The notes under the pieces: model-generated
What the model saw: the letters and a program-made list of their open reading frames with translations, nothing else
Databases searched by the model: none
What the model was told of the DNA's origin: nothing
Assembly (NCBI RefSeq): GCF_001613225.1
Contig: NZ_BDBY01000193.1
Location: forward strand, 62,001-126,000
Direction of reading: 5' to 3'
From: Nocardia pseudovaccinii NBRC 100343
GTDB lineage: Bacteria; Actinomycetota; Actinomycetes; Mycobacteriales; Mycobacteriaceae
Length of the DNA stretch: 64,000 nt
Translations under genes and position numbers: made by a program
In this document: positions 1-64,000 of the stretch, piece after piece
How positions within the stretch are numbered: position 1 is the first letter of the stretch
How the letters are laid out: every line of letters begins with the position of its first letter

Positions 1-131
1 GCCGCAACCTCCTCGAGTGCCGCACCGACGGCGATCGAGAGCGCGGAGTTCACCGCGTTCATCGCCTCGGGCCGGTTCAGCGTGATGATCGCGATATGGC
101 CCTGGCGTTGCAGGACGGCGGCCTCGGTCAT
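1..131 (-). CDS. Enoyl-CoA hydratase/isomerase, N-terminal part only
   Basis: Cut by the left window edge, so only about 43 residues are visible, from an ATG at 131. They read as the first beta strands of a crotonase-fold protein, with a GHIAIITLNRPEAMNAVN segment typical of enoyl-CoA hydratases that act on CoA thioesters. It lies downstream of a second crotonase-family gene and a TetR gene on the same strand, so the three probably form one operon read leftwards. The substrate cannot be told. Confidence 0.8.
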   Translation of the reverse strand, partial: MTEAAVLQRQGHIAIITLNRPEAMNAVNSALSIAVGAALEEVA

Positions 132-168
132 GTCGGGCTCCGCTGTTGATGTGTGCCGAACCTACCGT

Positions 169-828
169 CTAGGAGCTGGATTCGGTCAGCTTGGCGACGA
201 CCGGCCCGAACATGGTGTTCTTGATCGCGCCCAGCGTCGCGGGATCCTTACCGCCGAGTGGGGCGAGCATTGCGATGGCGGCGGTGGCGACCGCGGCTTC
301 GCCCGCGGTGGCGTCGACGATATCCAGCGCTGAGGCATCGATTCCGCCGAAGCGGCGACCGGTGGTCATCGAGGCCACCGCGGCCTTGGGGGGCAGCTTG
401 GACTGGATCAGCGCGGCCATACCCGGTGTGAAGGGAATGCGGATATCGACCTCGGGCAGACAGAAGAAACCGCGGTCGGCGCGCATCACCCGGTAGTCGT
501 GGGCGAGGGCGAGCATGGCGCCGGCGCCGAAAGCGTGCCCGGGCAGTGCGGCAGCGGTGGGTATGGGCAGGGTGAGCACGCGGGCGAACAAGGCCTGCAC
601 CCGGCCGATGTACCACTGGGTGCGGTCACCGTTGGCGACCAGCCAGTCCACGTCGAGGCCGTTGGAGTAGAACTTGCCGCTCGCGGTGGTCACCAGACCG
701 TGCGCCTCCTCGGCGAGTGCGGTGTCGAGGTGGGCGTCGACCGCGTCGAGAAAGTCTGGGGTGAAACGATTTTCGTCATCACCGAGGTCCAGGACGGCGA
801 TCTTTTCGTGGTAACTCAGTGTGCTCAT
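169..828 (-). CDS. Enoyl-CoA hydratase/isomerase-family protein
   Basis: This 219-residue protein has the crotonase fold. A GKFYSNGLDVDWL segment around residues 51-63 corresponds to the first oxyanion-hole loop, and an ALPGHAFGAGAMLALAHDYR segment to the second. It is shorter than a standard hydratase (about 260 aa) and resembles the short delta3,delta2-enoyl-CoA isomerase-like branch. The usual catalytic glutamates of true hydratases are not obvious, so isomerase or another CoA-thioester chemistry is more likely than hydration. It lies between a TetR gene (gap 20 bp) and another crotonase-family gene (gap 37 bp) on the same strand. Confidence 0.8.
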   Translation of the reverse strand: MSTLSYHEKIAVLDLGDDENRFTPDFLDAVDAHLDTALAEEAHGLVTTASGKFYSNGLDVDWLVANGDRTQWYIGRVQALFARVLTLPIPTAAALPGHAFGAGAMLALAHDYRVMRADRGFFCLPEVDIRIPFTPGMAALIQSKLPPKAAVASMTTGRRFGGIDASALDIVDATAGEAAVATAAIAMLAPLGGKDPATLGAIKNTMFGPVVAKLTESSS

Positions 829-848
829 GTTGTTCCTTACTTCGGGTG

Positions 849-1463
849 TTATTCGGGTGGGCCGACCGCGAGCACCGCGCGCACGGCGGCGCGAAGGTGT
901 TCGCGGGCAATGGGTTCGGCGATCCGGTCGCGACGCAGCAGGATGCCGGTCGGCAAATCGACGACGCAGGTGGTGATCACATCGACCGCGGCGGCGTCAC
1001 CGCGGCCCCACAGGGCGCGTGCGAGCCGGATGAGCAGTCGCACCAGCGCGTCATCGGTTCCGGCGAGTTCGGCGACGATCTGTTCGGGCAGTTCGTCGCC
1101 GAGCAGTTCGTCACGTGAGACGGTCAGCAGCAGTTTCGAGGAATCCGGGTATCGCCGCGCGAACTCCACCGGCGTCTCGGCGGCGGCCACTACCGCCTCG
1201 AGCGCGCCCGAGGTGTCGTCGTTCGCGGACAGATGCGCCTCGACCGACTCGGTCTGCATCCGCAGAAACCGCCCGGCCGCCCGTAACCAGCTGCGTCCGA
1301 GTAGTTCCGCGCGCGAGCCGAAGGTGTGATAGATCGCGCCGTTGGACACGCCGGTGGCCGCCGCGACGGCCCGGATGGTGACCGCCGCCGGACCCGAGCG
1401 CACCGCCAGCGACTCCGCGGCATCGAGCACGGTGTCGGGGTCGTGGGTCCGTGGGCGGGGCAT
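849..1463 (-). CDS. TetR/AcrR-family repressor of the crotonase operon
   Basis: A 204-residue protein starting MPRPRTHDPDTVLDAAES. The helix-turn-helix lies around residues 27-46 (TIRAVAAATGVSNGAIYHTF), as in TetR proteins; the rest would be the ligand-binding and dimer domain. I chose the ATG at 1463 because the reading frame can be extended to 1517 only by running through a perfect 18-bp palindrome that looks like the operator. It is the first gene of a leftward run with two crotonase-family genes. It is probably autoregulatory and probably senses an acyl-CoA or related ligand, which is inference. Confidence 0.85.
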   Translation of the reverse strand: MPRPRTHDPDTVLDAAESLAVRSGPAAVTIRAVAAATGVSNGAIYHTFGSRAELLGRSWLRAAGRFLRMQTESVEAHLSANDDTSGALEAVVAAAETPVEFARRYPDSSKLLLTVSRDELLGDELPEQIVAELAGTDDALVRLLIRLARALWGRGDAAAVDVITTCVVDLPTGILLRRDRIAEPIAREHLRAAVRAVLAVGPPE

Positions 1464-1475
1464 GCCACGACTATA

Positions 1476-1493
1476 ACAGAGCAATTGCTCTGT
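1476..1493. promoter_or_regulatory. Perfect 18-bp palindrome, probable TetR operator
   Basis: The sequence ACAGAGCAATTGCTCTGT is its own reverse complement and ends 12 bp upstream of the TetR start at 1463. Length, symmetry and position are typical of a TetR-family operator covering its own promoter. Binding by the adjacent regulator is inferred. Confidence 0.65.
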
Positions 1494-1682
1494 AATGAAG
1501 CGGCAGCATCCCGGCAAACCCCTCTTCCGCTACGCCACTGCATGTTTCGCCCGGTCACGGGTACTTTCACGGCGCGGTTACCGCAATGCGCGGACTTCGT
1601 TACGTTTCGGCGCGACGGACATACGATGAGGTACTGTCTGGTCCTCCCGCCTTGCCCGCACGAACAGAAACGGCGCCTGCGA

Positions 1683-2240
1683 ATGTCACGAGTGGTCACC
1701 AAGGAGCAGTACTTCGACACCGCTCTGGAGGTCTTGGCCGAACTCGGCTTCAAGGGCCTCAATATCGGCGTGCTGTGCCGCCGCCTCGGTGTCACCAGCG
1801 GCTCGTTCTACCATCATTTCGGCAGCTGGCAGGGCTTCGTGGACGCGCTGCTCGAGCATTGGGAGAACCGCCAGGTCATCATCCTGCGCACACTGAAATT
1901 CAACCAGGGCAATCCCGACGACGACATCCGCGCCATGTCCGACCTCGCCGCGGGCCTGCACCACGCCGCCGAGGCCGCGATCCGGGCCTGGGCCGGTAAT
2001 GACGAATCGGTCAATCTGGCACTCAAGCGGGTCGACGAATCACGCCGCCGCACCGTGCACAAGGCGATCAAAGGCGTTGTGGGCGATGAGGAGACCACCG
2101 CGGTGGTCACCGCACTCGGCATGTCGATGCTGATCGGCTACCAGCAGATCGCCGCGGGCGGGGAGGACATTTCACTGGACCAGCTGCTGGCCCAGTACGC
2201 GCGGTTGATCTACTCTCACGCCCGCCGCTCAGCCGAGTAG
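1683..2240 (+). CDS. TetR/AcrR-family transcriptional regulator
   Basis: A 185-residue protein with an N-terminal DNA-binding domain. The helix-turn-helix is near residues 25-45 (NIGVLCRRLGVTSGSFYHHF), and the following FGSWQGFVDALLEHW segment is typical of the family. The ATG at 1683 is preferred; an in-frame ATG at 1626 would add an unlikely Cys/Pro-rich leader. It is divergent from the TetR gene at 849-1463, so about 220 bp between them hold both promoters. Its 3' end overlaps the convergent antiporter gene by 12 bp. Ligand and targets are unknown. Confidence 0.82.
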   Translation: MSRVVTKEQYFDTALEVLAELGFKGLNIGVLCRRLGVTSGSFYHHFGSWQGFVDALLEHWENRQVIILRTLKFNQGNPDDDIRAMSDLAAGLHHAAEAAIRAWAGNDESVNLALKRVDESRRRTVHKAIKGVVGDEETTAVVTALGMSMLIGYQQIAAGGEDISLDQLLAQYARLIYSHARRSAE

Positions 2241-4088
2241 CTCGTCCACATAGCACCACCGCCACGCCTCACCGGGCTCCACACTGCGCATCACCGGATG
2301 TCCGGTAGCGGCATAATGCTTGGTCGCGTGATTGCCCACCGAGGAGTCACAGCAGGCGATGTGCCCGCAGGACAGGCACATTCGCAGATGCACCCAGGCG
2401 TACCCCTCGGCGATGCATTCCTTGCACTCGTCGGGTTCGGTGGGCTCACGCACCAGCGGCGCGGACTCGAGATGCGCGCAGCTGTCGGCCGCCACCGGGG
2501 CGGCGAGCGGTTCGACGCGTTCCTCTTCGGTTTCGTCGAAGCGGTCGATCATCGATTCCTCGAGATCGAGCCGCGAGAGCACGTACTGCAGGATCTCGTA
2601 GTCCGCGGTGCCCGAATCCCGCACGCGCAGTACTGTTTCCCGTTCCGCGCGCAGCATTTCCAGCCGCAGCCGACGATATTCGGCGGTCGGTGTCGCCAGT
2701 TCCGATTCCGAGCGGCCCAGTCGTTCCCAGGCCGCGTTGGTCTTCCAGGTGACCCGATCACGCAGTGTCTCGACGACACCGGGCGGTGTGTCGGGGGTGA
2801 TGTGCTTTTCCAGCTCGGCCAGTCCGGCCGAGGTCGCCTGCTGCAGCAGATTCGCCTTCTGCAGTGCGTTTTCCGCGCGACTCGGGCCGCGCACATGCAG
2901 CCGCCGAACCACCCACGGCAGCGAAGTCCCCTGCAGCAGTAGCGTTCCCGCGACCACGACGAGGGCGAGCAGTTTGAGCACCGGCAGTTGCGGGGTGTCG
3001 GCGGGCAGCAGCAGCACCGCCGCCAGGGTGACCACCCCGCGCATGCCCGCCCACGACACCACCACCGGATGGCTCAGCGGCACATCGGCATTCGACAATC
3101 CGAGCTTGCGCGAGAGCAACGCGACCGGGAACACCCACAGCGGCCGCGACAGCATCGCCGCCAACATGACCGCCACCGCCGCAACGATCAGGGTGCGGTG
3201 ATCGAGGTTGCTGTCCCACGCGCCTTCGATGATGGCGCGCATCTGCAGCCCGATCATCAGGAAGACGACGCTTTCCAGAATGAATTGGATGGTGCGCCAG
3301 TTGGTGCGTTCGGCGATCCGGGAGGCGGCGCTCTGCCACGCCGGTGCACCGTGCCCCAGTACCATGCCGCAGGTCACCACCGCGATCACACCGGAGGCTT
3401 CGATCCCCTCGGCGGGCAGATAGGCGACGAACGGCGCCAGGAACGACAGCGTGGTGTCCAGCACCGGATCGGTGATCCGCCGCCGCAGCATCGCCAGCAG
3501 ATAGGCGACCACGATGCCCACCGCCGCGCCGCCGCCCGCTGCCAGCAGGAAGTCACCACCGGCCTTCCACACCGACACCGTGCCCGCGGCCGCCGCGATC
3601 GCGGTGCGCACCGTCACCAGCGCGGTCGCGTCGTTGAACATCGACTCGTCTTCGAGGATCGTGACGATCCGGCGCGGCATCCCGATGCGTCGCGCGATGC
3701 CGGTCGCGGCCACCGCGTCCGTCGGTGCGACCACCGCACCCAGTGCCACCGCCACCGCGAACGGTACCGGCAACAGCCACCACACCACCGCCGCGACCGC
3801 GAACGTGCTGAACAGCACCAGACCCACCGACAGCAGCGCGATGGTGCGCGCATTGGCCCGGAAGTCGACCAGGGAGGTGCGAATCGCCGAGGTGTAGAGC
3901 AGCGGCGGCAGGAAACCCAGCAGGATGACCTCGGGATCCGGATGGACCTCGGGAACGTGCGGCAAATACGACGCGACCACCCCGGCCAGCGTCAACACCA
4001 GCGGTTCGGATATCCCGAACCGTCGCGCGAGCGCCGCGAGCGACGCCGCCGAGGCGACTAGAACAACGAGGCCGATCGCGACATGCAC
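2229..4088 (-). CDS. CPA1-family Na+/H+ antiporter with C-terminal UBP zinc finger
   Basis: About 619 residues from a GTG at 4088. The first 400 or so residues form a run of hydrophobic helices with CPA1 signatures: APTDAVAAT in the core and LEDESMFNDATALV, the family's acidic ion-exchange motif. A cytoplasmic linker rich in charged helices follows. The last 85 or so residues hold a Cys/His cluster (CAHLES, CKECIAEGYAWVHLRMCLSC, HIACCDSS, H..KH) of the ubiquitin-hydrolase-type zinc finger. It should exchange sodium for protons at the plasma membrane; the zinc finger's role is unknown. The frame stays open to 4199, but that extension does not look like the family N-terminus. Confidence 0.85.
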   Translation of the reverse strand: MHVAIGLVVLVASAASLAALARRFGISEPLVLTLAGVVASYLPHVPEVHPDPEVILLGFLPPLLYTSAIRTSLVDFRANARTIALLSVGLVLFSTFAVAAVVWWLLPVPFAVAVALGAVVAPTDAVAATGIARRIGMPRRIVTILEDESMFNDATALVTVRTAIAAAAGTVSVWKAGGDFLLAAGGGAAVGIVVAYLLAMLRRRITDPVLDTTLSFLAPFVAYLPAEGIEASGVIAVVTCGMVLGHGAPAWQSAASRIAERTNWRTIQFILESVVFLMIGLQMRAIIEGAWDSNLDHRTLIVAAVAVMLAAMLSRPLWVFPVALLSRKLGLSNADVPLSHPVVVSWAGMRGVVTLAAVLLLPADTPQLPVLKLLALVVVAGTLLLQGTSLPWVVRRLHVRGPSRAENALQKANLLQQATSAGLAELEKHITPDTPPGVVETLRDRVTWKTNAAWERLGRSESELATPTAEYRRLRLEMLRAERETVLRVRDSGTADYEILQYVLSRLDLEESMIDRFDETEEERVEPLAAPVAADSCAHLESAPLVREPTEPDECKECIAEGYAWVHLRMCLSCGHIACCDSSVGNHATKHYAATGHPVMRSVEPGEAWRWCYVDELLG

Positions 4089-4225
4089 TGTGGCATTCTC
4101 GCAGAGCAAACACCCGGCTCGAAAAGACCATGCGGTACGTGACACGGACAGTGTGGTTCGGTTCCCCCGAATGGCTGTGGCGGTAGCGTTCGCGCGCAAT
4201 AGTTGTCGGCACGAAGGAGGTAGAC

Positions 4226-5116
4226 ATGGAAGAGTTTGCGTCCTGGCGGGCGAGCGGTCGGCGCCACACCCACCGCGGCCATCAGATCTTCTGGCAGGAC
4301 AGCAGCGGCGACGGTGCCGGAAATCTGCTCTGCATCCACGGTTTCCCCACCGCGTCCTGGGACTGGCACGCGGTATGGCCGGGTCTGCGTGAGCGGTTCG
4401 CGCGGCTCATTGCCCCGGATATGATCGGCTTCGGCTGGTCGGCCAAACCCCGCAATTACGATTACCGGATCGCCGATCAGGCCGATATCCACGAGAATCT
4501 GCTGCGTGAGCAGGGGATTTCCCGGACGCACATCCTGGCCCACGATTACGGCGACACTGTCGCCCAGGAGTTGCTGGCCCGCGACGCGCAGCGCCGCGCC
4601 GACGGCGACGATTCCCTGGTGATCGAATCGGTATGCCTGCTCAACGGCGGACTGTTCCCTGAGACCCACCGTGCGCGACCGGTGCAGAAGTTGCTGGCGA
4701 GTCCGCTGGGACCGCTGCTCGGGGTGCTGGGTACCGAGCGGGTGTTCCGTCGCAGCCTTGCCGGGGTCTTCGGTCCCGACACCCGACCCAGTTCCCACGA
4801 GCTCGATCAGTACTGGATCCTGTGGTGTAGCAAGCACGGGAAGAGCAACGGGCACAAGCTGATTCGCTATATGGGTGAGCGCAAGGCGAACCGGGCGCGC
4901 TGGGTGGGCGCCCTGGTCGACACACCGGTTCCGGTCCGGCTGATCGACGGTCTGCTCGATCCGGTATCGGGTGCGCACATGGTGCGCCGCTATCGCGAAC
5001 TGATCCCGGATCCGGATGTGGTCGAGTTGCCGAAGGTCGGGCACTATCCCCAGTTCGAAGCCCCCAGGGAGACCTTGGCCGCGGTGCTGGATTTCCACGC
5101 CAGCCGCGTGCGGTAG
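4226..5116 (+). CDS. Alpha/beta hydrolase of the MEST/PEG1 type
   Basis: A 296-residue alpha/beta hydrolase with an HGFPTASWDW oxyanion-hole segment. The nucleophile elbow reads LAHDYGDTVAQELLAR, so the nucleophile is probably Asp107 and not Ser. A C-terminal histidine is in KVGHYPQFE (about residue 273). The phrases SVCLLNGGLFPETHR and RARWVGALVDTPVPV match, from memory, the vertebrate mesoderm-specific transcript (MEST/PEG1) protein and its bacterial relatives more closely than haloalkane dehalogenases. An Asp nucleophile suggests epoxide hydrolase or dehalogenase chemistry; the substrate is unknown. A strong AAGGAGG site precedes the ATG. Confidence 0.82.
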   Translation: MEEFASWRASGRRHTHRGHQIFWQDSSGDGAGNLLCIHGFPTASWDWHAVWPGLRERFARLIAPDMIGFGWSAKPRNYDYRIADQADIHENLLREQGISRTHILAHDYGDTVAQELLARDAQRRADGDDSLVIESVCLLNGGLFPETHRARPVQKLLASPLGPLLGVLGTERVFRRSLAGVFGPDTRPSSHELDQYWILWCSKHGKSNGHKLIRYMGERKANRARWVGALVDTPVPVRLIDGLLDPVSGAHMVRRYRELIPDPDVVELPKVGHYPQFEAPRETLAAVLDFHASRVR

Positions 5117-5133
5117 ACGAACACCCCCGGTGT

Positions 5134-5149
5134 TATGGGGCGTCCCATA
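5134..5149. promoter_or_regulatory. 16-bp near-palindrome, possible operator of the TetR gene at 5160
   Basis: TATGGG and CCCATA arms are separated by GCGT, giving seven of eight symmetric pairs, 10 bp before the start of the TetR gene. The position suggests autorepression or a leaderless promoter region. Confidence 0.45.
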
Positions 5150-5159
5150 CTATGGCTAC

Positions 5160-5783
5160 ATGGCAGCGACACGCCGCACGAATAAGGAGGCTCCGGCGCG
5201 CCCACAGCAGCGTGACGCGCGCCGGAGGATGATCGCGGGCACGATCGAATCCCTGCGCATCCATGGCGCGAGCGCCACCAGTGTGGACCGGGTGCTGGCC
5301 GATACCGGTGCGCCTCGCGGGTCGGTCTATCACCACTTTCCCGGCGGTCGCACCCACCTGATCACCGACGCGCTCACCGCGGCCGGTGGTTCGATGTCGG
5401 AATTCATCGAAACGATCACCCGCGAGAACGATCCGGAGACCGCACTGGATATGTTCGTCGCACTGTGGCGACGGACCCTCGTCGACAGCGACTACCGCGC
5501 GGGCTGCCCGATCTTCGCGGTCGCCGTCGAAACCAACGACGACGCACCGGAATTCGCGGCATCTGCCGCCGCCGTCTTCGCCCGCTGGAATGCCGCGCTC
5601 ACCGATATGCTCAGCCGTCACGGCCTCGACCCGGTGCGGTCGCGGCGCATGGCCACTCTCACCGTCGCCGCTGTCGAGGGGGCGATCGCGCTGTGTCGCG
5701 TCGAGCGTGCCATCACTCCGCTCGAGGACACCGTCCACGAATTGCAAGTTCAGCTGACGAACGCCATCAGCGCTTCCGCGTAG
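5160..5783 (+). CDS. TetR/AcrR-family regulator
   Basis: A 207-residue protein with a basic N-terminus. The DNA-binding segment [20 protein letters not shown] lies around residues 40-60. A C-terminal domain contains YRAGCPIFAVAVE, typical of the LmrA/YxaF-like TetR branch. The start at 5160 (MAATRRTNKE) was chosen over longer in-frame options because it follows the operator-like repeat. It lies 43 bp after the MEST-like hydrolase and 200 bp before a crotonase-family gene on the same strand, so it may control either. The operator-like repeat at 5910-5931 differs in sequence, so it is not obviously this protein's site. Confidence 0.82.
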   Translation: MAATRRTNKEAPARPQQRDARRRMIAGTIESLRIHGASATSVDRVLADTGAPRGSVYHHFPGGRTHLITDALTAAGGSMSEFIETITRENDPETALDMFVALWRRTLVDSDYRAGCPIFAVAVETNDDAPEFAASAAAVFARWNAALTDMLSRHGLDPVRSRRMATLTVAAVEGAIALCRVERAITPLEDTVHELQVQLTNAISASA

Positions 5784-5899
5784 CGCCTGATCGATCCGGG
5801 TCTTTTCCGGTGACATTCGGCAGTTCGCCCCTGCGGAGAATGCCCGCTCGGAGCCGTCTTTCTGGGTATGCGGCCGACCGTGTTCGACAGGGCGTGCCC

Positions 5900-5931
5900 T
5901 TGACATCCCGATTATGGTGAGGACCATAATC
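5900..5931 (+). promoter_or_regulatory. Promoter with overlapping perfect inverted repeat
   Basis: A TTGACA box (5900-5905) is followed after 19 bp by CATAAT (5925-5930). Overlapping the spacer and the -10 box is an inverted repeat with 9-bp arms, GATTATGGT (5910-5918) and ACCATAATC (5923-5931), separated by GAGG. A repressor bound here would block the promoter of the crotonase-family gene at 5983. Confidence 0.6.
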
Positions 5932-5982
5932 AGCGTCGGGTGCAGCTTCCACCGCGCCCACCACGAACCCGAGGAGACGCCG

Positions 5983-6954
5983 ATGTCGCGAACAGCCGAG
6001 CTCGACTTGGAGACGATCGACCTGGCCCGGAACGGGAGAGTGCTCACCGCGACCATCGTCGCACCGCCGCTGAACTTCGTCACACCCGCCGTCGTACGGG
6101 ATCTGGACCTGCTCACCGCGGCGGCCGATACCGACGACACGGTCGGCGCGATCGTGCTCACGGGCGGTCTGCCCGGGCGGTTCCTCACCCACGCGGATCC
6201 GAGCGCGCTGACCGGCATGCTCGCGATGCCGCATCCGTTCATCCCGGCCCGCGCGGTGGCGCCGCTGATCCCGGTGCTCAACACGAGCCTGCGGGTACCG
6301 GGTGCGGCCCATGTGCTGGAGCGTTTCGGGGGCGGTCTCGGGACCGGCATGGTGTGGGGTTACCGCTGGAAGCGAACGACCCTGCGGATGAACCGATCTC
6401 GCGTGGTCTATCTGGCCGCCATCAATGGCCCGGCCCTCGGCGGCGGGCATGAGATCGCCCTCGCCTGCGATATCCGGTACGCCGCCGATGCCGAGCACGT
6501 CAAACTCGGTCAGATCGAATCGATCGCCAATCTCATTCCGGGCGGCGGCGGAACCCAGCGCCTGCCGCGACTGATCGGCGCGGCAAAGGCGATCGAGTTG
6601 ACCCTCGAAGGTGGACCGCTCAGCGCACAGCAGGGCCTGCGTCTGGGCCTGGTGCACCGGCTGACCTCCGAGAACGAGTTACTCGTTGAAACCGAGGCCA
6701 CCGCGACGCGTCTGGCCGCGCGCAATCCGGTCGTCATCAGCGAGCTCAAGCGCGCCATCTATTTCGGCACGGAGAGGTCGTTGTCGCGCAGTCTGAATCA
6801 CGAACTCGCCGCATTCCTGTCCACCGGCAGCAGTAAGGCGGCCACTCGCACCCAGGACGCCTTCTTCGACGATCTCGATCGGCTCGGCGACACACCGTTT
6901 CTGGCCGAGCCGAAGGCGTGGATCGACGGCACTCGCGTCGACCAGACCAGTTGA
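5983..6954 (+). CDS. Enoyl-CoA hydratase/isomerase-family protein
   Basis: A 323-residue crotonase-superfamily protein, longer than the 260-residue norm. The extra length is a loop around residues 75-125 between the first and second oxyanion-hole regions. The core AAINGPALGGGHEIALACDI and the following IPGGGGTQRLPRLIG segments are classic hydratase/isomerase features. In the loop around QIESIANLIPGG, Glu may play the part of the second catalytic acid. The ATG at 5983 follows a GAGGAG site. It is preceded by its own promoter and operator and followed after 58 bp by a molybdopterin oxidoreductase gene. Its role is in fatty acid or other CoA-ester catabolism; the substrate is unknown. Confidence 0.82.
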   Translation: MSRTAELDLETIDLARNGRVLTATIVAPPLNFVTPAVVRDLDLLTAAADTDDTVGAIVLTGGLPGRFLTHADPSALTGMLAMPHPFIPARAVAPLIPVLNTSLRVPGAAHVLERFGGGLGTGMVWGYRWKRTTLRMNRSRVVYLAAINGPALGGGHEIALACDIRYAADAEHVKLGQIESIANLIPGGGGTQRLPRLIGAAKAIELTLEGGPLSAQQGLRLGLVHRLTSENELLVETEATATRLAARNPVVISELKRAIYFGTERSLSRSLNHELAAFLSTGSSKAATRTQDAFFDDLDRLGDTPFLAEPKAWIDGTRVDQTS

Positions 6955-7012
6955 GCATCCATATTTCGACCGGCGGTTTCGCTTCCGTCGACGACAACTC
7001 GGAGGAGCATCG

Positions 7013-9301
7013 ATGAGTACCGCCGCGCAGCAAGGCAGCCGAGTCGGCAACAGCGCGCGACCTGGACGCAATGATGCCGCGGCACAACAGGAATGGCATA
7101 AGACCGCATGCATCCTGTGTGAGAACAACTGCGGCCTGCTGATCCAGCTCGACGGCCGCAGCTTCGCCAAGATCCGCGGCGACAAGGACCACGTCGCCTC
7201 GGCCGGATACACCTGCAACAAGGCGCTGCGCCTGGACCACTACCAGAACGGCGGCACCCGCCTGACCACCCCCCTGCGCCGCGAAGCCGATGGCAGTTTC
7301 ACCGAAATCGACTGGGATACCGCGATTTCCGAGGTCGCCGCCCGACTCACCGCGGTCAAGTCCACCTATGGCGGCGACAAGATCTTCTTCTACGGCGGCG
7401 GGGGACAGGGCAACCACCTGGGTGGCGCCTACAGCGGCGCCCTACGCCGGGCACTGGGCAGTCGCTATCGCTCGACCGCGCTCGCCCAGGAGAAGACCGG
7501 CGAGGGCTGGGTCGACGCGCATTTGACCGGCGGCCACACCACCGGCGATTTCGAACGTGCCGAGGTTTCTGTCTTCCTCGGCAAGAATCCCTGGCAGTCA
7601 CACGGTGTGCCGCGTGCCCGCACCGTCCTGCAGCAGATCGCCAAGGATCCGGCCCGCACCATGATCGTGCTCGATCCGGTGCGCACCGAAACCGCCGATC
7701 TCGCCGATATCCACCTGCAGGTCCGCCCCGGCACCGACGCGTGGTGCCTGGCCGCGATGCTCGCCGTGCTGGTGCAAGACGATCTGCTCGATCACGCATT
7801 CCTCACCGAACACGCCGACCAGGTCGAGGCCGTCATCGCGGTGCTGCGCGATATCGATATCGCGTCTTATGCCGAAACCTGCGGTGTGCCAGTGGAATCG
7901 CTGCGCTCCGCCGCCCATCGGATCGGCACCGCGAGCAGTGTGGCCACCTATGAGGACCTGGGTGTCCAGCAGAGCCCCAACAGCACCCTGATCTCCTATT
8001 TGAACAAGCTGCTCTGGCTGCTCACCGGAAACTTCGCCAAACCCGGTGCCATGCAACCACATTCGTGGATGGCGCCGTTGGCGAACTACAGCCGTGACAT
8101 CAAACGCAGCCCGGTGACCGGCGCACCGATCCTCGGCGGCATGCTGTCGTGCAACTCGATCGCCGAGGAAATCCGCACCGATCACCCCGACCGGTTCCGG
8201 GCGATGATCATCGAATCCGCGAATCCGGCACATTCACTCGCCGATTCGACCGCCTTCCGCGCCGCACTGGACGCACTGGATCTGGTGGTGGTCATCGATG
8301 TCGCGTTCACCGAAACCGCACGCCACGCCGACTATGTGCTGCCCGCGGCCAGCCAGTTCGAGAAGTGGGAGGCCACCTTCTTCAATCTGGAGTTCCCGCA
8401 CAACACCTTCCATCTGCGCGCGCCGGTACTCGAACCGCTCCCCGGCACATTGCCCGAACCCGAGATCTACGCGCGCCTGCTTCGTGAACTCGGCGTCGTC
8501 GGTCGTGCCGAGCTGACGGTGCTGCGGACCGCCGCGAAACTCGGCCGCCGCCCCTACGCATTGGTCTTTGCCGCATTGTTGGCGATGAACAAGAAGATCG
8601 GCGGACTCGCCCCCTACCTGCTCTATGAAACCCTCGGCCCGACCCTGCCCGATGGTGCGCGCTCGGCCGCTGTGTTGTGGGCGCTCGCGCAGCGCGTCGC
8701 GAAGGTGCATCCGGCCGCAATGCGTCGAGCGGGTCACCTCGATGCCGATGCGCTGTTCGACGCCATCCTCGCGGGCCGCTCCGGAGTCACCTTCACCGTC
8801 GATGACTATCCGGACGCCTGGGACTATGTGCCACACCCGCGCATCCCGTTGGCGATCCCGGAATTGCTGCACGCGCTGCGCCAACTCCCGGCCACGCCCG
8901 CCACGCACACCAGTCCCGAATTCCCCTTTGTCCTGTCGGCCGGGGAACGGCGATCCTTCACTGCCAATACCATTTTCCGCGACAACAGCTGGCGTCGCCG
9001 CGATCCGGAGGGCGCGCTGCGCCTCAGTCCCGACGATGCCACCGCCCTCGGTCTCACCAGCGGTGAGCGCGCCCGCATCACCACCCGGCGCGGCAGCGCC
9101 GTGGCCGCGGTAGAGATCAACGACCGCATGCGGCCCGGGCATGCCTCGCTGCCCAACGGGCTTGGCCTGGACCTGCCCGATGGCACCCGCACCGGTGTGG
9201 CCGCGAATGAGCTCACCGATGCCGGTTGGCGCGATGCGATCGCCGGAACACCGTGGCACAAGCATGTTCCGGCCCGTATCGAACCGCTGCGCGAGGTGTA
9301 G
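7013..9301 (+). CDS. Molybdopterin (bis-MGD) oxidoreductase, formate-dehydrogenase-like
   Basis: A 762-residue single-chain oxidoreductase of the DMSO-reductase superfamily. The N-terminus has CILCENNCGLLI and YTCNKA, the cysteines of a [4Fe-4S] domain, followed by TTPLRR and the large Mo-bis-MGD domain. A C-terminal dinucleotide-binding domain is around residues 640-750 (NTIFRDNSWRRRDPEGALRL). No transport signal or electron-transfer partner subunit is adjacent, so it is probably cytoplasmic. A GGAGGA site precedes the ATG. A paralogue of similar layout lies at 16391-18544. Substrate is not predictable; such actinobacterial proteins are usually labelled formate-dehydrogenase-like. Confidence 0.88.
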   Translation: MSTAAQQGSRVGNSARPGRNDAAAQQEWHKTACILCENNCGLLIQLDGRSFAKIRGDKDHVASAGYTCNKALRLDHYQNGGTRLTTPLRREADGSFTEIDWDTAISEVAARLTAVKSTYGGDKIFFYGGGGQGNHLGGAYSGALRRALGSRYRSTALAQEKTGEGWVDAHLTGGHTTGDFERAEVSVFLGKNPWQSHGVPRARTVLQQIAKDPARTMIVLDPVRTETADLADIHLQVRPGTDAWCLAAMLAVLVQDDLLDHAFLTEHADQVEAVIAVLRDIDIASYAETCGVPVESLRSAAHRIGTASSVATYEDLGVQQSPNSTLISYLNKLLWLLTGNFAKPGAMQPHSWMAPLANYSRDIKRSPVTGAPILGGMLSCNSIAEEIRTDHPDRFRAMIIESANPAHSLADSTAFRAALDALDLVVVIDVAFTETARHADYVLPAASQFEKWEATFFNLEFPHNTFHLRAPVLEPLPGTLPEPEIYARLLRELGVVGRAELTVLRTAAKLGRRPYALVFAALLAMNKKIGGLAPYLLYETLGPTLPDGARSAAVLWALAQRVAKVHPAAMRRAGHLDADALFDAILAGRSGVTFTVDDYPDAWDYVPHPRIPLAIPELLHALRQLPATPATHTSPEFPFVLSAGERRSFTANTIFRDNSWRRRDPEGALRLSPDDATALGLTSGERARITTRRGSAVAAVEINDRMRPGHASLPNGLGLDLPDGTRTGVAANELTDAGWRDAIAGTPWHKHVPARIEPLREV

Positions 9302-9489
9302 CTTTTCGTGGACGAGCCACGCGGTGATCGCATCATTTCCGTGCGATCGAACAGATTCGCCCAGATCGGACAATTACGGCACACATGTCGGCGCTGATAC
9401 CGATCTGCGTGCGGCTGGGCCTGTGAGCAACCGAACTTCGTGACGCTCCAGTGCTTTTCGCGCACATGGCGACACCGTACAGTCGGCCC

Positions 9490-9876
9490 ATGGTTTTCCG
9501 GCTCGAGCTGCAACCTGCCCCGCCCCTGCCCCTGACACCCAACTGTGTGGTGCATACCGGGACGGTGCGACTATTCGTCACCGGCACGCTCATCCACACC
9601 TCCGGAGCCCCCGCCGAACCGTTCGGCTTCTTCCTTCCGAACACCCGTCCCCTGCCCGAAGACGCGCCCGAACCGCACCTGTGGGCGGAGATGCATCTGA
9701 TGACCGCCACCGCCACCGCGGCATCCGGAAACTTCCCGTTCGGCATCACCCACACCCAGGCGGCCTACGTCCCGGACCCGCGCGCCGGCCTGCACCGCTG
9801 GCTCCACCTCACCGCCGCCGCCCACCCCGCCCGAGAACTCCGCCTCGGCTACCGGGTCACGGTTCAAACCCCCTGA
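9490..9876 (+). CDS. Hypothetical protein
   Basis: About 128 residues from the ATG at 9490, with no recognised domain. It is rich in Pro, Thr and His (for example EDAPEPHLWAEMHLM), has no membrane segment and no signal peptide. The frame is open from 9451, so a longer start is possible. Codon third positions are strongly G/C, as in neighbouring genes. The antisense frames are also open, which lowers confidence. Confidence 0.5.
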   Translation: MVFRLELQPAPPLPLTPNCVVHTGTVRLFVTGTLIHTSGAPAEPFGFFLPNTRPLPEDAPEPHLWAEMHLMTATATAASGNFPFGITHTQAAYVPDPRAGLHRWLHLTAAAHPARELRLGYRVTVQTP

Positions 9877-10291
9877 TCGGTCTCGGCGGCGTGCACCGAG
9901 GTGTGACCGCATCCGCCTAGGTCCACGCGAGGGTCGACTCGCGCCGTGGAGTGGCCGTGGGCCCACGTGATCGGCAGACTCCCGGCCGGGACAGCCAGGC
10001 AATGGCAGCACCCGCAGCGGTCGCCACCGTCGTCGAACTCCGCTGATGCCCGATCATCGCCGATAGACGACCACAGATTCGTATCCAGCATCACCGCGGA
10101 GGTGGTCCGCACGGCTTCTGCTCTCGATATCGCAGTTCCGAGCAGAGCGAGCACAGGACGGCAATGTGGCCATTTAGGACGAAATCGCGACTTGGCCGAG
10201 TGATCCGACGTCGAGCATGTCGCCGTCACAGCCGGTGGTTTCGGGCAATCCCGAGGTTCCTCATTGTGGCCCTTGTCACTTCCAGGAATCC
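9877..10291. other. Gene-free stretch before a TetR gene
   Basis: About 415 bp without a convincing gene. A leftward frame around 10060-10140 contains SAVMLDTNLWSSIGDD, which faintly resembles the first strand of a PIN-domain toxin, but no further PIN motifs follow. It is treated as a possible relic only. Confidence 0.4.
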
Positions 10292-10315
10292 AACCTACTG
10301 TGTGCTCAGTAGGTT
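10292..10315. promoter_or_regulatory. 24-bp inverted repeat, probable TetR operator
   Basis: Perfect 9-bp arms AACCTACTG (10292-10300) and CAGTAGGTT (10307-10315) are separated by TGTGCT, 16 bp before the TetR start codon. This is typical of an autoregulatory operator. Confidence 0.65.
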
Positions 10316-10331
10316 TGAACGAAGGAGTTCG

Positions 10332-10952
10332 GTGTCCGGTCAACAGCCCCTCACCCCACGGCGATACGACTCGTTGCTCGCCAAGGGGGAGGACCGGAAG
10401 GCGCGTATCCTCGCGGTCGCACAACGGCTGCTCGCGCGCAATGGGTGGCGCAACACATCACTCGCCCAGATCGCCCGGGAAGCCGGGGTCACGACGGCGG
10501 GATTGTTGCATCACTTCGAATCCAAGTCGCAGCTGCTACACGAGGTGCTCGACAGCCGCGACAACGACGACGACCTGCACTGGGATCGCGAGGCCGACCT
10601 CATCGAGGTACTCAACGGGGTGGCCGACCGATTCCAACGATCGCCGGAGCTGATCGGCTCGTATACGGTCCTGCTCATCGAGAACCTGGACCCGGGCGCG
10701 CCGCTGCATGAACGGTTGCAGAACCGGTACCGCGCGGCGGTCGAATCCCTCACCACGACCATCCGGCTCGGCCAGCGCGCCGGTTGGTACCGCACCGACC
10801 TCGATCCCGCCGTCAAGGCCGTCGAGATCATCGCTTTTCTCAACGGAATGGAAACTACATGGCTGCTCGACCCCTCGATTCCATTAATAGAAGCATTCCG
10901 GGGGTACACACGCTCGCTGGCTCGCGAGCTCGCGCCCGTCGCTATCCCATGA
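10332..10952 (+). CDS. TetR/AcrR-family regulator
   Basis: A 206-residue protein from a GTG at 10332, chosen because AAGGAG lies just before it and the longer frame would run through the operator. The DNA-binding domain has QRLLARNGWRNTSLAQIA and VTTAGLLHHFESKSQLL. The C-terminal half resembles the TetR_C domains of YcdC/BetI-like proteins. The stop overlaps the start of the next gene in an ATGA, so the two are translationally coupled. The regulator may therefore control the unknown gene that follows. Confidence 0.85.
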   Translation: MSGQQPLTPRRYDSLLAKGEDRKARILAVAQRLLARNGWRNTSLAQIAREAGVTTAGLLHHFESKSQLLHEVLDSRDNDDDLHWDREADLIEVLNGVADRFQRSPELIGSYTVLLIENLDPGAPLHERLQNRYRAAVESLTTTIRLGQRAGWYRTDLDPAVKAVEIIAFLNGMETTWLLDPSIPLIEAFRGYTRSLARELAPVAIP

Positions 10953-11449
10953 GGTACCGGCTGTGCGTCCTCGCACCCAGCACGGTCGATGTGATCCGCT
11001 ACGCCGGGGGGTGGCTCTGCGATCGAGTACTGGCTGGGTGGGAGGTCACGGTGCTGGTTTCCGACTCCGACCATGTTCGGCCATTGCGAATCCTGGGGAC
11101 CGACGCATTCGACCTGGAGACGGCATTGTCTGCGCGGGTAGGCACCCCGGTTCCGCAGGCAGTCGCGGTGGCAGGGGAATTGCTCGAATCCGATGACCGG
11201 GTGCGTGAGGGGCTGTTCGAGGTGCTGGGCAGGGGGCGTACCGAGGTCACGCTGTGGGGGAATTGTCCGGCGGCGATCGACTCGCAGTTGCGCGTGGTCC
11301 GCCACGAAGTGAGCAATGCGGCGAGAACTTTCAAAGCCCAAGCGCTGCGCGCCGCCGCGCAGTCGGCCGATCTGGCCGACACCTCTGAGCTATTCCGCAG
11401 CACCCTGTGGTCGTCGGTGCGGGCCTGCGATCTGGTTCCGGCGGTCTGA
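10949..11449 (+). CDS. Conserved-looking hypothetical protein coupled to a TetR gene
   Basis: A 166-residue protein starting MRYRLCVLAPSTVDVIRY. It looks soluble. It has an alternating hydrophobic N-terminal half (GWLCDRVLAGWEVTVLVSD) like a small alpha/beta domain and a helical C-terminus rich in Ala. I do not recognise a family. The ATGA overlap with the upstream TetR gene shows they are made from one message, so it may be a partner or the main target of that regulator. A decayed aldehyde dehydrogenase fragment starts 30 bp downstream. Confidence 0.65.
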   Translation: MRYRLCVLAPSTVDVIRYAGGWLCDRVLAGWEVTVLVSDSDHVRPLRILGTDAFDLETALSARVGTPVPQAVAVAGELLESDDRVREGLFEVLGRGRTEVTLWGNCPAAIDSQLRVVRHEVSNAARTFKAQALRAAAQSADLADTSELFRSTLWSSVRACDLVPAV

Positions 11450-11479
11450 GCCCGCCGCAAGATCGGGGGGACAGGTCCT

Positions 11480-11659
11480 GTGCTCAGAGCCGCCATCAAC
11501 CACGTACGTCGCGCCTTCGACACGGCCGCGCGGGCCACCGACGTCGGTTTCTGTATCCGTTACCTCGGGCAGTTGAACACGGCTCTGCTGAATCATCGGG
11601 AAGAGTTGCGCGAGTTGATCATTGCCGAGGTCGGCGCGACTCGGATGCCGACGGTATAG
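11480..11659 (+). pseudogene. Aldehyde dehydrogenase N-terminal remnant
   Basis: A 59-residue frame from GTG 11480 contains AFDTAARATD, LGQLNTALLNHREELREL and IIAEVGATRMPT. This pattern corresponds to residues roughly 50-110 of NAD-dependent aldehyde dehydrogenases. It stops at 11659 and no catalytic Cys/Glu region follows. It is a truncated relic, not a working enzyme. A DIPIGIVGNYA phrase in another frame just downstream may be a further piece. Confidence 0.55.
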
Positions 11660-11798
11660 CAACCACCTGGACATTCCGATCGGCATTGTCGGCAACTACG
11701 CCATCGGGCATCGGCCGCGAGTCCGGTGTTTCCGGGCTCGGCGTCGGCTGTGGCCGTGTCTGTTCGACGGTGGCCCACTCGGGAAAGGTTGGATCGTA

Positions 11799-12773
11799 TT
11801 GTCCGCGCTGAGTGATGGTGCCGATGTGGGCGCACTGGTTCCTTCGTTACTGGGAGAACGTCGGTGTTTTACTGCGCGGGAGGCGGCGGCCGCCGCCGGG
11901 GTTTCGCTGCCGCGCGCTCTCCGATATTGGCGCGCACTGGGCTACCCGCCGGTGGGTGACGCGACGGTGGATTTCACTTCCTCCGATGTCGAAATGCTGC
12001 GTCTGATGGCGGGTTACGTCGATGAAGGCATCATCGACGAACCGGATTCGCTGCGGCTGACCCGCATGCTGAGCCGAGCCATCGCCCATCTGGTGCGGTT
12101 GCAGGTGGAGATCGTCGCCGACCAGCGACTACGCCACGGCACTGCCGGTTCGCTGGATCCGGCGGCGGCGCTGGCCGAGCGGATACCCGAAGTACAGCGG
12201 GTCCTCGGCCAACTCTGGCGGCGTCAACTGGACGCGGCATTGCCGGGATCGGATGGCGCTGCCGAAAATGAGACAGAGTCGGCGGCAATCGGATTCGCCG
12301 ATATTGTCGGTTTCACCGAACTGAGTCGGTTGCGCTCCGACAGCGCGCTGACCCGGATCGTCACGCGCTTCGAATACCGGGCCACCGAGATCATCTCCGA
12401 ATGCGGGGGGCAGGTGGTCAAGATGCTCGGTGACGAGGTTCTGTTCCTATCCGAAAACGCTACGGTGGTAGCCGACATCGCCACGCGACTGGTGTCGGCG
12501 TTCGCAGCCGACGCCGATATCGCCGGGCTACGAGTGGGTTTGGCGTACGGCCCGGTGGTCAGGCATCTGGGCGACGTGTTCGGTACGACGGTGAATCTGG
12601 CCAGCCGGCTCACCGCGCTTGCCGAGCCCGGCAGCGTGCTCGTCGCCCCCGAGGTGGCCGACGCCCTCGACGGGCATCCCGGTTTCGGCGTGCGTCGGAT
12701 GGCGTCCCGTGATATCCGCGGCATCGGGGCGGTCGCTCCGGCCCTGCTCATCCGGCAGCGGCCGGGCGCGTGA
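11799..12773 (+). CDS. Class III adenylyl cyclase with N-terminal regulatory domain
   Basis: About 324 residues from a TTG at 11799; the frame is open further upstream, but the extension is Arg-rich and unlike the family. Residues 1-150 form an all-helical regulatory region (AREAAAAAGVSLPRALRYWR and LTRMLSRAIAHLVRLQVE), like the autoinhibitory domain of Rv1264-type cyclases. The cyclase domain follows: FADIVGFTEL (metal-binding Asp168), VVKMLGDEVLF (Lys208, Asp212) and FGTTVNLASRL (transition-state Asn/Arg). It should make cAMP from ATP in the cytoplasm, possibly in response to pH or fatty acids as in Rv1264. A cAMP-sensing Crp is not in this window. Confidence 0.85.
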   Translation: MSALSDGADVGALVPSLLGERRCFTAREAAAAAGVSLPRALRYWRALGYPPVGDATVDFTSSDVEMLRLMAGYVDEGIIDEPDSLRLTRMLSRAIAHLVRLQVEIVADQRLRHGTAGSLDPAAALAERIPEVQRVLGQLWRRQLDAALPGSDGAAENETESAAIGFADIVGFTELSRLRSDSALTRIVTRFEYRATEIISECGGQVVKMLGDEVLFLSENATVVADIATRLVSAFAADADIAGLRVGLAYGPVVRHLGDVFGTTVNLASRLTALAEPGSVLVAPEVADALDGHPGFGVRRMASRDIRGIGAVAPALLIRQRPGA

Positions 12774-12828
12774 GATCGCCGTCACAACGCATGCGGAGCA
12801 ACGAATTACAGCCATACCGTGAGCGCGG

Positions 12829-12981
12829 ATGACATCGGTCGGCATCATGGTCAAAACGATCCCGCCGGGGTTCGTCATTTCTGAGGAAGTCGGCTACGTC
12901 ACCGGGCAGATCCTCGGCGTCAGCGGCTCGCGCAAACTTGACCAGCCTGATCAGGAAGAAGACGCGATCCGTCCTGAATGA
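12829..12981 (+). pseudogene. Short-chain dehydrogenase C-terminal remnant
   Basis: A frame from ATG 12829 has VISEEVGYVTGQILGVSG, which is the C-terminal strand of classical SDR enzymes (typically SEEAGYVTGQ.L.V.GG). The preceding DIGRHHGQNDPAGVRHF, which fits the helix before it, is in a different frame, so there is a frameshift. No Rossmann or Tyr-x3-Lys region is present. It is a relic in the same decayed stretch as the aldehyde dehydrogenase piece. Confidence 0.5.
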
Positions 12982-13068
12982 CGTGCTGGGCAAGGAACTC
13001 GTCGAGGAGCGCGACGATGTCGAGCCGGGCCCCGGCCAGACACCGACCGGTAGCCAGGCGAAAACGTT

Positions 13069-13347
13069 ATGACAGCGGTGCTGAACCAAGCGGCCGTGCT
13101 GGTGACGCTGCTCGGGTTGCTCGCCGCCGCGTGCGTCGGGATGCGCCTGCGTCGGATCCAGCCCACGCTCCCGGTGTTGACCGATTTCCTGGTGGCCGCA
13201 GGGCTGATCCGGCTGGCCGATGAACCGTCATGGACCTCGCTCGCCGTCGCCGTCAGGATGTTGCTCAATACGGAGTTGCGTTCTCTCGCAGCGGGACGTG
13301 CGCGAACTCCTGGAACTCGATCGCCACCACGTGCGCCGCGCGGCTGA
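13069..13347 (+). CDS. Small membrane protein, possibly C-terminally altered
   Basis: A 92-residue product with one clear N-terminal transmembrane helix (AAVLVTLLGLLAAACVGMRL) and a second hydrophobic stretch around residues 42-65. After RMLLNTELRSL the composition turns Arg/Pro-rich and the frame appears to leave its natural track, so the true C-terminus may be lost by a frameshift near 13270. Function is unknown. The segment 13348-13524 that follows holds no convincing gene. Confidence 0.45.
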   Translation: MTAVLNQAAVLVTLLGLLAAACVGMRLRRIQPTLPVLTDFLVAAGLIRLADEPSWTSLAVAVRMLLNTELRSLAAGRARTPGTRSPPRAPRG

Positions 13348-13524
13348 GCTTGTCGGGGTCGCTGGAACATCCCGGCCGACCTCGAGGACATCCAAGTCGG
13401 GCTGGATGTCGCAGTCTCCCCGCAGCAAGGCCGAATAATCACTTCGCCGACACCGGCCGCGGCTGTGCGCTCCGGGAAGTATGCACGAGCAGGGCGGGCT
13501 TGCTGTGATCACCCGGCTGTGGGG

Positions 13525-13929
13525 TCAACGTCCGGGGATCGGGAGGTCGCCCTCGATGTACTGGGCGCGGCCGTCGGCGAAAGACCAGTCGTCAGGGCCG
13601 TTTTCGAAGTAGCTGATGAACAGGTCCTTGCCGTCGACACCGACGCGGGCGAGTTGGTCGGCCAGTGTCCGGTACAGATGTTGCTTGTCCTGCGTGCTGC
13701 GGCCGCGCTGGGTGAAGACGTGAACGACGACGGTGCCGGGGGTGCGCTCGAAGCCGAGCCCGGCATCGAGGGCGACGATCTCGTCCGGATCGTGTTGGGT
13801 GATGATCTGGAATCGGTCGCGCTCGGGAATCTTCAGAACATCGACGAGAGATTGCTGGATGGCGTCGGCGATGGCCCGGATGTCCTCGGGGCGGCGTCCG
13901 CGGATGAGGTCGATGCGTACCAGGGGCAC
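13525..13929 (-). CDS. Tautomerase-superfamily protein, malonate semialdehyde decarboxylase-like
   Basis: A 134-residue protein from GTG 13929, so that after Met removal Pro1 is the catalytic base (PLVRIDLIRGR). Asp37 (PERDRF) and the RGRS pair align with Asp37 and Arg73/Arg75 of malonate semialdehyde decarboxylase (MSAD), and the late ENGPDDWSFADGRAQYIEGD segment also matches that group. It probably acts on small keto or semialdehyde acids; relatives include cis-CaaD, so dehalogenation is an alternative. The longer frame to 14007 was rejected because it would bury Pro1. It forms a leftward set with the small gene at 14036-14287. Confidence 0.82.
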   Translation of the reverse strand: MPLVRIDLIRGRRPEDIRAIADAIQQSLVDVLKIPERDRFQIITQHDPDEIVALDAGLGFERTPGTVVVHVFTQRGRSTQDKQHLYRTLADQLARVGVDGKDLFISYFENGPDDWSFADGRAQYIEGDLPIPGR

Positions 13930-14035
13930 GGTAGGGCTCCTATCGGGTCGTGACAACCGTTGTGGCGGCGCGGGTTCGGTCAGGAGCACCGGCTGGGTGC
14001 AGGTCACCCATGGTGCAGCTGAAGAATCGTCCGGG

Positions 14036-14287
14036 TCAGTCGCTCACCGACTGGGCTGGGTCCCGCCAGTAATTGTTCGCCGCGGCGATGGTCTGGAAGT
14101 TGGTGGCCACGACCTGGGAGGTGGCGATGAGGCTTTCCGCGTCCTCGGAGTACACCGGACGTAGACCACGACGAACTTCGGCATCGGGCTGAGTGAGCCC
14201 GATGACTTTGCGGGACAGGGTCATTGCGAGTTGGAACCCTTCCTCGGGTCCAGCGGTGATCAGGGTGGGAAGCCAGGTGTCGGCCAT
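14036..14287 (-). CDS. Hypothetical small protein
   Basis: An 83-residue protein from ATG 14287, with AAGGAAC as a likely ribosome site. It has no membrane segment and no recognised domain; the middle reads LAMTLSRKVIGLTQPDAEVR. It lies 106 bp upstream of the MSAD-like tautomerase on the same strand and downstream of the nitronate monooxygenase remnant, so it may be co-transcribed with the tautomerase. Confidence 0.55.
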   Translation of the reverse strand: MADTWLPTLITAGPEEGFQLAMTLSRKVIGLTQPDAEVRRGLRPVYSEDAESLIATSQVVATNFQTIAAANNYWRDPAQSVSD

Positions 14288-14475
14288 GATGGATGTTCCT
14301 TTCGGTTCGATTTTGCGTGGGTGGGAGCGGAGCTCAGGTGGTGTCGTGTGCGGCCGAACCAGAAACTGGCGGCGCGGGGTGGTGGTGATCGACTCCCGGA
14401 GGTGGGTGACGACGAGGGCGACGCGGTCGGTGCCGATGCGGCGGTAGCCGGTGCCGGCCCACTGGTTCACCGTCG

Positions 14476-14735
14476 CTAGCGAGCTGAAACCCGTTCGAAG
14501 GTCACGAGACGATCGTGGCCTGCTCGGGTCCCGGGCGGCACCAGCAGTTCGGCCGCCTCCTCCGTCGTACGACGGACGATATCGCCAGCGGGTGCGATGC
14601 CGTGAATCAGTCCAGCGACCTCGCCTACGATCATGGTGGCGACATCGAAACGGGCGCCGGACGCCGTATCCATGGGTGCGAGCACGATCGGATACCCGAG
14701 GTCGAAGGCGCGGGTGAGGCGGGTCTGCAACAGCG
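14476..14735 (-). pseudogene. Nitronate monooxygenase with large internal deletion
   Basis: Read leftwards, the frame joins an N-terminal piece (LLQTRLTRAFDLGYPIVLAP, MDTASGARF) directly to a C-terminal piece (MIVGEVAGLIHGIAPAGDIV). In intact nitronate monooxygenases these pieces are separated by roughly 250-280 residues that carry the FMN-binding barrel. The deletion is in frame, but the product could not bind FMN. It sits next to a LysR gene on the same strand. Confidence 0.6.
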
Positions 14736-14861
14736 AAGTCTCTTTCGATCGGTTCTTACCCCGCTGGTTACGCCCGGGGAAGCGGTGCTGGAAGAACCGT
14801 AAGGCCGCTGTGGTTTCAGATCCAACGATTGTTTGTGATGGGTGCCATCTGGATGAGAGAA

Positions 14862-15773
14862 CTATTGCTGCGCCGCTGAGGTCCCGCCCCCGACAATCCG
14901 CAAGTTCGGAGCCTGGCTCGCCGCGCGCAAGTGCTCGAGGAAGCGCGAAACGGCGGGCGAGGGAAGAACATCGGCCCGTCGAACGAAGACGGTTCCCGCC
15001 CACCGTTCGGCTTCAGGAAGCCGATGTACGCGAACCAGCTCCCGCGAGACGCTCTGTTCCACCACCCCTGCAGGCAGCAGAGTGATGCCCATTCCGGCCG
15101 CGACGCAGCCGAGAATTCCCTCGAGTGTGCCGAATTCCAGGCAACGCACCCCGACCGCGCCACGAGCCAGCAAGATATTCTCCAAACGCCTGCGATACGA
15201 ACAGCCGGCCCGAAAGACCAGGATCTTAGGACTGCGCAACACAGTGTCGAGTACTGTGACCCGCCCAGCGGTGACGATCACCAACTCCTCGACAAAGACT
15301 TCGGTTTCGACGAGTTCGTCCAGTTGCACCGGGCCGGCCACCAGAGCACCCTCGAGGTGGTAGTCGAGAACCGCCTGGACCAGGTCGTCGGTCGGTCCGG
15401 TCGTCAGCGAAAGGTCCACCCGAGGGTGGTTGTCGGCGAAGGCGGACAGTACCGCCGGAAGCCTCAGCCCCGCCGTCGTCTCCATCGCACCCACTCGCAG
15501 CGACCCGCTGGGATCGGCCTCGTCATCTACCGCGCATCGTGCCTCATCCATGAGCCTGTCGATACGCTCGGCATAGGGAAGCAACCGCTCCCCGGCGTTC
15601 GTCAGCGCTACACCCCTGGCGTGCCTGCGGAAGAGAGAAACGCCGAGTTCCTTCTCCAGGGCATTGATCCGGGCGCTGATGTTCGACTGCACCGTGTGCA
15701 ATTCCTGTGCGGCTCTGGTGATGCCGCTCGTTCGGGACACCGCCAAGAAGATCCGCAGGTCGGAAAGTTCCAT
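14862..15773 (-). CDS. LysR-family transcriptional regulator
   Basis: A 303-residue protein starting MELSDLRIFLAVSRTSG at ATG 15773. The helix-turn-helix spans residues 18-45 (ITRAAQELHTVQSNISARIN), followed by LEKELGVSLFRRH and the periplasmic-binding-like effector domain (residues 90-290). LysR proteins normally control a divergent neighbour, but 15774-16390 holds no intact gene. Its original target may be lost, or may be the truncated nitronate monooxygenase on the same strand. Confidence 0.85.
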   Translation of the reverse strand: MELSDLRIFLAVSRTSGITRAAQELHTVQSNISARINALEKELGVSLFRRHARGVALTNAGERLLPYAERIDRLMDEARCAVDDEADPSGSLRVGAMETTAGLRLPAVLSAFADNHPRVDLSLTTGPTDDLVQAVLDYHLEGALVAGPVQLDELVETEVFVEELVIVTAGRVTVLDTVLRSPKILVFRAGCSYRRRLENILLARGAVGVRCLEFGTLEGILGCVAAGMGITLLPAGVVEQSVSRELVRVHRLPEAERWAGTVFVRRADVLPSPAVSRFLEHLRAASQAPNLRIVGGGTSAAQQ

Positions 15774-16390
15774 GATGATCCCTGCGCTTAGTGAGGTAGT
15801 AGAGAGGTTACCTGCGCAATATCGGCCTCGAACAGCTGATCCCCACGATCGATGAGCCGTCACCCCCGGCACGCGCGCGGAATCGCTCCTGGTCGACGCG
15901 GCCCATTCGCCGACGTCAACGCCGCTGGAACCATCATCCGACTCGTGCGGCGCGACCACAACTCAGCTCCACACCATCCTGAACTCCAGCGTTGTCAGGG
16001 TAGGCATAAATATGCGGCCCCACGCCGACATCAGCGCGGCTTCATCGATGACGATGCTGTCGAGGCGGGTTCGGCGTGGCCGTGTGGTTCGAGGTTGCGG
16101 CGCGGTGCTGTGGCCGGTGAGCAGGACGCGGCCGCCTGTGCCATTGAGCTTTCGATTAACTGATCCGACGCGCACCCCACCGCTCCGGTTTGGCGAGAGA
16201 GTCGGGGCGCAGATGGTCCCGTCGTCCGCGTGTGCCCGGTCGGTGCACTACCAGCTCGACTTCGCTCCGATAGACTGCACGCCGCGCTCACACCGGGCGG
16301 TGTCGAGACCGACCGGGACGCGGCCAGCAAGGTCGCTGTGGCGCCCGGTCAACTGATGTGCTGGGTCGAATCTGCGTCCACGAGTGCGGG
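15774..16390. other. Stretch of about 600 bp without a supported gene
   Basis: Short frames exist on both strands but none shows a family motif or consistent coding bias. A rightward frame ending at 16392 (PGGVETDRDAASKVAVAPGQ) and one ending near 16163 have a coding-like look and may be decayed gene ends. The LysR promoter must lie just upstream of 15773. Confidence 0.5.
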
Positions 16391-18544
16391 TTAGGTGCGG
16401 GCTGGGGTCACTGACACCCACGTGTTGTTGACCGCGGAACAGCCGGTGAAGGTGTCGGTGAGCGAGGGATCGTGCAGCAGGTTCACATTGGCACCCGGCA
16501 GCTGTGCGGCCACCTGCCAGCCGACACCGGGGTCCTGATGTCCCCAGCCGTGTGGGATCGCGATCGTACCGCTGCGGATGTCGTCGCTCACCTCGAGGGG
16601 CACGACGATCGAACCCATCGGTGAAGTCACAGTTACCGGTTCACCGTCGGACAGACCGCGTTCGGCGGCATCGGCTGGATGCATGAGCGCGGTGCATCGG
16701 TCGCGGCCTTTCACCATTGGCGGGAGGTTGTGCAGCCAGGAGTTGTTGCTGCGCAGGTGCCGTCGCCCGATCAGCCGAAGATCGAAGCCCTCGGGCGCTT
16801 TTGTCGGTACCAGCCCATCGAGGGTGTCGTCGATCAAAGTCCGTGCGCTGATCAGGAAATCCTGCGGCGCCAACTGCACCTTGCGGTCCTTGGTTGCGAT
16901 CAGCGAACGCAACCGCGGTCGCAGCGGGCCCAGGTCGATACCGCCCGGCGTCGCCTTCACCTTGGCGAAGGTCAAACCGTTCCAGCCGCGCCGCAGCACT
17001 CCGTACGGGCCGGCGGCGATCGCGGCCATCGCCATCCGCAGCGGGCTCAGTTGATCGAACACACCGTTGAGCACCCGGCTGGTGATCGACCGCGCTGGCA
17101 GCGGCAGCACCTCGGTGATCAAGCGGGCCAGGATCTCCCAGTCCTCCAGCGCACCGGTCGGTGGCTCGAAGACCCGCTCACTGAAGCGGACGTTGTTGCG
17201 CACACTGAACGCCGCCAACACCAAATCCAGATCAGCGTGCTCGAGCGGCGAGACCGGCGGAAGCACAAAATCGGCATGTCTCGCGGTCTCGGTCAGATAA
17301 AGGTCCACGGCCACCACGCACTCCAGCCCGTCCAGCGCAGCACCGAGCCGACCGCGCTGTGGCGTGGACAGTACCGGGTTGCCCGCATAGGTGATCATCG
17401 CCTTAATGTGGCCTTGCTCCATTTCATCGGCGAGCACCGCCACCGGCAGCTCCGACCGGAAAGACTTGAACCGGCCCGAGCTATCAGTCCACGCACCGTG
17501 TCCCATCGACACGAAACGCCCGAACGGTGCCGCATCCACTGCCGGTTTGGCGAACATCTGCCCGCCTGGCCGGTCCAGGTTCCCGGTGACCGCATTGATG
17601 GTGTTCACCAGCCAGTGCGTCAAAGTCCCCGTCACCTGCTGACACACCCCGATCCGGGCATACAGCGCCGCCGAGGGTGCGGCCACGTGCTCGCGTGCCA
17701 ACCGCCGAATCGTCTCCGCGTCCACCCCCGCATGTGCTGCCGCCCGCTCGGGCGTGAAATCGGCGACCAGCGCGCACAATTCGTCCCATCCGGTGCACTG
17801 CGCACGAATCCGGTCTTCGTCGCACAGCTTTTCGGTTACCAGCACATGCAGCATCCCCAACAGCAGATATGGGTCGCCGCCGGGCGCGACCGCGACATGC
17901 TCATCGGCCAGCCGCGCGGTCTCGGTGCGCCGCGGGTCGATCACCACTACCTTGCCGCCGCGACGACGCACCTTCTGGATGCGCAGCTTCGCGCCCGGCA
18001 TGGTGCTCACCGACCCGTTCGACACCGCCGGATTGGCACCCATGATCACCAACCGGTGCGTGCGATCGATATCGACCACCGGCATCAGCACGTTCGCGCC
18101 GAACATCCGCCACGCCACGAATTCCTGCGGGAACTGGTCGATTGAGGACGCGGAGTAGAAGTTGCGAGTCATCAGCGCCACTCGAAGCAGCGCACCATAG
18201 ACGACCGAGGAACTGTGCGCGGCCGGATTACCCAGGTACATCCCGACAGCGCTGGCACCGTGCTCGCGGCGGATCCGGCGCAGCCGCTGCCCGATCTCCC
18301 GAAACGCCTCATCCCAGCCGACCGGTTCGAACCGGTCACCCACCCGGCGCAACGGAGTACGCAGCCGGTCCGGGTCGTGATGCAGCCCGCCCATCGCCAT
18401 CGCCTTCGGGCAGATATACCCGGCGGAAAGTACATCGTCGGGATTGCCTTCGATCCGGGTTACCCGTTCGTCCTCGACGGTTACCCGGATTCCGCAATGG
18501 GCTTCACACAAGGTGCACTGGCGGGCAATCGTGGTCGCGCTCAT
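16391..18544 (-). CDS. Molybdopterin (bis-MGD) oxidoreductase, second copy
   Basis: A 717-residue protein of the same superfamily and domain order as the one at 7013-9301. It has [4Fe-4S] cysteines in QCTLCEAHCGI and YICPKAM, then TPLRRVGDRF, a bis-MGD domain with RRTETARLADEH, and a C-terminal dinucleotide-binding domain (NNSWLHNLPPMVKGRDRC). It has no twin-arginine signal, so it is probably cytoplasmic. The two proteins are clearly diverged and so are not a recent duplication. It is flanked by gene-poor DNA on both sides. Substrate is unknown. Confidence 0.88.
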   Translation of the reverse strand: MSATTIARQCTLCEAHCGIRVTVEDERVTRIEGNPDDVLSAGYICPKAMAMGGLHHDPDRLRTPLRRVGDRFEPVGWDEAFREIGQRLRRIRREHGASAVGMYLGNPAAHSSSVVYGALLRVALMTRNFYSASSIDQFPQEFVAWRMFGANVLMPVVDIDRTHRLVIMGANPAVSNGSVSTMPGAKLRIQKVRRRGGKVVVIDPRRTETARLADEHVAVAPGGDPYLLLGMLHVLVTEKLCDEDRIRAQCTGWDELCALVADFTPERAAAHAGVDAETIRRLAREHVAAPSAALYARIGVCQQVTGTLTHWLVNTINAVTGNLDRPGGQMFAKPAVDAAPFGRFVSMGHGAWTDSSGRFKSFRSELPVAVLADEMEQGHIKAMITYAGNPVLSTPQRGRLGAALDGLECVVAVDLYLTETARHADFVLPPVSPLEHADLDLVLAAFSVRNNVRFSERVFEPPTGALEDWEILARLITEVLPLPARSITSRVLNGVFDQLSPLRMAMAAIAAGPYGVLRRGWNGLTFAKVKATPGGIDLGPLRPRLRSLIATKDRKVQLAPQDFLISARTLIDDTLDGLVPTKAPEGFDLRLIGRRHLRSNNSWLHNLPPMVKGRDRCTALMHPADAAERGLSDGEPVTVTSPMGSIVVPLEVSDDIRSGTIAIPHGWGHQDPGVGWQVAAQLPGANVNLLHDPSLTDTFTGCSAVNNTWVSVTPART

Positions 18545-18901
18545 GAGTCTTCACTCCGCATAGGTCCAACACTGCCGGAGTCCGGCTCCAGCCCTTGTGG
18601 CGAGCTTATCGGCCGAACGCCAATAACACACCCGGATGTGCGACTCAGTCGCTGAAGGATCCAGGCGTGCAGGCGCAGGCCGTGGTCAGGTTCCAGCCAG
18701 CGCTGCGGTATCACGGCCGACCGAAATCTCTCAGCCGAATTCCCTTCCACCGGTTTGGAATTGCGCGCCGCACCGATGTGCTGGCGGCACCGGCGCCGCG
18801 GGTGTGAGCGGGGCGGTCGAAACTGGGAATCGGGTTGCCGCCTCCGTCGCCTCCACCTCCCACCGGATGCGTCTCCACCGCTCCCTCCCATGGTTCCTGC
18901 G

Positions 18902-18928
18902 CCTGGTTGACCTGGTTGACCTGGTTGG
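18902..18928. repeat. Three tandem 9-bp repeats
   Basis: CCTGGTTGA occurs twice and CCTGGTTGG once, head to tail, within a 450-bp stretch (18545-18997) that otherwise has no supported gene. Leftward frames here read as Gly-Pro-Gln or Asn-Gln-Val triplets, which reflect the repeat and not a known protein. Confidence 0.6.
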
Positions 18929-18997
18929 CCCGGCATCCAGCCGACGAAGGGGAAGAACCCGGCTCCTGTATTGCAATCGCCACGGTGTTCACCGCAG

Positions 18998-19231
18998 TTA
19001 GTGCTTGGCTAGGCCCGTGAGGTGAAGAAGTTCCACGTGCGGTTCGACGCGCTGGGACGCCCAAGCCGGGGGAGACCACCGGCTGATCCGGAGCTTGGCC
19101 ACCTCGAGCAATCCGGGCTGGTCGATAACCGCCCCCGCATTCGCTGCCACCGGCGCGATCAGCGCCTGTACCTGCCCAATGAACGCATCGTCCTCAGCAT
19201 CGCTATCGTCATCGAACAGGGATTCGATCAC
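18998..19231 (-). CDS. Possible small acidic protein
   Basis: A 77-residue frame from GTG 19231 with an acidic start (IESLFDDDSDAEDD) and good G/C third-position bias. A GGGGG stretch sits 6 bp before the GTG. No domain is recognised. It is read away from the palindrome at 19268-19297, which would then lie in its promoter. It may be spurious. Confidence 0.35.
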   Translation of the reverse strand: MIESLFDDDSDAEDDAFIGQVQALIAPVAANAGAVIDQPGLLEVAKLRISRWSPPAWASQRVEPHVELLHLTGLAKH

Positions 19232-19267
19232 CTATGCCCCCGAAGGTCGTCTCGCGCAAGAGGTTAC

Positions 19268-19297
19268 CGATAGGCGCCGACACGTCGGCGCCTATCG
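19268..19297. promoter_or_regulatory. Strong inverted repeat, 13-bp perfect arms
   Basis: CGATAGGCGCCGA and TCGGCGCCTATCG are separated by CACG. There is no T-run, so it may be a terminator of actinobacterial style or a regulator site. It lies between a possible leftward small gene and the region upstream of the GH25 cassette. Confidence 0.5.
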
Positions 19298-19416
19298 TGC
19301 TGAGCACCCAGCGACGACGCATACCGGCCTGCCACCGCACCAAACGAACTGGGCGTGACGGTGCCTCGACACGGCGGCGGGGCGTTCGCGCCGCGAGCCG
19401 ACATACGCCACGAACC

Positions 19417-19524
19417 ATGATTCTGCCGACCGCCGTCACTGCGGCCGCCGTCGCCCTTGCGACGCTGGCGGGTCTCTCGGCGAGACGCCGAATCTTCAGA
19501 TCGTCAGTCGCAAGGCAGCCGTGA
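19417..19524 (+). CDS. Possible 35-residue membrane peptide
   Basis: A short frame, ATG 19417, encodes MILPTAVTAAAVALATLAGL followed by a basic tail: one hydrophobic helix with an Arg-rich C-terminus. No clear ribosome site is present. It could be a leader or small membrane protein ahead of the cassette, or a chance frame. Confidence 0.25.
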   Translation: MILPTAVTAAAVALATLAGLSARRRIFRSSVARQP

Positions 19525-19553
19525 AATCTTGGTGAAACGTTGGTGAGACGCCG
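19521..19553. promoter_or_regulatory. Three 11-bp direct repeats, PHO-box-like
   Basis: GTGAAATCTTG, GTGAAACGTTG and GTGAGACGCCG follow one another without gaps. The 11-bp spacing and GTGAAA/TTTCAC core resemble sites of OmpR-family response regulators such as actinobacterial PhoP (PHO boxes) or MtrA. They lie 73-105 bp before the first gene of the GH25/PLD cassette, a suitable place for an activator. Assignment to a regulator is inference. Confidence 0.5.
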
Positions 19554-19581
19554 CGGCCGAAGACTACTTGCACAAGGCGCG

Positions 19582-19600
19582 GATCCCCGAAGTGGGGATC
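19582..19600. promoter_or_regulatory. Small hairpin before the cassette
   Basis: GATCCCC and GGGGATC arms with a 5-bp GAAGT loop end 25 bp before the ATG at 19626, just upstream of an AAGGAG ribosome site. It may be a 5' leader hairpin or operator. Confidence 0.4.
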
Positions 19601-19625
19601 GCTCCGAAAAGCAAGGAGTCAGCAG

Positions 19626-20450
19626 ATGGGTGACAGTCTTTTCGCGGACGTCTCGTACTTCCAGGTTCCGGTCGACGACTCGTACCCGCACCGCATTCTG
19701 AGCTTCCGGTCGAACGACGGAACTTTCCGAGACCCGAATTTCGCGGCCAACTACGCGTGGGCGTCTCGGGCGGCGGACGAGGGCAGGCTGGCCTGTTTCA
19801 TCGTCTACTTCTACTGGCGCCCGAATTGGCTGTACACCGCGAACACGCACCGGGACATGGTGATCCGCGCGGGCGGGCCGCATCCGCGGATGATCGCGAT
19901 GATCGACGTGGAGTCGGGCGGAAATCCGGGCGGCGACCAGTCGGACGGGATCAACAGGGCCTATTGGCAATTGGCGGACTGGCTGGGCGACCGGCGCCGC
20001 GTCATCGGCTACGCCAACCGCGGCGACTTGTTCTCGATGTGGCCGCAGCGGCCCGACGGCCTGCGGGTGATCGGCGCGGGTTACGGCGCGAATCCCAACT
20101 TGCCAGGGCAGATAGCCCATCAGTACACGGACGGCCGGGGGTACGGCGGCGGCCTGCCCGAAGGGTGTGCGCCGTTTGGGAACTGCGACATGAACGCCGC
20201 AAACGGGCTGTCGCCGGAGGACTTCGCCGCACAGTGCGGCGTCGGAGTGGAGGAGGAATTCATGTCCGTGTTGAACGAGGCGGAGCAGCGTGAGCTGCTC
20301 GACAAGACGCGCGACATCTGGGTCCAGCTGCGCGGCCCGGAGGGCGCCGGCTGGAAACAGCTTGGCACCAACAGCGCAGGGCAGAATCTCACTCCGGTCG
20401 ACGCGCTGGCCGAGGTGGTGGACGCCGTTCAGGAGCTGGAGAAGAAGTAA
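19626..20450 (+). CDS. GH25-like lysozyme domain protein, phage endolysin-like
   Basis: A 274-residue protein. Residues 3-215 look like a glycoside hydrolase 25-type barrel: FADVSYFQ (Asp8) and MIAMIDVESGG, with the Asp94-x-Glu96 pair expected for GH25 muramidases, then HQYTDGRGYGG near the end. From memory it most resembles lysin A domains of mycobacteriophages. Residues 225-274 form a short helical tail (EEFMSVLNEAEQRELLDKTR) also seen in phage proteins. There is no signal peptide, as in holin-dependent endolysins. It is the first gene of a tight three-gene cassette, 36 bp before the next start. It would cleave peptidoglycan glycan strands. Confidence 0.78.
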   Translation: MGDSLFADVSYFQVPVDDSYPHRILSFRSNDGTFRDPNFAANYAWASRAADEGRLACFIVYFYWRPNWLYTANTHRDMVIRAGGPHPRMIAMIDVESGGNPGGDQSDGINRAYWQLADWLGDRRRVIGYANRGDLFSMWPQRPDGLRVIGAGYGANPNLPGQIAHQYTDGRGYGGGLPEGCAPFGNCDMNAANGLSPEDFAAQCGVGVEEEFMSVLNEAEQRELLDKTRDIWVQLRGPEGAGWKQLGTNSAGQNLTPVDALAEVVDAVQELEKK

Positions 20451-20486
20451 CGACTGATCGGGCTCACGACACTCATGGAGGATCAC

Positions 20487-23132
20487 ATGAAGCACGACAT
20501 TGAAACCGCCCCTGCCGCAACCTCTCCGGTTCTCGGTCATGCGGCGCGCAGCCTGTACAAGGCGACGCTGGTGCCGCTGGAGATCGAGACGCCGATGGTC
20601 GGCCAGGCGATCACCAAGCAGGGCTTCCTCAACCAGCTCGCATTGACCCCTGAGGAAATCGACAGTGCCGCAGGCATGGCCACAACGGCGCTGTCGCCGG
20701 GCGAAGGCGAGCCTGCCGCGCAGTTGCCGCGGCCGCTGTTGGCCGACTTCGCCCGGCGCGAGCCAGGGCTTGCCCCGGACGTCCATGCGCTCGCCGAGGT
20801 TCCGCTGGAGCGGTTGCGGGCGTTCGGACAGGCGGTGGTGTCGCTGCGGCGCGACCGCGTGCAACAGGACCCGTCCGGCGAGGCGAGCCGTGCGCTGCAC
20901 CGCGCGCTGGTGGCGGTCAAAGGGCTGGAGGTCAACACGTCGGTCCCGAGGTTCGGGATGATGAACCTGGAGCGTCTGGAGATGTCGCCCGCGGGCATCG
21001 AGCGAGGCGAGCTGATTGCGACGATACCGCTTGCGCCGCAAGAAGAGACGGCCGTCACGCAGAAGGAGTGGTCGGTCACCCACAAGGAATTCACCTCGAT
21101 CGTCACCGATTCGCTGGAAAATCTGAGCGAGACCGGGGTGACCGACAACACGGAACTGGCCCAGTCGACCACCTCGCAGCAGGAGCATGCGAACCAGTTC
21201 AACATCACCGGCACCGTGCAGGGCGGCATCCCGGTGATCTCCGGGTCGGTGACGTCGAGTTACGGCGGGCAGGGTAAGGAGTCGCAATCGGCCACCGAGA
21301 GCCGCAAGCACGCCACCGCCCTGACCCAGAAGGCCTCGACACGCTCCAAACAGGAGCACAAGGTCACCATCTCCACCACCACCGTGACCGGGACCGAGCA
21401 GACCACCACGCGGAAGCTGAAGAACCCCAGCTCAACCGCCCCCATCCGGATCGACTACTTCAGCATGATGCGCAAGTGGCAAGTGCGGCTGTACCGCTAC
21501 GGTCTGCGGGCGACCTACGACATCGTGCTGCCCGAGCCTGCCGCGTCCCTGCGCGCCGCCTACACGGAGCTGGACTGGTTGAAGAAACAACAGGGCCCCT
21601 TCGTGTTCAATGTGCTCCACGACGACATCTCCGACGCACTGGTGGAAGTGGGCAAGGACTCGGCGGGGAATCCGATCTACAAGCCCAAATACGTACTGCT
21701 CGGCGAACAGTACGGAGTTTTCCTCCCCGCGCCCAAGAGCCCGACGGCCGAGCAGTTCGTCCAGGACAATTTCCGGGGAGCCGACGATGACGGCGACACG
21801 GGGTGGTTTTTCAAAGAGGTCCCGTTCAACCTCAACGATCCCGATTACGAGATCGACAACATCGCGCTGCAGGTGATGTTGGGCTATGTCGGCCATGACC
21901 GCCGGTTCTATGTGTACGGCACGGCGGGAAACCAGGACGTTCACGGCGACGACGTGGGCAAGACCTTCGACTTGAAGGATCTGTGGAATCCGGCGGCGCC
22001 GTTCATGCAGGGCGCCCGCGGCCCGCAGAAGTTCACCTTCTTCTACTCCGGATTCTCCCAGGGCCAAGCGTATTTCAAACTCAACCTGCGGCGGACCGAG
22101 GAGACGCACGACCGTTGGGTGGGCGATGTCTGGAATGCGCTGCACAACGCCGCGCAGGCCCGCTACTACGCCGCTCAGCAGGACATCGCGAACAGGATCA
22201 CCGCGCTGGAAGACAAATTGAACGGCGTCGACACGCTCACGCTGCGCCGCGGCGAGAACGACGAAATCATGAAAGGGGTGCTGCGCTACCTGCTCGGCGG
22301 CAAGTTCCCGACCATGCCTGCCGACGTGGCCAAGGCGTTCGCCGACGCCAAGGTCGACCTGGCGCACGGCACCGCCTTCGACAGCGGAGTGGTCGGCCCC
22401 GACTCCGCGCTGTGGAGCGTCGTGCAGCAGTACGAGGACCGGGTGCGGTTCGTCAACCAGGCCATCGAGTGGGAGAACGTCACCACGTTCCTCTACTCGT
22501 ACTTCTGGGATCTGCCCGAGAGCTGGCCGTTCATTCGCGACATCGAGCACCCGGACCCGAACAGGCAGGCGTTCCTGCGGGCGGGCAGCGCGCGAGTGGT
22601 ATTGACCATTCGCAAGGGCTGGGAGACCCGCTGGGCCAACTTCGTCGAACGGGGCCTGATCGACGACCCGAATGATCCCGGCGACTCCGTGCACTGGTCC
22701 ATAGCCCAGGAGATAGCCGCATACGACGACCGCAACTATCCCGGAATCGCGCCCGCCAATCCGGGTAAGAACGCCGCCAGGTTGCAGGACGCGGTGTTCG
22801 CCAACTGCTCGACCGTGATCGGTCCCAGCGCAGGCCCGGTCAGCATCCCGGTCGACACCAGCGCCGGGTTCGTCGTGGGCGCCAAGGTCGTGATCGACGT
22901 GGTCGACGGCCTCGACCACCGTCAGGAGGTCCAGACCGTCACCGCCGTTCCCGTTGACGGCAGACACATCGTGGTCGGCGCCCTCGACAAGGCACACACC
23001 GGAACGGCCGCCACGCCGTTCCCCATCGTGCAGCCGGGGGAGAAGGGCGAGTTGATCGCGGAGTGGAACGAGTACACCCCGTCCTCGGGCACCGACATCG
23101 CGGTGACGAGCGACCTGACCGAGATCGCGTGA
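20487..23132 (+). CDS. Large protein of unknown family
   Basis: An 881-residue protein from ATG 20487, chosen because GGAGG lies 5 bp before it (an ATG at 20475 is also in frame). There is no signal peptide or membrane helix. Residues 1-185 are mixed helix. Residues about 190-315 are very rich in Ser, Thr and Gln with alternating polar residues (ITGTVQGGIPVISGSVTSSY, KVTISTTTVTGTEQTTTRKL), suggesting long amphipathic beta strands. A KWQVRLYRYGLRATYDIVLP segment and an aromatic-rich domain follow. The last 130 residues look like a beta domain with a PVDTSAGFVVGAKVVID phrase. I do not recognise the family. The beta-rich part could be structural, as in phage tail proteins, or pore-forming; neither is shown. 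Confidence 0.8.
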   Translation: MKHDIETAPAATSPVLGHAARSLYKATLVPLEIETPMVGQAITKQGFLNQLALTPEEIDSAAGMATTALSPGEGEPAAQLPRPLLADFARREPGLAPDVHALAEVPLERLRAFGQAVVSLRRDRVQQDPSGEASRALHRALVAVKGLEVNTSVPRFGMMNLERLEMSPAGIERGELIATIPLAPQEETAVTQKEWSVTHKEFTSIVTDSLENLSETGVTDNTELAQSTTSQQEHANQFNITGTVQGGIPVISGSVTSSYGGQGKESQSATESRKHATALTQKASTRSKQEHKVTISTTTVTGTEQTTTRKLKNPSSTAPIRIDYFSMMRKWQVRLYRYGLRATYDIVLPEPAASLRAAYTELDWLKKQQGPFVFNVLHDDISDALVEVGKDSAGNPIYKPKYVLLGEQYGVFLPAPKSPTAEQFVQDNFRGADDDGDTGWFFKEVPFNLNDPDYEIDNIALQVMLGYVGHDRRFYVYGTAGNQDVHGDDVGKTFDLKDLWNPAAPFMQGARGPQKFTFFYSGFSQGQAYFKLNLRRTEETHDRWVGDVWNALHNAAQARYYAAQQDIANRITALEDKLNGVDTLTLRRGENDEIMKGVLRYLLGGKFPTMPADVAKAFADAKVDLAHGTAFDSGVVGPDSALWSVVQQYEDRVRFVNQAIEWENVTTFLYSYFWDLPESWPFIRDIEHPDPNRQAFLRAGSARVVLTIRKGWETRWANFVERGLIDDPNDPGDSVHWSIAQEIAAYDDRNYPGIAPANPGKNAARLQDAVFANCSTVIGPSAGPVSIPVDTSAGFVVGAKVVIDVVDGLDHRQEVQTVTAVPVDGRHIVVGALDKAHTGTAATPFPIVQPGEKGELIAEWNEYTPSSGTDIAVTSDLTEIA

Positions 23133-23142
23133 GGAGGCTCGG

Positions 23143-24771
23143 ATGGCGACACCCAAGGCAGCCCCGCCGCCTCCGCCGGTATTCACTTCCTGTTCCGGAG
23201 ACGCGGCCGCGATGGCGGCGCTGCCGCGGCTGCGCCCGGATGTGGACGTGGCCCAGGACAAGCCCGGCGGCCACGTCGCACTCGCGGTGCGCGGCCGCAC
23301 GCCCGCGTCGTGGTTTCCGAGAAGCCTTCCGCCCGCTCCCGGAAACGAGGTGATCGCGTACATCTACGGGACTTGCTTCTTCCGAGACCTGGCGGCCGCG
23401 TTGGAGACCGCGTCGACCGCGGACCACCGCGTCTACATTCTCGGCTGGAACTGCGAGCTGAAGACCGAACTGGTCGGCGGAAAGACCTTGCAGGACTACC
23501 TGGCGAGGCCCAAAGTTCAGGTCCGAGCCATGCTGTGGGACGGAGTGGTGGCGCGCATCACCGGGAACGTGTCGATCAGCGTCCCGGTGGACAACCCGGG
23601 CACGCACCATTTCCTCAACACGCTGCCGCACGGCGCATCCATTCTGGACGCGAAACACGCCCAACCGGCGACGCATCACCAGAAGCTCATCGTGGTGCAG
23701 GGCGAGCGCGGCCTGATCGCCTTTCTCGGCGGCATGGACATCGCTCACACCAGAAGCACCGTGAACGCCGATCTCGGTGAACCGTGGCACGACGTGCATC
23801 TGCGCGTCACCGGTCCCGCGGCGCGCGACTGCCTGAAGGTTTTCGAGGAACGGTGGTTGGACCATCCGGAACACGAGGTATTGGACCGCAAGCTGGGGGC
23901 GCCGGTGAGCCCGTCGTTCCCGCCGCCGACCCCGCGGCGGGCGCTGCCGAGCGTCACCATTCCGGACCGTGTGCCGCGTGCGCCCGGACGGTGGGCTGCC
24001 ATCGGGCGGACGTATCCCAAGCCCGCGGCCTTCCCGACCTCGGCAGGCTATCGATTCGCACCGGACGGCGTCTATACCGCGTGGGATTTGATCCAACACG
24101 GCATCGCCACGGCGCAGCGCTTCATCTACCTCGAGGATCAGTACATGATCAGCCGCATGGCTCGAAAAGCGCTGCTGGACAAAGTCGGACAGCAAGATTT
24201 CGAGTTCCTGCTGATTCTCATGAACGGGTCGGGCGCCGCGAGCTCCGACTACAAGATGCTGATCGCCGAGCGCAACCGCTTCCGTGAGGATCTGCGAAAA
24301 GTCGACAGCACCGGAAAGAAGTGGGGGATGTACATTCTCAAGAAACCGCCCGACCGGGAGCGGCAAAAGTCGTGCGGGTCCTACGCCCACTCGAAGACGT
24401 GGATATTCGACGACGAGTACGCCGTCGTCGGCTCGGCCAACTGCGAGAACCGCGGATACACGCTCAATACGGAGATTGTGGCGGGAATCGCGGACGACGC
24501 GAACGTGCACGCCACCGGACACGGGTTCGCCAGAAGACTCCGGATCGGACTCTGGCACAAGCACTTGGGCGTGCCGCATGCCGACGTGTTCGACTGGCGG
24601 AAAGGTCTGCCGCTGTGGACCACCCCGCCCGGGAGCGCAATGGTCGAGAAAAGCGACGCGATGGAGCCCGAACCGGACCTCGGCGGCAGGTTTCTGCCGG
24701 ACGCGAGCGAGATGCAGGCGTACGAAACGGCGTGGAATCGCCTGATAGACCCGGACGCACGCCTCCCGTGA
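23143..24771 (+). CDS. Phospholipase D-like (HKD) protein
   Basis: A 542-residue protein of the phospholipase D superfamily. The first HKD site is HHQKLIVV (His179, Lys181) with GGMD at 197-199; the usual Asp six residues after the lysine position is Gln186. The second is YAHSKTWIFDDEYAVVGSAN (His416, Lys418, Asp423) followed by NCENRGYTLNTE. Together they form one active site for phosphodiester cleavage, usually of phospholipids. A Pro-rich N-terminus and lack of a signal peptide are notable. It starts 10 bp after the large unknown gene and ends before a strong hairpin, so it closes the three-gene operon. Nuclease-type PLDs are an alternative but are usually shorter. Confidence 0.85.
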   Translation: MATPKAAPPPPPVFTSCSGDAAAMAALPRLRPDVDVAQDKPGGHVALAVRGRTPASWFPRSLPPAPGNEVIAYIYGTCFFRDLAAALETASTADHRVYILGWNCELKTELVGGKTLQDYLARPKVQVRAMLWDGVVARITGNVSISVPVDNPGTHHFLNTLPHGASILDAKHAQPATHHQKLIVVQGERGLIAFLGGMDIAHTRSTVNADLGEPWHDVHLRVTGPAARDCLKVFEERWLDHPEHEVLDRKLGAPVSPSFPPPTPRRALPSVTIPDRVPRAPGRWAAIGRTYPKPAAFPTSAGYRFAPDGVYTAWDLIQHGIATAQRFIYLEDQYMISRMARKALLDKVGQQDFEFLLILMNGSGAASSDYKMLIAERNRFREDLRKVDSTGKKWGMYILKKPPDRERQKSCGSYAHSKTWIFDDEYAVVGSANCENRGYTLNTEIVAGIADDANVHATGHGFARRLRIGLWHKHLGVPHADVFDWRKGLPLWTTPPGSAMVEKSDAMEPEPDLGGRFLPDASEMQAYETAWNRLIDPDARLP

Positions 24772-24803
24772 GGGTGTCGACGGCGAGCCTGTGCCTCTCG
24801 ATT

Positions 24804-24841
24804 GCGACTCGCGCACCCCGTTTGCGGGGTGCGCGAATCGC
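24804..24841 (+). terminator. Terminator hairpin after the GH25/PLD cassette
   Basis: Seventeen-base arms (24804-24820 and 24825-24841) with one mismatch enclose TTTG, starting 32 bp after the PLD stop. No T-run follows, as is usual for terminators in GC-rich actinobacteria. Confidence 0.7.
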
Positions 24842-24959
24842 AGGCGGGAAGCATGTGTCGGCGTGTGCCCGCATCCAGGGATCGCAAACTGTCCGGTCTT
24901 TCGTTTCTGGGATTCTGTCCGGCCGGTTTGAGGCATTCTTGTAGTGGTGCTGGGGCCGG

Positions 24960-25690
24960 TGCGGGCGGATACGCTCGCGCAAGCTGCGGAGATGATCGGC
25001 GGTCATTTCCAGCTCGCGGCGGCGGAACTGATGATATTTGGGGGCCACGCGCAACTGCATCGTCTTGCCGAACCGCTCCAGCGTGAAAGCGATCTTGTCG
25101 AGGCGTTCCAGCGCGCAGGATAGCTTGTAGGGCTTGAGGCTTCGGACGAGGTTGTCGGCCTCGGCGTTGTACGCGCGCAGCATCAGCATCGAGTATTCGC
25201 GGATCATCTTGCGGCCATCGGTGACCGACCCCTCGACCACCCATGTTTTCAAGGCCTCGATCGCGCCGCCGTCGCGGCGCGCCATGTCCTTGATCTGACC
25301 TTGTAGTTGCATGAGCTCGTCACGGTAGGCGACTGAGTCGGACAGAGGGTGACGGTATTCGTAGATGCCGATCTCCTGAAGTACCGACTGTTCTCGAATG
25401 TTGATCACCTGCGTGCGCAGGCTGTCCAGCAGCGCCTGCTCGTCAGCGGCCTGCGCTGCGTACTGGTCCGCAGCTGTTGTAGTTCGGCGATCTCGAACCC
25501 TCCGGTACTCGCCAATTGCGCTCGTAGCCTTTGGTTTTCGGCGAGCGCGTCCGACAGCTCCTGCGACTGCTTCTTCGCGTGCGCACGGGCACCGAACAGC
25601 GGGACCTTCGAGGCCTGCCCACCGTTCCGCTGGGTCTGGTCGGTGATGTCGACTGGAAGCAGAACGCCGATTGTCTCCGCGCGACTGGCG
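24960..25690 (-). pseudogene. DUF4041-domain protein gene, frameshifted and truncated
   Basis: Read leftwards, one frame gives VPLFGARAHAKKQSQELSDA, LAENQRLRAQLASTGGFEIA and ELQQLRT. The homology then continues in another frame near 25465 as QYAAQAADEQALLDSLRTQV and on to LERFGKTMQLRVAPKYHQF and RRRELEMTADHL. This is the coiled-coil plus DUF4041 layout. In intact relatives it is followed by a T5orf172/GIY-YIG-like C-terminal domain, which is missing here; the frame runs on into antisense of the PLD gene. So there is at least one frameshift and a lost C-terminus. Such proteins are often phage-associated. Confidence 0.65.
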
Positions 25691-25916
25691 ATCAGGCACT
25701 ACTGTCTCGCCATCAGTAGTACCCGGCGAAAACACCGGGGCGCTCGCGGGCTCGGTCGTTGATGTTGGTGCTAAAGCCGTCACCCTAGCGGCATCAAAGC
25801 AGACCTGAGTTTCGTCGCGGCCGGCTTGCCCGTAACCAGCTCCAGCTCATCCCGACCAGCTCTGATACCTGCCGCCGACGGCGGCGGGCATTGCACTCGG
25901 CCTGGTGGGCCGGCGC

Positions 25917-27131
25917 TTACTGCACCACACACCCCGAGGCTTTTGGGGTGCCGGCGAAGCGGTCGGCGAGGAAGTTCATGCCGCCGAAGGCTTCGCCTGC
26001 CGCGGCTCCGATGTGCGTCGGGAACAGCGAGTGGATCGCGGTGAGGGTGGCGCCCTGAGCGCAGTAGGCATCGACGAGGGCGGTGTAGCCGGCGACGGGG
26101 ATCTTCTCGTCGGCGACGCTGTGGTACAGGTACAGCGGGGTGTCGGGGGTGGTACGGCCGAGTTCATTGGGCATGGCGGCGTTGCGGAAAGCGGGCTGCG
26201 CCAACAGATTCGGCACGGCGGCCAAGTCGTCGACGTGGATGTCGGAGTATTCCTGAGCCAGATCCGCCCCGCAGGAGGAGGTGTCTGCGGCGAGCAGCGC
26301 GCGGCGGCCCCGGTCGTTCAGCAAGTCGGCCAACCTGGAGTCGGGTTCATTGCGGGCCAGCCCGAGCAGAATCAGTATCGCCCCCACGGCACCGTCGGCG
26401 CGTTGTGCCACGGCCGGGATATCGGTGGGGATTCCGCCGGCGCTGGTGCCGACGAATCGCACGTCTGGTGCATATTCCTGACGCAACTGCGTGGCCCACA
26501 GCGTGGCGAAGGCTCCACTCGAGTATCCCCAGGCGCCGATCGGGCTCGAGGCATCGATGCCGGCTGGCGGGAACGACAGTGCGGCCCGGATTCCGTCCAG
26601 GACTCCACGCCCGGATGTCACGCCGTCGAAGAGCCGGGACTGCGGCCCTTCGTAATCGCTGACCACGACGGCCCATCCCCGCAGCAATGCGTCCGCGATG
26701 AACGGCGCATCCTGCATGGCGCTCGCCATGTTGCTGTCGCTTCCGCCGCGCAGCGTGGCCGACGGCGCGCACCGGGTGTCCAGACTGTTCTCGGGTACCT
26801 GGTACGACAACACCGGCCGTGGCCCGTTCCAGGGCACCGGCGGCACCAGCACCGTGGTCACATCCAGCTGCGGATGCTCTTCGGAATCGGTTGTGCGATA
26901 ACGCAATTGCCACGCCGCCACAGGTATCGGCAGACCGAGCAGTGGGATCGTCCGGGCCCCGAGCACCGCGCCGTTCGGATGTGACGCGAGATCGGGGGGT
27001 GCGGCATAGAAGGGATCGTCACCAGGAGACAGCACCGCGGCTCGCGCGACCGGCATAGACAACGCTGCCGCCAGCATGATCATGGCGAGCGTGAGGGGCG
27101 CAAACCATCGCAGACCGATCCGCCACCACAT
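25917..27131 (-). CDS. Secreted lipase, LIP family
   Basis: About 404 residues from ATG 27131. A signal peptide is clear: WRIGLRWFAPLTLAMIMLA, then AAALSMPVARA with likely cleavage near ALA-type AxA. The mature enzyme has GAWGYSSGAFATLW, the GxSxG nucleophile elbow, plus SVADEKIP (catalytic Asp) and FPTHIG (His) as in secretory lipases of the LIP family found in Nocardia and mycobacteria. It should hydrolyse acyl esters outside the cell or at the envelope. An in-frame ATG at 27242 would hide the signal peptide. It is divergent from the secreted hydrolase at 27696. Confidence 0.87.
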   Translation of the reverse strand: MWWRIGLRWFAPLTLAMIMLAAALSMPVARAAVLSPGDDPFYAAPPDLASHPNGAVLGARTIPLLGLPIPVAAWQLRYRTTDSEEHPQLDVTTVLVPPVPWNGPRPVLSYQVPENSLDTRCAPSATLRGGSDSNMASAMQDAPFIADALLRGWAVVVSDYEGPQSRLFDGVTSGRGVLDGIRAALSFPPAGIDASSPIGAWGYSSGAFATLWATQLRQEYAPDVRFVGTSAGGIPTDIPAVAQRADGAVGAILILLGLARNEPDSRLADLLNDRGRRALLAADTSSCGADLAQEYSDIHVDDLAAVPNLLAQPAFRNAAMPNELGRTTPDTPLYLYHSVADEKIPVAGYTALVDAYCAQGATLTAIHSLFPTHIGAAAGEAFGGMNFLADRFAGTPKASGCVVQ

Positions 27132-27695
27132 CACTGGTTGCCAGGGCGCGCCGTCGACCGGCAGACCAGGCGCACCGGTAGCTGAACACGTTGCGCGGCA
27201 GGCATTTTCCCGATACGTCGACAACAGATGCCCGGATTCCATCACGCCTCCCGCGTCCAACTATCCGACGCGCAGGCACTCTGTGCCCGCACCAACCGGT
27301 CACTCCACTGAGGGTTTGGATCACGGTAGCATAACGATTTCATATCTACAGTTATAAAGTTTTCAACAAATGTTGCGGCCGCCCAGAAAGCAGAAAAAAA
27401 GCTCTCCCGGACATAGCCGATACGGGTGTTTGCTCACGATATGGCGGGCAATTGCTTGGCATTCGACGCTATCGCAACCAGTCTGTGATTTGTGCACGTC
27501 GGCGCGCCTCGCAAAATCTGATGTCGGAGGCACAACATCGATCTGACCGGGGAAAGCATGGGTGAGGCTCGGGGAAATCGCTGCCTCGCCGAGCCGGTTT
27601 CAGCAAACGCCAGTATGGTGCTCGTTCGAGACCCCGAAAATGGCTGTGCGGCGGAATCAGGGATGCGTACACGGAGGTCGTGGGCAGGAGATGCG
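27132..27695. other. Divergent promoter region between two secreted hydrolase genes
   Basis: About 560 bp without a supported gene. It includes an AT-rich island at 27330-27400 (runs such as ATTTCATATCTACAGTTATA and an A-tract near 27395), unlike the surrounding GC-rich DNA. Promoters for both flanking genes probably lie here. Confidence 0.5.
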
Positions 27696-29216
27696 ATGCC
27701 GATAACATGGATTCGATGGCTCGTTGTCGGGGTCATATCGGCAGCTGCATTCGCCACCTTGCCCGTGGGACCGGCGAGCGCCGATCCGGTCGATGACATC
27801 CCGGGTGGGCTGGAGTCGTTCTATCACCAGCAGCTGGACTGGAAGCCGTGTAACGACGCGGCGCTCGACAGCGCGGGGGCTCAGTGCGCGGGCGTTGTCG
27901 TACCGCTCGACTACAACCGACCGGAATCGCGCACGCTGACCGTAGCGATCTCGCGTATCCCGGCCACCGACCCTGAACTCAGACGCGGGATCATGCTGTC
28001 CAACCCCGGCGGTCCCGGCGGTCCGGGCCTGAGCATGATCGCCGACCTCCGGGATCGGCTGACACCGGATGTCCGTGCCCGGTACGACCTGATCGGCATG
28101 GACCCGCGTGGTATCGGCCGATCGGACCGAATGAGTTGTGCGCTGCCGCTGCCCACCATGTTGTTCTCGGCCGGCTTCGACGCCTTCGGCTATGCGCGCG
28201 ACGCCACCCTGGCCGCCGCGCTCGCGGCTTCCTGCGTGGCACCCGACCCCGAGAAGGCTCGGTCCATCACCACCCGCAATACCGCCCGCGACATGGATGT
28301 CATCCGAAGTGCATTCGGTGAACACGAGCTCAACTATTACGGCGACTCCTACGGCACCTACCTGGGCGCGGTGTACACGCAGATGTTCCCTGGGCACGTT
28401 GACCGGATCGTGCTGGACAGCGCCATCGACCCGGATCGCTACTGGATCGGCACGTACCAGGACATGGGTGCGGTAAACGAGGCCGGGCTCGACGACTGGG
28501 CGATCTGGGCGGCCCGCCACGATGCCGACTACCACTTCGGTACCAGCGGACCGCAGGTCCGAGCCTTTGTCGAGGACATGATCCGACGTGCCGCCACCCA
28601 TCCGGTCATCGGCAACGGCTATCTCATCGACGAGCACACCGTTCCGATGATGCTGCTGTCGCTGTTGTCGAATCCGAAGAAGAACACCAACCTCGCCGAG
28701 CTCGTGCGGACCGTATCCGACGCAGTGTCCGGGCTGCCCATCGACATGGAGCAGCTGAAAGCGAAGATCAACGGTCCCGTTCCGCTAGATGCCTCGGGCA
28801 TGGCCGCGGTCCTGTGCGGCGACAAGGCCGCACCCCGAGATCTGGCCTGGTATCGCCGCAATATCGAAAGCGTCCGGGCGACCCAACCGGTGTTCGGTGC
28901 GTTCGCCAACAACATCACCGCCTGCGCGTTCTGGCCGGACCCGGTCGAGCCCCCCACCGCCGTGCACAACTCGACACCAGCCCTGATCCTGCAGGCGACC
29001 CGCGACACCCGCACCGCCTACCAGCAAGGCCTTGGGCTGCACCAGGACCTGACAGCGTCACGAATGATCACACTGGCAGACACCCGCGTTCACGGCGTCC
29101 TCGGCTCCGACCTGAGCCACTGCGTGAACGACGTCGTCAACACCTACTTCCGTGACGGCACCCTTCCCGATACCGACCTCACCTGCCAACGCGACTCCAA
29201 CCATCTTCCCGACTGA
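27696..29216 (+). CDS. Secreted alpha/beta hydrolase, TAP (tripeptidyl aminopeptidase) family
   Basis: A 506-residue protein with an N-terminal signal peptide (ITWIRWLVVGVISAAAFATL, then PVGPASADP). The layout is that of the Streptomyces tripeptidyl aminopeptidase family: QLDWKPC and VPLDYNRPE early on, NPGGPGGPG oxyanion loop, MDPRGIGRSD, the nucleophile elbow YYGDSYGTYLG, then LILQATRDTRT (Asp) and RVHGVLG (His) at the C-terminus. It probably cleaves peptides or esters in the envelope or medium. The ATG at 27696 follows CAGGAG and puts the signal peptide at the very start; longer starts do not. Confidence 0.87.
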   Translation: MPITWIRWLVVGVISAAAFATLPVGPASADPVDDIPGGLESFYHQQLDWKPCNDAALDSAGAQCAGVVVPLDYNRPESRTLTVAISRIPATDPELRRGIMLSNPGGPGGPGLSMIADLRDRLTPDVRARYDLIGMDPRGIGRSDRMSCALPLPTMLFSAGFDAFGYARDATLAAALAASCVAPDPEKARSITTRNTARDMDVIRSAFGEHELNYYGDSYGTYLGAVYTQMFPGHVDRIVLDSAIDPDRYWIGTYQDMGAVNEAGLDDWAIWAARHDADYHFGTSGPQVRAFVEDMIRRAATHPVIGNGYLIDEHTVPMMLLSLLSNPKKNTNLAELVRTVSDAVSGLPIDMEQLKAKINGPVPLDASGMAAVLCGDKAAPRDLAWYRRNIESVRATQPVFGAFANNITACAFWPDPVEPPTAVHNSTPALILQATRDTRTAYQQGLGLHQDLTASRMITLADTRVHGVLGSDLSHCVNDVVNTYFRDGTLPDTDLTCQRDSNHLPD

Positions 29217-29224
29217 TCGCCCGC

Positions 29225-29480
29225 AGCGCCGAGCGGCGCGATCCACTCGACGGGCCGCGGTGAACTGATCATCGCCGTCGAACCCGAGCGCCTGACCCGC
29301 ATCCCAGGTGAGGTGTTTGAGCGCCGAACGATCCGACACGCGACCGTGATCGTCGATAGTGCCTGCCGCGCAATATAGTTCACCGATCGGGGTCGCTTCG
29401 ACGACGCCTGGGAAAGCGAACGGGATCTGATGCCCCTCACGCCGGCCGAGCATGCCGCGGCGTGGGCCTGTCGGGAACAC
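29225..29480 (-). pseudogene. Possible AbrB-like small protein remnant
   Basis: A leftward frame contains TPIGELYCAAGTIDDHGRV and SDRSALKHLTWDAGQALGF. The GR..DRS.L...W..G..L pattern is reminiscent of the AbrB/MazE-type swapped-hairpin fold. The frame has no clear own stop before running antisense into the TAP gene, so it is probably broken or chance. Nothing else is seen in 29217-29557. Confidence 0.3.
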
Positions 29481-29557
29481 CTCGTCAAAACCCGAGCGTG
29501 CTACCGGACAGCTCGGTCCGGAAAGCGGTAAGGACTCGTTTCGCGGTTATCCCATTG

Positions 29558-30901
29558 TCAGTGTGGGGACTGATCGTGGTATTTCAATGGAGCGGTGGGT
29601 GGGAAGGTGACTGGCAGTTCGGTCAGCGCCCGGTGGAAGGGGCCTGGTCGCCAGTTGGGTGCCTGACCCGCCAGGTCGAGTTGGATCTCCGGCAGTGCGT
29701 CGAGAAGTTGGTCGATGGCCTCTTGCGCGATCAGGTAGGCCAGGGGACGCGCGGGGCAGGCGTGCGGGCCCAGCCCCCAGGCAAGGTGGGAGCGGTTGCC
29801 GGTCAGATCACCGGTGCGGATCGCGGGGTCGTTGTTACAGGCGGCCATGCTGATGACGACGGGCTGGTGGGCGGGCAGCCACACGTCGTCGATCAGGATC
29901 GGGTGGCGGGGGTAGGTGATCAGCAGGTTCGCCAGTGGCGGGTCGTTGAACAAGACCTCGTCGAGCGCATCGCGGGAGGACAGGTTGCCGCCGAGGAAGC
30001 TTTCGCCGAAGCGCTCGTCGGTGAGGATCAGCAGCAGGGTGTTCGCGATCAGGTTGAGCTCGAATTCGATTCCGGTGCCATAGACCTGTGATACGTGGTG
30101 CGAGGCCTCGATGTCGTCCAGTTGTGCGGGGTGCTGGAGCAGCACCGAGGTGATGTCGCGTTGGGGCTCGGCACGTTTGAGTGCCACGAGACTCATCAGC
30201 GCCTCGCCGAGCATTTGGTTGCCCTTCTCGGCGTCGACGCCCTCGAGTAGCGCGGCCGTACCGGCGGCCACCTGCCCGCCGATCTCCGGCGGGCAGCCGA
30301 GCAGGTAGTTCACCACTTGGAATACCAGCGGGAACACGTACTGGCGGATCAGGTCGGCGGACCCGTCCTGGCAGAAGGAGTTGATCAGCGGGAATGCGAG
30401 CTGCTCCACGACCGCGTGCAGGGCATACAGGTCGATCTCGTCGATGCTGGCGGTAATCGCCCCTCGGTAGCGGGTGAACTCGGTCCCGGTGCTGCGACTG
30501 GCCATGGGCCGCCACTCCAGGAGAGGAAGAATCGGACAGTCCGCGGGAACACTCTGCTGCCAGGCCCGTGGGTCGGCAGGGAAGTGTTCGGGATCATTGA
30601 GGATCCGGACCGCGGTGCCGTAGCCGATCACCAAGGTGGCCGGTACGCCGGGTGCCAACTCGACCGGCGCCAAAGATCCGTAGCGCCTGCGCATTTCGCT
30701 ATAGGCGTGATGTGGATCGGCGGCGAATTCGGGGGAGTACATGGGCACCCCCGGGTCGTCGGAATCGGTCGGCGAGCCGTGGACGACTGGGCACGACTGT
30801 GCCGGAGCCTGGGATTGCGGCGAACTCAAGGGCAAACTCCAAACGGATTCGTATGCGCTACTTGACTGCTGAAGTACTTGCTCCCTGCCCAGACACTGCA
30901 C
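29558..30901 (-). CDS. Cytochrome P450, CYP157-like
   Basis: Up to 447 residues. The haem loop is HLAWGLGPHACPARPLAYL, with the thiolate Cys after H-A. The K-helix region reads ALDEVLFNDPPLANLLITYP, where the nearly universal ExxR motif is absent (E-V-L-F), as in the CYP157 family of streptomycetes. The I-helix lacks the usual AGxxT as well (GIEFELNLIANTLL). It is probably a soluble haem protein; whether it is a working monooxygenase is open. No ferredoxin is adjacent. The start is uncertain: GTG 30901 is the longest, and homologues begin nearer the MYSPEFAADPHHAY segment at about 30742. Confidence 0.85.
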   Translation of the reverse strand: MQCLGREQVLQQSSSAYESVWSLPLSSPQSQAPAQSCPVVHGSPTDSDDPGVPMYSPEFAADPHHAYSEMRRRYGSLAPVELAPGVPATLVIGYGTAVRILNDPEHFPADPRAWQQSVPADCPILPLLEWRPMASRSTGTEFTRYRGAITASIDEIDLYALHAVVEQLAFPLINSFCQDGSADLIRQYVFPLVFQVVNYLLGCPPEIGGQVAAGTAALLEGVDAEKGNQMLGEALMSLVALKRAEPQRDITSVLLQHPAQLDDIEASHHVSQVYGTGIEFELNLIANTLLLILTDERFGESFLGGNLSSRDALDEVLFNDPPLANLLITYPRHPILIDDVWLPAHQPVVISMAACNNDPAIRTGDLTGNRSHLAWGLGPHACPARPLAYLIAQEAIDQLLDALPEIQLDLAGQAPNWRPGPFHRALTELPVTFPPTAPLKYHDQSPH

Positions 30902-31022
30902 TGCAGCGAGTTATCGGGTCTGCGCCGGAGCCGGTCGATGGTATAGCGCCCATGGACGGCAATCATCAACACGTACGAAAATCGACCTCGCAGTGTGCTT
31001 TTCGCTCCGATACACGGCCGGG

Positions 31023-31060
31023 CCTCCACCCGGCCGCGACGCCACCTGATCGGGTGGAGG
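31023..31060 (-). terminator. Hairpin after the phosphotransferase gene
   Basis: Ten-base arms CCTCCACCCG (31023-31032) and CGGGTGGAGG (31051-31060) with an 18-base loop lie 10 bp past the stop of the leftward phosphotransferase gene. It fits a transcription terminator. Confidence 0.55.
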
Positions 31061-31070
31061 CAACTCGGTG

Positions 31071-32243
31071 TCAGACGCCGAGGGCCTGCAACGAATCGTG
31101 ATCACCGATGGCCGTGGTGATGCGCTTCAAAAGCGTCAAGCAGGTCTCCACAGGCTGCATCTCGGGTTGATAGGCCGCCCTGCCGATGGTGAACGCCCAG
31201 GCCGCGTACGCGAACATGGACTGCTGCCGGTAGGCCAGCCATGCGTCGTCGAAGGATGGCGCCTGGCCGCCGAGCGGTCCGAGTTCGTCCAGGTAGGCCG
31301 CCAACAGTTCCCGGTCCCAGGCACGCCGGTCCTCGGGCTCGCATCCGGAGTTGACGGTGTAGGCGAAGTCGTGCGCCCAGCCGCCCCGCATCACGACCTG
31401 CCAGTCGACGAATCCCATTCGCCCCGTGCCGGTTCGGTATGTCTGTCCGATGTGCGGGTCGCCGTGCAGCAGGGTCTGGGGCAGCTCGTTGGTCGCCTTG
31501 TCGATCGCTCGCTCGACACCGGCCCACAGTCGTTCGCTCTGGCCGTGCAGAACCTCGGGTATCACCTGCGCGGCCCGACGCAGACCGACCTCGCAACGTT
31601 TTTTCATGTCGATGGCGGCAAGGTATGCCTGGAGTGCCTCGCTAGTGGTCTTGAGGTCGGTGATCGACGGATGGTTCCAGAAGGTGCGGTGCAGCCGAGC
31701 GAGATTGCGCACCAGATCTTCGATTTGGTCACGGGCGATCGGGGTGGTCGGCTCGATGAACTGCGCACCACGGGTCGAGACGATGTCTTCCATCAGGGCG
31801 ATCGATCGCCAGGACGCCGAATCGGCTGCGCCCCAGTAGCCGAGCGGCGCTTCGATGTCGGCCCGGGGGCGAAAATCCCTGAAGAACCGGGTTTCGCCGT
31901 CGATCATCTTCCCGCCACCGAGCAGGATGCGTTGGGAGAAGGCCGTCGTGGTCTTCGCGAAGAGATCGGTCGGCAAGCTCGCCTGCTTGCCCGCCTCGTT
32001 GTACTCGACACGAATCGCGACACGAGTGGATGTTCCGCGGCTGCCGTTCGAGGTTTCGAACGACAGCACCTCGGCATCGGGGACATCGCGGCACAGGACG
32101 GCCGTCAGCCACTGCGGGGTCAGCGTCTCACCGGACACCGGGACGTCCTCGATGTCACGGGCTTTCGGCCGAAACAACTTCTCACCGAGAATGTGAGTGC
32201 CGACCGTGACAGACCGTCCGAGCAACCAGAGCTTGTGGTTCAT
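31071..32243 (-). CDS. Aminoglycoside-phosphotransferase/ecdysteroid-kinase-like protein
   Basis: A 390-residue protein kinase-like phosphotransferase. The catalytic loop is LLHGDPHIGQTYRTG (HGDxHxxN type, with Gln in place of Asn), and the metal-binding Asp is in GFVDWQVVMRGG. The N-lobe has LFAKTTTAFSQR, including a candidate ATP-binding Lys. This branch, with the family's WAHDFAYT segment, is close to small-molecule kinases of lipid-degrading actinobacteria; the substrate is unknown, and antibiotic resistance should not be assumed. The start overlaps the stop of a 37-codon frame at 32240-32353 by ATGA. Confidence 0.82.
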   Translation of the reverse strand: MNHKLWLLGRSVTVGTHILGEKLFRPKARDIEDVPVSGETLTPQWLTAVLCRDVPDAEVLSFETSNGSRGTSTRVAIRVEYNEAGKQASLPTDLFAKTTTAFSQRILLGGGKMIDGETRFFRDFRPRADIEAPLGYWGAADSASWRSIALMEDIVSTRGAQFIEPTTPIARDQIEDLVRNLARLHRTFWNHPSITDLKTTSEALQAYLAAIDMKKRCEVGLRRAAQVIPEVLHGQSERLWAGVERAIDKATNELPQTLLHGDPHIGQTYRTGTGRMGFVDWQVVMRGGWAHDFAYTVNSGCEPEDRRAWDRELLAAYLDELGPLGGQAPSFDDAWLAYRQQSMFAYAAWAFTIGRAAYQPEMQPVETCLTLLKRITTAIGDHDSLQALGV

Positions 32244-32353
32244 TCGCTTGCCTCGATTCCGGAGTACGACATGACCGCCCGAGCAGCTGGATCACCAGCA
32301 CACGGGTCCGCAGGACAGTAACCCAGATCCTCGAAATGGTTGTAGTGCAACAT
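32240..32353 (-). CDS. Possible 37-residue peptide coupled to the phosphotransferase
   Basis: A frame from ATG 32353 encodes MLHYNHFEDLGYCPADPC plus a short tail, ending in TGA that overlaps the phosphotransferase ATG. The overlap suggests translational coupling. It could be a leader peptide or the end of a decayed longer gene, since the frame is open upstream for a while. Confidence 0.35.
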   Translation of the reverse strand: MLHYNHFEDLGYCPADPCAGDPAARAVMSYSGIEASE

Positions 32354-32772
32354 GATTGCCGCGAGGCGCGGCGGGCTCGATTTCCGGGCCGGCGCGGCCC
32401 ACCCAGTCGAGTTCGGTCACCACGGGCCACGGGGGTTCCTGACCCCAGCCCGACCCGCAAGTGAATTCCCGAAGCCGTACCCAGGGCACAGAGCCCGATC
32501 TCACCAGTACGCGATGACCGGTGCGTTCCGCCTGTGCACGGCTGGTATCGGCGGCGGTGCGTCACTAGTCGATCGGCGACTGAAATAGCCTCTGGCGTAG
32601 CCATCTCCGAGGGTTCGATGCGTCGGACGCAGATGATGATGGCGGATGCTGTGTGTCGACGCCGAGCCCGGCGAGTACCCTGTCGTCGGCGCTGTGATGA
32701 CCCACACCCCAACGCCTTTCCGACCGCCTACCGGCGCTGCGAGCCAGACTGAACCAGCAACGCCGCTTTCGC

Positions 32773-33138
32773 GTGCAGCAACTGGCCGAACTCGAAGCCG
32801 AGATCGATCGCGCCGCCGAGCCCACCGACGCGGCTGATACCGCCAGGCATGAGGTCGCCAAAAAACTGGCTGCGGCCGCGCGACACGCGTTGGCCGACAT
32901 CGATGAAACCTTCACCCTCATCACCGCAGGCTGTTATGGCCGCTGCCGCGGCTGTCACACCGAGATCCCGATCCACCTACTGCAAGCCATTCCCACTACG
33001 CAATGGTGCCTGGATTGCCGACGGCATCTGCCCGCCGTAAACGGTTCTCGCCCGCGGCACGGACAGTTACCTCGAACGGCTTCCCGAGCAGCTCGAGGTG
33101 ACCTTTCGGCGCGACAGGAAACCCTCGCGCTTGCGTGA
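32773..33138 (+). CDS. DksA/TraR-type zinc finger protein
   Basis: About 121 residues. A coiled-coil-like helix (QQLAELEAEIDRAAEPTD, ALADIDETFTLI) is followed by a four-cysteine zinc finger, YGRCRGCHTEIPIHLLQA then WCLDCRR, the C-x2-C-x17-C-x2-C spacing of DksA/TraR proteins. In bacteria these bind the RNA polymerase secondary channel or act as small zinc proteins in stress clusters. The GTG at 32773 is the only usable start after an upstream stop, yet coding-like sequence continues further 5', so the true start may be a CTG or lost. It lies amid decayed stress genes. Confidence 0.7.
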   Translation: MQQLAELEAEIDRAAEPTDAADTARHEVAKKLAAAARHALADIDETFTLITAGCYGRCRGCHTEIPIHLLQAIPTTQWCLDCRRHLPAVNGSRPRHGQLPRTASRAARGDLSARQETLALA

Positions 33139-33223
33139 GCGTGCCCGGCGGCGACGACAGCCCCACATCGGGCTCCCGCAGCGCCCCGATACCGCTCGTC
33201 CAGCTGGCCGGGCCGGTGGGCGG

Positions 33224-33550
33224 CTACTTCGCGACCGTCAGCAGCACCGCGCTGTCTTCGACAGCTTCGAGGCCATGCCGGGCCTGTGGCACGACGAGCA
33301 GATCACCGCTGCGGCCCTCCCACACGGCCTGCGGGCCGTGCAACCGGACCCGGCCGCGCAGCACGATCACCGTTGCCTCGCCTGGGTTTTCGTGCTCGGC
33401 GGTCGATGTGCCCGCCGCCATCGCGATCACGGTCTGCCGCAGCCGATGCTCATGCCCGCCGTATACCGTGGTGGCGCTGCGCCGCGCCGATAACGACCTG
33501 GCACGCTCCAACTGCTCGCGAGCCGTCGCATCCAACGAGAACTTCTCCAT
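33224..33550 (-). CDS. Cupin-domain protein
   Basis: A 108-residue single-domain cupin. The first cupin motif is approximated by [20 protein letters not shown] (a shortened version, His then Glu), and the second by [19 protein letters not shown]. It should form a small beta barrel that may bind a metal, though not all ligands are standard. It has no signal peptide. Just upstream on the same strand lies a relic of cytochrome c oxidase subunit I, so it is unclear what promoter drives it. A second, broken cupin is at 34256-34500. Confidence 0.75.
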
Positions 33551-33576
33551 CGACCCATCCTTTCCACATCAAGCAG

Positions 33577-33755
33577 TCGATCACCAGTGACACCGAACAG
33601 GAAGGTAGTGATGAATCCCGGCCCCCACAGCATGGGTGTTTCGAAGGTCAGTTGTCCTTCCACACGGTGCCGATCCAGTTGAAGAACTTTCACCCCGGTC
33701 GGCACCGCGATCAGAAATGACATCAGCGAGAAGAACGGGAGCAACACGGCACCGG
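33577..33755 (-). pseudogene. Cytochrome c oxidase subunit I (ctaD) fragment
   Basis: Read leftwards, one frame gives [20 protein letters not shown]. The next frame gives [11 protein letters not shown], and the first frame resumes as [20 protein letters not shown] and GVTG. Together these match about 55 consecutive residues around helices VI-VIII of subunit I in actinobacteria, with two frameshifts. No other part of the gene is present. It is a dead fragment of a gene whose working copy must be elsewhere. Confidence 0.8.
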
Positions 33756-33854
33756 ATGCGCGCCGGTGCCGCCTTCGTCCACTGCACCATCGCCCTGCGC
33801 ACCCTCGACGCCCACTCCCGCGCCCGACATCCACGCCGGGCGGCGGGCGCTGAG

Positions 33855-34262
33855 ATGACACTGATGGCCGAGCTAACCCAGCCACGCCGCGAGCAGCGCG
33901 AAGACACCCGCATCCCGGTGATCGTCGTCGGGTTCGATGCCTCCCCGTCCGCCGAGCACGCCCTCGCCTACGCCGTCGGAGTCGCGTGCCGCCTACACGC
34001 CACCCTGCACGTCATCCACGTCAACGAACTCACCGCGACCGCCTCGATATCCGCTGTGGCTACCGTCGGCGTGACACCGTCGCCGCACTCGCCACCGCCG
34101 ACGCTCACGCCGCGGCCGCAGAGATCCTCGACGGCCTCGCTCTGACGTGGACCTTCACCAGCCGTAGAGACCCCGGCGTCGAGCTGGCCCGCCTCGCCGC
34201 CGAGCACGGCGCCGACATCGTGGTCGTCGGCCAGTCCACCCGGTGGTGGCATCGCCTGGCCG
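33855..34262 (+). pseudogene. Universal stress protein gene, frameshifted and truncated
   Basis: From ATG 33855 the frame reads [20 protein letters not shown] and LHVIHVNE, the N-terminal half of a UspA-fold domain. After a frameshift near 34060 the homology goes on as ALATADAHAAAAEILDGLAL and ELARLAAEHGADIVVVGQST, then WWHRLAGS, where the nucleotide-loop end should follow. Instead the DNA switches abruptly to an inverted cupin relic at about 34262. So it is broken twice. Confidence 0.7.
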
Positions 34263-34500
34263 GATCGGGGCCGGCGGTGAACGCTCGCTGCGACCGGCGC
34301 GGCAGCCACACCAGCGCCCTCCGGAGTGAGGTCGTGCTCCCCGGCTTCGGTGGTCAGCGTGCCCGCACCTGCCAGCACGTGCATCAGCACATCCACATCC
34401 GGGCCGGGACGGGCATCGATCCGGCCGCCGGGGCGAGCTTGGAATCCAGATCCGCCGCCGCATCGGCGGCGTCCACACCCGCCCGCGCGATGGGACCGTC
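34256..34500 (-). pseudogene. Cupin protein remnant
   Basis: Read leftwards: DVDVLMHVLAGAGTLTTEAG and EHDLTPEG in one frame, then ALVWLPRRSQRAFTAGPD in the next. This is the second cupin motif and following strand of a small cupin with a frameshift near 34330. It abuts the broken universal stress gene in opposite orientation, marking a recombination joint. Confidence 0.55.
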
Positions 34501-34684
34501 ACCGCGGTGATCGCATCCGGTTTCATCTCCCTACCGGCTGCTCACGACAACCCGGCATATGAGCGACACTGGAACCACGGACAGCCACAGCCGGATGTTC
34601 GGCAGGCCCCGGACCACCATCCCGTCTTGCGGCAGCTCAGGCGCCGGGCTTCTGTCCAGCGATGGGGCCGCGAAGGAGAGTGCC

Positions 34685-34906
34685 ATGTGCACCCGCACCT
34701 ACCTCGTCCGTCTCGATCCATACCTGCTCGGCGAAAGCGCGATGCCGCGCGGGGTGCGTACAGAGTTCTTCGACTGGCTCGCCACCACCGACGCTGAAGT
34801 CGTCCAACTATGCGGCGCCGACCGTGTCGTCATCTCCTCTCCACAAGATCTCATCGACCAAATCAGCGGCCTCGAGTACGTCCTGGACGTCGAACCACAC
34901 GAGTAG
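34685..34906 (+). CDS. Hypothetical small protein
   Basis: A 73-residue protein, ATG 34685 after GAAGGAGA. The sequence begins MCTRTYLVRLDPYLLGESAM and ends ISGLEYVLDVEPHE; it is acidic, soluble and without a recognised domain. Codon use is normal for the region. It is one of few intact genes between 33.5 and 35.3 kb. Function is unknown. Confidence 0.6.
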   Translation: MCTRTYLVRLDPYLLGESAMPRGVRTEFFDWLATTDAEVVQLCGADRVVISSPQDLIDQISGLEYVLDVEPHE

Positions 34907-34924
34907 CCAGCACCCACTCGGAGA

Positions 34925-35089
34925 ATGTCAGCAGTGTGGGGCACCTATGGTGACTCATTCCACCGCGGCCGAGGTGTGGCCGATTGCTTGTGCGCAGAGC
35001 TGTATGAGTGGGCCGCCGCCGAAGCCGGTGTCGACTGGCTCGGATTGCATGTCCGCGATTCCAACACCCGAGCGATCCAGCTGGCGTGA
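34925..35089 (+). pseudogene. GNAT acetyltransferase C-terminal remnant
   Basis: A 54-residue frame contains HRGRGVADCLCAELYEWAAA then VDWLGLHVRDSNTRAIQL, which fits the acetyl-CoA-binding loop (RGRGV) and the last strand-helix of GNAT enzymes. The N-terminal half is missing. It is another relic in this scrapyard. Confidence 0.5.
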
Positions 35090-35189
35090 CCGGTGGTGGA
35101 CATCCGGTGGCGCCCTGCCGGTTCGTCCGTGCGCGCGGGATCGGTTGCCGTAGCGTTGATCACGGCCCGCCGGTCCGCCACACCGGGTA

Positions 35190-35237
35190 TCGATCGAAAC
35201 CTTCGGAAGTCGTTATGCGCGAATAGATTTCGCGCCG
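35190..35237 (+). repeat. Dispersed 48-bp repeat, copy 1
   Basis: This segment contains TTCGGAAGTCGTTATGCGCG and then GAA....GATTTCGCG. It matches 49764-49810 at most positions, including an internal inverted repeat GCGCGAA/TTCGCGC. It lies in an intergenic stretch (35090-35348) before the GH15 gene's 3' end. Confidence 0.55.
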
Positions 35238-35348
35238 AGGCCGGTCTGCGGGCCGATGCTCACGGACCAGCGGCGTTGCGGCTGCTGACATTTCGGGTGC
35301 GATCGTCGCGCGCGGACCCGCGCGGAGCACCCGGCCGCAGGATCAGGG

Positions 35349-37346
35349 TCAGCGGTGCATGTATCCGAGTGTGAACGATGCATCGTCGAGTCGTGGGGCG
35401 ATCGATTCCCCGCCGAGCGCCTGCCGCAATATCGCTTGTTCGTCCTGAATGACGTGCATGACGGCGTTGATCAGGGCGAGGTGGGTGAATGCCTGGGGGA
35501 AGTTGCCCCAGTGCCGACCGGTTCGGGGGTCGATCTCCTCGGCGTAGAGGCCCAGGGGGCTGGCGTAGGCGAGCAGTTTCTCGCACAGCTGTTTGGCTCG
35601 TGTCTTCTCGCCGATCTCCGACAGCGCCGAGACCAGCCAGAACGAGCAGATCGTGAAGGCGCCTTCTTCCCCCGCGCAGCCATCGTCGGTTTCACCGACG
35701 CGGTAGCGCAATACGAGGCCGTCTTCGGTCAGTTCGTCGGCGATGGCCAGCACCGTGTTGCGTACCCGGTCGTCGTCGGGGGGCAGGAAACGAACCAGCG
35801 GGATGAGCAGGGTCGAAGCATCCAGCGCCGTGCTGCCGTAGTACTGGGTGAACACCTGCCGGGAATCGAGGGCATGCGCGCAAATGTCGGCGTGGATTTC
35901 GTCTGCGGCCTTTTGCCAGCGACGCGCGCGTTCGAAGTCCTGGTGGATGCGAGCCAGCCGGGCGCCACGATCGGCGGCAACCCAGCACATCACCTTGCTG
36001 GAGGTGAAATGCTGGGGCTCCCCGCGTACTTCCCATATGCCGTGGTCGGGCTCGCGCCAGTAGGTGAGAGCGCTTTTGACCGCCCGGCTCAGCACCAGCC
36101 AGGCTCGGGCGTCGATTCGGTCCTGGTTGCGCGCGTAGAGGTAGACCGCGTCCAGCGCAGCGCCCCACACATCGTGCTGGCGTTGCCGGTACGCGCCGTT
36201 GCCGATGCGCACGGGGCGGGCATTTTCGTAGCCGCGCAGGTGGGTGAGGGTCTGCTCGGTGAGGTCGCTTTCGCCGCCGATGCCGTAGACGATCTGCATG
36301 TCCCGCACGTCTTCGGTCAAGCCGATGATGTAGGAGAAGAAGTCGTTGGCCTCCCAGCTGAAGCCCAGCGTGTACAGACCCCACAGCGCGAAGGCGGAGT
36401 CGCGTATCCACGAGTAGCGATAGTCCCAATTGCGTTGTCCGCCTGGCGTTTCGGGCAATGACGTGGTGGCGGCGGCGCTGATGGCGCCGGTGGGCGCGAA
36501 GGTCAGCCCCTTGAGGGTCAGCGCGCTGCGGGTGAGCTGGGCAGCCCAGGGATGGTCCGGAAACCGCCCACCGGCCAGCCAGTGCCGCCAATGATGGATG
36601 GTCCGCAGCAGCCGTGCGTCGGCCTCGTCGACGGCGCGGGGCGCGTCACGACTGCCCCAGGAGAGCGCGCAAAAGCGGGTGTCGCCCGCCTTGAGCAGGG
36701 TGCGGGCCAGCGCATGCGTGCCTTCCAGCCCCAAGCGCATGTCGGTGCTCAGCGTCAGCTGCAGATCGATCCCGTCGGCACCGGCCTGCGCGGTGTAGTA
36801 ACTGTCGAGGTACTCCCAACGCGCGCGATGCCTGCCGTAGTCGAAGGACGGCTGGCAGTCGAGCACGAACTGGATTTGCCCGGTCTCACAGTGCACCGTC
36901 CGCAGCAGAATGTGCTCGGCGTCGTAGTCGGTGGGGGTTCGGCAGTGGGCGCTACGGCCGGGTATCTGGTGTCGCCAGGGCCCGACCAGCAGCACATCGC
37001 GGACCGTCGCCCACCCTTCGCCACTGCGCCAACTCGTCTCCATCACCATTGTGCCGGGAACGTAGCGGCGATCGGTGGGCACCATGTAGTCGGCGGGGGC
37101 GAACCGGAACGAACCGGCGGAACGATCGAGCATGGCCGCGAAGACACTGGGGGAGTCCATGCGGGGCAGACACATCCATTCGACTGCTCCGCTGGGGGCG
37201 ATGAGTGCGGTGACCTCGCAGTCGGAGATGAAACCGTAGTCGTCGATGCGCGGGAAGGCCGTCGGCCGCGGCATGGGTTCGCTGTGGTCGTCCATGGGGC
37301 GCTCCATCGTCGTCTCGGCGCTGAACTCTGACCTGGCTATTCCCAC
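35349..37346 (-). CDS. GH15-family glycosidase, probably alpha,alpha-trehalase type
   Basis: Up to 665 residues, a normal GH15 length. An N-terminal beta-sandwich domain begins [20 protein letters not shown] and [20 protein letters not shown]. The catalytic (alpha/alpha)6 domain has [53 protein letters not shown] (catalytic Glu region) and [20 protein letters not shown] (second Glu). From memory, actinobacterial members such as Rv2402 are trehalases or glucan hydrolases, fitting trehalose turnover in mycolata. There is no signal peptide. The start is uncertain; M at 37295 ([14 protein letters not shown]) fits the family better than GTG 37346. Confidence 0.87.
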
Positions 37347-37469
37347 GCAATCGCCTGGCGAACACCTTCCTGCCGCACTGGACGGCGAGCGGATCGGGAC
37401 ATGAGTGAGGTGGCGTTTCCAAATGCGGTTCAGGCTGAGTATGCGCCGCGACGACGGTGCTCGGCGAGG

Positions 37470-37736
37470 TTATGTCAATGCCCGCTGTCCGGCCCCCAGC
37501 GGCGGGATCAGTTTCGTCCAGAATTCGCGGCGGACCGCATCCCACAGCCTCGCCAGTTCCGGAAGCAGTTCTCGCGCTCGCGCGAGATCCGGGTAGCTGC
37601 TGGGGCAGAAGGATGCCACCGGCGAAGCGTCGGATGCTTTGTGCACGGCGACAATCGCGATCACATGATGCTGAACCATGCGCCACGTCACACACAGTCC
37701 GTCGACTTCCGTATGGCAGGTCGGGCTCTCGGACAT
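37470..37736 (-). CDS. Hypothetical small protein
   Basis: An 88-residue protein from ATG 37736 with AGGAA 6 bp before it. It includes HHVIAIVAVHKASD and ARELLPELARLWDAVRREFW. There is no known domain. It is divergent from the GntR gene, with an AT-rich island between. An antisense frame is open too, so confidence is moderate. Confidence 0.45.
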   Translation of the reverse strand: MSESPTCHTEVDGLCVTWRMVQHHVIAIVAVHKASDASPVASFCPSSYPDLARARELLPELARLWDAVRREFWTKLIPPLGAGQRALT

Positions 37737-37797
37737 GGGAAATTCCTGTTTCGATCGTGACGTCGGCGCGTCGAGGTGTCCAGGCGGGGCAGTGCCT

Positions 37798-37870
37798 TTA
37801 ACCTAAGACATTAGATTTCATAGTTCAAGAGCTTTACATAAAACTTTATAGTTCATATTTCAATTGTTAA
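37798..37870. promoter_or_regulatory. AT-rich island before the GntR gene
   Basis: About 70 bp of strikingly AT-rich DNA with repeated TAGTTCA (in CATAGTTCAAG and TATAGTTCATA) sits directly before the GntR start. It probably holds the promoter and operator for the GntR-Cache pair and perhaps for the leftward small gene. Confidence 0.5.
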
Positions 37871-38671
37871 ATGAGTAGAATTGTGTCAGGTCCCGTCACT
37901 CCAGGAGTCGTGTTGTCCCACCAGAAGAGGGCCGGATTGACCGCGCTCGGCGCTGTGCTCTCACCGCTCGAGGGCGGTGGTCCGAAAACCGAGGCCGTAG
38001 TGCAGCGGCTGTCTGCCGCGATCAGTCTCGGTGTGATGGCCGACGGCCAGCAATTGCCGAGCGAGACCGACCTCGCCAACCAGTTGGGTGTATCGACGAT
38101 GACCCTGCGGGAGGCACTGGTCGTACTTCGGCAGCAGGGCATCGTGCACACCAAGCGCGGGCGCGGGGGTGGCAGCTTCATCAGCGCTTCGGCGGAGGTC
38201 TTCGAGACCACCTCGCTGGCGCGGCTGCAGCAGATGAGCGTTCAGGAGCTGCGCGACCTGGGCGACGAGCACTTCGCCGTCACCGGGGCGGTTGCCGTGT
38301 TCGCCGCGCGCCGCAGCTTGCGGGCCGATATCGCCGGACTCCGCGCCCTGGCCGACCGGCTGAAGGACAGCTCCGACCTTGTCTCGGCCCGCCAGGCCGA
38401 CAGCCGCTTTCACATCGAGATGGCGGTGTGCGCGCAGTCCACCCGGCTGACCCGTGCCGAGGTCGGTCTGCAGGCAGAGCTGTCCGCCTTGCTCTGGCTG
38501 CCGGGGCTGAAGCTGGACCCTGCGGTCGAGGCGACCGCCCATCGTGAGGTGGTGGACGCGATCGAACAAGAAGACGATGCCCGGGCCAGAGAACTGGCAG
38601 AATCGCATACGGAATCACGCATCCGCCGCCTTGTTGCTTTGCGCTTGGAGCTCAGTGAGGGACACCGATAA
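37871..38671 (+). CDS. GntR-family regulator, FadR/FCD type
   Basis: A 266-residue protein. The winged helix lies around residues 35-100 (QQLPSETDLANQLGVSTMTL and REALVVLRQQGIVHTKRGRG). The C-terminal all-helical FCD domain contains FHIEMAVCAQSTRLT and AHREVVDAIEQEDDARAREL, whose Asp/His residues usually bind a metal and an organic-acid ligand. No strong ribosome site precedes ATG 37871; a TTG at 37913 with AGGAG ahead is an alternative. Its 3' end overlaps the Cache-domain gene by 17 bp, so the regulator and sensor are made together. Confidence 0.85.
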   Translation: MSRIVSGPVTPGVVLSHQKRAGLTALGAVLSPLEGGGPKTEAVVQRLSAAISLGVMADGQQLPSETDLANQLGVSTMTLREALVVLRQQGIVHTKRGRGGGSFISASAEVFETTSLARLQQMSVQELRDLGDEHFAVTGAVAVFAARRSLRADIAGLRALADRLKDSSDLVSARQADSRFHIEMAVCAQSTRLTRAEVGLQAELSALLWLPGLKLDPAVEATAHREVVDAIEQEDDARARELAESHTESRIRRLVALRLELSEGHR

Positions 38672-39386
38672 CTTTCCGGCCCCCGCGACCATCGAGTCGC
38701 TCGCTGATTCCGTCACAAAACTGGCTGACGAGGTCTACCTATCGCTGGCAACCATCGGGACCGCGCTGACAACCCTGTGGGCTGAGCTCACCGAAAAGTT
38801 GCGGTCCGCTCCCCGGGCAAGGGATCTGGCACCGCTGCGCGAAACCATCCTCGCCGAACTCGAGTCGCGCGGAGAAATGTTCAACGGCGCAGGCGCAGTG
38901 ATGGCCGACAGCGTTCTGGCGGATCACCCCCGGCATCTCGAATGGTGGCTTCCCACCGCGCAACGCCTGGTGCTGGAATTGAATCCCGGTAGCGAATACT
39001 TCTACGACTACACCAAAATGGACTGGTTCACCGTTCCGCGCGACCAGGGTCGGCGATGGGTACAGGGGCCACACCTCGATTACGCCTGCACCGATGAGTA
39101 CGTCTGCACATTCTCGACACCGGTCACGATCACATCGGGAACATTCCTGGGAATCGCCGGTGCCGATGTGCCGGTTGCCGCGATCGAGGAGGTCTTGCTT
39201 GCGCGATTCCAAGCATTCGGTCAGCGGGTGGTGCTGGTCAACAATGAAGGCCGCGTCATCATGGGGACCGATCCCGAATTCACGACCGGATCCAAGACGA
39301 GCCGGATGGACAGCTCCGCTGCGACAGTCCCGATCGAGGCGATGCCGTGGTCGTTGCGGCCGCTCGGATCCACGGGATCCCACTGA
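38655..39386 (+). CDS. Stand-alone Cache-domain sensor protein
   Basis: A 243-residue protein from GTG 38655 with GGAG ahead. After a helical N-terminus (residues 1-75) it has a PAS-like Cache fold: NPGSEYFYDYTKMDWFTVPR, then GPHLDYACTDEYVCTFSTPV and GIAGADVPVAAIEEV, the ligand-pocket pattern of Cache domains that bind amines or amino acids. No membrane helix, kinase or chemotaxis domain is attached, so it is cytoplasmic. Overlap with the GntR gene suggests it modulates that regulator or its pathway; the transport or catabolic genes are not in the window. Confidence 0.78.
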   Translation: MRDTDNFPAPATIESLADSVTKLADEVYLSLATIGTALTTLWAELTEKLRSAPRARDLAPLRETILAELESRGEMFNGAGAVMADSVLADHPRHLEWWLPTAQRLVLELNPGSEYFYDYTKMDWFTVPRDQGRRWVQGPHLDYACTDEYVCTFSTPVTITSGTFLGIAGADVPVAAIEEVLLARFQAFGQRVVLVNNEGRVIMGTDPEFTTGSKTSRMDSSAATVPIEAMPWSLRPLGSTGSH

Positions 39387-39395
39387 CCCCCGCGT

Positions 39396-40352
39396 TCAAC
39401 TCCACAGCGTCACATGCACTTTCGGGCGGAACCGGGTGACCCCGACACCGGACCCGCGGATCATCGCCTGGGTGCATCGGGGGGTGGTGATGAACCGCAG
39501 CAGCTCCGACACAGCGGGGTGGCGGGTGTCGGGTGGCAGGGTGGTCGCGCACCACTCATCGGATACCTGAAGACCGGGCCCCTTGATGTGGCGCAACCGA
39601 CCGGTCGCGAGGTCGGAGGAGACGGCGAAGCCGATCGTCAGGGTGACGCCCCCGGTGCAGCGGACCTCTTCGAGGGCGGCGGCGTCGCTCTGGAAGATCC
39701 GCTGGTGTGATTCGGGAATGGCCAATTCGCGCAGCATCGTCGCGATGTGCCCGTCGACATTGCCTGCGCTGGGGCCCAGCATCCACTGCTGTTCCCGCAG
39801 CAGCGCCGGATGCGGTGCGATGTCGGCCAGTGGGCTGTCGGGGCGCGCGACCGCAATGATCTGATACTTCAGGAACGGCCGTGCGGTGATGGTCGAGTCG
39901 GTGCCGTGGTGCCCGGGCCCCAGCGCGATATCCACCGCACGGGTCTCGATCAGGCTGCGGAACCGGCTGGTGGGATGCACACTCAGCTCCACCGACAGAT
40001 CCTTCGCCCGCGCCGCGAACAGGTCGATGAGGCCGGGCGCGGCATGTTCGGCGAACGCGCTCGATGCCGCGATACGCAGCAGCCGCCGACCGTGCGCCGC
40101 CTCGCTCACCTCGATGGCGGTCTGGCGTTGCAGTCCGAGAATCTCGATCGCCCGGCTGGCCAAGCGCAGCCCGCCGGGGGTGAAGGCCAGACCCGATGCC
40201 ACGCGGGTGAACAGCGGGTCGTCGAGTTCCTTGCGCAGCTGGGCGATGTGGGTCGAGACACCGGCATCCGACATCCCCAGCTCGGTGGCCGCCGCACGGA
40301 CCGAGCCGAGCCGCACCACGGTCGAGTAGGCCCGAAGCTGGGCGGGTGTCAC
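39396..40352 (-). CDS. cutR: LysR-family regulator, candidate CutR of the CO dehydrogenase cluster
   Basis: A 318-residue LysR protein, start GTG 40352. The helix-turn-helix is at residues 14-45 (VRAAATELGMSDAGVSTHIA, QLRKELDDPLF), and the effector domain follows. It is transcribed away from the cox genes with only 64 bp between it and xdhC. In carboxydotrophic mycobacteria a LysR protein, CutR, is required for expression of the CO dehydrogenase genes, so this is a probable counterpart. The name rests on context; the effector is unknown. Confidence 0.8.
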   Translation of the reverse strand: MTPAQLRAYSTVVRLGSVRAAATELGMSDAGVSTHIAQLRKELDDPLFTRVASGLAFTPGGLRLASRAIEILGLQRQTAIEVSEAAHGRRLLRIAASSAFAEHAAPGLIDLFAARAKDLSVELSVHPTSRFRSLIETRAVDIALGPGHHGTDSTITARPFLKYQIIAVARPDSPLADIAPHPALLREQQWMLGPSAGNVDGHIATMLRELAIPESHQRIFQSDAAALEEVRCTGGVTLTIGFAVSSDLATGRLRHIKGPGLQVSDEWCATTLPPDTRHPAVSELLRFITTPRCTQAMIRGSGVGVTRFRPKVHVTLWS

Positions 40353-40416
40353 AATCCGAGTCTACTTTGGAGGTGTACGCAGCGCCGACGGCTGCATCGC
40401 GTCTGGAGGACGCATT

Positions 40417-41577
40417 ATGCAGGACGTGCTCACGGATCTGATGACAACATGGAACGCCGGGGGCACGGCTGGGGTCGCGACGGTCGTGCGGACCTTCCGT
40501 TCGTCGCCGCGACCGCCTGGTGCGGCCATGGTCGTCGCCCCGGACGGAACGGTCGGCGGTTCGGTTTCCGGTGGCTGTGTCGAAGGCGCGGTCTACGAAC
40601 TCGCCACCGACGTCATCCGCACCGGTTCTCCGGTGCTGCAGCGGTACGGCCTGTCCGACGAGGACGCATTCGCTGTCGGTCTCACCTGCGGCGGCATCAT
40701 CGATATCTTCGTCGAAGCGATCTCGCGGCAGACGTTCCCGGAACTCGGTGCGGTCGCCGCGGACGTCGCCGAGCACCGGCCGGTCGCGATCGCGACCGTC
40801 ATCGAACACCCCGACACCGCCCGGGTAGGGCGTCGGCTCCTGATCCGGCCGAGTGATGCGCACGGCACGCTGGGGTCGGCGCGCGCAGACGATGCGGTCA
40901 TCGATGACGCGCGCGGGCTGCTCGCGGCGGGCCGCACCGAAGTGCTGTCCTATGGTCCGGACGGGCAGCGCCGCGGCGAGGGCATGGGTGTTTTCGTCGC
41001 CAGTTATGCCCGGCAACCGCGGATGCTGGTGTTCGGGGCGATCGATTTCGCCGCCGCCGTCGCCCAGCAGGGATCATTCCTCGGCTACCGGGTGACGGTA
41101 TGCGACGCGCGACCGGTCTTCGCCACCTCCGCCCGGTTCCCGACCGCCGACGAGGTCGTCGTCGACTGGCCGCACCGCTATCTGGCCGCGCAGATCGCGG
41201 CGGGCGCGGTCGACTCGCGAACCGTCGTCTGCGTACTGACCCACGATCCCAAGTTCGACGTGCCGCTGCTCGAGGTGGCACTGCGCGCGCCGCAGATCGG
41301 CTATGTCGGTGCCATGGGGTCGCGCCGAACGCACGACGAGCGGCTGGGCCGGTTGCGGCAGGCAGGACTCACCGACGAACAACTCACCCGCCTCGCCAGC
41401 CCGATCGGACTGGATCTGGGTGGGCGGACACCGGAAGAGACGGCCGTGTCCATCGCGGCCGAGATCATCGCGCGACGCTGGGGCGGACACGGCGGCGCAC
41501 TGAGCGGAACCGGCGGCCGGATCCACCACACGACCAGCGCGAACAGCGAATTAAGTGATTCCTTAAATCGGTCTTGA
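40417..41577 (+). CDS. XdhC/CoxI-family molybdenum-cofactor maturation protein
   Basis: A 386-residue protein with the XdhC layout. The N-terminal domain has VVRTFRSSPRPPGAAMVVAP and GGSVSGGCVEGAVYELA with the conserved Cys, then LTCGGIIDIFVE. The C-terminal Rossmann-like domain (residues 205-370) has VFGAIDFAAAVAQ and YVGAMGSRRTHDERL. XdhC proteins bind the Mo cofactor and help insert the mature, sulfurated form into xanthine-dehydrogenase-type enzymes. It is the first gene rightwards from the divergent LysR gene; GGAGGA precedes the ATG. It differs from the XdhC-YHS protein at 45448. Confidence 0.87.
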   Translation: MQDVLTDLMTTWNAGGTAGVATVVRTFRSSPRPPGAAMVVAPDGTVGGSVSGGCVEGAVYELATDVIRTGSPVLQRYGLSDEDAFAVGLTCGGIIDIFVEAISRQTFPELGAVAADVAEHRPVAIATVIEHPDTARVGRRLLIRPSDAHGTLGSARADDAVIDDARGLLAAGRTEVLSYGPDGQRRGEGMGVFVASYARQPRMLVFGAIDFAAAVAQQGSFLGYRVTVCDARPVFATSARFPTADEVVVDWPHRYLAAQIAAGAVDSRTVVCVLTHDPKFDVPLLEVALRAPQIGYVGAMGSRRTHDERLGRLRQAGLTDEQLTRLASPIGLDLGGRTPEETAVSIAAEIIARRWGGHGGALSGTGGRIHHTTSANSELSDSLNRS

Positions 41578-41619
41578 CGGCTGCATCAGCGGGGCCGAGG
41601 CTTGGCTCATTCCCACTGA

Positions 41620-41635
41620 TGTGAGGTCGATCACA
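41620..41635. promoter_or_regulatory. Perfect TGTGA-N6-TCACA palindrome at the coxM start
   Basis: TGTGA (41620-41624) and TCACA (41631-41635) flank GGTCGA, the last base being the A of the coxM ATG. From memory, the same palindrome occurs just before the cutB start codons of Mycobacterium sp. JC1 and is needed there for CO-dependent expression. It also equals the Crp consensus. Confidence 0.7.
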
Positions 41636-42525
41636 TGCAAGTTCCTGGGCCATTCGAATACGAGCGCGCAACGGGCGTGGATCACGCCATCGGACTACTG
41701 GACCGGCTCGGCGAGGAGGCGCGCATCGTCGCGGGCGGGCACAGCCTGCTGCCGATGATGAAGCTGCGCCTGGCCAATCCGGAATATCTCATCGACATCA
41801 ACGACCTGGCCGCCGAACTCGGTTACATCGTCACAGATCCGACCCTGGTGCGCATCGGCGCGATGGTCCGGCATCGGCATGTACTGGAATCCGACGACCT
41901 CGCCACGGTGTGCCCGATCTTCCGTGACGCCGAGCGCGTGATCGCCGACCCGATCGTACGCAACCGCGGCACGATCGGTGGCTCGCTGTGCCAGGCCGAT
42001 CCCGCCGAAGATCTGTGCACGGTCTGCACGGTCCTCGGCGCCACCTGCCTGGTGCGCGGACCGTCCGGCGACCGGGAAATCGCGATGGACGACTTCCTGG
42101 TCGGCCCGTATGAACCCGCCATGTCGCACAACGAACTGCTGATCGAGATCCGAATCCCGCTGCGACATCGGACATCGAGCGCCTACGCGAAGGTGGCGCG
42201 TCGCGTCGGCGACTGGGCGATCGCCGCGGCCGGCGCGACGGTGACCCTGCGCGGGGAGGCGATAGCGGCCGCACGGATCGGTCTGACCGCGGTCGACCCC
42301 GATCCGGCGGCGCTGGCCTCCTCGGTGGACGTGCTCATCGGTGAGCCGCCCACCGAGGAGGTCTTCGCCGAGGTGGGCCGCCGGGCGGGCGCGGCGTGCT
42401 CACCCGTCTCCGATGCGCGTGGCAGCGCGGACTACAAACGCCATCTCGCGTCCGAACTGACGATTCGCGTGCTGCGCACCGCGGTCGAGCGCGTACTGAA
42501 TCACCCTGCACCGGAAGGGAATTAG
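41635..42525 (+). CDS. coxM: CO dehydrogenase medium (FAD) subunit
   Basis: A 296-residue flavoprotein of the xanthine dehydrogenase family. FAD-binding motifs AGGHSLLPMMKLRL (residues 33-46) and RNRGTIGGSLCQADPAED are both present. The C-terminal domain is the CO_deh_flav_C type. It passes electrons from the iron-sulfur subunit to the quinone pool or other acceptors. It is the first structural gene in the order M-S-L, the order of mycobacterial cutB-cutC-cutA. It ends 2 bp before coxS. Confidence 0.92.
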   Translation: MQVPGPFEYERATGVDHAIGLLDRLGEEARIVAGGHSLLPMMKLRLANPEYLIDINDLAAELGYIVTDPTLVRIGAMVRHRHVLESDDLATVCPIFRDAERVIADPIVRNRGTIGGSLCQADPAEDLCTVCTVLGATCLVRGPSGDREIAMDDFLVGPYEPAMSHNELLIEIRIPLRHRTSSAYAKVARRVGDWAIAAAGATVTLRGEAIAAARIGLTAVDPDPAALASSVDVLIGEPPTEEVFAEVGRRAGAACSPVSDARGSADYKRHLASELTIRVLRTAVERVLNHPAPEGN

Positions 42526-42527
42526 CT

Positions 42528-43046
42528 ATGCAGGTAACCATGACCGTCAACGGCGAACCGGTGACCGCGCAGGTCGAGCCACGCACCCTGCTCGTGCATT
42601 TCCTGCGAGATCAGTTGCGGCTCACCGGAACCCACTGGGGCTGTGACACCAGCAACTGCGGCGCCTGTGTAGTGCAGGTCGACGGCGAACCGGTGAAGTC
42701 GTGCACGATGCTGGCCGTCATGGCCGGTGGTCGTGCGGTGCGCACCGTCGAGGGGCTCGAGGTGGACGGCCGACTCGATCCCGTACAAGAAGGATTCATG
42801 CAGTGCCACGGGTTGCAGTGCGGATTCTGCACGCCCGCCATGATGATCACCGCCCGCGCCCTGCTCGACCGCAACCCGGATCCCGACGAGCAGACCATCC
42901 GCGAGGCGATCTCGGGCCAGATCTGCCGCTGCACCGGATACACCACCATCGTGCGGTCGATCCAGTGGGCCGCGGCCGAACAACGCGGCGAAGCGGTCGA
43001 GCCCGAACCCGCCGCCGCGCCGACACCGGTAGCGAGCACGTCATGA
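42528..43046 (+). CDS. coxS: CO dehydrogenase small (2Fe-2S) subunit
   Basis: A 172-residue iron-sulfur protein. The plant-ferredoxin-type cluster ligands are in GCDTSNCGACVVQ plus a further Cys in VKSCTML; the second cluster's ligands are QCGFCTPAMM and GQICRCTGY. It links the Mo-Cu site to the flavin. ATG 42528 follows a GGAAGGG site, and the stop overlaps the coxL ATG (ATGA). The tail after residue 150 (AVEPEPAAAPTP) is a Pro/Ala-rich extension. Confidence 0.93.
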   Translation: MQVTMTVNGEPVTAQVEPRTLLVHFLRDQLRLTGTHWGCDTSNCGACVVQVDGEPVKSCTMLAVMAGGRAVRTVEGLEVDGRLDPVQEGFMQCHGLQCGFCTPAMMITARALLDRNPDPDEQTIREAISGQICRCTGYTTIVRSIQWAAAEQRGEAVEPEPAAAPTPVASTS

Positions 43047-45433
43047 CCGCCGTCGAGTCCCGGCCCGAAGACCGTGTCGACAACGACCACAAGCCGTGCG
43101 GTCACGGCAGGATGCTGCGCAAGGAGGATCCGCGGTTCATTCGCGGACACGGCAATTACGTCGACGACGTCTCACTGCCCGGCATGCTGCATTTGGCGAT
43201 CCTGCGTTCCCCGTTCGCGCACGCGCGGATCGTGAGCGTCGATGTCTCCGCGGCGCAGGCACATCCGAAGGTCAGGGCGGTGGTCACGGGTGCGGATCTG
43301 GCGGCGAAGGGACTGGCCTGGATGCCGACGCTGTCCAACGATGTGCAGGCGGTGCTGGCGACCGACAAGGTCCGGTTCCAGGGCCAGGAGGTGGCCTTCG
43401 TCGTCGCCGAGGACCGCTACTCCGCCCGTGATGCGTTGGAGCTCATCAACGTCGAGTACGAGATGCTCGATCCGGTGATCGACGCCCGGACCGCGTTGGC
43501 GCCCGGGATGCCGGTGATCCGCGACGATCTCGAGGGCAAGCGCGACAACCACTGCTTCGACTGGGAGACCGGCGACGCCGCCGCGACCGAGGCGGTGTTC
43601 GCGCGCGCCGACGTCGTCGTAAAACAGGAGATCGTCTATCCGCGCGTGCATCCCGCTCCGATGGAAACCTGCGGCGCCGTCGCGGATCTCGATCCCGTGA
43701 CGGGCAAGCTCACCCTGTGGTCGACCAGCCAGGCGCCGCATGCCCACCGCACGCTCTACGCGTTGGTGGCCGGGCTGCCCGAGCACAAGATCCGGGTGAT
43801 CTCACCCGATATCGGCGGCGGGTTCGGCAACAAAGTGCCCATCTATCCGGGATACGTGTGCGCCATCGTCGGGTCGCTGTTGCTGGGCAAACCGGTGAAG
43901 TGGATGGAGGATCGCAGCGAGAACCTCACCAGCACCGGATTCGCTCGCGACTACATCATGGTCGGCGAGATCGCCGCCACCGCCGAAGGCAAGATCCTGG
44001 CCATCCGCTCGACCGTGCTCGCCGATCACGGCGCCTTCAACGGCACCGCCGCGCCATTGAAGTATCCGGCCGGTTTCTTCGGCGTCTTCACCGGTAGCTA
44101 CGACATCGAGGCCGCCTACTGCAAGATGACCGCGGTCTACACGAACAAGGCCCCCGGCGGCGTCGCCTACGCGTGCTCGTTCCGGATCACCGAGGCCGTC
44201 TACTTCGTCGAGCGGCTGGTCGATTGCCTCGCCTGCGAACTGAAGATGGATCCGGCCGAGCTGCGGCTGCGCAATCTCCTTCGCCCCGAACAGTTCCCGT
44301 ACACCTCCAAGACCGGCTGGGTCTATGACTCCGGCGACTACGAGAAGACCATGCGCCTGGCGATGGAGATGATCGGCTACGACACCTTGCGAAAGGAGCA
44401 GCAGGACAAGCGCGCCCGCGGCGAGCTGATGGGCATCGGAATGTCCTTCTTCACCGAGGCCGTCGGCGCGGGTCCGCGCAAGGATATGGACATCCTCGGA
44501 CTCGGGATGGCCGACGGGTGCGAGCTGCGCATCCACCCAACCGGCAAAGCCGTTGTGCGCATCGCGGTGCAGACCCAGGGGCAGGGCCACGAGACGACCT
44601 TCGCCCAGATCGTCGCCGAAGAACTCGGCATCCCGCCCGAGGATATCGACGTGGTGCACGGCGATACCGATCAGACTCCGTTCGGCCTGGGCACCTACGG
44701 CAGCCGGTCGACACCGGTCTCGGGCGCCGCTGCCGCACTGGTGGCGCGCAAGGTGCGCGACAAGGCGCGGATCATCGCATCCGGCATGCTCGAGGTCTCC
44801 ATCGCCGACCTCGAGTGGGAGAAGGGCTCCTTCCACGTCAAGGGTGATCCGTCCGCGGCGGTCACGATCCAGCAGATCGCGATGCGAGCACACGGCGCCG
44901 GAGATCTGCCCGAAGGCATCGAGGGCGGACTCGACGCGCAGATCTGCTACAACCCGGAGAATCTCACCTACCCGTATGGTGCGTACTTCTGCGTCGTCGA
45001 CATCGACCCGGGAACAGCCGTGGTAAAGGTGCGGCGCTTCCTCGCCGTCGACGACTGCGGCACCCGGATCAATCCGATGATCATCGAGGGTCAGGTGCAC
45101 GGCGGCATCACCGAGGGCATCGGCATGGCGCTGATGCAGATCATGGCCTTCGACGAGGACGGCAACTGCCTGAGCGGATCCCTGATGGACTACCTCATCC
45201 CGACCGCACTCGAAGTTCCGCATCTGGAGACCGGCTACACCGTCACCCCATCGCCGCATCACCCGATCGGCGCGAAAGGCATCGGCGAATCGGCCACGGT
45301 CGGATCGCCCGCGGCGGTGGTCAACGCCGTGGTGGATGCGTTGGCGCCGTTCGGAGTTCGCCACGCCGACATGCCGTTGACGCCGTCGCGGGTGTGGGAA
45401 GCGATGCAGGGGCGGGCCACACCGCCTATCTGA
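43043..45433 (+). CDS. coxL: Form I CO dehydrogenase large (Mo-Cu) subunit
   Basis: A 796-residue molybdenum hydroxylase. The decisive motif is VAYACSFR: AYxCSFR is the active-site loop of true (form I) aerobic CO dehydrogenase, whose Cys (here Cys378) carries the Cu-S-Mo bridge. Form II homologues have AYRGAGR instead. The base Glu is in GAKGIGESATVGSP (Glu749), and pterin-binding segments GGGFGNK and QGQGHETTFAQI are present. It oxidises CO to CO2, feeding electrons to coxS and coxM. The whole gene is intact. Confidence 0.95.
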   Translation: MTAVESRPEDRVDNDHKPCGHGRMLRKEDPRFIRGHGNYVDDVSLPGMLHLAILRSPFAHARIVSVDVSAAQAHPKVRAVVTGADLAAKGLAWMPTLSNDVQAVLATDKVRFQGQEVAFVVAEDRYSARDALELINVEYEMLDPVIDARTALAPGMPVIRDDLEGKRDNHCFDWETGDAAATEAVFARADVVVKQEIVYPRVHPAPMETCGAVADLDPVTGKLTLWSTSQAPHAHRTLYALVAGLPEHKIRVISPDIGGGFGNKVPIYPGYVCAIVGSLLLGKPVKWMEDRSENLTSTGFARDYIMVGEIAATAEGKILAIRSTVLADHGAFNGTAAPLKYPAGFFGVFTGSYDIEAAYCKMTAVYTNKAPGGVAYACSFRITEAVYFVERLVDCLACELKMDPAELRLRNLLRPEQFPYTSKTGWVYDSGDYEKTMRLAMEMIGYDTLRKEQQDKRARGELMGIGMSFFTEAVGAGPRKDMDILGLGMADGCELRIHPTGKAVVRIAVQTQGQGHETTFAQIVAEELGIPPEDIDVVHGDTDQTPFGLGTYGSRSTPVSGAAAALVARKVRDKARIIASGMLEVSIADLEWEKGSFHVKGDPSAAVTIQQIAMRAHGAGDLPEGIEGGLDAQICYNPENLTYPYGAYFCVVDIDPGTAVVKVRRFLAVDDCGTRINPMIIEGQVHGGITEGIGMALMQIMAFDEDGNCLSGSLMDYLIPTALEVPHLETGYTVTPSPHHPIGAKGIGESATVGSPAAVVNAVVDALAPFGVRHADMPLTPSRVWEAMQGRATPPI

Positions 45434-45447
45434 GTGGGTGATCACCG

Positions 45448-46335
45448 ATGAAGATGAGCGCGCGCGCACAGCAGCTGGTCCGCACCCGGACTCCGTTCGT
45501 GCACGCGACCGTCGTGCGCGCGCAGCAACCGACCTCGGCGCACGCCGGGGACGAGGCGATCCTGTTGCAGGACGGGACGATCGAAGGGTTCGTCGGCGGC
45601 CAGTGCGCCCAGAACTCGGTCCGCAAGGCGGCGCTGGGTGCCCTGCAGTCGCACGAGAGTGTGCTGCTGCGCGTACTGCCCGACGGCGATCTGCAGTTTC
45701 CCGAAGCGCCCGGCGCGGCGGTCGTGGTGAATCCGTGCCTGTCCGGCGGAGCGTTGGAGATATTCCTCGAGCCGCAGATCCCGGCGCCGTTGGTGCGCAT
45801 CTGCGGCGCGACACCCATCGCCGACGCCCTGGCCGAGATGTGCGAACTGGTCGGATTCGGGGTGCAGCGCAGTGTCGCCGGAGCCGACTCGCCGGAGTCG
45901 CTGGCCGATACGACGGCGATGGTGATCGCCAGTCACGGTGGCCCCGAAGCCGAGCTGATCCGTGCCGCGCTCGATGCGGGTCTGGGCTATGTCGGGTTGG
46001 TGGCCAGCAGGGTTCGGGGGGCATCGATTCTCGACGAACTCGAATTGACCGACGCCGAGCGAGCGCGGGTGCGCACCCCGGTGGGTTTGCCGATCGGCGC
46101 CAAGACCTCCGCGGAAATCGCCGTCTCGATTGTCGCGCAAGTAATCCAGGCGATCCGCAAAGACGGTTTGGCCGTGACACCCCGCACGGTGGCTGTCGCG
46201 GTCGAGGCGCTCGATCCGGTGTGCGGCATGACCGTGACGGTCGGACCGGACACACCGCATCTCACCATCGGCGATGTCGAGCACTGGTTCTGCAGCTCCG
46301 GCTGCCGCACCTCCTTCGCGAAGACGGGCTCATGA
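45448..46335 (+). CDS. coxF: CoxF-type XdhC-family protein with C-terminal YHS domain
   Basis: A 295-residue protein. The N-terminal part is a short XdhC module (EGFVGGQCAQNSVRKAAL with the conserved Cys, then VVVNPCLSGGALEIFLEPQ). The middle is the Rossmann part (MVIASHGGPEAELIRAAL). The last 45 residues form a YHS metal-binding domain: LDPVCGMTVTVGPDTPHL and WFCSSGCRTSFA. It probably handles Mo cofactor or metal delivery to the Mo-Cu site; the YHS cysteines could bind copper, which is inference. It starts 15 bp after coxL and overlaps mocA. Confidence 0.87.
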   Translation: MKMSARAQQLVRTRTPFVHATVVRAQQPTSAHAGDEAILLQDGTIEGFVGGQCAQNSVRKAALGALQSHESVLLRVLPDGDLQFPEAPGAAVVVNPCLSGGALEIFLEPQIPAPLVRICGATPIADALAEMCELVGFGVQRSVAGADSPESLADTTAMVIASHGGPEAELIRAALDAGLGYVGLVASRVRGASILDELELTDAERARVRTPVGLPIGAKTSAEIAVSIVAQVIQAIRKDGLAVTPRTVAVAVEALDPVCGMTVTVGPDTPHLTIGDVEHWFCSSGCRTSFAKTGS

Positions 46336-46925
46336 CAATCGGGTCCGTCACCGGAGTCGTACTCGCCGCGGGAGCCTCACGGCGCCTCGGCACTGCGAAA
46401 CAGCTACTGCCGTACCGGAATACGACGGTTCTCGGCGCCACCCTCGAGGTGGTGCGTTCCTGTGCTTTCGACCAGATCATCGTCACCCTCGGCGGCGCGG
46501 CCGCGGCGATCCGGCAGCAACTCGATCTCGCCGGGCTGCAGGTGGTCATGGCAGAGGACTTCGGTTCGGGCTGTTCGTCGTCGTTGCGTTCGGCCCTGAA
46601 CGTGGTACACCCCGATGCTGCCGGAATGGTGCTGATGCTCGGGGATCAACCGGGTGTGTCGGCGGCGACCGTCGAGCGACTGGTCGCCGAGGCAACGTCC
46701 ACGGCGATAACGGTCTGTCGCTACCGCGACGGTGTCGGGCATCCATTCTGGCTGAATCGCCGCGTATTCGGGGAGTTGGCCCGATTGCACGGCGACAAAG
46801 CCGTGTGGAAGATCATCGAGTCCGGGCGCGTCCCGGTGTCTGCACTCGACGTCGACGCGCCGATGCCCTTGGATGTGGACACCTGGGACGACTACGAGCG
46901 CCTGCGCGCCGCCACATCGCCATGA
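46332..46925 (+). CDS. mocA: Molybdenum cofactor cytidylyltransferase (MocA-like)
   Basis: A 197-residue nucleotidyltransferase of the MobA/MocA family. The N-terminal LAAGASRRLGTAKQLLPY signature binds the nucleotide; MLGDQPGVSA carries the metal-binding Asp; HPFWLNRRVFGEL is typical of the MocA/CoxI-like branch. It should add CMP to molybdopterin to make MCD, the cofactor form of CO dehydrogenase. The ATG overlaps the coxF stop, and its own stop overlaps coxD, so the three are coupled. Confidence 0.88.
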   Translation: MTIGSVTGVVLAAGASRRLGTAKQLLPYRNTTVLGATLEVVRSCAFDQIIVTLGGAAAAIRQQLDLAGLQVVMAEDFGSGCSSSLRSALNVVHPDAAGMVLMLGDQPGVSAATVERLVAEATSTAITVCRYRDGVGHPFWLNRRVFGELARLHGDKAVWKIIESGRVPVSALDVDAPMPLDVDTWDDYERLRAATSP

Positions 46926-47809
46926 TGTCGCCGTTCGACGATATCGAGGACGTGGTCCGGCGATTCGACGCCGACGACTACCTGCTCGACACCGGAACCG
47001 CCGCCGCCTTCTATCTGGCCACCACGTTGGGTCGGCCGCTGCTGCTGGAAGGCGAACCGGGAGTCGGCAAGACGACGGCGGCCAAGACCCTGGCCACCGT
47101 GCTCGGAGCACCATTGATCCGCCTGCAGTGCTACGAGGGACTCACCGTGAGCGAAGCACTGTACGACTGGAACTACCAGCGTCAACTGCTCAGCATCCGG
47201 CTCGCCGAGGCGCGCGGCGCCGACCTCACCGAAGCCGACCTGTTCACCGAGGCATTCCTGGTCGACCGCCCGATCCTGCGCTGTGCCCGATATCGCGGTC
47301 CGACGCCCCCGGTGCTGTTGATCGACGAAATCGACCGTGCCGATGACGAATTCGAAGCGCTGCTACTCGAATTCCTCGGTGAGGCCACGGTGACCGTTCC
47401 CGAACTCGGGACCTTCGTCGCCGAACACCCGCCACTGGCGGTGCTGACCTCCAACCGCAGTCGCGACCTGCACGATGCGCTGCGGCGGCGCTGCCTCTAC
47501 CACTGGATCGACTACCCGGAGCCGACTCGCGCGGTGGCGATCGTGCGACGCACCGTGCCCGGGGCAACCGACGCGCTGATCGAACACGCCACCGGATTCG
47601 TGGGCCGCGCCCGCGAACTCGACCTCGACAAGCCGCCCGGCGTGGCCGAAACCATCGACTGGATCGCCGCGCTGGCAACACTCGACGTCGCCGATCTCAC
47701 CGCACCGGAGGCGGTCGCCGCGCTCAGCGCACTGGCGAAGACACCCGACGACCGCGCCACCGTCCACACGGCATTCGTCGAATACACCCGAAGCCTGGCC
47801 ACCGGATGA
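46922..47809 (+). CDS. coxD: CoxD, MoxR-type AAA+ ATPase
   Basis: A 295-residue AAA+ ATPase with Walker A GEPGVGKTTAAKT (residues 43-55), Walker B VLLIDEIDRAD and a sensor 1 LTSNRSRDLHDALRRR with the arginine finger. It is of the MoxR class that works with a VWA protein, here CoxE. In Oligotropha the CoxD protein is needed to build the Cu-S-Mo centre. It is translationally coupled to mocA. Confidence 0.92.
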   Translation: MMSPFDDIEDVVRRFDADDYLLDTGTAAAFYLATTLGRPLLLEGEPGVGKTTAAKTLATVLGAPLIRLQCYEGLTVSEALYDWNYQRQLLSIRLAEARGADLTEADLFTEAFLVDRPILRCARYRGPTPPVLLIDEIDRADDEFEALLLEFLGEATVTVPELGTFVAEHPPLAVLTSNRSRDLHDALRRRCLYHWIDYPEPTRAVAIVRRTVPGATDALIEHATGFVGRARELDLDKPPGVAETIDWIAALATLDVADLTAPEAVAALSALAKTPDDRATVHTAFVEYTRSLATG

Positions 47810-47822
47810 GAGGGACACCGCG

Positions 47823-48467
47823 ATGAAGATCGCCAACGAATTCACCGTCAACGCACCCGTCGAGCAGGCATGGCAGGTGCTGACCGACCTCGAACAAGTG
47901 GTCCCGCTCATGCCCGGCGCCCAAATGGTCGGCTGGCAGGGCGAGGAGTTCCTCGGCAAACTGAAGGTCAAAGTCGGCCCGGTGACCAGCGAATTCACCG
48001 GGAAAGCGAATTTCGTCGAGCGCGACGAACACGACCATCGCGCCGTCATCAACGGCACCGGCCGCGATTCACGCGGATCCGGAAACGCGGCGGCGACCAT
48101 CACCACACAACTGCGCGAAGACGGCGGCAAGACCCGCGTCACCGTGGACACCGACCTCAAGATCGTCGGCAAGCTCGCCCAACTCGGCAGCGGGGTGCTG
48201 CAGCAGGTATCCGAGAAACTCCTCGGTCAATTCGTGACATCCCTCGAAGCGAAACTCGCGGCGAGCGATTCGGCCGCCGCGGTAGTCGGACCGGACAGCG
48301 CAGAGACGCGGCCGCAGCCGGTCACACAACCCGAACCGGCACCACTGGACCTCGTCGATCTCGTCGGGCCCACGATGCTCAAGAAATATGCGCCCGCGAT
48401 CGCGCTCGGACTCGCGGCCGTGCTCGCAATCATCCTGGTACGCAGACAGATACGCGGGAAGCGATGA
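47823..48467 (+). CDS. coxG: CoxG, membrane-anchoring SRPBCC protein
   Basis: A 214-residue protein. Residues 1-145 are a SRPBCC/CoxG domain (MKIANEFTVNAPVEQAWQVL, then LMPGAQMVGWQGEEFLGKLK). A Pro-rich linker follows, and a C-terminal transmembrane helix (YAPAIALGLAAVLAIILVRR) with a basic end. CoxG is thought to recruit CO dehydrogenase to the inner face of the plasma membrane. It starts 13 bp after coxD, and its stop overlaps the coxE start. Confidence 0.92.
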   Translation: MKIANEFTVNAPVEQAWQVLTDLEQVVPLMPGAQMVGWQGEEFLGKLKVKVGPVTSEFTGKANFVERDEHDHRAVINGTGRDSRGSGNAAATITTQLREDGGKTRVTVDTDLKIVGKLAQLGSGVLQQVSEKLLGQFVTSLEAKLAASDSAAAVVGPDSAETRPQPVTQPEPAPLDLVDLVGPTMLKKYAPAIALGLAAVLAIILVRRQIRGKR

Positions 48468-49684
48468 CACGCGCAGTCATGCTGCGCGGGGTCGATCTGG
48501 CCGCATTCGCCGTCGCCGTGGTCGCCCGGCTGCGCAGTGGCGGCGTCGCGGTCGCACCGAGCGGGCCCGCGCTGTTCGTACAGGCCTTGCGCCGCATGCC
48601 GCCGTGGTCGCGCACCGAACTCTACTGGGCCGCGCGACTCACACTCGTCGATCGCATGCAGGATCTCGCCGCCTTCGACGCGGTCTTCGCCACGGTATTC
48701 GCCGACGCGGTGCTGGGTGTGGACCCGCCGAGCCGAACACACGGATTGCCGACCGAACACATGTCGGCGCCGGGTACGAGCGGTCGGGGACAGAGTCGGC
48801 AAGGCGGTGCAGTCCCTTGGGCGACACTGCAATCAGCGACCGGCGCCGACCGATCGACCGACACGGATGTGACGCTGCCCGACGTACTGCCGAGCAGATT
48901 CGCGGCACGAGCACAGGAACCGTTCGACCACTTCGACCCGGACGATCTGCGCACGGTCGGTGCCTGGCTCGAGCAGGCGTCGGCGCACTGGCCGCGGCGC
49001 CGCAGCAGGCGGTATGAAAACCATCCACACGGCAAGCGGATCGACTTCCGGGCGACGATGCACAACTCCCGCCGCACCGGCTGGGAGTCTGCGGTCCTGG
49101 TCCGCACCCGTCCCCGTCGCCGCCCACGCCGAATCGTCATGATCTGCGACGTCAGCCGCTCCATGCGACCGTATTCGACGATCTACCTACACCTGATGCG
49201 AGCCGCGATGCAGCACCGCACACCCGATCGCCCCGAGGTGTTCGCCTTCTCCACCTCGCTGACCAGGCTGACCTCGGTGTTGGCGCACCGTTCCCCGGAG
49301 GTCGCGGTGGCCAGGGCCAACGACAAGGTGGTCGACCGCTACGGCGGCACACATATCGGACAGTGCCTCGGCACGCTGCTCGCGAATCCGTCCGGCAACG
49401 CGGTGCGCGGCGCCGTCGTCGTCATCGCATCGGACGGCTGGGACAGCGACACCCCCGATGTCCTCGCCCGGGCGATGGCCCGGATCCGACGCCGGGCCTG
49501 GCGCGTGATCTGGCTCAATCCCCGTGCGGGCGACTCCCGATTCCAGCCGACCACCGGTGCGATGGCAGCGGCCCTGCCCTACTGCGACATCATGATGCCC
49601 GCGCACACGCTGGCGGGCATGCACGAGTTCCTGCAAGCCCTGGCATCAGCGAATGACAACCTGTCCACGCACACGCATCGGTGA
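48464..49684 (+). CDS. coxE: CoxE, VWA-domain maturation protein
   Basis: A 406-residue protein. The C-terminal half (residues 225-400) is a von Willebrand A domain with an intact MIDAS: MICDVSRSMRPYS (DxSxS) and IASDGWDSDTP. The N-terminal half is the CoxE-specific helical part. It works with the CoxD ATPase in maturing the CO dehydrogenase active site. It is the last gene of the cluster: the next gene lies 126 bp on, behind a repeat, and belongs to lipid metabolism. Confidence 0.92.
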   Translation: MTRAVMLRGVDLAAFAVAVVARLRSGGVAVAPSGPALFVQALRRMPPWSRTELYWAARLTLVDRMQDLAAFDAVFATVFADAVLGVDPPSRTHGLPTEHMSAPGTSGRGQSRQGGAVPWATLQSATGADRSTDTDVTLPDVLPSRFAARAQEPFDHFDPDDLRTVGAWLEQASAHWPRRRSRRYENHPHGKRIDFRATMHNSRRTGWESAVLVRTRPRRRPRRIVMICDVSRSMRPYSTIYLHLMRAAMQHRTPDRPEVFAFSTSLTRLTSVLAHRSPEVAVARANDKVVDRYGGTHIGQCLGTLLANPSGNAVRGAVVVIASDGWDSDTPDVLARAMARIRRRAWRVIWLNPRAGDSRFQPTTGAMAAALPYCDIMMPAHTLAGMHEFLQALASANDNLSTHTHR

Positions 49685-49763
49685 CACGGCGGAAGAAACA
49701 GCGATAGTCTTCCTCCACGCCGCCGGACCCGGCTTCAGCCCGGTACGTGGCGGGCGGACGGCC

Positions 49764-49810
49764 TCGATCGAGACTTCGGAAGTTGTTATGCACGAACGGA
49801 TTTCGTAACG
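49764..49810 (+). repeat. Dispersed 47-bp repeat, copy 2
   Basis: It contains TTCGGAAGTTGTTATGCACG and then GAACGGATTTCGTAA, matching 35190-35237 over its whole length with about ten differences and one gap. It ends exactly at the start of the DUF6285 gene (49811), so here it forms that gene's 5' region. It could be a promoter/operator motif shared by two loci or a small repeat. Confidence 0.55.
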
Positions 49811-50107
49811 ATGCAATATCGACCCTCGGCCGCCGAGCTGCTGGCAGCACTCGCCGAACTCCTCGAAGACACACTGCTGCCCGCCCTCGATCCGGCATTG
49901 CGGCACCAGGCGCGAGTCGGCGCCAATATCGCGCGGATCGTGCAACGGGAGCTCGAACTCGGTGACGACGGCGCGCAACAGGAGCGGGATCTGCTGGCAG
50001 CGGTACCCGACGGCGACGATGCGGCGCTCCGGCAGGCCCTGGTCGAGGTCGCACGGGCGGATCTGCGGATCGCCAAACCCGGATACGACGCTTGGGAGGA
50101 CGCGTGA
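49811..50107 (+). CDS. DUF6285-family protein
   Basis: A 98-residue helical protein: YRPSAAELLAALAELLEDTL, then RHQARVGANIARIVQRELEL. DUF6285 genes stand beside a phosphotransferase and an acyl-CoA dehydrogenase in many actinobacteria and proteobacteria, and the same order is seen here. The function is unknown but linked to CoA-ester catabolism. The stop overlaps the next GTG start. No ribosome site is visible, so the message may start very close to the ATG. Confidence 0.75.
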   Translation: MQYRPSAAELLAALAELLEDTLLPALDPALRHQARVGANIARIVQRELELGDDGAQQERDLLAAVPDGDDAALRQALVEVARADLRIAKPGYDAWEDA

Positions 50108-51051
50108 CCTCGGATCCGGCGGCGGGGCTCGCCCGCTTCCTGCGCACGGAATTCGGCCAACCGGTGCAGGTTTCGAATATCAGCGGGTTATCGACCGGCG
50201 CCCGTCGAACCAACGTCGCATTCGATGCCGAAACAAGCACTCACACCCTGCGTTTGGTCGCCACCTTCGTGCCGAACGCGATCGAACTGGCACCGGTCAC
50301 CGTCGAGGCCGCGGTGCGCGAACTGGCCCGCGCGCACGGCGTACCGGTACCGCCGGTGGTCGCGGTCTGCACCGACGCCGGATACACCGACGCACCGTTT
50401 CTGGTGTCCGAACGCATCGACGGAGAGACCGTGCCACGCAAGGTCTTACGACTGGTACACGCCGAAGCAATCGGCGACCGGGTAGCCGAACAGGTCGGTG
50501 CGGCCATGGCCACCCCGCACACCATCGACCCGCAACTCGCCCCACCCGAGTTGCCCGGCGCGCCGACCGGAAATCCGGCCGAACAGCTGCTCACCGAACT
50601 CATCACCGGCGTGCGCACCCTGCGCGGTGACCGCCCCGTATTCACCCTGGCCCTGCGCTGGCTGGTCAACCGCCTGCCGTCAACACCCGAACACCGCAGC
50701 CTGCTGCACACCGACCTGCGCAACGAACTGCACACCCAATGCGAAATGCTGCGCGCCCTCATCCACAAAACCGCCTGGTCCATGGATCGCTACGGCACCT
50801 TCGCCGTCTCCGAACAAGTCTCCATGTGCAACTACTGGGCCAACCGGCTGTGCTGCGAAGCCGCCGACCGCGCCATGCAGATCCACGGCGGCCTCGGCTA
50901 CTCCCGCCACACCCCGTTCGAACACATCTACCGCCACCACCGCCGCTACCGCATCACCGAGGGCACCGAAGAAATCCAGATGCGCCGCATCGCGGGCTAT
51001 CTCTTCGGATTCATGCGCCAACGCGAACCCAAAGGCGTCAGACCGGAGTAA
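50104..51051 (+). CDS. Chimera: phosphotransferase N-part fused to acyl-CoA dehydrogenase C-part
   Basis: A 315-residue frame from GTG 50104. Residues 1-205 are a FadE36-type phosphotransferase: LSTGARRTNVAFDA, then FLVSERIDGETVPRKVLR and the beginning of its catalytic loop, SLLHTDLRNE. Directly after that the protein turns into the C-terminal helices of an acyl-CoA dehydrogenase: MLRALIHKTAWSMDRYGTFA, RAMQIHGGLGYSRHTPFEHI and YRITEGTEEIQMRRIAGYLF. The phosphotransferase loses its metal-binding Asp region and the dehydrogenase loses its FAD/substrate core. It looks like an in-frame deletion across two adjacent genes, junction near 50720. Neither activity is likely to remain. Confidence 0.85.
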   Translation: MTSDPAAGLARFLRTEFGQPVQVSNISGLSTGARRTNVAFDAETSTHTLRLVATFVPNAIELAPVTVEAAVRELARAHGVPVPPVVAVCTDAGYTDAPFLVSERIDGETVPRKVLRLVHAEAIGDRVAEQVGAAMATPHTIDPQLAPPELPGAPTGNPAEQLLTELITGVRTLRGDRPVFTLALRWLVNRLPSTPEHRSLLHTDLRNELHTQCEMLRALIHKTAWSMDRYGTFAVSEQVSMCNYWANRLCCEAADRAMQIHGGLGYSRHTPFEHIYRHHRRYRITEGTEEIQMRRIAGYLFGFMRQREPKGVRPE

Positions 51052-52732
51052 TCGGCAACCGAAGCGCGCCCGGCGCCGACTCCGGCACCACCGGATTCTT
51101 CGGCACGATCGCATCGATCCGCCGATACGGCGCACCCAACGGCGGACGCTGATCCTGTTCACCCTTGTTCGGCCACAACGACATCGCGCGCTCGGCCTGC
51201 GCGGTAATGGTCAGCGACGGGTTCACCCCGAGATTCGCCGAAATCGTCGAACCGTCCACGATGTGCAGGCCCTCGTAGCCGTAGAGCCGCTGATACGGGT
51301 CGACCACACCGGTATCGGGGGAGTCGCCGATCGCGCAGCCACCGATGAAGTGGCCGGTGATCGGGATATTGGCCATCTCGGTCCACGAGCCCTGCGCAAT
51401 GCCGTTGATCTTCTCGGCCACCCGCCGGGTGACCTCGTTGCCCTCCGGAATCCACGCCGGAGGCGCTTGTCCCGCACCGGGTTTGGTGGTCATCCGCTTA
51501 CCGAACAGACCACGCTTGTTGTAGGTGATGATCGAATTGTCGACGTTCTGCATGACCAGCAGCCCGATCATCCGCTCGGACCAGTGCGCCGGATTGTGCA
51601 TGCGCAGCAGATCCCGCCGATACCGCACCATCTCCCGCAGACCGAGCACCCAGCGCCGCTTACCCTCCTGCCCATCGACCAGCACCGTCGTCAACAGACC
51701 CATGAAGTTACTGCCCTTGCCGTAACGCACCGGCTCCACATGGGTGTAGGCGTTGGGATGGATCGAGGAGGTGATAGCGACACCCTTGGTGAAATCCGAA
51801 TCCTTGTCTCGTGTTCGCGCCGCCAGTACCGCCTCGGAATTCGTTCGCGCCAGATGGCCCAGGCGCAGCGAAATATTCGGCAGCACACCGCGATCCCGCA
51901 GATTGTGCAGCAGCTGCTGGGTGCCGAGCGCGGCCGCGGAGAACACCACCTGATCTGCGGTGAAGGTCTGCTTCGCCTTGCGAACCCAGCGCCCGGTGCG
52001 CACGGTATCGACCGCATACCCGCCACCGGACAGTGGCCGCACCGACACCGCGGTCGTCAACGGATGCACGGTCGCGCCCGCCTGCTCCGCCAGATACAGA
52101 TAGTTCTTCACCAAGGTGTTCTTCGCGCCATGCCGACACCCGGTCATGCACTCACCACAATGCGTACACGAGCGCCGCTCAGGTCCGATACCACCGAAGA
52201 ACGGATCCGCCACCGCGGCTCCGGGCCGAGTGTCCTTATCCGCGAACAACACCCCGACCGGCGTACGACGGTAGGTATCGCCGATACCCATATCCTCGGC
52301 GACCTCCCGCAGCACCCGATCCGACGGTGTGGTCGCCGGATTGGTCGTCACCCCCAGCATGCGCTTGGCCTGGTCGTAATGCGGTGCCAGCTCGGACTTC
52401 CAATCGGTGATATGCGCCCACTGCTTATCGCCGTAGAAGGTATCCGGCGCCTCGTACAGCGTGTTCGCGTACACCAGCGAACCGCCACCGACACCGGAAC
52501 CGCTCATGATGAAGGTGTCGTTCAGCAGCGTCATCCGCTGAATACCGAAGCACCCCAATTTCGGCGCCCACAGGTACTCGCGCAGATGCCAGGAGTTCTC
52601 GGCGAATTCGTCATCGGCGAAGCGCCGCCCCGTCTCCAGGACACCGACCCGATAGCCCTTCTCGGTCAACCGCAGCGCGCTGACACTGCCACCGAAACCG
52701 GAACCGATCACCAGCACGTCATAGTGCGTCAT
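51038..52732 (-). CDS. choD: ChoD-type GMC oxidoreductase
   Basis: A 564-residue GMC-family flavoprotein. It begins MTHYDVLVIGSGFGGSVSAL with the FAD dinucleotide motif and contains GSGVGGGSLVYANTLY, CMTGCRHGAKNTLVKNYLYL, GHFIGGCAIGDSPDTGVVDP and SANLGVNPSLTITAQAERA. It matches, from memory, the M. tuberculosis ChoD protein over its whole length, including the C-terminal LWPNKGE. ChoD is annotated as cholesterol oxidase, although its true substrate in mycobacteria is debated. It follows a Baeyer-Villiger monooxygenase by 4 bp, so they are one operon. It overlaps the convergent chimera by 14 bp. Confidence 0.9.
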   Translation of the reverse strand: MTHYDVLVIGSGFGGSVSALRLTEKGYRVGVLETGRRFADDEFAENSWHLREYLWAPKLGCFGIQRMTLLNDTFIMSGSGVGGGSLVYANTLYEAPDTFYGDKQWAHITDWKSELAPHYDQAKRMLGVTTNPATTPSDRVLREVAEDMGIGDTYRRTPVGVLFADKDTRPGAAVADPFFGGIGPERRSCTHCGECMTGCRHGAKNTLVKNYLYLAEQAGATVHPLTTAVSVRPLSGGGYAVDTVRTGRWVRKAKQTFTADQVVFSAAALGTQQLLHNLRDRGVLPNISLRLGHLARTNSEAVLAARTRDKDSDFTKGVAITSSIHPNAYTHVEPVRYGKGSNFMGLLTTVLVDGQEGKRRWVLGLREMVRYRRDLLRMHNPAHWSERMIGLLVMQNVDNSIITYNKRGLFGKRMTTKPGAGQAPPAWIPEGNEVTRRVAEKINGIAQGSWTEMANIPITGHFIGGCAIGDSPDTGVVDPYQRLYGYEGLHIVDGSTISANLGVNPSLTITAQAERAMSLWPNKGEQDQRPPLGAPYRRIDAIVPKNPVVPESAPGALRLPITPV

Positions 52733-52736
52733 GGGC

Positions 52737-54212
52737 TTACCTTCCGGTGCGAACGAACTCGTAGTCGCCGACATCGAAATGCGTCCGCTTGTCGTATTCA
52801 CTCATCCGGCCCGGCCAGTTCGCCGTCACCCGGCCGCTGGCCTCCCGATACCAGCTGGTGCACTTGGTCCACACCGTATGTTCGAGCCGCCCCTGGATCT
52901 CCTCGTCGAACCGCGCCTCCACCTCCGGCTTCACCGACAGATAGCCCCCGACCTCGCGCAGATGTTCGACCGCTTGGCGCAGATAACGCGCCTGCCGCTC
53001 ATGCATGTAGATGATCGACCCCGCACCGAGGTTGGTATTCGGCCCGTACATGATGAACATATTCGGGAAATGCGGCACGGTGAGGCCCTTGTAGGCGCGT
53101 GCACCGCCCGACCACACCTCGCGCAGCTCCTTACCACCGATCCCGCGAATCGTCATGGGCGCCAAGAACTCCGTGGCCTTGAATCCGGTGCAGTACACGA
53201 TCACATCGACCTCGTACAGCGTGCCGTCCTCGGTGCGCACACCGGTCGCCGTGATCTCGGCGATATGCGAGGTCTGCACGTGCACATTCGGCTGCGCCAC
53301 CGCCGGGTAGTAGTTGCTCGCCATCAGCCCGCGCTTACAGCCCGCCTCGTAATCCGGGGTCATCTTGGCCAGCAGTTCGGGATCGGAGATCTGCGAGGCC
53401 CGATGCCGATCCGCCCACCCGGAGATCACATCGGCGATGCGGCCGTTGCCCTCCAGCCCCGAGGTCACCAACTCGTAGAACGAATACCAGCCGAACCGCT
53501 CCGCGCGCTGGATCAGCGGGAACTTCGTCACGATCGACAGCTTGTCCAGCGCATTGAGTTTCGGTGGCACGTAATAGCTTTCGATCTTCGGAATGATCCA
53601 CGGCGCCGACCGCTGGAACACCGTCAACTGCCCGACCTTCGGCTGAATCGCCGGAATGATCTGGATCGCGCTCGCACCGGTGCCGATGATCGCGACCCGC
53701 TTGCCGGACAGCTCGACATCGTGATCCCAACGCGCCGAATGGAACGCATCGCCGGTGAACGAATCCATGCCCGCAATATTCGGCCACACCGGACGCGACA
53801 GCTGACCCACCGCGGGCACGAAGACATCCGCCTCGAGCAGCTCACCCGCGGTCGTGCGCACCTGCCAGATGCCACGGTCGGCATCGAAGTCCGCCGAGTC
53901 GACCTCGACACCGAAACGCATGTGCTTGTCGAGGTCGTAGCGGCGTGCGACATCGTGCATGTAGGCGAGGATGTCGGGCTGTTCGGCAAAACGCTTCGGC
54001 CAGTGCGTATTGGGGGCGAAGGAGAACGAGTACAGATCCGACGGTGCGTCGCAGGCGGCCCCCGGATACGTATTGTCCCGCCAGACCCCACCGAGCCCGT
54101 CGGCCTTGTCGATGATGGTGAACGCGTCGTGGCCGCGGCGCTTGAGCTCCAGCGCGGCCGCGAGGCCGCCGAATCCGGCGCCGACGATGAGCACGGACGG
54201 AGTGCTAGTCAT
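52737..54212 (-). CDS. Baeyer-Villiger-type flavin monooxygenase
   Basis: A 491-residue FAD/NADPH monooxygenase. It has VLIVGAGFGGLAAALELKRR near the N-terminus, the Baeyer-Villiger fingerprint FTGDAFHSARWDHD, and a second Rossmann motif VAIIGTGASAIQIIPAI. A late VYCTGFKATEFL segment is also typical. The fingerprint ends in WDH, as in many actinobacterial members. It would insert oxygen into ketones such as sterol-derived ones; the substrate is inferred from its operon with choD. ATG 54212 was chosen; the frame extends to 54308 but through a probable operator. Confidence 0.87.
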   Translation of the reverse strand: MTSTPSVLIVGAGFGGLAAALELKRRGHDAFTIIDKADGLGGVWRDNTYPGAACDAPSDLYSFSFAPNTHWPKRFAEQPDILAYMHDVARRYDLDKHMRFGVEVDSADFDADRGIWQVRTTAGELLEADVFVPAVGQLSRPVWPNIAGMDSFTGDAFHSARWDHDVELSGKRVAIIGTGASAIQIIPAIQPKVGQLTVFQRSAPWIIPKIESYYVPPKLNALDKLSIVTKFPLIQRAERFGWYSFYELVTSGLEGNGRIADVISGWADRHRASQISDPELLAKMTPDYEAGCKRGLMASNYYPAVAQPNVHVQTSHIAEITATGVRTEDGTLYEVDVIVYCTGFKATEFLAPMTIRGIGGKELREVWSGGARAYKGLTVPHFPNMFIMYGPNTNLGAGSIIYMHERQARYLRQAVEHLREVGGYLSVKPEVEARFDEEIQGRLEHTVWTKCTSWYREASGRVTANWPGRMSEYDKRTHFDVGDYEFVRTGR

Positions 54213-54217
54213 GTCGA

Positions 54218-54243
54218 CAACTGTATGAACGGTGACACAGTTG
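54218..54243. promoter_or_regulatory. Inverted repeat upstream of the monooxygenase-choD operon
   Basis: CAACTGT (54218-54224) and ACAGTTG (54237-54243) are separated by 12 bp, immediately before the ATG at 54212. It could be an operator for a TetR or other dimeric regulator. Confidence 0.4.
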
Positions 54244-54301
54244 CCGAGAGAGCACTGCGGCCAGGAAATCAACATTTTCGGCCATCGGGCGATGGCATTA
54301 T

Positions 54302-54320
54302 TCGTCACAGTGACGATTTA
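54302..54320. repeat. Palindromic motif, copy next to yczE 3' end
   Basis: TCGTCACAGTGACGA is a 15-bp odd palindrome followed by TTTA. The same 19 bases recur at 55183-55201 within the large palindrome, so the pair flanks the YczE gene. Confidence 0.6.
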
Positions 54321-54438
54321 GAGCGGGGTGGGCGGGGAGGGGAGAAGGGGAGTGGTTCGGCGGTATCTTCTTACAACCCAGGACAATTCGAACATTGGCG
54401 GCTGAGCCGAAGCGGCAGCGATTTCGATTCGGCCGCGA

Positions 54439-55071
54439 TCAAGGCACCACCGGGACAACATCGGGCTCAGCCTTCCGATCCGCCTGAAATCCCGGCAGAT
54501 ACCGATTCGCGAATGGGATCAAAACCTGAATCAGCGGACCGATTCCGAACGCGTAGACCACCGTGCCGATGCCGACGCTACCGCCCAATAGCCAGCCGGT
54601 CGTCAAGACCGACACTTCGATCCCGGTGCGCACCAATCGCACCGACCATCCAGTCCGGCGTACCAGACCAGTCATCAGTCCATCTCGCGGCCCAGGACCC
54701 ATACCCGCGCCGATATACAGCACCGTAGCCACCGCATTCAAAACCACCGCGGCACCCATCGCACCTACCCGCACTGCCAGCACATCCCAGTCCGGCAACA
54801 TCCACAACCCGACATCAACCGAAACACCGATCACCACGACATTGCTCACCGTGCCGAGACCCGGCCACTGCCGCAACGGAATCCACGCCAACAACACCGC
54901 GACTCCGGTCAGCGCCGTCACCGCCCCGAAACTGATCGGCACATGCGCGGCCACCCCTTGATGAAACACATCCCATGGATCCAACCCGAGCCCGGCCCGA
55001 ATCATCACCGCCATCGAAAACCCGTACAACCACAACCCGACATAAAGCGCCACCAGCCGCCGAACCAACAT
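54439..55071 (-). CDS. YczE/YitT-like integral membrane protein
   Basis: About 210 residues with five to six transmembrane helices: LVRRLVALYVGLWLYGFSMA, VTALTGVAVLLAWIPL, VGAMGAAVVLNAVATVLYIG and GIGTVVYAFGIGPLIQVLIP. It has the family phrases AGLGLDPWDVFHQG and GMGPGPRDGLMTGL typical of YczE proteins of Gram-positives. It sits in the plasma membrane; the function is unknown, perhaps transport. ATG 55071 fits the hydrophobic start better than the frame opening at 55113. It is flanked by two copies of a palindromic motif. Confidence 0.82.
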   Translation of the reverse strand: MLVRRLVALYVGLWLYGFSMAVMIRAGLGLDPWDVFHQGVAAHVPISFGAVTALTGVAVLLAWIPLRQWPGLGTVSNVVVIGVSVDVGLWMLPDWDVLAVRVGAMGAAVVLNAVATVLYIGAGMGPGPRDGLMTGLVRRTGWSVRLVRTGIEVSVLTTGWLLGGSVGIGTVVYAFGIGPLIQVLIPFANRYLPGFQADRKAEPDVVPVVP

Positions 55072-55165
55072 CACCCCAGCCTGCCGCCAACTGGACCCGC
55101 AAGACAGATCCAATCATCAACCACTGGCCTCATAACCAGAAACCAATCCAACCCGCCAGGGGGGT

Positions 55166-55214
55166 CCAACAGCCCCGTTAAATCGTCACAGTGACGATTT
55201 AACGGGGCTGTTGG
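55166..55214. promoter_or_regulatory. Perfect 49-bp palindrome with 24-bp arms
   Basis: The left arm (55166-55189) begins CCAACAGCCCCG and ends TCGTCAC; the right arm (55191-55214) is its exact reverse complement around a single central A. As RNA it would form a very stable hairpin with almost no loop; as DNA it could extrude a cruciform or bind a dimeric protein. It lies 95 bp upstream of the leftward YczE gene and 470 bp before furA. It may be a bidirectional terminator-like element or a mobile palindrome. Confidence 0.7.
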
Positions 55215-55660
55215 GCCGCTCAAGGGAGTCGAACCCAAACGGCCCAGATCCGAGACTTCAAGCAGATCAAATGTTTTCCATCAAAATCGGGGATCAACCG
55301 GAATATTTACATCAACAGAATCGGACGTCAAGGGGACACCGTGCCTCCACAGCACATGGTTCCGTGCGCAGATCACCCGGTAGCCAGCCAGCCGCACAGC
55401 AGGCGAAGCCCGAAATCCCGTACCTGTCAACGTTATACAACACGAGCCGCCCACTCCCAGCGCCTCCGTTGTAACGCCGATAATCAACATTATGTCGGGT
55501 AAACGCCGTGACGATCGCCGCTCACAGTTCATCCGCCGCTCCCCTCCCAATAACCACGACCTCGGACCGGCAGCGGATTGTGGGGGCATCAGATGGGACA
55601 GGCCTGGAGACCAGCGCGGATTGTGGGATCGCCTCGAGATTTCGGAAAACCCTCCCCGTG
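55215..55660. other. Gene-free stretch before furA
   Basis: About 450 bp without a supported gene and with lower GC than neighbours. Just right of the palindrome, on the minus strand, GGGTTCGACTCCC stands inside a GGGCCG/CGGCCC stem. It looks like a tRNA T-arm, but no cloverleaf can be built from the flanks. Confidence 0.45.
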
Positions 55661-55691
55661 GAGACTTGAATCAGTCATACTCTTGAACGTG
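55661..55691 (+). promoter_or_regulatory. Probable furA promoter and FurA box, leaderless start
   Basis: GACTTGAATCAGTCATACTC lies directly before the furA GTG (55689). CATACT (55676-55681) is a good -10 box, putting the transcript start at or near the GTG, as known for leaderless furA messages of mycobacteria. The two CTTGAA elements resemble autoregulatory FurA sites of actinobacteria. Confidence 0.5.
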
Positions 55692-56132
55692 TCCACGAAT
55701 TCGGAATTCGAGCGTATGTTGCGCGGGGTGTCGCTGCGCGTGACGGCGCCGCGGATTGCCGTGCTGACGGCCGTGCACGAGCATCCGCACTCCGATACGG
55801 ACTCGATCCTCGGTCATGTGCGCGCGACGCTCGGCGCGGTATCCCATCAGGCGGTATACGACGTGTTGCGCGCATTGACGACCGCCGGTCTGCTACGGCG
55901 CATCCAGCCAATGGGATCCGTCGCGCGCTACGAAACGCGAGTCGGCGATAACCATCACCATGTGGTGTGCCGCTCGTGCGGCGTCATCGCCGATGTCGAT
56001 TGCGCCGTCGGCGAGGCGCCCTGCCTGACCGCATCACACGACAACGGATTCGTACTCGATGAGGCCGAGGTCATCTATTGGGGCCTGTGCCCCGACTGCT
56101 CGGCAGCGCAAATGTCCGGATCACACCAGTGA
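55689..56132 (+). CDS. furA: FurA, peroxide-responsive Fur-family repressor
   Basis: A 147-residue Fur-family protein from GTG 55689. The winged helix holds LRVTAPRIAVLTAVHEHPHS and VSHQAVYDVLRALTTAGLLR. Metal-binding features follow: DNHHHVVCRSCGVIADVDC and a C-terminal CPDCSA. In mycobacteria and streptomycetes FurA represses its own gene and katG and is inactivated by peroxide. The katG gene follows after 39 bp on the same strand, so they form the classic operon. The open frame further upstream (to 55578) is not used. Confidence 0.92.
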   Translation: MSTNSEFERMLRGVSLRVTAPRIAVLTAVHEHPHSDTDSILGHVRATLGAVSHQAVYDVLRALTTAGLLRRIQPMGSVARYETRVGDNHHHVVCRSCGVIADVDCAVGEAPCLTASHDNGFVLDEAEVIYWGLCPDCSAAQMSGSHQ

Positions 56133-58406
<2,274 letters not shown>

Positions 58407-58449
58407 TGAAGGAGGAATGACCGACCGATAAGGACGGTCGTCCTCGTCC

Positions 58450-58486
58450 GGCACCCCCGCGAACTCCCATAGTTCGCGGGGGTGCC
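58450..58486. terminator. Bidirectional terminator between katG and an isochorismatase-family gene
   Basis: Perfect 16-base arms GGCACCCCCGCGAACT and AGTTCGCGGGGGTGCC enclose CCCAT. It lies 43 bp after the katG stop and 2 bp after the stop of the leftward gene, so it should end both transcripts. Confidence 0.8.
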
Positions 58487-58487
58487 T

Positions 58488-59039
58488 TCATCCGAAGGTC
58501 ACTTCCTTCGTCGCCACGACAACCGCTGTGCGCGACGGCGCCGTCTGATACCGCCAGTACAGATTCGTGTGGTCGATCACCTGATCCGGCAACGGGGCAC
58601 CCCATCGGCTCTTGTCGAATGTCGTATGCCCGTCGCTGACCAGCGTCACGTCGTAGCCGCGGACGAAAGCACCATGGATGGTGGATCGGATGCACGCATC
58701 GCTCTCCGCACCGGTCACAACGAGATGTCCGACCTCCGCCTTCGCCAGTATCTCCGCCAGCTCGGTGTCCTCGAACGAATCGCCGAACTCCTTGTGTACC
58801 AGCGATTCCGACTCCGCACGCACCAACTCCGGAACATATTCCCACGCCGCGGTCCCCGGCACGAGCTCCTCGCTCGAGTGCTGCACCCAGATGATCGGAA
58901 CACCGTCCTCGCGGGCCTTCTCGACGAGCGTGCCGATATTCGCCACGACGGCGTCTCGCTGAAATGCCTCGGCCACAACACCGTTCTGCACGTCGATCAC
59001 TATCAAGGCGGTGTTGGGTCGATCCGACAGCGTGGTCAT
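58488..59039 (-). CDS. Isochorismatase-family cysteine hydrolase
   Basis: A 183-residue protein of the isochorismatase-like fold. It has ALIVIDVQNGVVAEAF with the catalytic Asp, IIWVQHSSEELVPG, and GAESDACIRSTIHGAFVRG with the nucleophilic Cys. It also has the cis-peptide loop just before that Cys (VVTGAESDAC). Such enzymes hydrolyse amide or vinyl-ether bonds, for example in nicotinamide or carbamoyl compounds; the substrate is unknown. It has no membrane or signal segment. It ends against the katG terminator and is divergent from the kinase gene at 59196. Confidence 0.87.
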   Translation of the reverse strand: MTTLSDRPNTALIVIDVQNGVVAEAFQRDAVVANIGTLVEKAREDGVPIIWVQHSSEELVPGTAAWEYVPELVRAESESLVHKEFGDSFEDTELAEILAKAEVGHLVVTGAESDACIRSTIHGAFVRGYDVTLVSDGHTTFDKSRWGAPLPDQVIDHTNLYWRYQTAPSRTAVVVATKEVTFG

Positions 59040-59195
59040 GTCTTCTCCTGCTCGTCGAGCTACGCGTACCCCAACTCAACTACGAACCCACCGATCCGGC
59101 CAGCCCCACAGGTGGCGAAGATCAGCAGCCGACGACGATAATCGAATATTCTCGGTTCTGTCCGGGACACCAAACTTTGATCGAGTGAGCCGACG

Positions 59196-61454
59196 ATGAA
59201 CTTCCAGCTCGGCGCGGTACCACCGGAGCACGGTGGGGATCGCGCGATGGCTGCTCAGGCCGTATTGGCCAGGGCGGTCGCCGATTTCGCGGGTGAGTGG
59301 GAGGCCGCGGGCGAACCACCCGAGCTGACCCCGCATCTGCCCACCGAAACCGCACTGCGGCGCTCGGCGCTCATCGAGTTGATCAAAGTGGATCTGCATC
59401 ACCGGTCGATCCGCAAGAAATCCGAAAAGCGCCTCGACGAGTACCTGACCGAATTTCCCGAACTCCACACCGCCCCACTGCCTCCGGACCTGATCTACGA
59501 GGAGATCACCGCACGCCGCCAGTTCGATCGGGATCTGGATCTCACCGAATACGAGCAGCGATATTCGCAGCAGATGGCGCGGATCGCCGACCGCCTCGAC
59601 GGCGATCACTTCCGCACCACTGTCCTGACCGATCCGGCCGCGCTCGCGACGCTCGACTCCATCAAACCCGGTGCGACCGTGGACGATTTCGATATGTTGA
59701 TCCTGCTCGGCCAGGGCGCGTTCGGCCGGGTGTTCCTGGCCCGGCAGCGCTCGATGCAGCGGCTCGTCGCGGTCAAGATTTCCCACGACCGCGGCAGTGA
59801 GGGCCAGACGCTGGCCCGGCTCGATCACGAAAACATCGTGCGGGTCTTCGATCAACGCCAGATCGCCGACCAGCACTTGAAATTGATGTACATGCAGTAC
59901 GTGCCGGGCGGCACCCTGCTCGGCGTACTGCGGCTGCTGCGCCGCACCGGCGTCGAAGGCAAGACCGGTCGACTACTGCTCGACGCCGTCGACCAGGCGG
60001 CCGCCAGCGGCGGGGTGTTGGAACCACAACCATCCGCCACCCGCACCGAGGTCGCACGGCTGAGCTGGCCGGAAACCGTTGCGTGGCTGGGCAGTCGACT
60101 CGCCTCCGCATTGGACTACGCCAACCACGCCGGGGTGCTGCACCGCGATATCAAACCCGCCAACGTACTGCTCACGGTCGACGGGCAACCCAAACTCGCC
60201 GACTTCAATATCAGCTTCAGCCGCCACATCCCCGGCGCCAGTCCCGCCGCCTACTTCGGCGGCTCACTGGCCTACATGTCCCCCGAGCAGCTCGAGGCCT
60301 GCCATCCGACCATGTCCACCACCGCCGCCGACCTCGAAACGCGCAGCGACCTGTACGCACTCGCGGTCGTGCTGTGGGAACTGCTCACCGGCCGACTCCC
60401 CTTCGACGACGAACGCAGTGCGGGCGAATCGGATACCTCACTGGAACGGATGATCGAACTGCGTCGCCAGCCGGTTCCCGACCGCTTCGCCGCCGATATC
60501 CCGCCGGACTGCCCACCGGTACTCCAGCATGCCCTGCTCGCCTGCCTGTCCCCCGATCCCGCCGACCGCTTCGCCACCGGCGCCGAACTCGCCAGTCAGC
60601 TCGATCTCACCCTGGACCGCACCGCCCGCGATCTCGTCGACCCACCGGCGCGCAGTATCCGCGCCAAACTGCGGATGCGGCCGATGCCGATCGTGACACT
60701 GGCCAGCATGCTGGGGCAATTCCTCGGCGTGCTCTATCTTTCCGCGCACAACACCCGCCTGCTCGACGCGCAACTCACCGCCGAGGCGAGCGTCCAACTC
60801 CAGCGCCTCGCGACGCTGCTCGGCGCGATCGGCTACCCGCTCGGCATCCTCGCGCTGCTGTATTGGTGCCGTCTGGTGTTCCTGGTTCCCGACGGACTGC
60901 GGCGCGGCAAGCATTACGACGAACAGACCCTCGCACAGGCGCGCGCCGACACACTCGCATGTGGCGACCGCATCGCGGTGGTCGGCTTCGCCGGGTGGGC
61001 GCTGTCGCTGGTGATCTTCCTGACCCAGCTGCATTACACCGCCGACCTGTCCACCGGATTCTCCATCAACCTCATCGCATCCCATCTGGTCGCGGCCGCG
61101 GTCGCGGTGGTGTACTCCTACTTCCCCGTCACCTTCTTCGTACTGCGCTGGTACTACCCTGGTTTACTCGGCACCGCACAGACCTCCCCCGAAGACGCCA
61201 TCCGATTACGGCGGCTCGCCCGACGCAGCCGGATCTATCTCGGCATCGCTGCCTCCGTACCCCTCATCGGAGTGGCGGGCGGTCTGGTCTACCTGGATGC
61301 GGCACAGCAGCAGACGGTAATCGGTCCGATTGTGATCCTGTGCGTGGTCAGCCTTTTCGCATTCGTCGGCGCACTGCGCGTGTTCTACGCACTGGAATCC
61401 GATCTGCACGCACTCGATCGCATTGTGAATCCGCGTTCGCGGCGGTCCGCATAG
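59196..61454 (+). CDS. Membrane Ser/Thr protein kinase with N-terminal extension
   Basis: A 752-residue protein. Residues 1-160 are a helical region (LTPHLPTETALRRSALIELI). The kinase domain spans about 165-475: LLGQGAFGRVFLAR (P-loop), RLVAVKISHD (Lys), VLHRDIKPANVLLT (catalytic loop), LADFNISFSR and GGSLAYMSPEQLE. The metal-binding loop is DFN instead of DFG. Residues 500-735 hold about six hydrophobic helices (TLASMLGQFLGVLYLSA, AVVGFAGWALSLVIFLTQL, VTFFVLRWYY). Unlike most actinobacterial PknB-type kinases it has a multi-helix membrane domain and no PASTA sensor. Targets are unknown; it could sense membrane state. Confidence 0.85.
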   Translation: MNFQLGAVPPEHGGDRAMAAQAVLARAVADFAGEWEAAGEPPELTPHLPTETALRRSALIELIKVDLHHRSIRKKSEKRLDEYLTEFPELHTAPLPPDLIYEEITARRQFDRDLDLTEYEQRYSQQMARIADRLDGDHFRTTVLTDPAALATLDSIKPGATVDDFDMLILLGQGAFGRVFLARQRSMQRLVAVKISHDRGSEGQTLARLDHENIVRVFDQRQIADQHLKLMYMQYVPGGTLLGVLRLLRRTGVEGKTGRLLLDAVDQAAASGGVLEPQPSATRTEVARLSWPETVAWLGSRLASALDYANHAGVLHRDIKPANVLLTVDGQPKLADFNISFSRHIPGASPAAYFGGSLAYMSPEQLEACHPTMSTTAADLETRSDLYALAVVLWELLTGRLPFDDERSAGESDTSLERMIELRRQPVPDRFAADIPPDCPPVLQHALLACLSPDPADRFATGAELASQLDLTLDRTARDLVDPPARSIRAKLRMRPMPIVTLASMLGQFLGVLYLSAHNTRLLDAQLTAEASVQLQRLATLLGAIGYPLGILALLYWCRLVFLVPDGLRRGKHYDEQTLAQARADTLACGDRIAVVGFAGWALSLVIFLTQLHYTADLSTGFSINLIASHLVAAAVAVVYSYFPVTFFVLRWYYPGLLGTAQTSPEDAIRLRRLARRSRIYLGIAASVPLIGVAGGLVYLDAAQQQTVIGPIVILCVVSLFAFVGALRVFYALESDLHALDRIVNPRSRRSA

Positions 61455-61540
61455 CTATTTCAAAGGTTTCCCAAAGGACCTCAGCAGATTTCGTGACTAC
61501 TCTCGAAGCTGTTTGGAATGCCACTGTCCTCGGGGGCGCC

Positions 61541-61900
61541 ATGAAAGAGCAGCGGACACAGGTCTATGGATCGGTCGTGGAGTTCGTCGAGAACTACCTG
61601 GCCCAAGTCTATCGGCGCAAAGTGGCCGACAACGGCCTGGCCTGGTGCCCGGAATGGTGGCGGCACACCGAGGCCGTGGCGCGGCTCGAGGCGCTCTGGC
61701 AATCCTGGGAACTCTATCGGCTCAACGCCGAATTGGGTCTGTCGCTATGGTTTCTGGACCATGCCGACAGTCATATGAACGTGCTGTTCGACCCCAACGG
61801 ACCGTTCGCCGGCTGTTCCATGCACAATGGGCACACCGATCGCGTCTGGCCACTTTCGGTGAAATCCCCTCCCCCCGATACGTTTTCACCGGCTGGTTAG
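61541..61900 (+). CDS. DUF4913-family protein
   Basis: A 119-residue protein from ATG 61541 with GGGGG 5 bp before it; a GTG at 61493 would add 16 residues. The pattern VYGSVVEFVENYLAQVYRRK, WCPEWWRHTEAVARLEALWQ and SLWFLDHADSHMNVLFD is the DUF4913 signature. Family members often lie on plasmids and integrated elements of actinobacteria, near replication or transfer genes, though none is visible here. It lies 86 bp after the kinase gene. Function is unknown. Confidence 0.75.
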   Translation: MKEQRTQVYGSVVEFVENYLAQVYRRKVADNGLAWCPEWWRHTEAVARLEALWQSWELYRLNAELGLSLWFLDHADSHMNVLFDPNGPFAGCSMHNGHTDRVWPLSVKSPPPDTFSPAG

Positions 61901-61944
61901 TCTCGTTTGTTTGAAATGGGTTGTGGTCAACTAACCTTCATGTA

Positions 61945-62661
61945 GTGCTAGGACATTCACATGCGACCAGTGGCGCTTTCGCCTGGTCGGTGGCAGCGGC
62001 TACGCTGCCCATCTCGGCGTTGGTCTATCCGGTATTGCCAACTGGCGACACGCATCTCGGTGCCGTCGAGGTACTGCTCGGTACCTTCTTGACGGCGGGG
62101 GCCGCGCTGCTGCCCGATGCGGACCATCCGAACGGCACTATCGCGCATGTGCTCGGCCCCATCTCCTACCACCTGTGCCGCTTGATTTCCTGGATCTCCG
62201 GTGGCCATCGGCACGCAACCCACTCGTTCGCCTTCGTGATCGCCGTCGCCTACGGGACCTGGGCGGGCGAGCATTGGCTCGGAAGATATTTCACACTCGG
62301 TTTGGTGTTCTTCCTGCTCGCGCTGGCGGTGCGGGCACTGCATCTTTGCCCCTCCGGCGAGGGCATCGAGTCGTGGGGCACGGTCATAATCCTCGCCGCG
62401 GCAGGGACGTTCGCGATGGATCACTGGATCACCGATAAACCGGCGTGGTTGCCGTTCGCTGTCGGACTCGGGGCACTGGCCCACCTCGCCGGTGATTGCC
62501 TCACCGATAAGGGATGCCGACTGTTCTGGCCGTTCCCGCTGCGTACCTGCGTGCCGGTGATCGAACGGACCGGAAACAAGGTCGAAACCTGGATTCTGTC
62601 ACCGTTTTTCACGCTGGCCACGCTTGCTGTGCTCTGGCACGTCTTCTCGGTCAATCCCTAG
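61945..62661 (+). CDS. YdjM-like integral membrane metal-dependent hydrolase family protein
   Basis: About 238 residues from GTG 61945, because VLGHSHATSGAFAWSVAA is the typical YdjM start (HxHAxSG); the frame opens at 61921. It has several transmembrane helices (VEVLLGTFLTAGAALLPDAD, LGLVFFLLALAVRALHL, VIILAAAGTFAM). Conserved histidines and acids are in LLPDADHPNGT, GGHRHATHSFAF and HLAGDCLTDKGCRLFWPF. In E. coli ydjM is a LexA-controlled membrane protein; a similar activity is not shown here. No ribosome site is seen, so it may be leaderless. Confidence 0.82.
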   Translation: MLGHSHATSGAFAWSVAAATLPISALVYPVLPTGDTHLGAVEVLLGTFLTAGAALLPDADHPNGTIAHVLGPISYHLCRLISWISGGHRHATHSFAFVIAVAYGTWAGEHWLGRYFTLGLVFFLLALAVRALHLCPSGEGIESWGTVIILAAAGTFAMDHWITDKPAWLPFAVGLGALAHLAGDCLTDKGCRLFWPFPLRTCVPVIERTGNKVETWILSPFFTLATLAVLWHVFSVNP

Positions 62662-62670
62662 GACTACTCG

Positions 62671-62703
62671 CTGGGCCCGCCGAAGCATTATCGGCAGGCC
62701 CAG
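62671..62703 (+). terminator. Terminator-like hairpin after the YdjM-like gene
   Basis: Thirteen-base arms CTGGGCCCGCCGA and TCGGCAGGCCCAG with one mismatch enclose AGCATTA, 9 bp past the stop. It is followed by CGACTAG and no T-run. Confidence 0.6.
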
Positions 62704-62970
62704 CGACTAGAGACCCCCTGGTCTGTGCTGTCTTTTGATGTTGTTCGGATTAGGTGAGGTGATAGTTGGAGTTATATAGTTCAATACGCATATCTACATA
62801 GTTGGATGTATTTTCAGGTGCACTGGTGATCGCAGTTCCATCAGATACGTTTCTCGGCAACCGATCTCGATCCCCGACGCGACGTCGTCCGGGGCGCTGC
62901 TGCAGGTCTGAGCGCTCCCCCATCCGCGGATTCCGGCCCGAACAAACCCGGGCCGGAATCCGCGCACGGA
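62704..62970. other. Gene-free AT-rich stretch
   Basis: No gene is supported. An AT-rich part at 62745-62815 contains GATAGTTGGAG, TATAGTTCAAT and CATAGTTGGAT, short related motifs that recall the TAGTTCA repeats before the GntR gene at 37798-37870. Nothing else is seen. Confidence 0.4.
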
Positions 62971-63456
62971 TCAGCTCGCCACGCTCTCGAACGTGCCTGG
63001 CACGTACGAACCACCCTTGGTCTGCGTAATCACCAGGAGCCGGTTGGAGGCGTTGATCATGGCGACCAGGTAGAGCAGTGCGGCGACCTGGTCGTCGTCG
63101 TAGTGCTTACGCACCTGCGCCCAGGTCTCGTCGGACACACCGCGATTCGCGTCGGCAAGTCGGGTACCCTCCTCCGCGAGCGTCAACGCGGCCTGCTCGG
63201 CTTCGCTGAACACGGTGGACTCGCGCCATGCCGCAACGAGGTTGATCCGAACCGCGGGTTCGCCCGCGGCCGCCAGCTCTTTGGTGTGGGCGTCGACGCA
63301 GTAACCGCAGCCGTTGATCTGGCTGGCGCGCAACTCCACCAGCTCCACCGTGGACTTCGACAGCGACGACTGCATGATCGCCAGGCTCGTATTGGCGAAC
63401 CGCTTGCCGATCTTGGCGCCGAGCTCGTTGTCGTTCAGGTTGAAACGGGGTTCCAT
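62971..63456 (-). CDS. AhpD-like carboxymuconolactone decarboxylase-family protein
   Basis: A 161-residue helical protein from ATG 63456. The active-site motif is INGCGYCVDAHTKEL (CxxCxxxH), as in AhpD-type peroxidase partners. The start MEPRFNLNDNELGAKIGKRF is that of the family; the much longer open frame upstream is not used. It lies divergent from an ECF sigma factor gene. ECF41-type sigma factors are known for just this pairing, so it is probably the sigma factor's main target. Confidence 0.88.
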   Translation of the reverse strand: MEPRFNLNDNELGAKIGKRFANTSLAIMQSSLSKSTVELVELRASQINGCGYCVDAHTKELAAAGEPAVRINLVAAWRESTVFSEAEQAALTLAEEGTRLADANRGVSDETWAQVRKHYDDDQVAALLYLVAMINASNRLLVITQTKGGSYVPGTFESVAS

Positions 63457-63625
63457 GACTTCGGTCCTAACTTCCGGTGTTGATGTGAACGACCATGAGA
63501 CGGCGGCACCCCGATTCACATAACAGCGCTTCGATGTGACGCACACCACCACTGCCCCGCTGTTATGAAACAGCAGGATCGGACGTCTGATGGGTGACAC
63601 ACTCGAGAGCGAACAGGAGCCGCCC

Positions 63626-64000
63626 ATGCCCGGCATGTCGCAGACCACGCCCGCCGACCACGGCGACAGCAACAGCGACCGTCCGGACCCCGCGACGAAA
63701 GCATTCGTCGCGCACCGCAACCTGCTGTTCACCGTCGCCTACGAAATGCTCGGCTCGGCCGCCGACGCCGAAGACGTCCTCCAGGAAACCTGGCTGCGCT
63801 GGGCAGGCGTCGACCTCGACACCGTGCAGGACCAACGCGCGTACCTCGTCCGAATCACCACCCGTCAGTCACTCGACCGGCTACGCACACTCGGACGCCG
63901 CAAGGAGTCCTACGTCGGACCCTGGCTGCCCGAACCACTGTTGACCGCACCCGATGTCGCCGAGGACATCGAGCTGGCCGACAGCGTCTCGATGGCGATG
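63626..64000 (+). CDS. ECF sigma factor, SigJ/ECF41-like, 5' part
   Basis: Cut by the right window edge. About 125 residues are visible from ATG 63626, which follows AGGAG; an in-frame ATG at 63590 is also possible. Sigma-70 region 2 is seen: LLFTVAYEMLGSAADAEDVL and QETWLRW, then AYLVRITTRQSLDRLR. The phrase ESYVGPWLPEPLL is typical of the SigJ/ECF41 group, which carries a C-terminal SnoaL-like control domain beyond the window. It is divergent from the AhpD-like gene with a shared 170-bp intergenic region. Confidence 0.87.
   Translation, partial: MPGMSQTTPADHGDSNSDRPDPATKAFVAHRNLLFTVAYEMLGSAADAEDVLQETWLRWAGVDLDTVQDQRAYLVRITTRQSLDRLRTLGRRKESYVGPWLPEPLLTAPDVAEDIELADSVSMAM

What the first reader, a model, noticed from the sequence alone, without database searches (positions are those of the whole stretch)
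19521..24841. Three-gene GH25 / unknown 881-aa protein / phospholipase-D cassette
A phage-endolysin-like muramidase domain, a large unclassified protein and a PLD-family enzyme are packed with 36-bp and 10-bp gaps. They are bounded by regulator-like repeats before and a strong hairpin after. None has a signal peptide, and no phage structural, integrase or portal gene is nearby, so it is not an ordinary prophage. A cell-wall hydrolase plus a phospholipase could be an envelope-lysing unit: an antibacterial weapon, a defence or abortive system, or a domesticated phage lysis module. The joint function is inference.
Basis: partly seen in the sequence, partly recalled or inferred. Interest (0 to 1): 0.75.

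Follow-up and report, generated by a model that had tools for sequence, protein, structure and literature searches.

The report
Lysin-linked carrier with swappable toxins
Next to a phage-type wall-cutting enzyme, this Nocardia genome carries an uncharacterised large protein whose relatives in distant bacteria are followed by differing, often toxin-like enzymes, which suggests an undescribed kind of bacterial weapon.

Summary
The three genes are real and operon-like (gaps 36 and 10 bp) but not a conserved trio. The conserved unit is the 881-aa protein (P881) plus its next gene. P881 has no significant match in Pfam, NCBIfam, PHROGs, PADLOC or PDB sequences. Homologues at about 46-61% identity occur in Actinomycetota, Paenibacillus, a Rhizobacter MAG and a cyanobacterial plasmid. 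In all 26 loci of the P881 tree the next gene is on the same strand, starting -4 to +16 bp from the stop in 21. It belongs to about ten families: PLD, Tlde1-like, PT-TG-like, papain-like and others. The tree implies partner swaps. I read P881 as carrier of a polymorphic two-gene toxin system, with PLD as cargo here.

GH25 is a mycobacteriophage-type lysin A. Of ten Nocardia copies examined, nine have a triple 11-bp repeat (SARP-like operator) upstream; besides the window, one precedes a TcB/Rhs toxin and one heads a run including an Ntox5 toxin. It may supply T10SS-like release of signal-less toxins; no convincing holin was seen. Carrier function, delivery, target and release are inferred; structure prediction was poor (pLDDT 58). 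Prophage and defence readings are not supported.

The parts
19521..19553 (+). three 11-bp direct repeats (TGARA core plus 6 bp), SARP-type operator candidate, core starting 104 bp before the GH25 start
   Evidence: same triple repeat (at least 14 of 15 core positions) within 200 bp upstream of 9 of 10 Nocardia GH25 copies examined, window included, against about 1% of random 200-bp pieces; best score 11 of 15 in 22 other P881 upstream regions
19417..19524 (+). 35-aa ORF with one hydrophobic stretch and basic tail; holin-like candidate, weak
   Evidence: no such ORF upstream of the 5 other GH25 copies scanned; may be chance
19626..20450 (+). GH25-type lysin (phage lysin A), 274 aa
   Evidence: DVSYF at aa 8 and IDVES at aa 93 (that these hold the catalytic residues is recalled)
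20487..23132 (+). P881, proposed carrier or translocator of the cargo, 881 aa, no known family
23143..24771 (+). phospholipase-D-family cargo, 542 aa; HxK at aa 179 (Q where the motif has D) and complete HKD at aa 416
24795..24850 (+). GC-rich hairpin after the last gene

Best explanation
A two-gene polymorphic toxin system placed behind a domesticated phage lysin. P881 is the constant carrier, most likely an oligomer that takes its partner to or through a target envelope. The next gene encodes the cargo enzyme, here a phospholipase D that would damage target membranes. Neither has a recognisable export signal. The GH25 lysin, under a conserved SARP-type operator, is co-expressed with them and opens the producer's wall in some cells so that the toxin escapes, as T10SS lysins do for Tc toxins. 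Shown: the operon-like layout, the P881-partner linkage across phyla, changing partners, the conserved repeat before GH25, and two other Nocardia GH25 copies with toxin genes downstream. Hinted by mostly sub-cut-off matches: toxin-type domains in partners. Inferred: that P881 carries or translocates anything, that release is by lysis, what the target is, and that the repeats bind a SARP.
For: All 26 P881 loci in the tree have a same-strand next gene; with my choice of start codons 21 of 26 begin -4 to +16 bp from the P881 stop (9 overlap it), the rest at +30, +40, +62, +86 and +100. Ten partner groups. Above curated cut-offs: PLDc in L023 and L034, Rv2525c GH-like 1.8e-12 in L036. Below cut-offs: PT-TG 0.0017 and 0.0013, CdiA_C 0.02, Tlde1 1.5e-5; PT-TG was tested in 2 of that group's 4 members. 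Distant superfamily: a patatin gene 164 bp behind, with a small overlapping ORF between, in a haloarchaeon; patatin and M15 peptidase genes upstream on a Chryseobacterium plasmid. Tree: labels need 11 changes (least possible 9); starred branches force 3 for group B and 2 each for PLD, CHD and F; the window's 4-member clade (100/99) holds PLD, PLD, Rv2525c-like and B partners. GH25: a TcB/Rhs protein (SpvB 2e-95) 39 bp behind it in L107; an Ntox5 protein (4.8e-10) further down the same-strand run in L102. Operator. T10SS precedent: PMC10847048 (abstract and Discussion read). SARP operators of three heptamers with 4-nt spacers: PMC5930380 (passages); a BTAD-domain gene about 1 kb upstream of GH25 in L103.
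Against: GH25 is absent from all 40 other P881 or P881-like loci tested, so lysin-assisted release would be specific to this lineage. No convincing holin. Only 3 of 10 GH25 copies examined, window included, have a recognised toxin gene near. No immunity gene was recognised. Most toxin-domain matches are below cut-off, and several partners (GH5-like, lipase-like, Rv2525c-like, patatin) could be ordinary hydrolases. Groups PLD and F have two rows each, so their two changes are no more than shuffled labels give, and L059, L043 and L052 are long branches of unsure place. P881 was not modelled well (pLDDT 58, pTM 0.31; core alone 47). Streptomycetaceae P881 genomes are enriched for contractile sheaths, which would allow another delivery route.
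Confidence: 0.48

Rival explanations
1. P881 and its partner are cargo or accessory proteins of a contractile injection system (eCIS) encoded elsewhere in the genome.
For: Sheath PF04984 at E<=1e-20 in 11 of 11 P881-positive Streptomyces and Kitasatospora genomes given, against 43 of 100 other sampled Streptomyces (Fisher 2e-4; 0.008 when close P881 sets are collapsed to 6). The window's genome has a sheath and an eCIS_core match on one contig, C110. Two of the P881-type proteins scanned with Pfam (L053, L050) start with LysM repeats and a sub-cut-off Phage_tail_X match. The C-terminal barrel of the P881 model resembles phage tail and baseplate barrels, Z up to 10.6.
Against: Nocardia G012, G043 and G047 carry P881 without any sheath match. 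In Nocardia the link is weak: 2 of 5 P881-positive against 6 of 83 others, p 0.06. P881 in the window genome lies on another contig, and the genome has no second P881 match. The Streptomycetaceae genomes are not independent, and the background was Streptomyces only. 14 of the 21 genome-contig loci were given to the sheath search.
Confidence: 0.2
2. A secreted enzyme complex for feeding: P881 is a scaffold that presents lipases and glycosidases to polymers.
For: Partners include PLD, lipase-like, GH5-like and Rv2525c-like proteins; a jelly-roll match at aa 416-537, Z about 8; no immunity genes recognised.
Against: Tlde1, PT-TG, CdiA_C and Ntox4 matches (all sub-cut-off) and a papain-like family with invariant C, H and D point to toxins rather than nutrition. 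No export signal seen.
Confidence: 0.18
3. Chance neighbourhood: a domesticated phage lysin with its own promoter beside an unrelated P881-PLD pair; the lysin serves autolysis or is a prophage remnant.
For: No toxin gene recognised beside GH25 in 7 of 10 copies examined (their neighbours were judged by eye, and L056 ends 625 bp behind the gene); no GH25 in 40 other P881-type loci; partial GH25 copies exist in the same genome.
Against: 36-bp gap, same strand, and a single operator-type site in the window, before GH25. Two other GH25 copies also precede toxin genes.
Confidence: 0.2
4. An anti-phage abortive-infection module.
For: A lysin plus a phospholipase would kill the cell; the PLD weakly matches DrmC.
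Against: No PADLOC match to P881, GH25, six partner proteins or the one distant P881-like protein scanned. The DrmC match covers only the generic PLD active-site region. Partner diversity fits offence better.
Confidence: 0.04

Closest known systems
Polymorphic toxin systems (Zhang et al. 2012, PMC3482391; passages seen)
   Same: constant trafficking part with exchangeable enzymatic parts; broad patchy spread
   Different: the toxin is a separate, adjacent gene rather than a C-terminal domain; the constant part is an unnamed family; no immunity gene recognised
Type 10 secretion system (lysis cassettes of Tc toxin operons, PMC10847048; abstract and Discussion read)
   Same: phage-type endolysin co-encoded with large signal-less proteins; in another Nocardia the same kind of lysin precedes a TcB/Rhs protein
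   Different: no convincing holin or spanin; Gram-positive; SARP-like repeats instead of RoeA control
Binary A/B toxins with separate pore and enzyme genes (recalled)
   Same: separate enzyme gene next to a large partner with an S/T-rich core, predicted all-beta at low confidence
   Different: no PDB sequence match found; many unrelated enzymes; no signal peptide seen; pore not shown
Extracellular contractile injection systems
   Same: co-occurrence in Streptomycetaceae; LysM N-termini in some P881-type proteins; a tail-like barrel in the P881 model
   Different: another contig than the sheath in the window genome; three P881-positive Nocardia lack a sheath match
Streptomyces umbrella toxins (PMC11062931; passages seen)
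   Same: polymorphic toxins in actinobacteria
   Different: Umb toxins have a TAT signal, ALF repeats and lectin-bearing partners; P881 showed none of these by the scans made

Membership tests
Polymorphic toxin system | constant region joined to varying toxin modules | tested here: met
   26 loci, about ten partner groups, changes on the tree; but as separate genes, and the modules' toxicity is not shown
Polymorphic toxin system | toxin domains known from such systems | tested here: inconclusive
   Tlde1, PT-TG, CdiA_C and Ntox4 matches, all below the curated cut-offs
Polymorphic toxin system | adjacent immunity gene | tested here: inconclusive
   none recognised behind the window PLD by eye; no immunity search was made in the other loci
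Type 10 secretion system | endolysin co-encoded with the exported protein | tested here: inconclusive
   36-bp gap, same strand and lysin A homology; but co-transcription and export were not shown
Type 10 secretion system | holin (and spanins in diderms) | tested here: inconclusive
   only a 35-aa one-TM ORF upstream; a holin elsewhere in the genome was not sought
Type 10 secretion system | release depends on the lysis genes | not testable with these tools
   needs deletion mutants
eCIS effector | encoded in or beside an eCIS locus | tested here: not met
   window P881 on contig C193, sheath and eCIS_core on C110; one P881 match in the genome. Delivery by a distant eCIS is not excluded.
Conventional prophage | structural, integrase or portal genes nearby | tested here: not met
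   10 flanking ORFs, none with a structural PHROG, 5 with PHROGs of unknown function; P881 not found in phage records or viral contigs
GH25 phage lysin A | sequence homology to phage lysins | tested here: met
   550 phage records match; top-ranked 58.6% identity over 95%
Phospholipase D superfamily | two HKD motifs | tested here: inconclusive
   second HKD complete; first has H and K but Q in place of D
SARP operator | heptamer direct repeats at 11-bp period | tested here: met
   precedent PMC5930380 (passages); binding not tested, and the heptamer differs from the one given there

The most novel reading that the evidence does not exclude
P881 founds a large undescribed class of toxin-delivery proteins, close members in several bacterial phyla and distant ones in haloarchaea and Bacteroidota. 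It forms an S/T-rich beta-structured pore or needle and moves whichever enzyme is encoded next to it. In Nocardia it has been placed under a SARP-controlled phage lysin, so that a few cells burst to release the weapon: a Gram-positive counterpart of T10SS release.
Probability: 0.2. Interest if true: 0.92.

Novelty: new variant of a known kind. Interest (0 to 1): 0.72.

Why it matters
If right, a toxin-carrier family with ready-made effector swaps has been missed because its constant part has no profile in Pfam, NCBIfam, PHROGs or PADLOC. It gives a way to find unknown effectors (read the next gene), and it links phage lysins and a SARP-type switch to the release of large toxins in Gram-positive bacteria, an open question for signal-less toxins.

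Tried and rejected
Prophage: no structural PHROG in 10 flanking ORFs; P881 not found in phage records nor viral contigs. Abortive defence: PADLOC only a generic DrmC match. Conserved trio: rejected. A fold for P881: AF2 pLDDT 58 for the whole, 47 for aa 148-362 alone. Foldseek found no PDB match at E<=0.001; its 11 BFVD matches at E<=0.001 have TM-scores of at most 0.17. VIA-align lists a tail-type barrel at about aa 760-860 (best Z 10.6) and a jelly roll at 416-537 (best 8.1); most of the 50 rows are under Z 8. Partner structures: no useful PDB sequence match for groups CHD, PTTG and B; none for GH25. Empty insertion site: not found; similarity to the right flank stops at 25918 in G030 and 25945 in G014, and their best left-flank matches lie on other contigs. 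Ntox22 match in P881: below cut-off, in 4 of 19 members, not used. P881-like proteins in the window genome's eCIS region: none among 37 crudely called ORFs, and none in the whole-genome search.

Labels made by eye, not by a profile: GH5-like, lipase-like (GxSxSG), nuclease-like (group B), papain-like (invariant C, H, D in 3 aligned members), sheath- and tube-like proteins in L102 (Pfam silent). L041 is put in group B at 34% identity to L039. L042 was left out of the counts and the tree because its P881 is fragmented. L036, L065 and L039 entered the tree as partial sequences, L036 because its contig ends there. L054 equals L033, and L052 the L008 place; each is counted once. Of the GH25 copies listed only eight loci from other genomes were fetched; several of them share their surroundings and are not independent.

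Literature: searches were searched for such a family or for lysin-toxin coupling in Nocardia; no listed title or abstract start names it. Passages were seen in PMC11297309, PMC11062931 and PMC3482391. Most subscription journals are not held, so this is no proof that it is unpublished.

Full report
1. Observation. The three ORFs, their spacing, the upstream repeats and the downstream hairpin are all there. The first gene is a lysin A of the mycobacteriophage type: 550 phage records match, the top-ranked at 58.6% identity over 95% of the query, although Pfam and NCBIfam say nothing. The third is a PLD-family enzyme with one complete HKD motif and one with Q in place of D. The middle protein, P881, has no significant family match in Pfam, NCBIfam, PHROGs or PADLOC, and no PDB sequence match either alone or as a profile.

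2. P881 is one of a patchy, far-travelled family. A scan of genome contigs gave 21 loci. Among 148 genomes around the window's own, 13 have some match, 5 of them (the window's own included) a close one over most of the length. In an even sample of 394 genomes of the class, 12 match the profile, some marginally, and only the window's own over the whole length. Two more close ones came from plasmid records (Nonomuraea, and the cyanobacterium Aulosira). None was found in phage records or viral contigs. Distant relatives on plasmids (Natronorubrum, Chryseobacterium, Cupriavidus, rhizobia and others) match mainly between aa 530 and 747; distant relatives in actinobacterial genomes also match the core, about aa 150-390. 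The best conserved parts are aa 161-360 and 561-600 with 641-720; the stretch 148-362 has 81% mean column identity.

3. P881 has a changing partner. In the 26 loci used for the tree (window included; the fragmented L042 left out) the next gene is on the same strand. With my choice of start codons 21 of 26 start between -4 and +16 bp of the P881 stop, 9 of them overlapping it. The partners fall into ten groups: PLD (window, L023); another PLD (L034); group B, nuclease-like by eye (7); PT-TG-like (4; the sub-cut-off Pfam hit was seen in the 2 tested); papain-like, invariant C, H and D in the three aligned (4); GH5-like by eye (2); lipase-like by eye (2); group F (2); Tlde1-like, sub-cut-off (1); Rv2525c-like (1). 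Group F is shared by a Streptomyces and a cyanobacterial plasmid (57% identity), and the papain-like group by Nocardia and Rhizobacter (44%). On the tree the labels need 11 changes against 17.7 for shuffled labels and a minimum of 9, so partners mostly travel with P881; but strongly supported branches force 3 changes for group B and 2 each for PLD, papain-like and F. The window's own clade (4 rows, support 100/99) holds three kinds of partner. The rows L059, L043 and L052 are long branches of unsure place, which weakens the count for F and the papain-like group. In the distant superfamily a patatin gene lies 164 bp behind in Natronorubrum, with a small overlapping ORF between, and patatin and M15 peptidase genes precede on a Chryseobacterium plasmid.

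4. The lysin is a separate, regulated gene. GH25 relatives occur in 69 of 148 genomes, many of them matching only the C-terminal stretch. None of 40 other loci with P881 or a distant P881-like gene has one. I read the surroundings of ten copies (window, the copy on C190 of the same genome, and eight from other Nocardia). In nine of ten, three TGARA repeats with an 11-bp period lie within 200 bp upstream, in either orientation; about 1% of 3000 random pieces of the same sequences reach that score. The pattern was taken from the window, so the fair count is 8 of 9, and several of these loci share their surroundings. The best score in 22 other P881 upstream regions is 11 of 15. Three heptamers with 4-nt spacers are a known form of SARP operator (PMC5930380, passages), and a BTAD-domain gene lies about 1 kb upstream of GH25 in L103, with a homologous gene in L104. 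In L107 a TcB/Rhs-type protein starts 39 bp behind GH25. In L102 a same-strand run that looks contractile by eye, including a protein with an Ntox5 C-terminus, follows it. Beside the other seven copies no toxin was recognised by eye; their neighbours were not scanned against Pfam, except one regulator and one gene on the C190 contig (no match).

5. Mechanism. The simplest reading that covers both halves: P881 carries the PLD, and the lysin lets them out. Precedent for the second half is the T10SS, which releases Tc toxins by lysis of a subpopulation (PMC10847048, abstract and Discussion read). The missing piece is a holin; only a 35-aa one-TM ORF is a candidate. For the first half there is no structural proof: AF2 gave pLDDT 58. 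The core (aa 190-315) is S/T-rich (33% against 10% elsewhere) and was predicted all-beta, but at pLDDT 47. The C-terminal barrel resembles phage tail barrels (best Z 10.6, 83 residues, rmsd 4.5).

6. The eCIS rival. All 11 P881-positive Streptomyces and Kitasatospora genomes that I gave to the search have a strong sheath match, against 43 of 100 other sampled Streptomyces. Over all 23 genomes given, which include 4 with only distant P881-like genes, 19 have a match. In Nocardia 2 of 5 P881-positive genomes have one, against 6 of 83 others, and three P881-positive Nocardia have none. Co-occurrence is enough to keep this as a rival, but an eCIS is not a requirement.

7. Verdict. Not a prophage and not a defence module on present evidence. 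A new polymorphic, two-gene toxin family, with a lineage-specific lysin attached, is the best reading (0.48). Interest 0.72.

Noticed in passing
L107:9301-16398 (G079, unnamed Nocardia): A 2365-aa SpvB/TcdB/Rhs protein sits 39 bp behind a GH25 lysin gene, in a neighbourhood that shares flanking genes with other Nocardia (L105, L108) where no toxin follows the lysin.
   Followed up: partly
L102:859-9647 (G021, unnamed Nocardia): GH25 heads a same-strand run with small sheath-like and tube-like proteins (by eye) and an Ntox5 toxin: possibly a compact contractile particle.
   Followed up: partly
G000:C110:12000-51000 (L115, L116): The window's genome has a contractile-sheath gene and an eCIS_core gene on one contig; sheath matches are rare in Nocardia (8 of 88).
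   Followed up: partly
L053, L054 (Nocardia) and L050: Some P881-type proteins start with LysM-type repeats near the N-terminus (L054 by eye).
   Followed up: no
L062:7277-15249 (Chryseobacterium plasmid): M15 peptidase, patatin, a P881-like protein and a 713-aa protein with a toxin-like end (by eye) in a row.
   Followed up: no
L027:14254-16413, L028: A third gene behind the PT-TG-like partner looks like a Tat-exported phospholipase C (by eye).
   Followed up: no
window 19417-19524: 35-aa one-TM ORF whose end touches the operator repeats; holin candidate or chance.
   Followed up: partly
window 25917-29214: Block conserved in G030 and G014 at 80-86% identity whose similarity ends on the cassette side (25918, 25945).
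   Followed up: partly
G000:C207:83927-84313 and C135:1-249: Partial GH25 copies in the same genome: one partial with an internal stop, one cut by the contig end.
   Followed up: no
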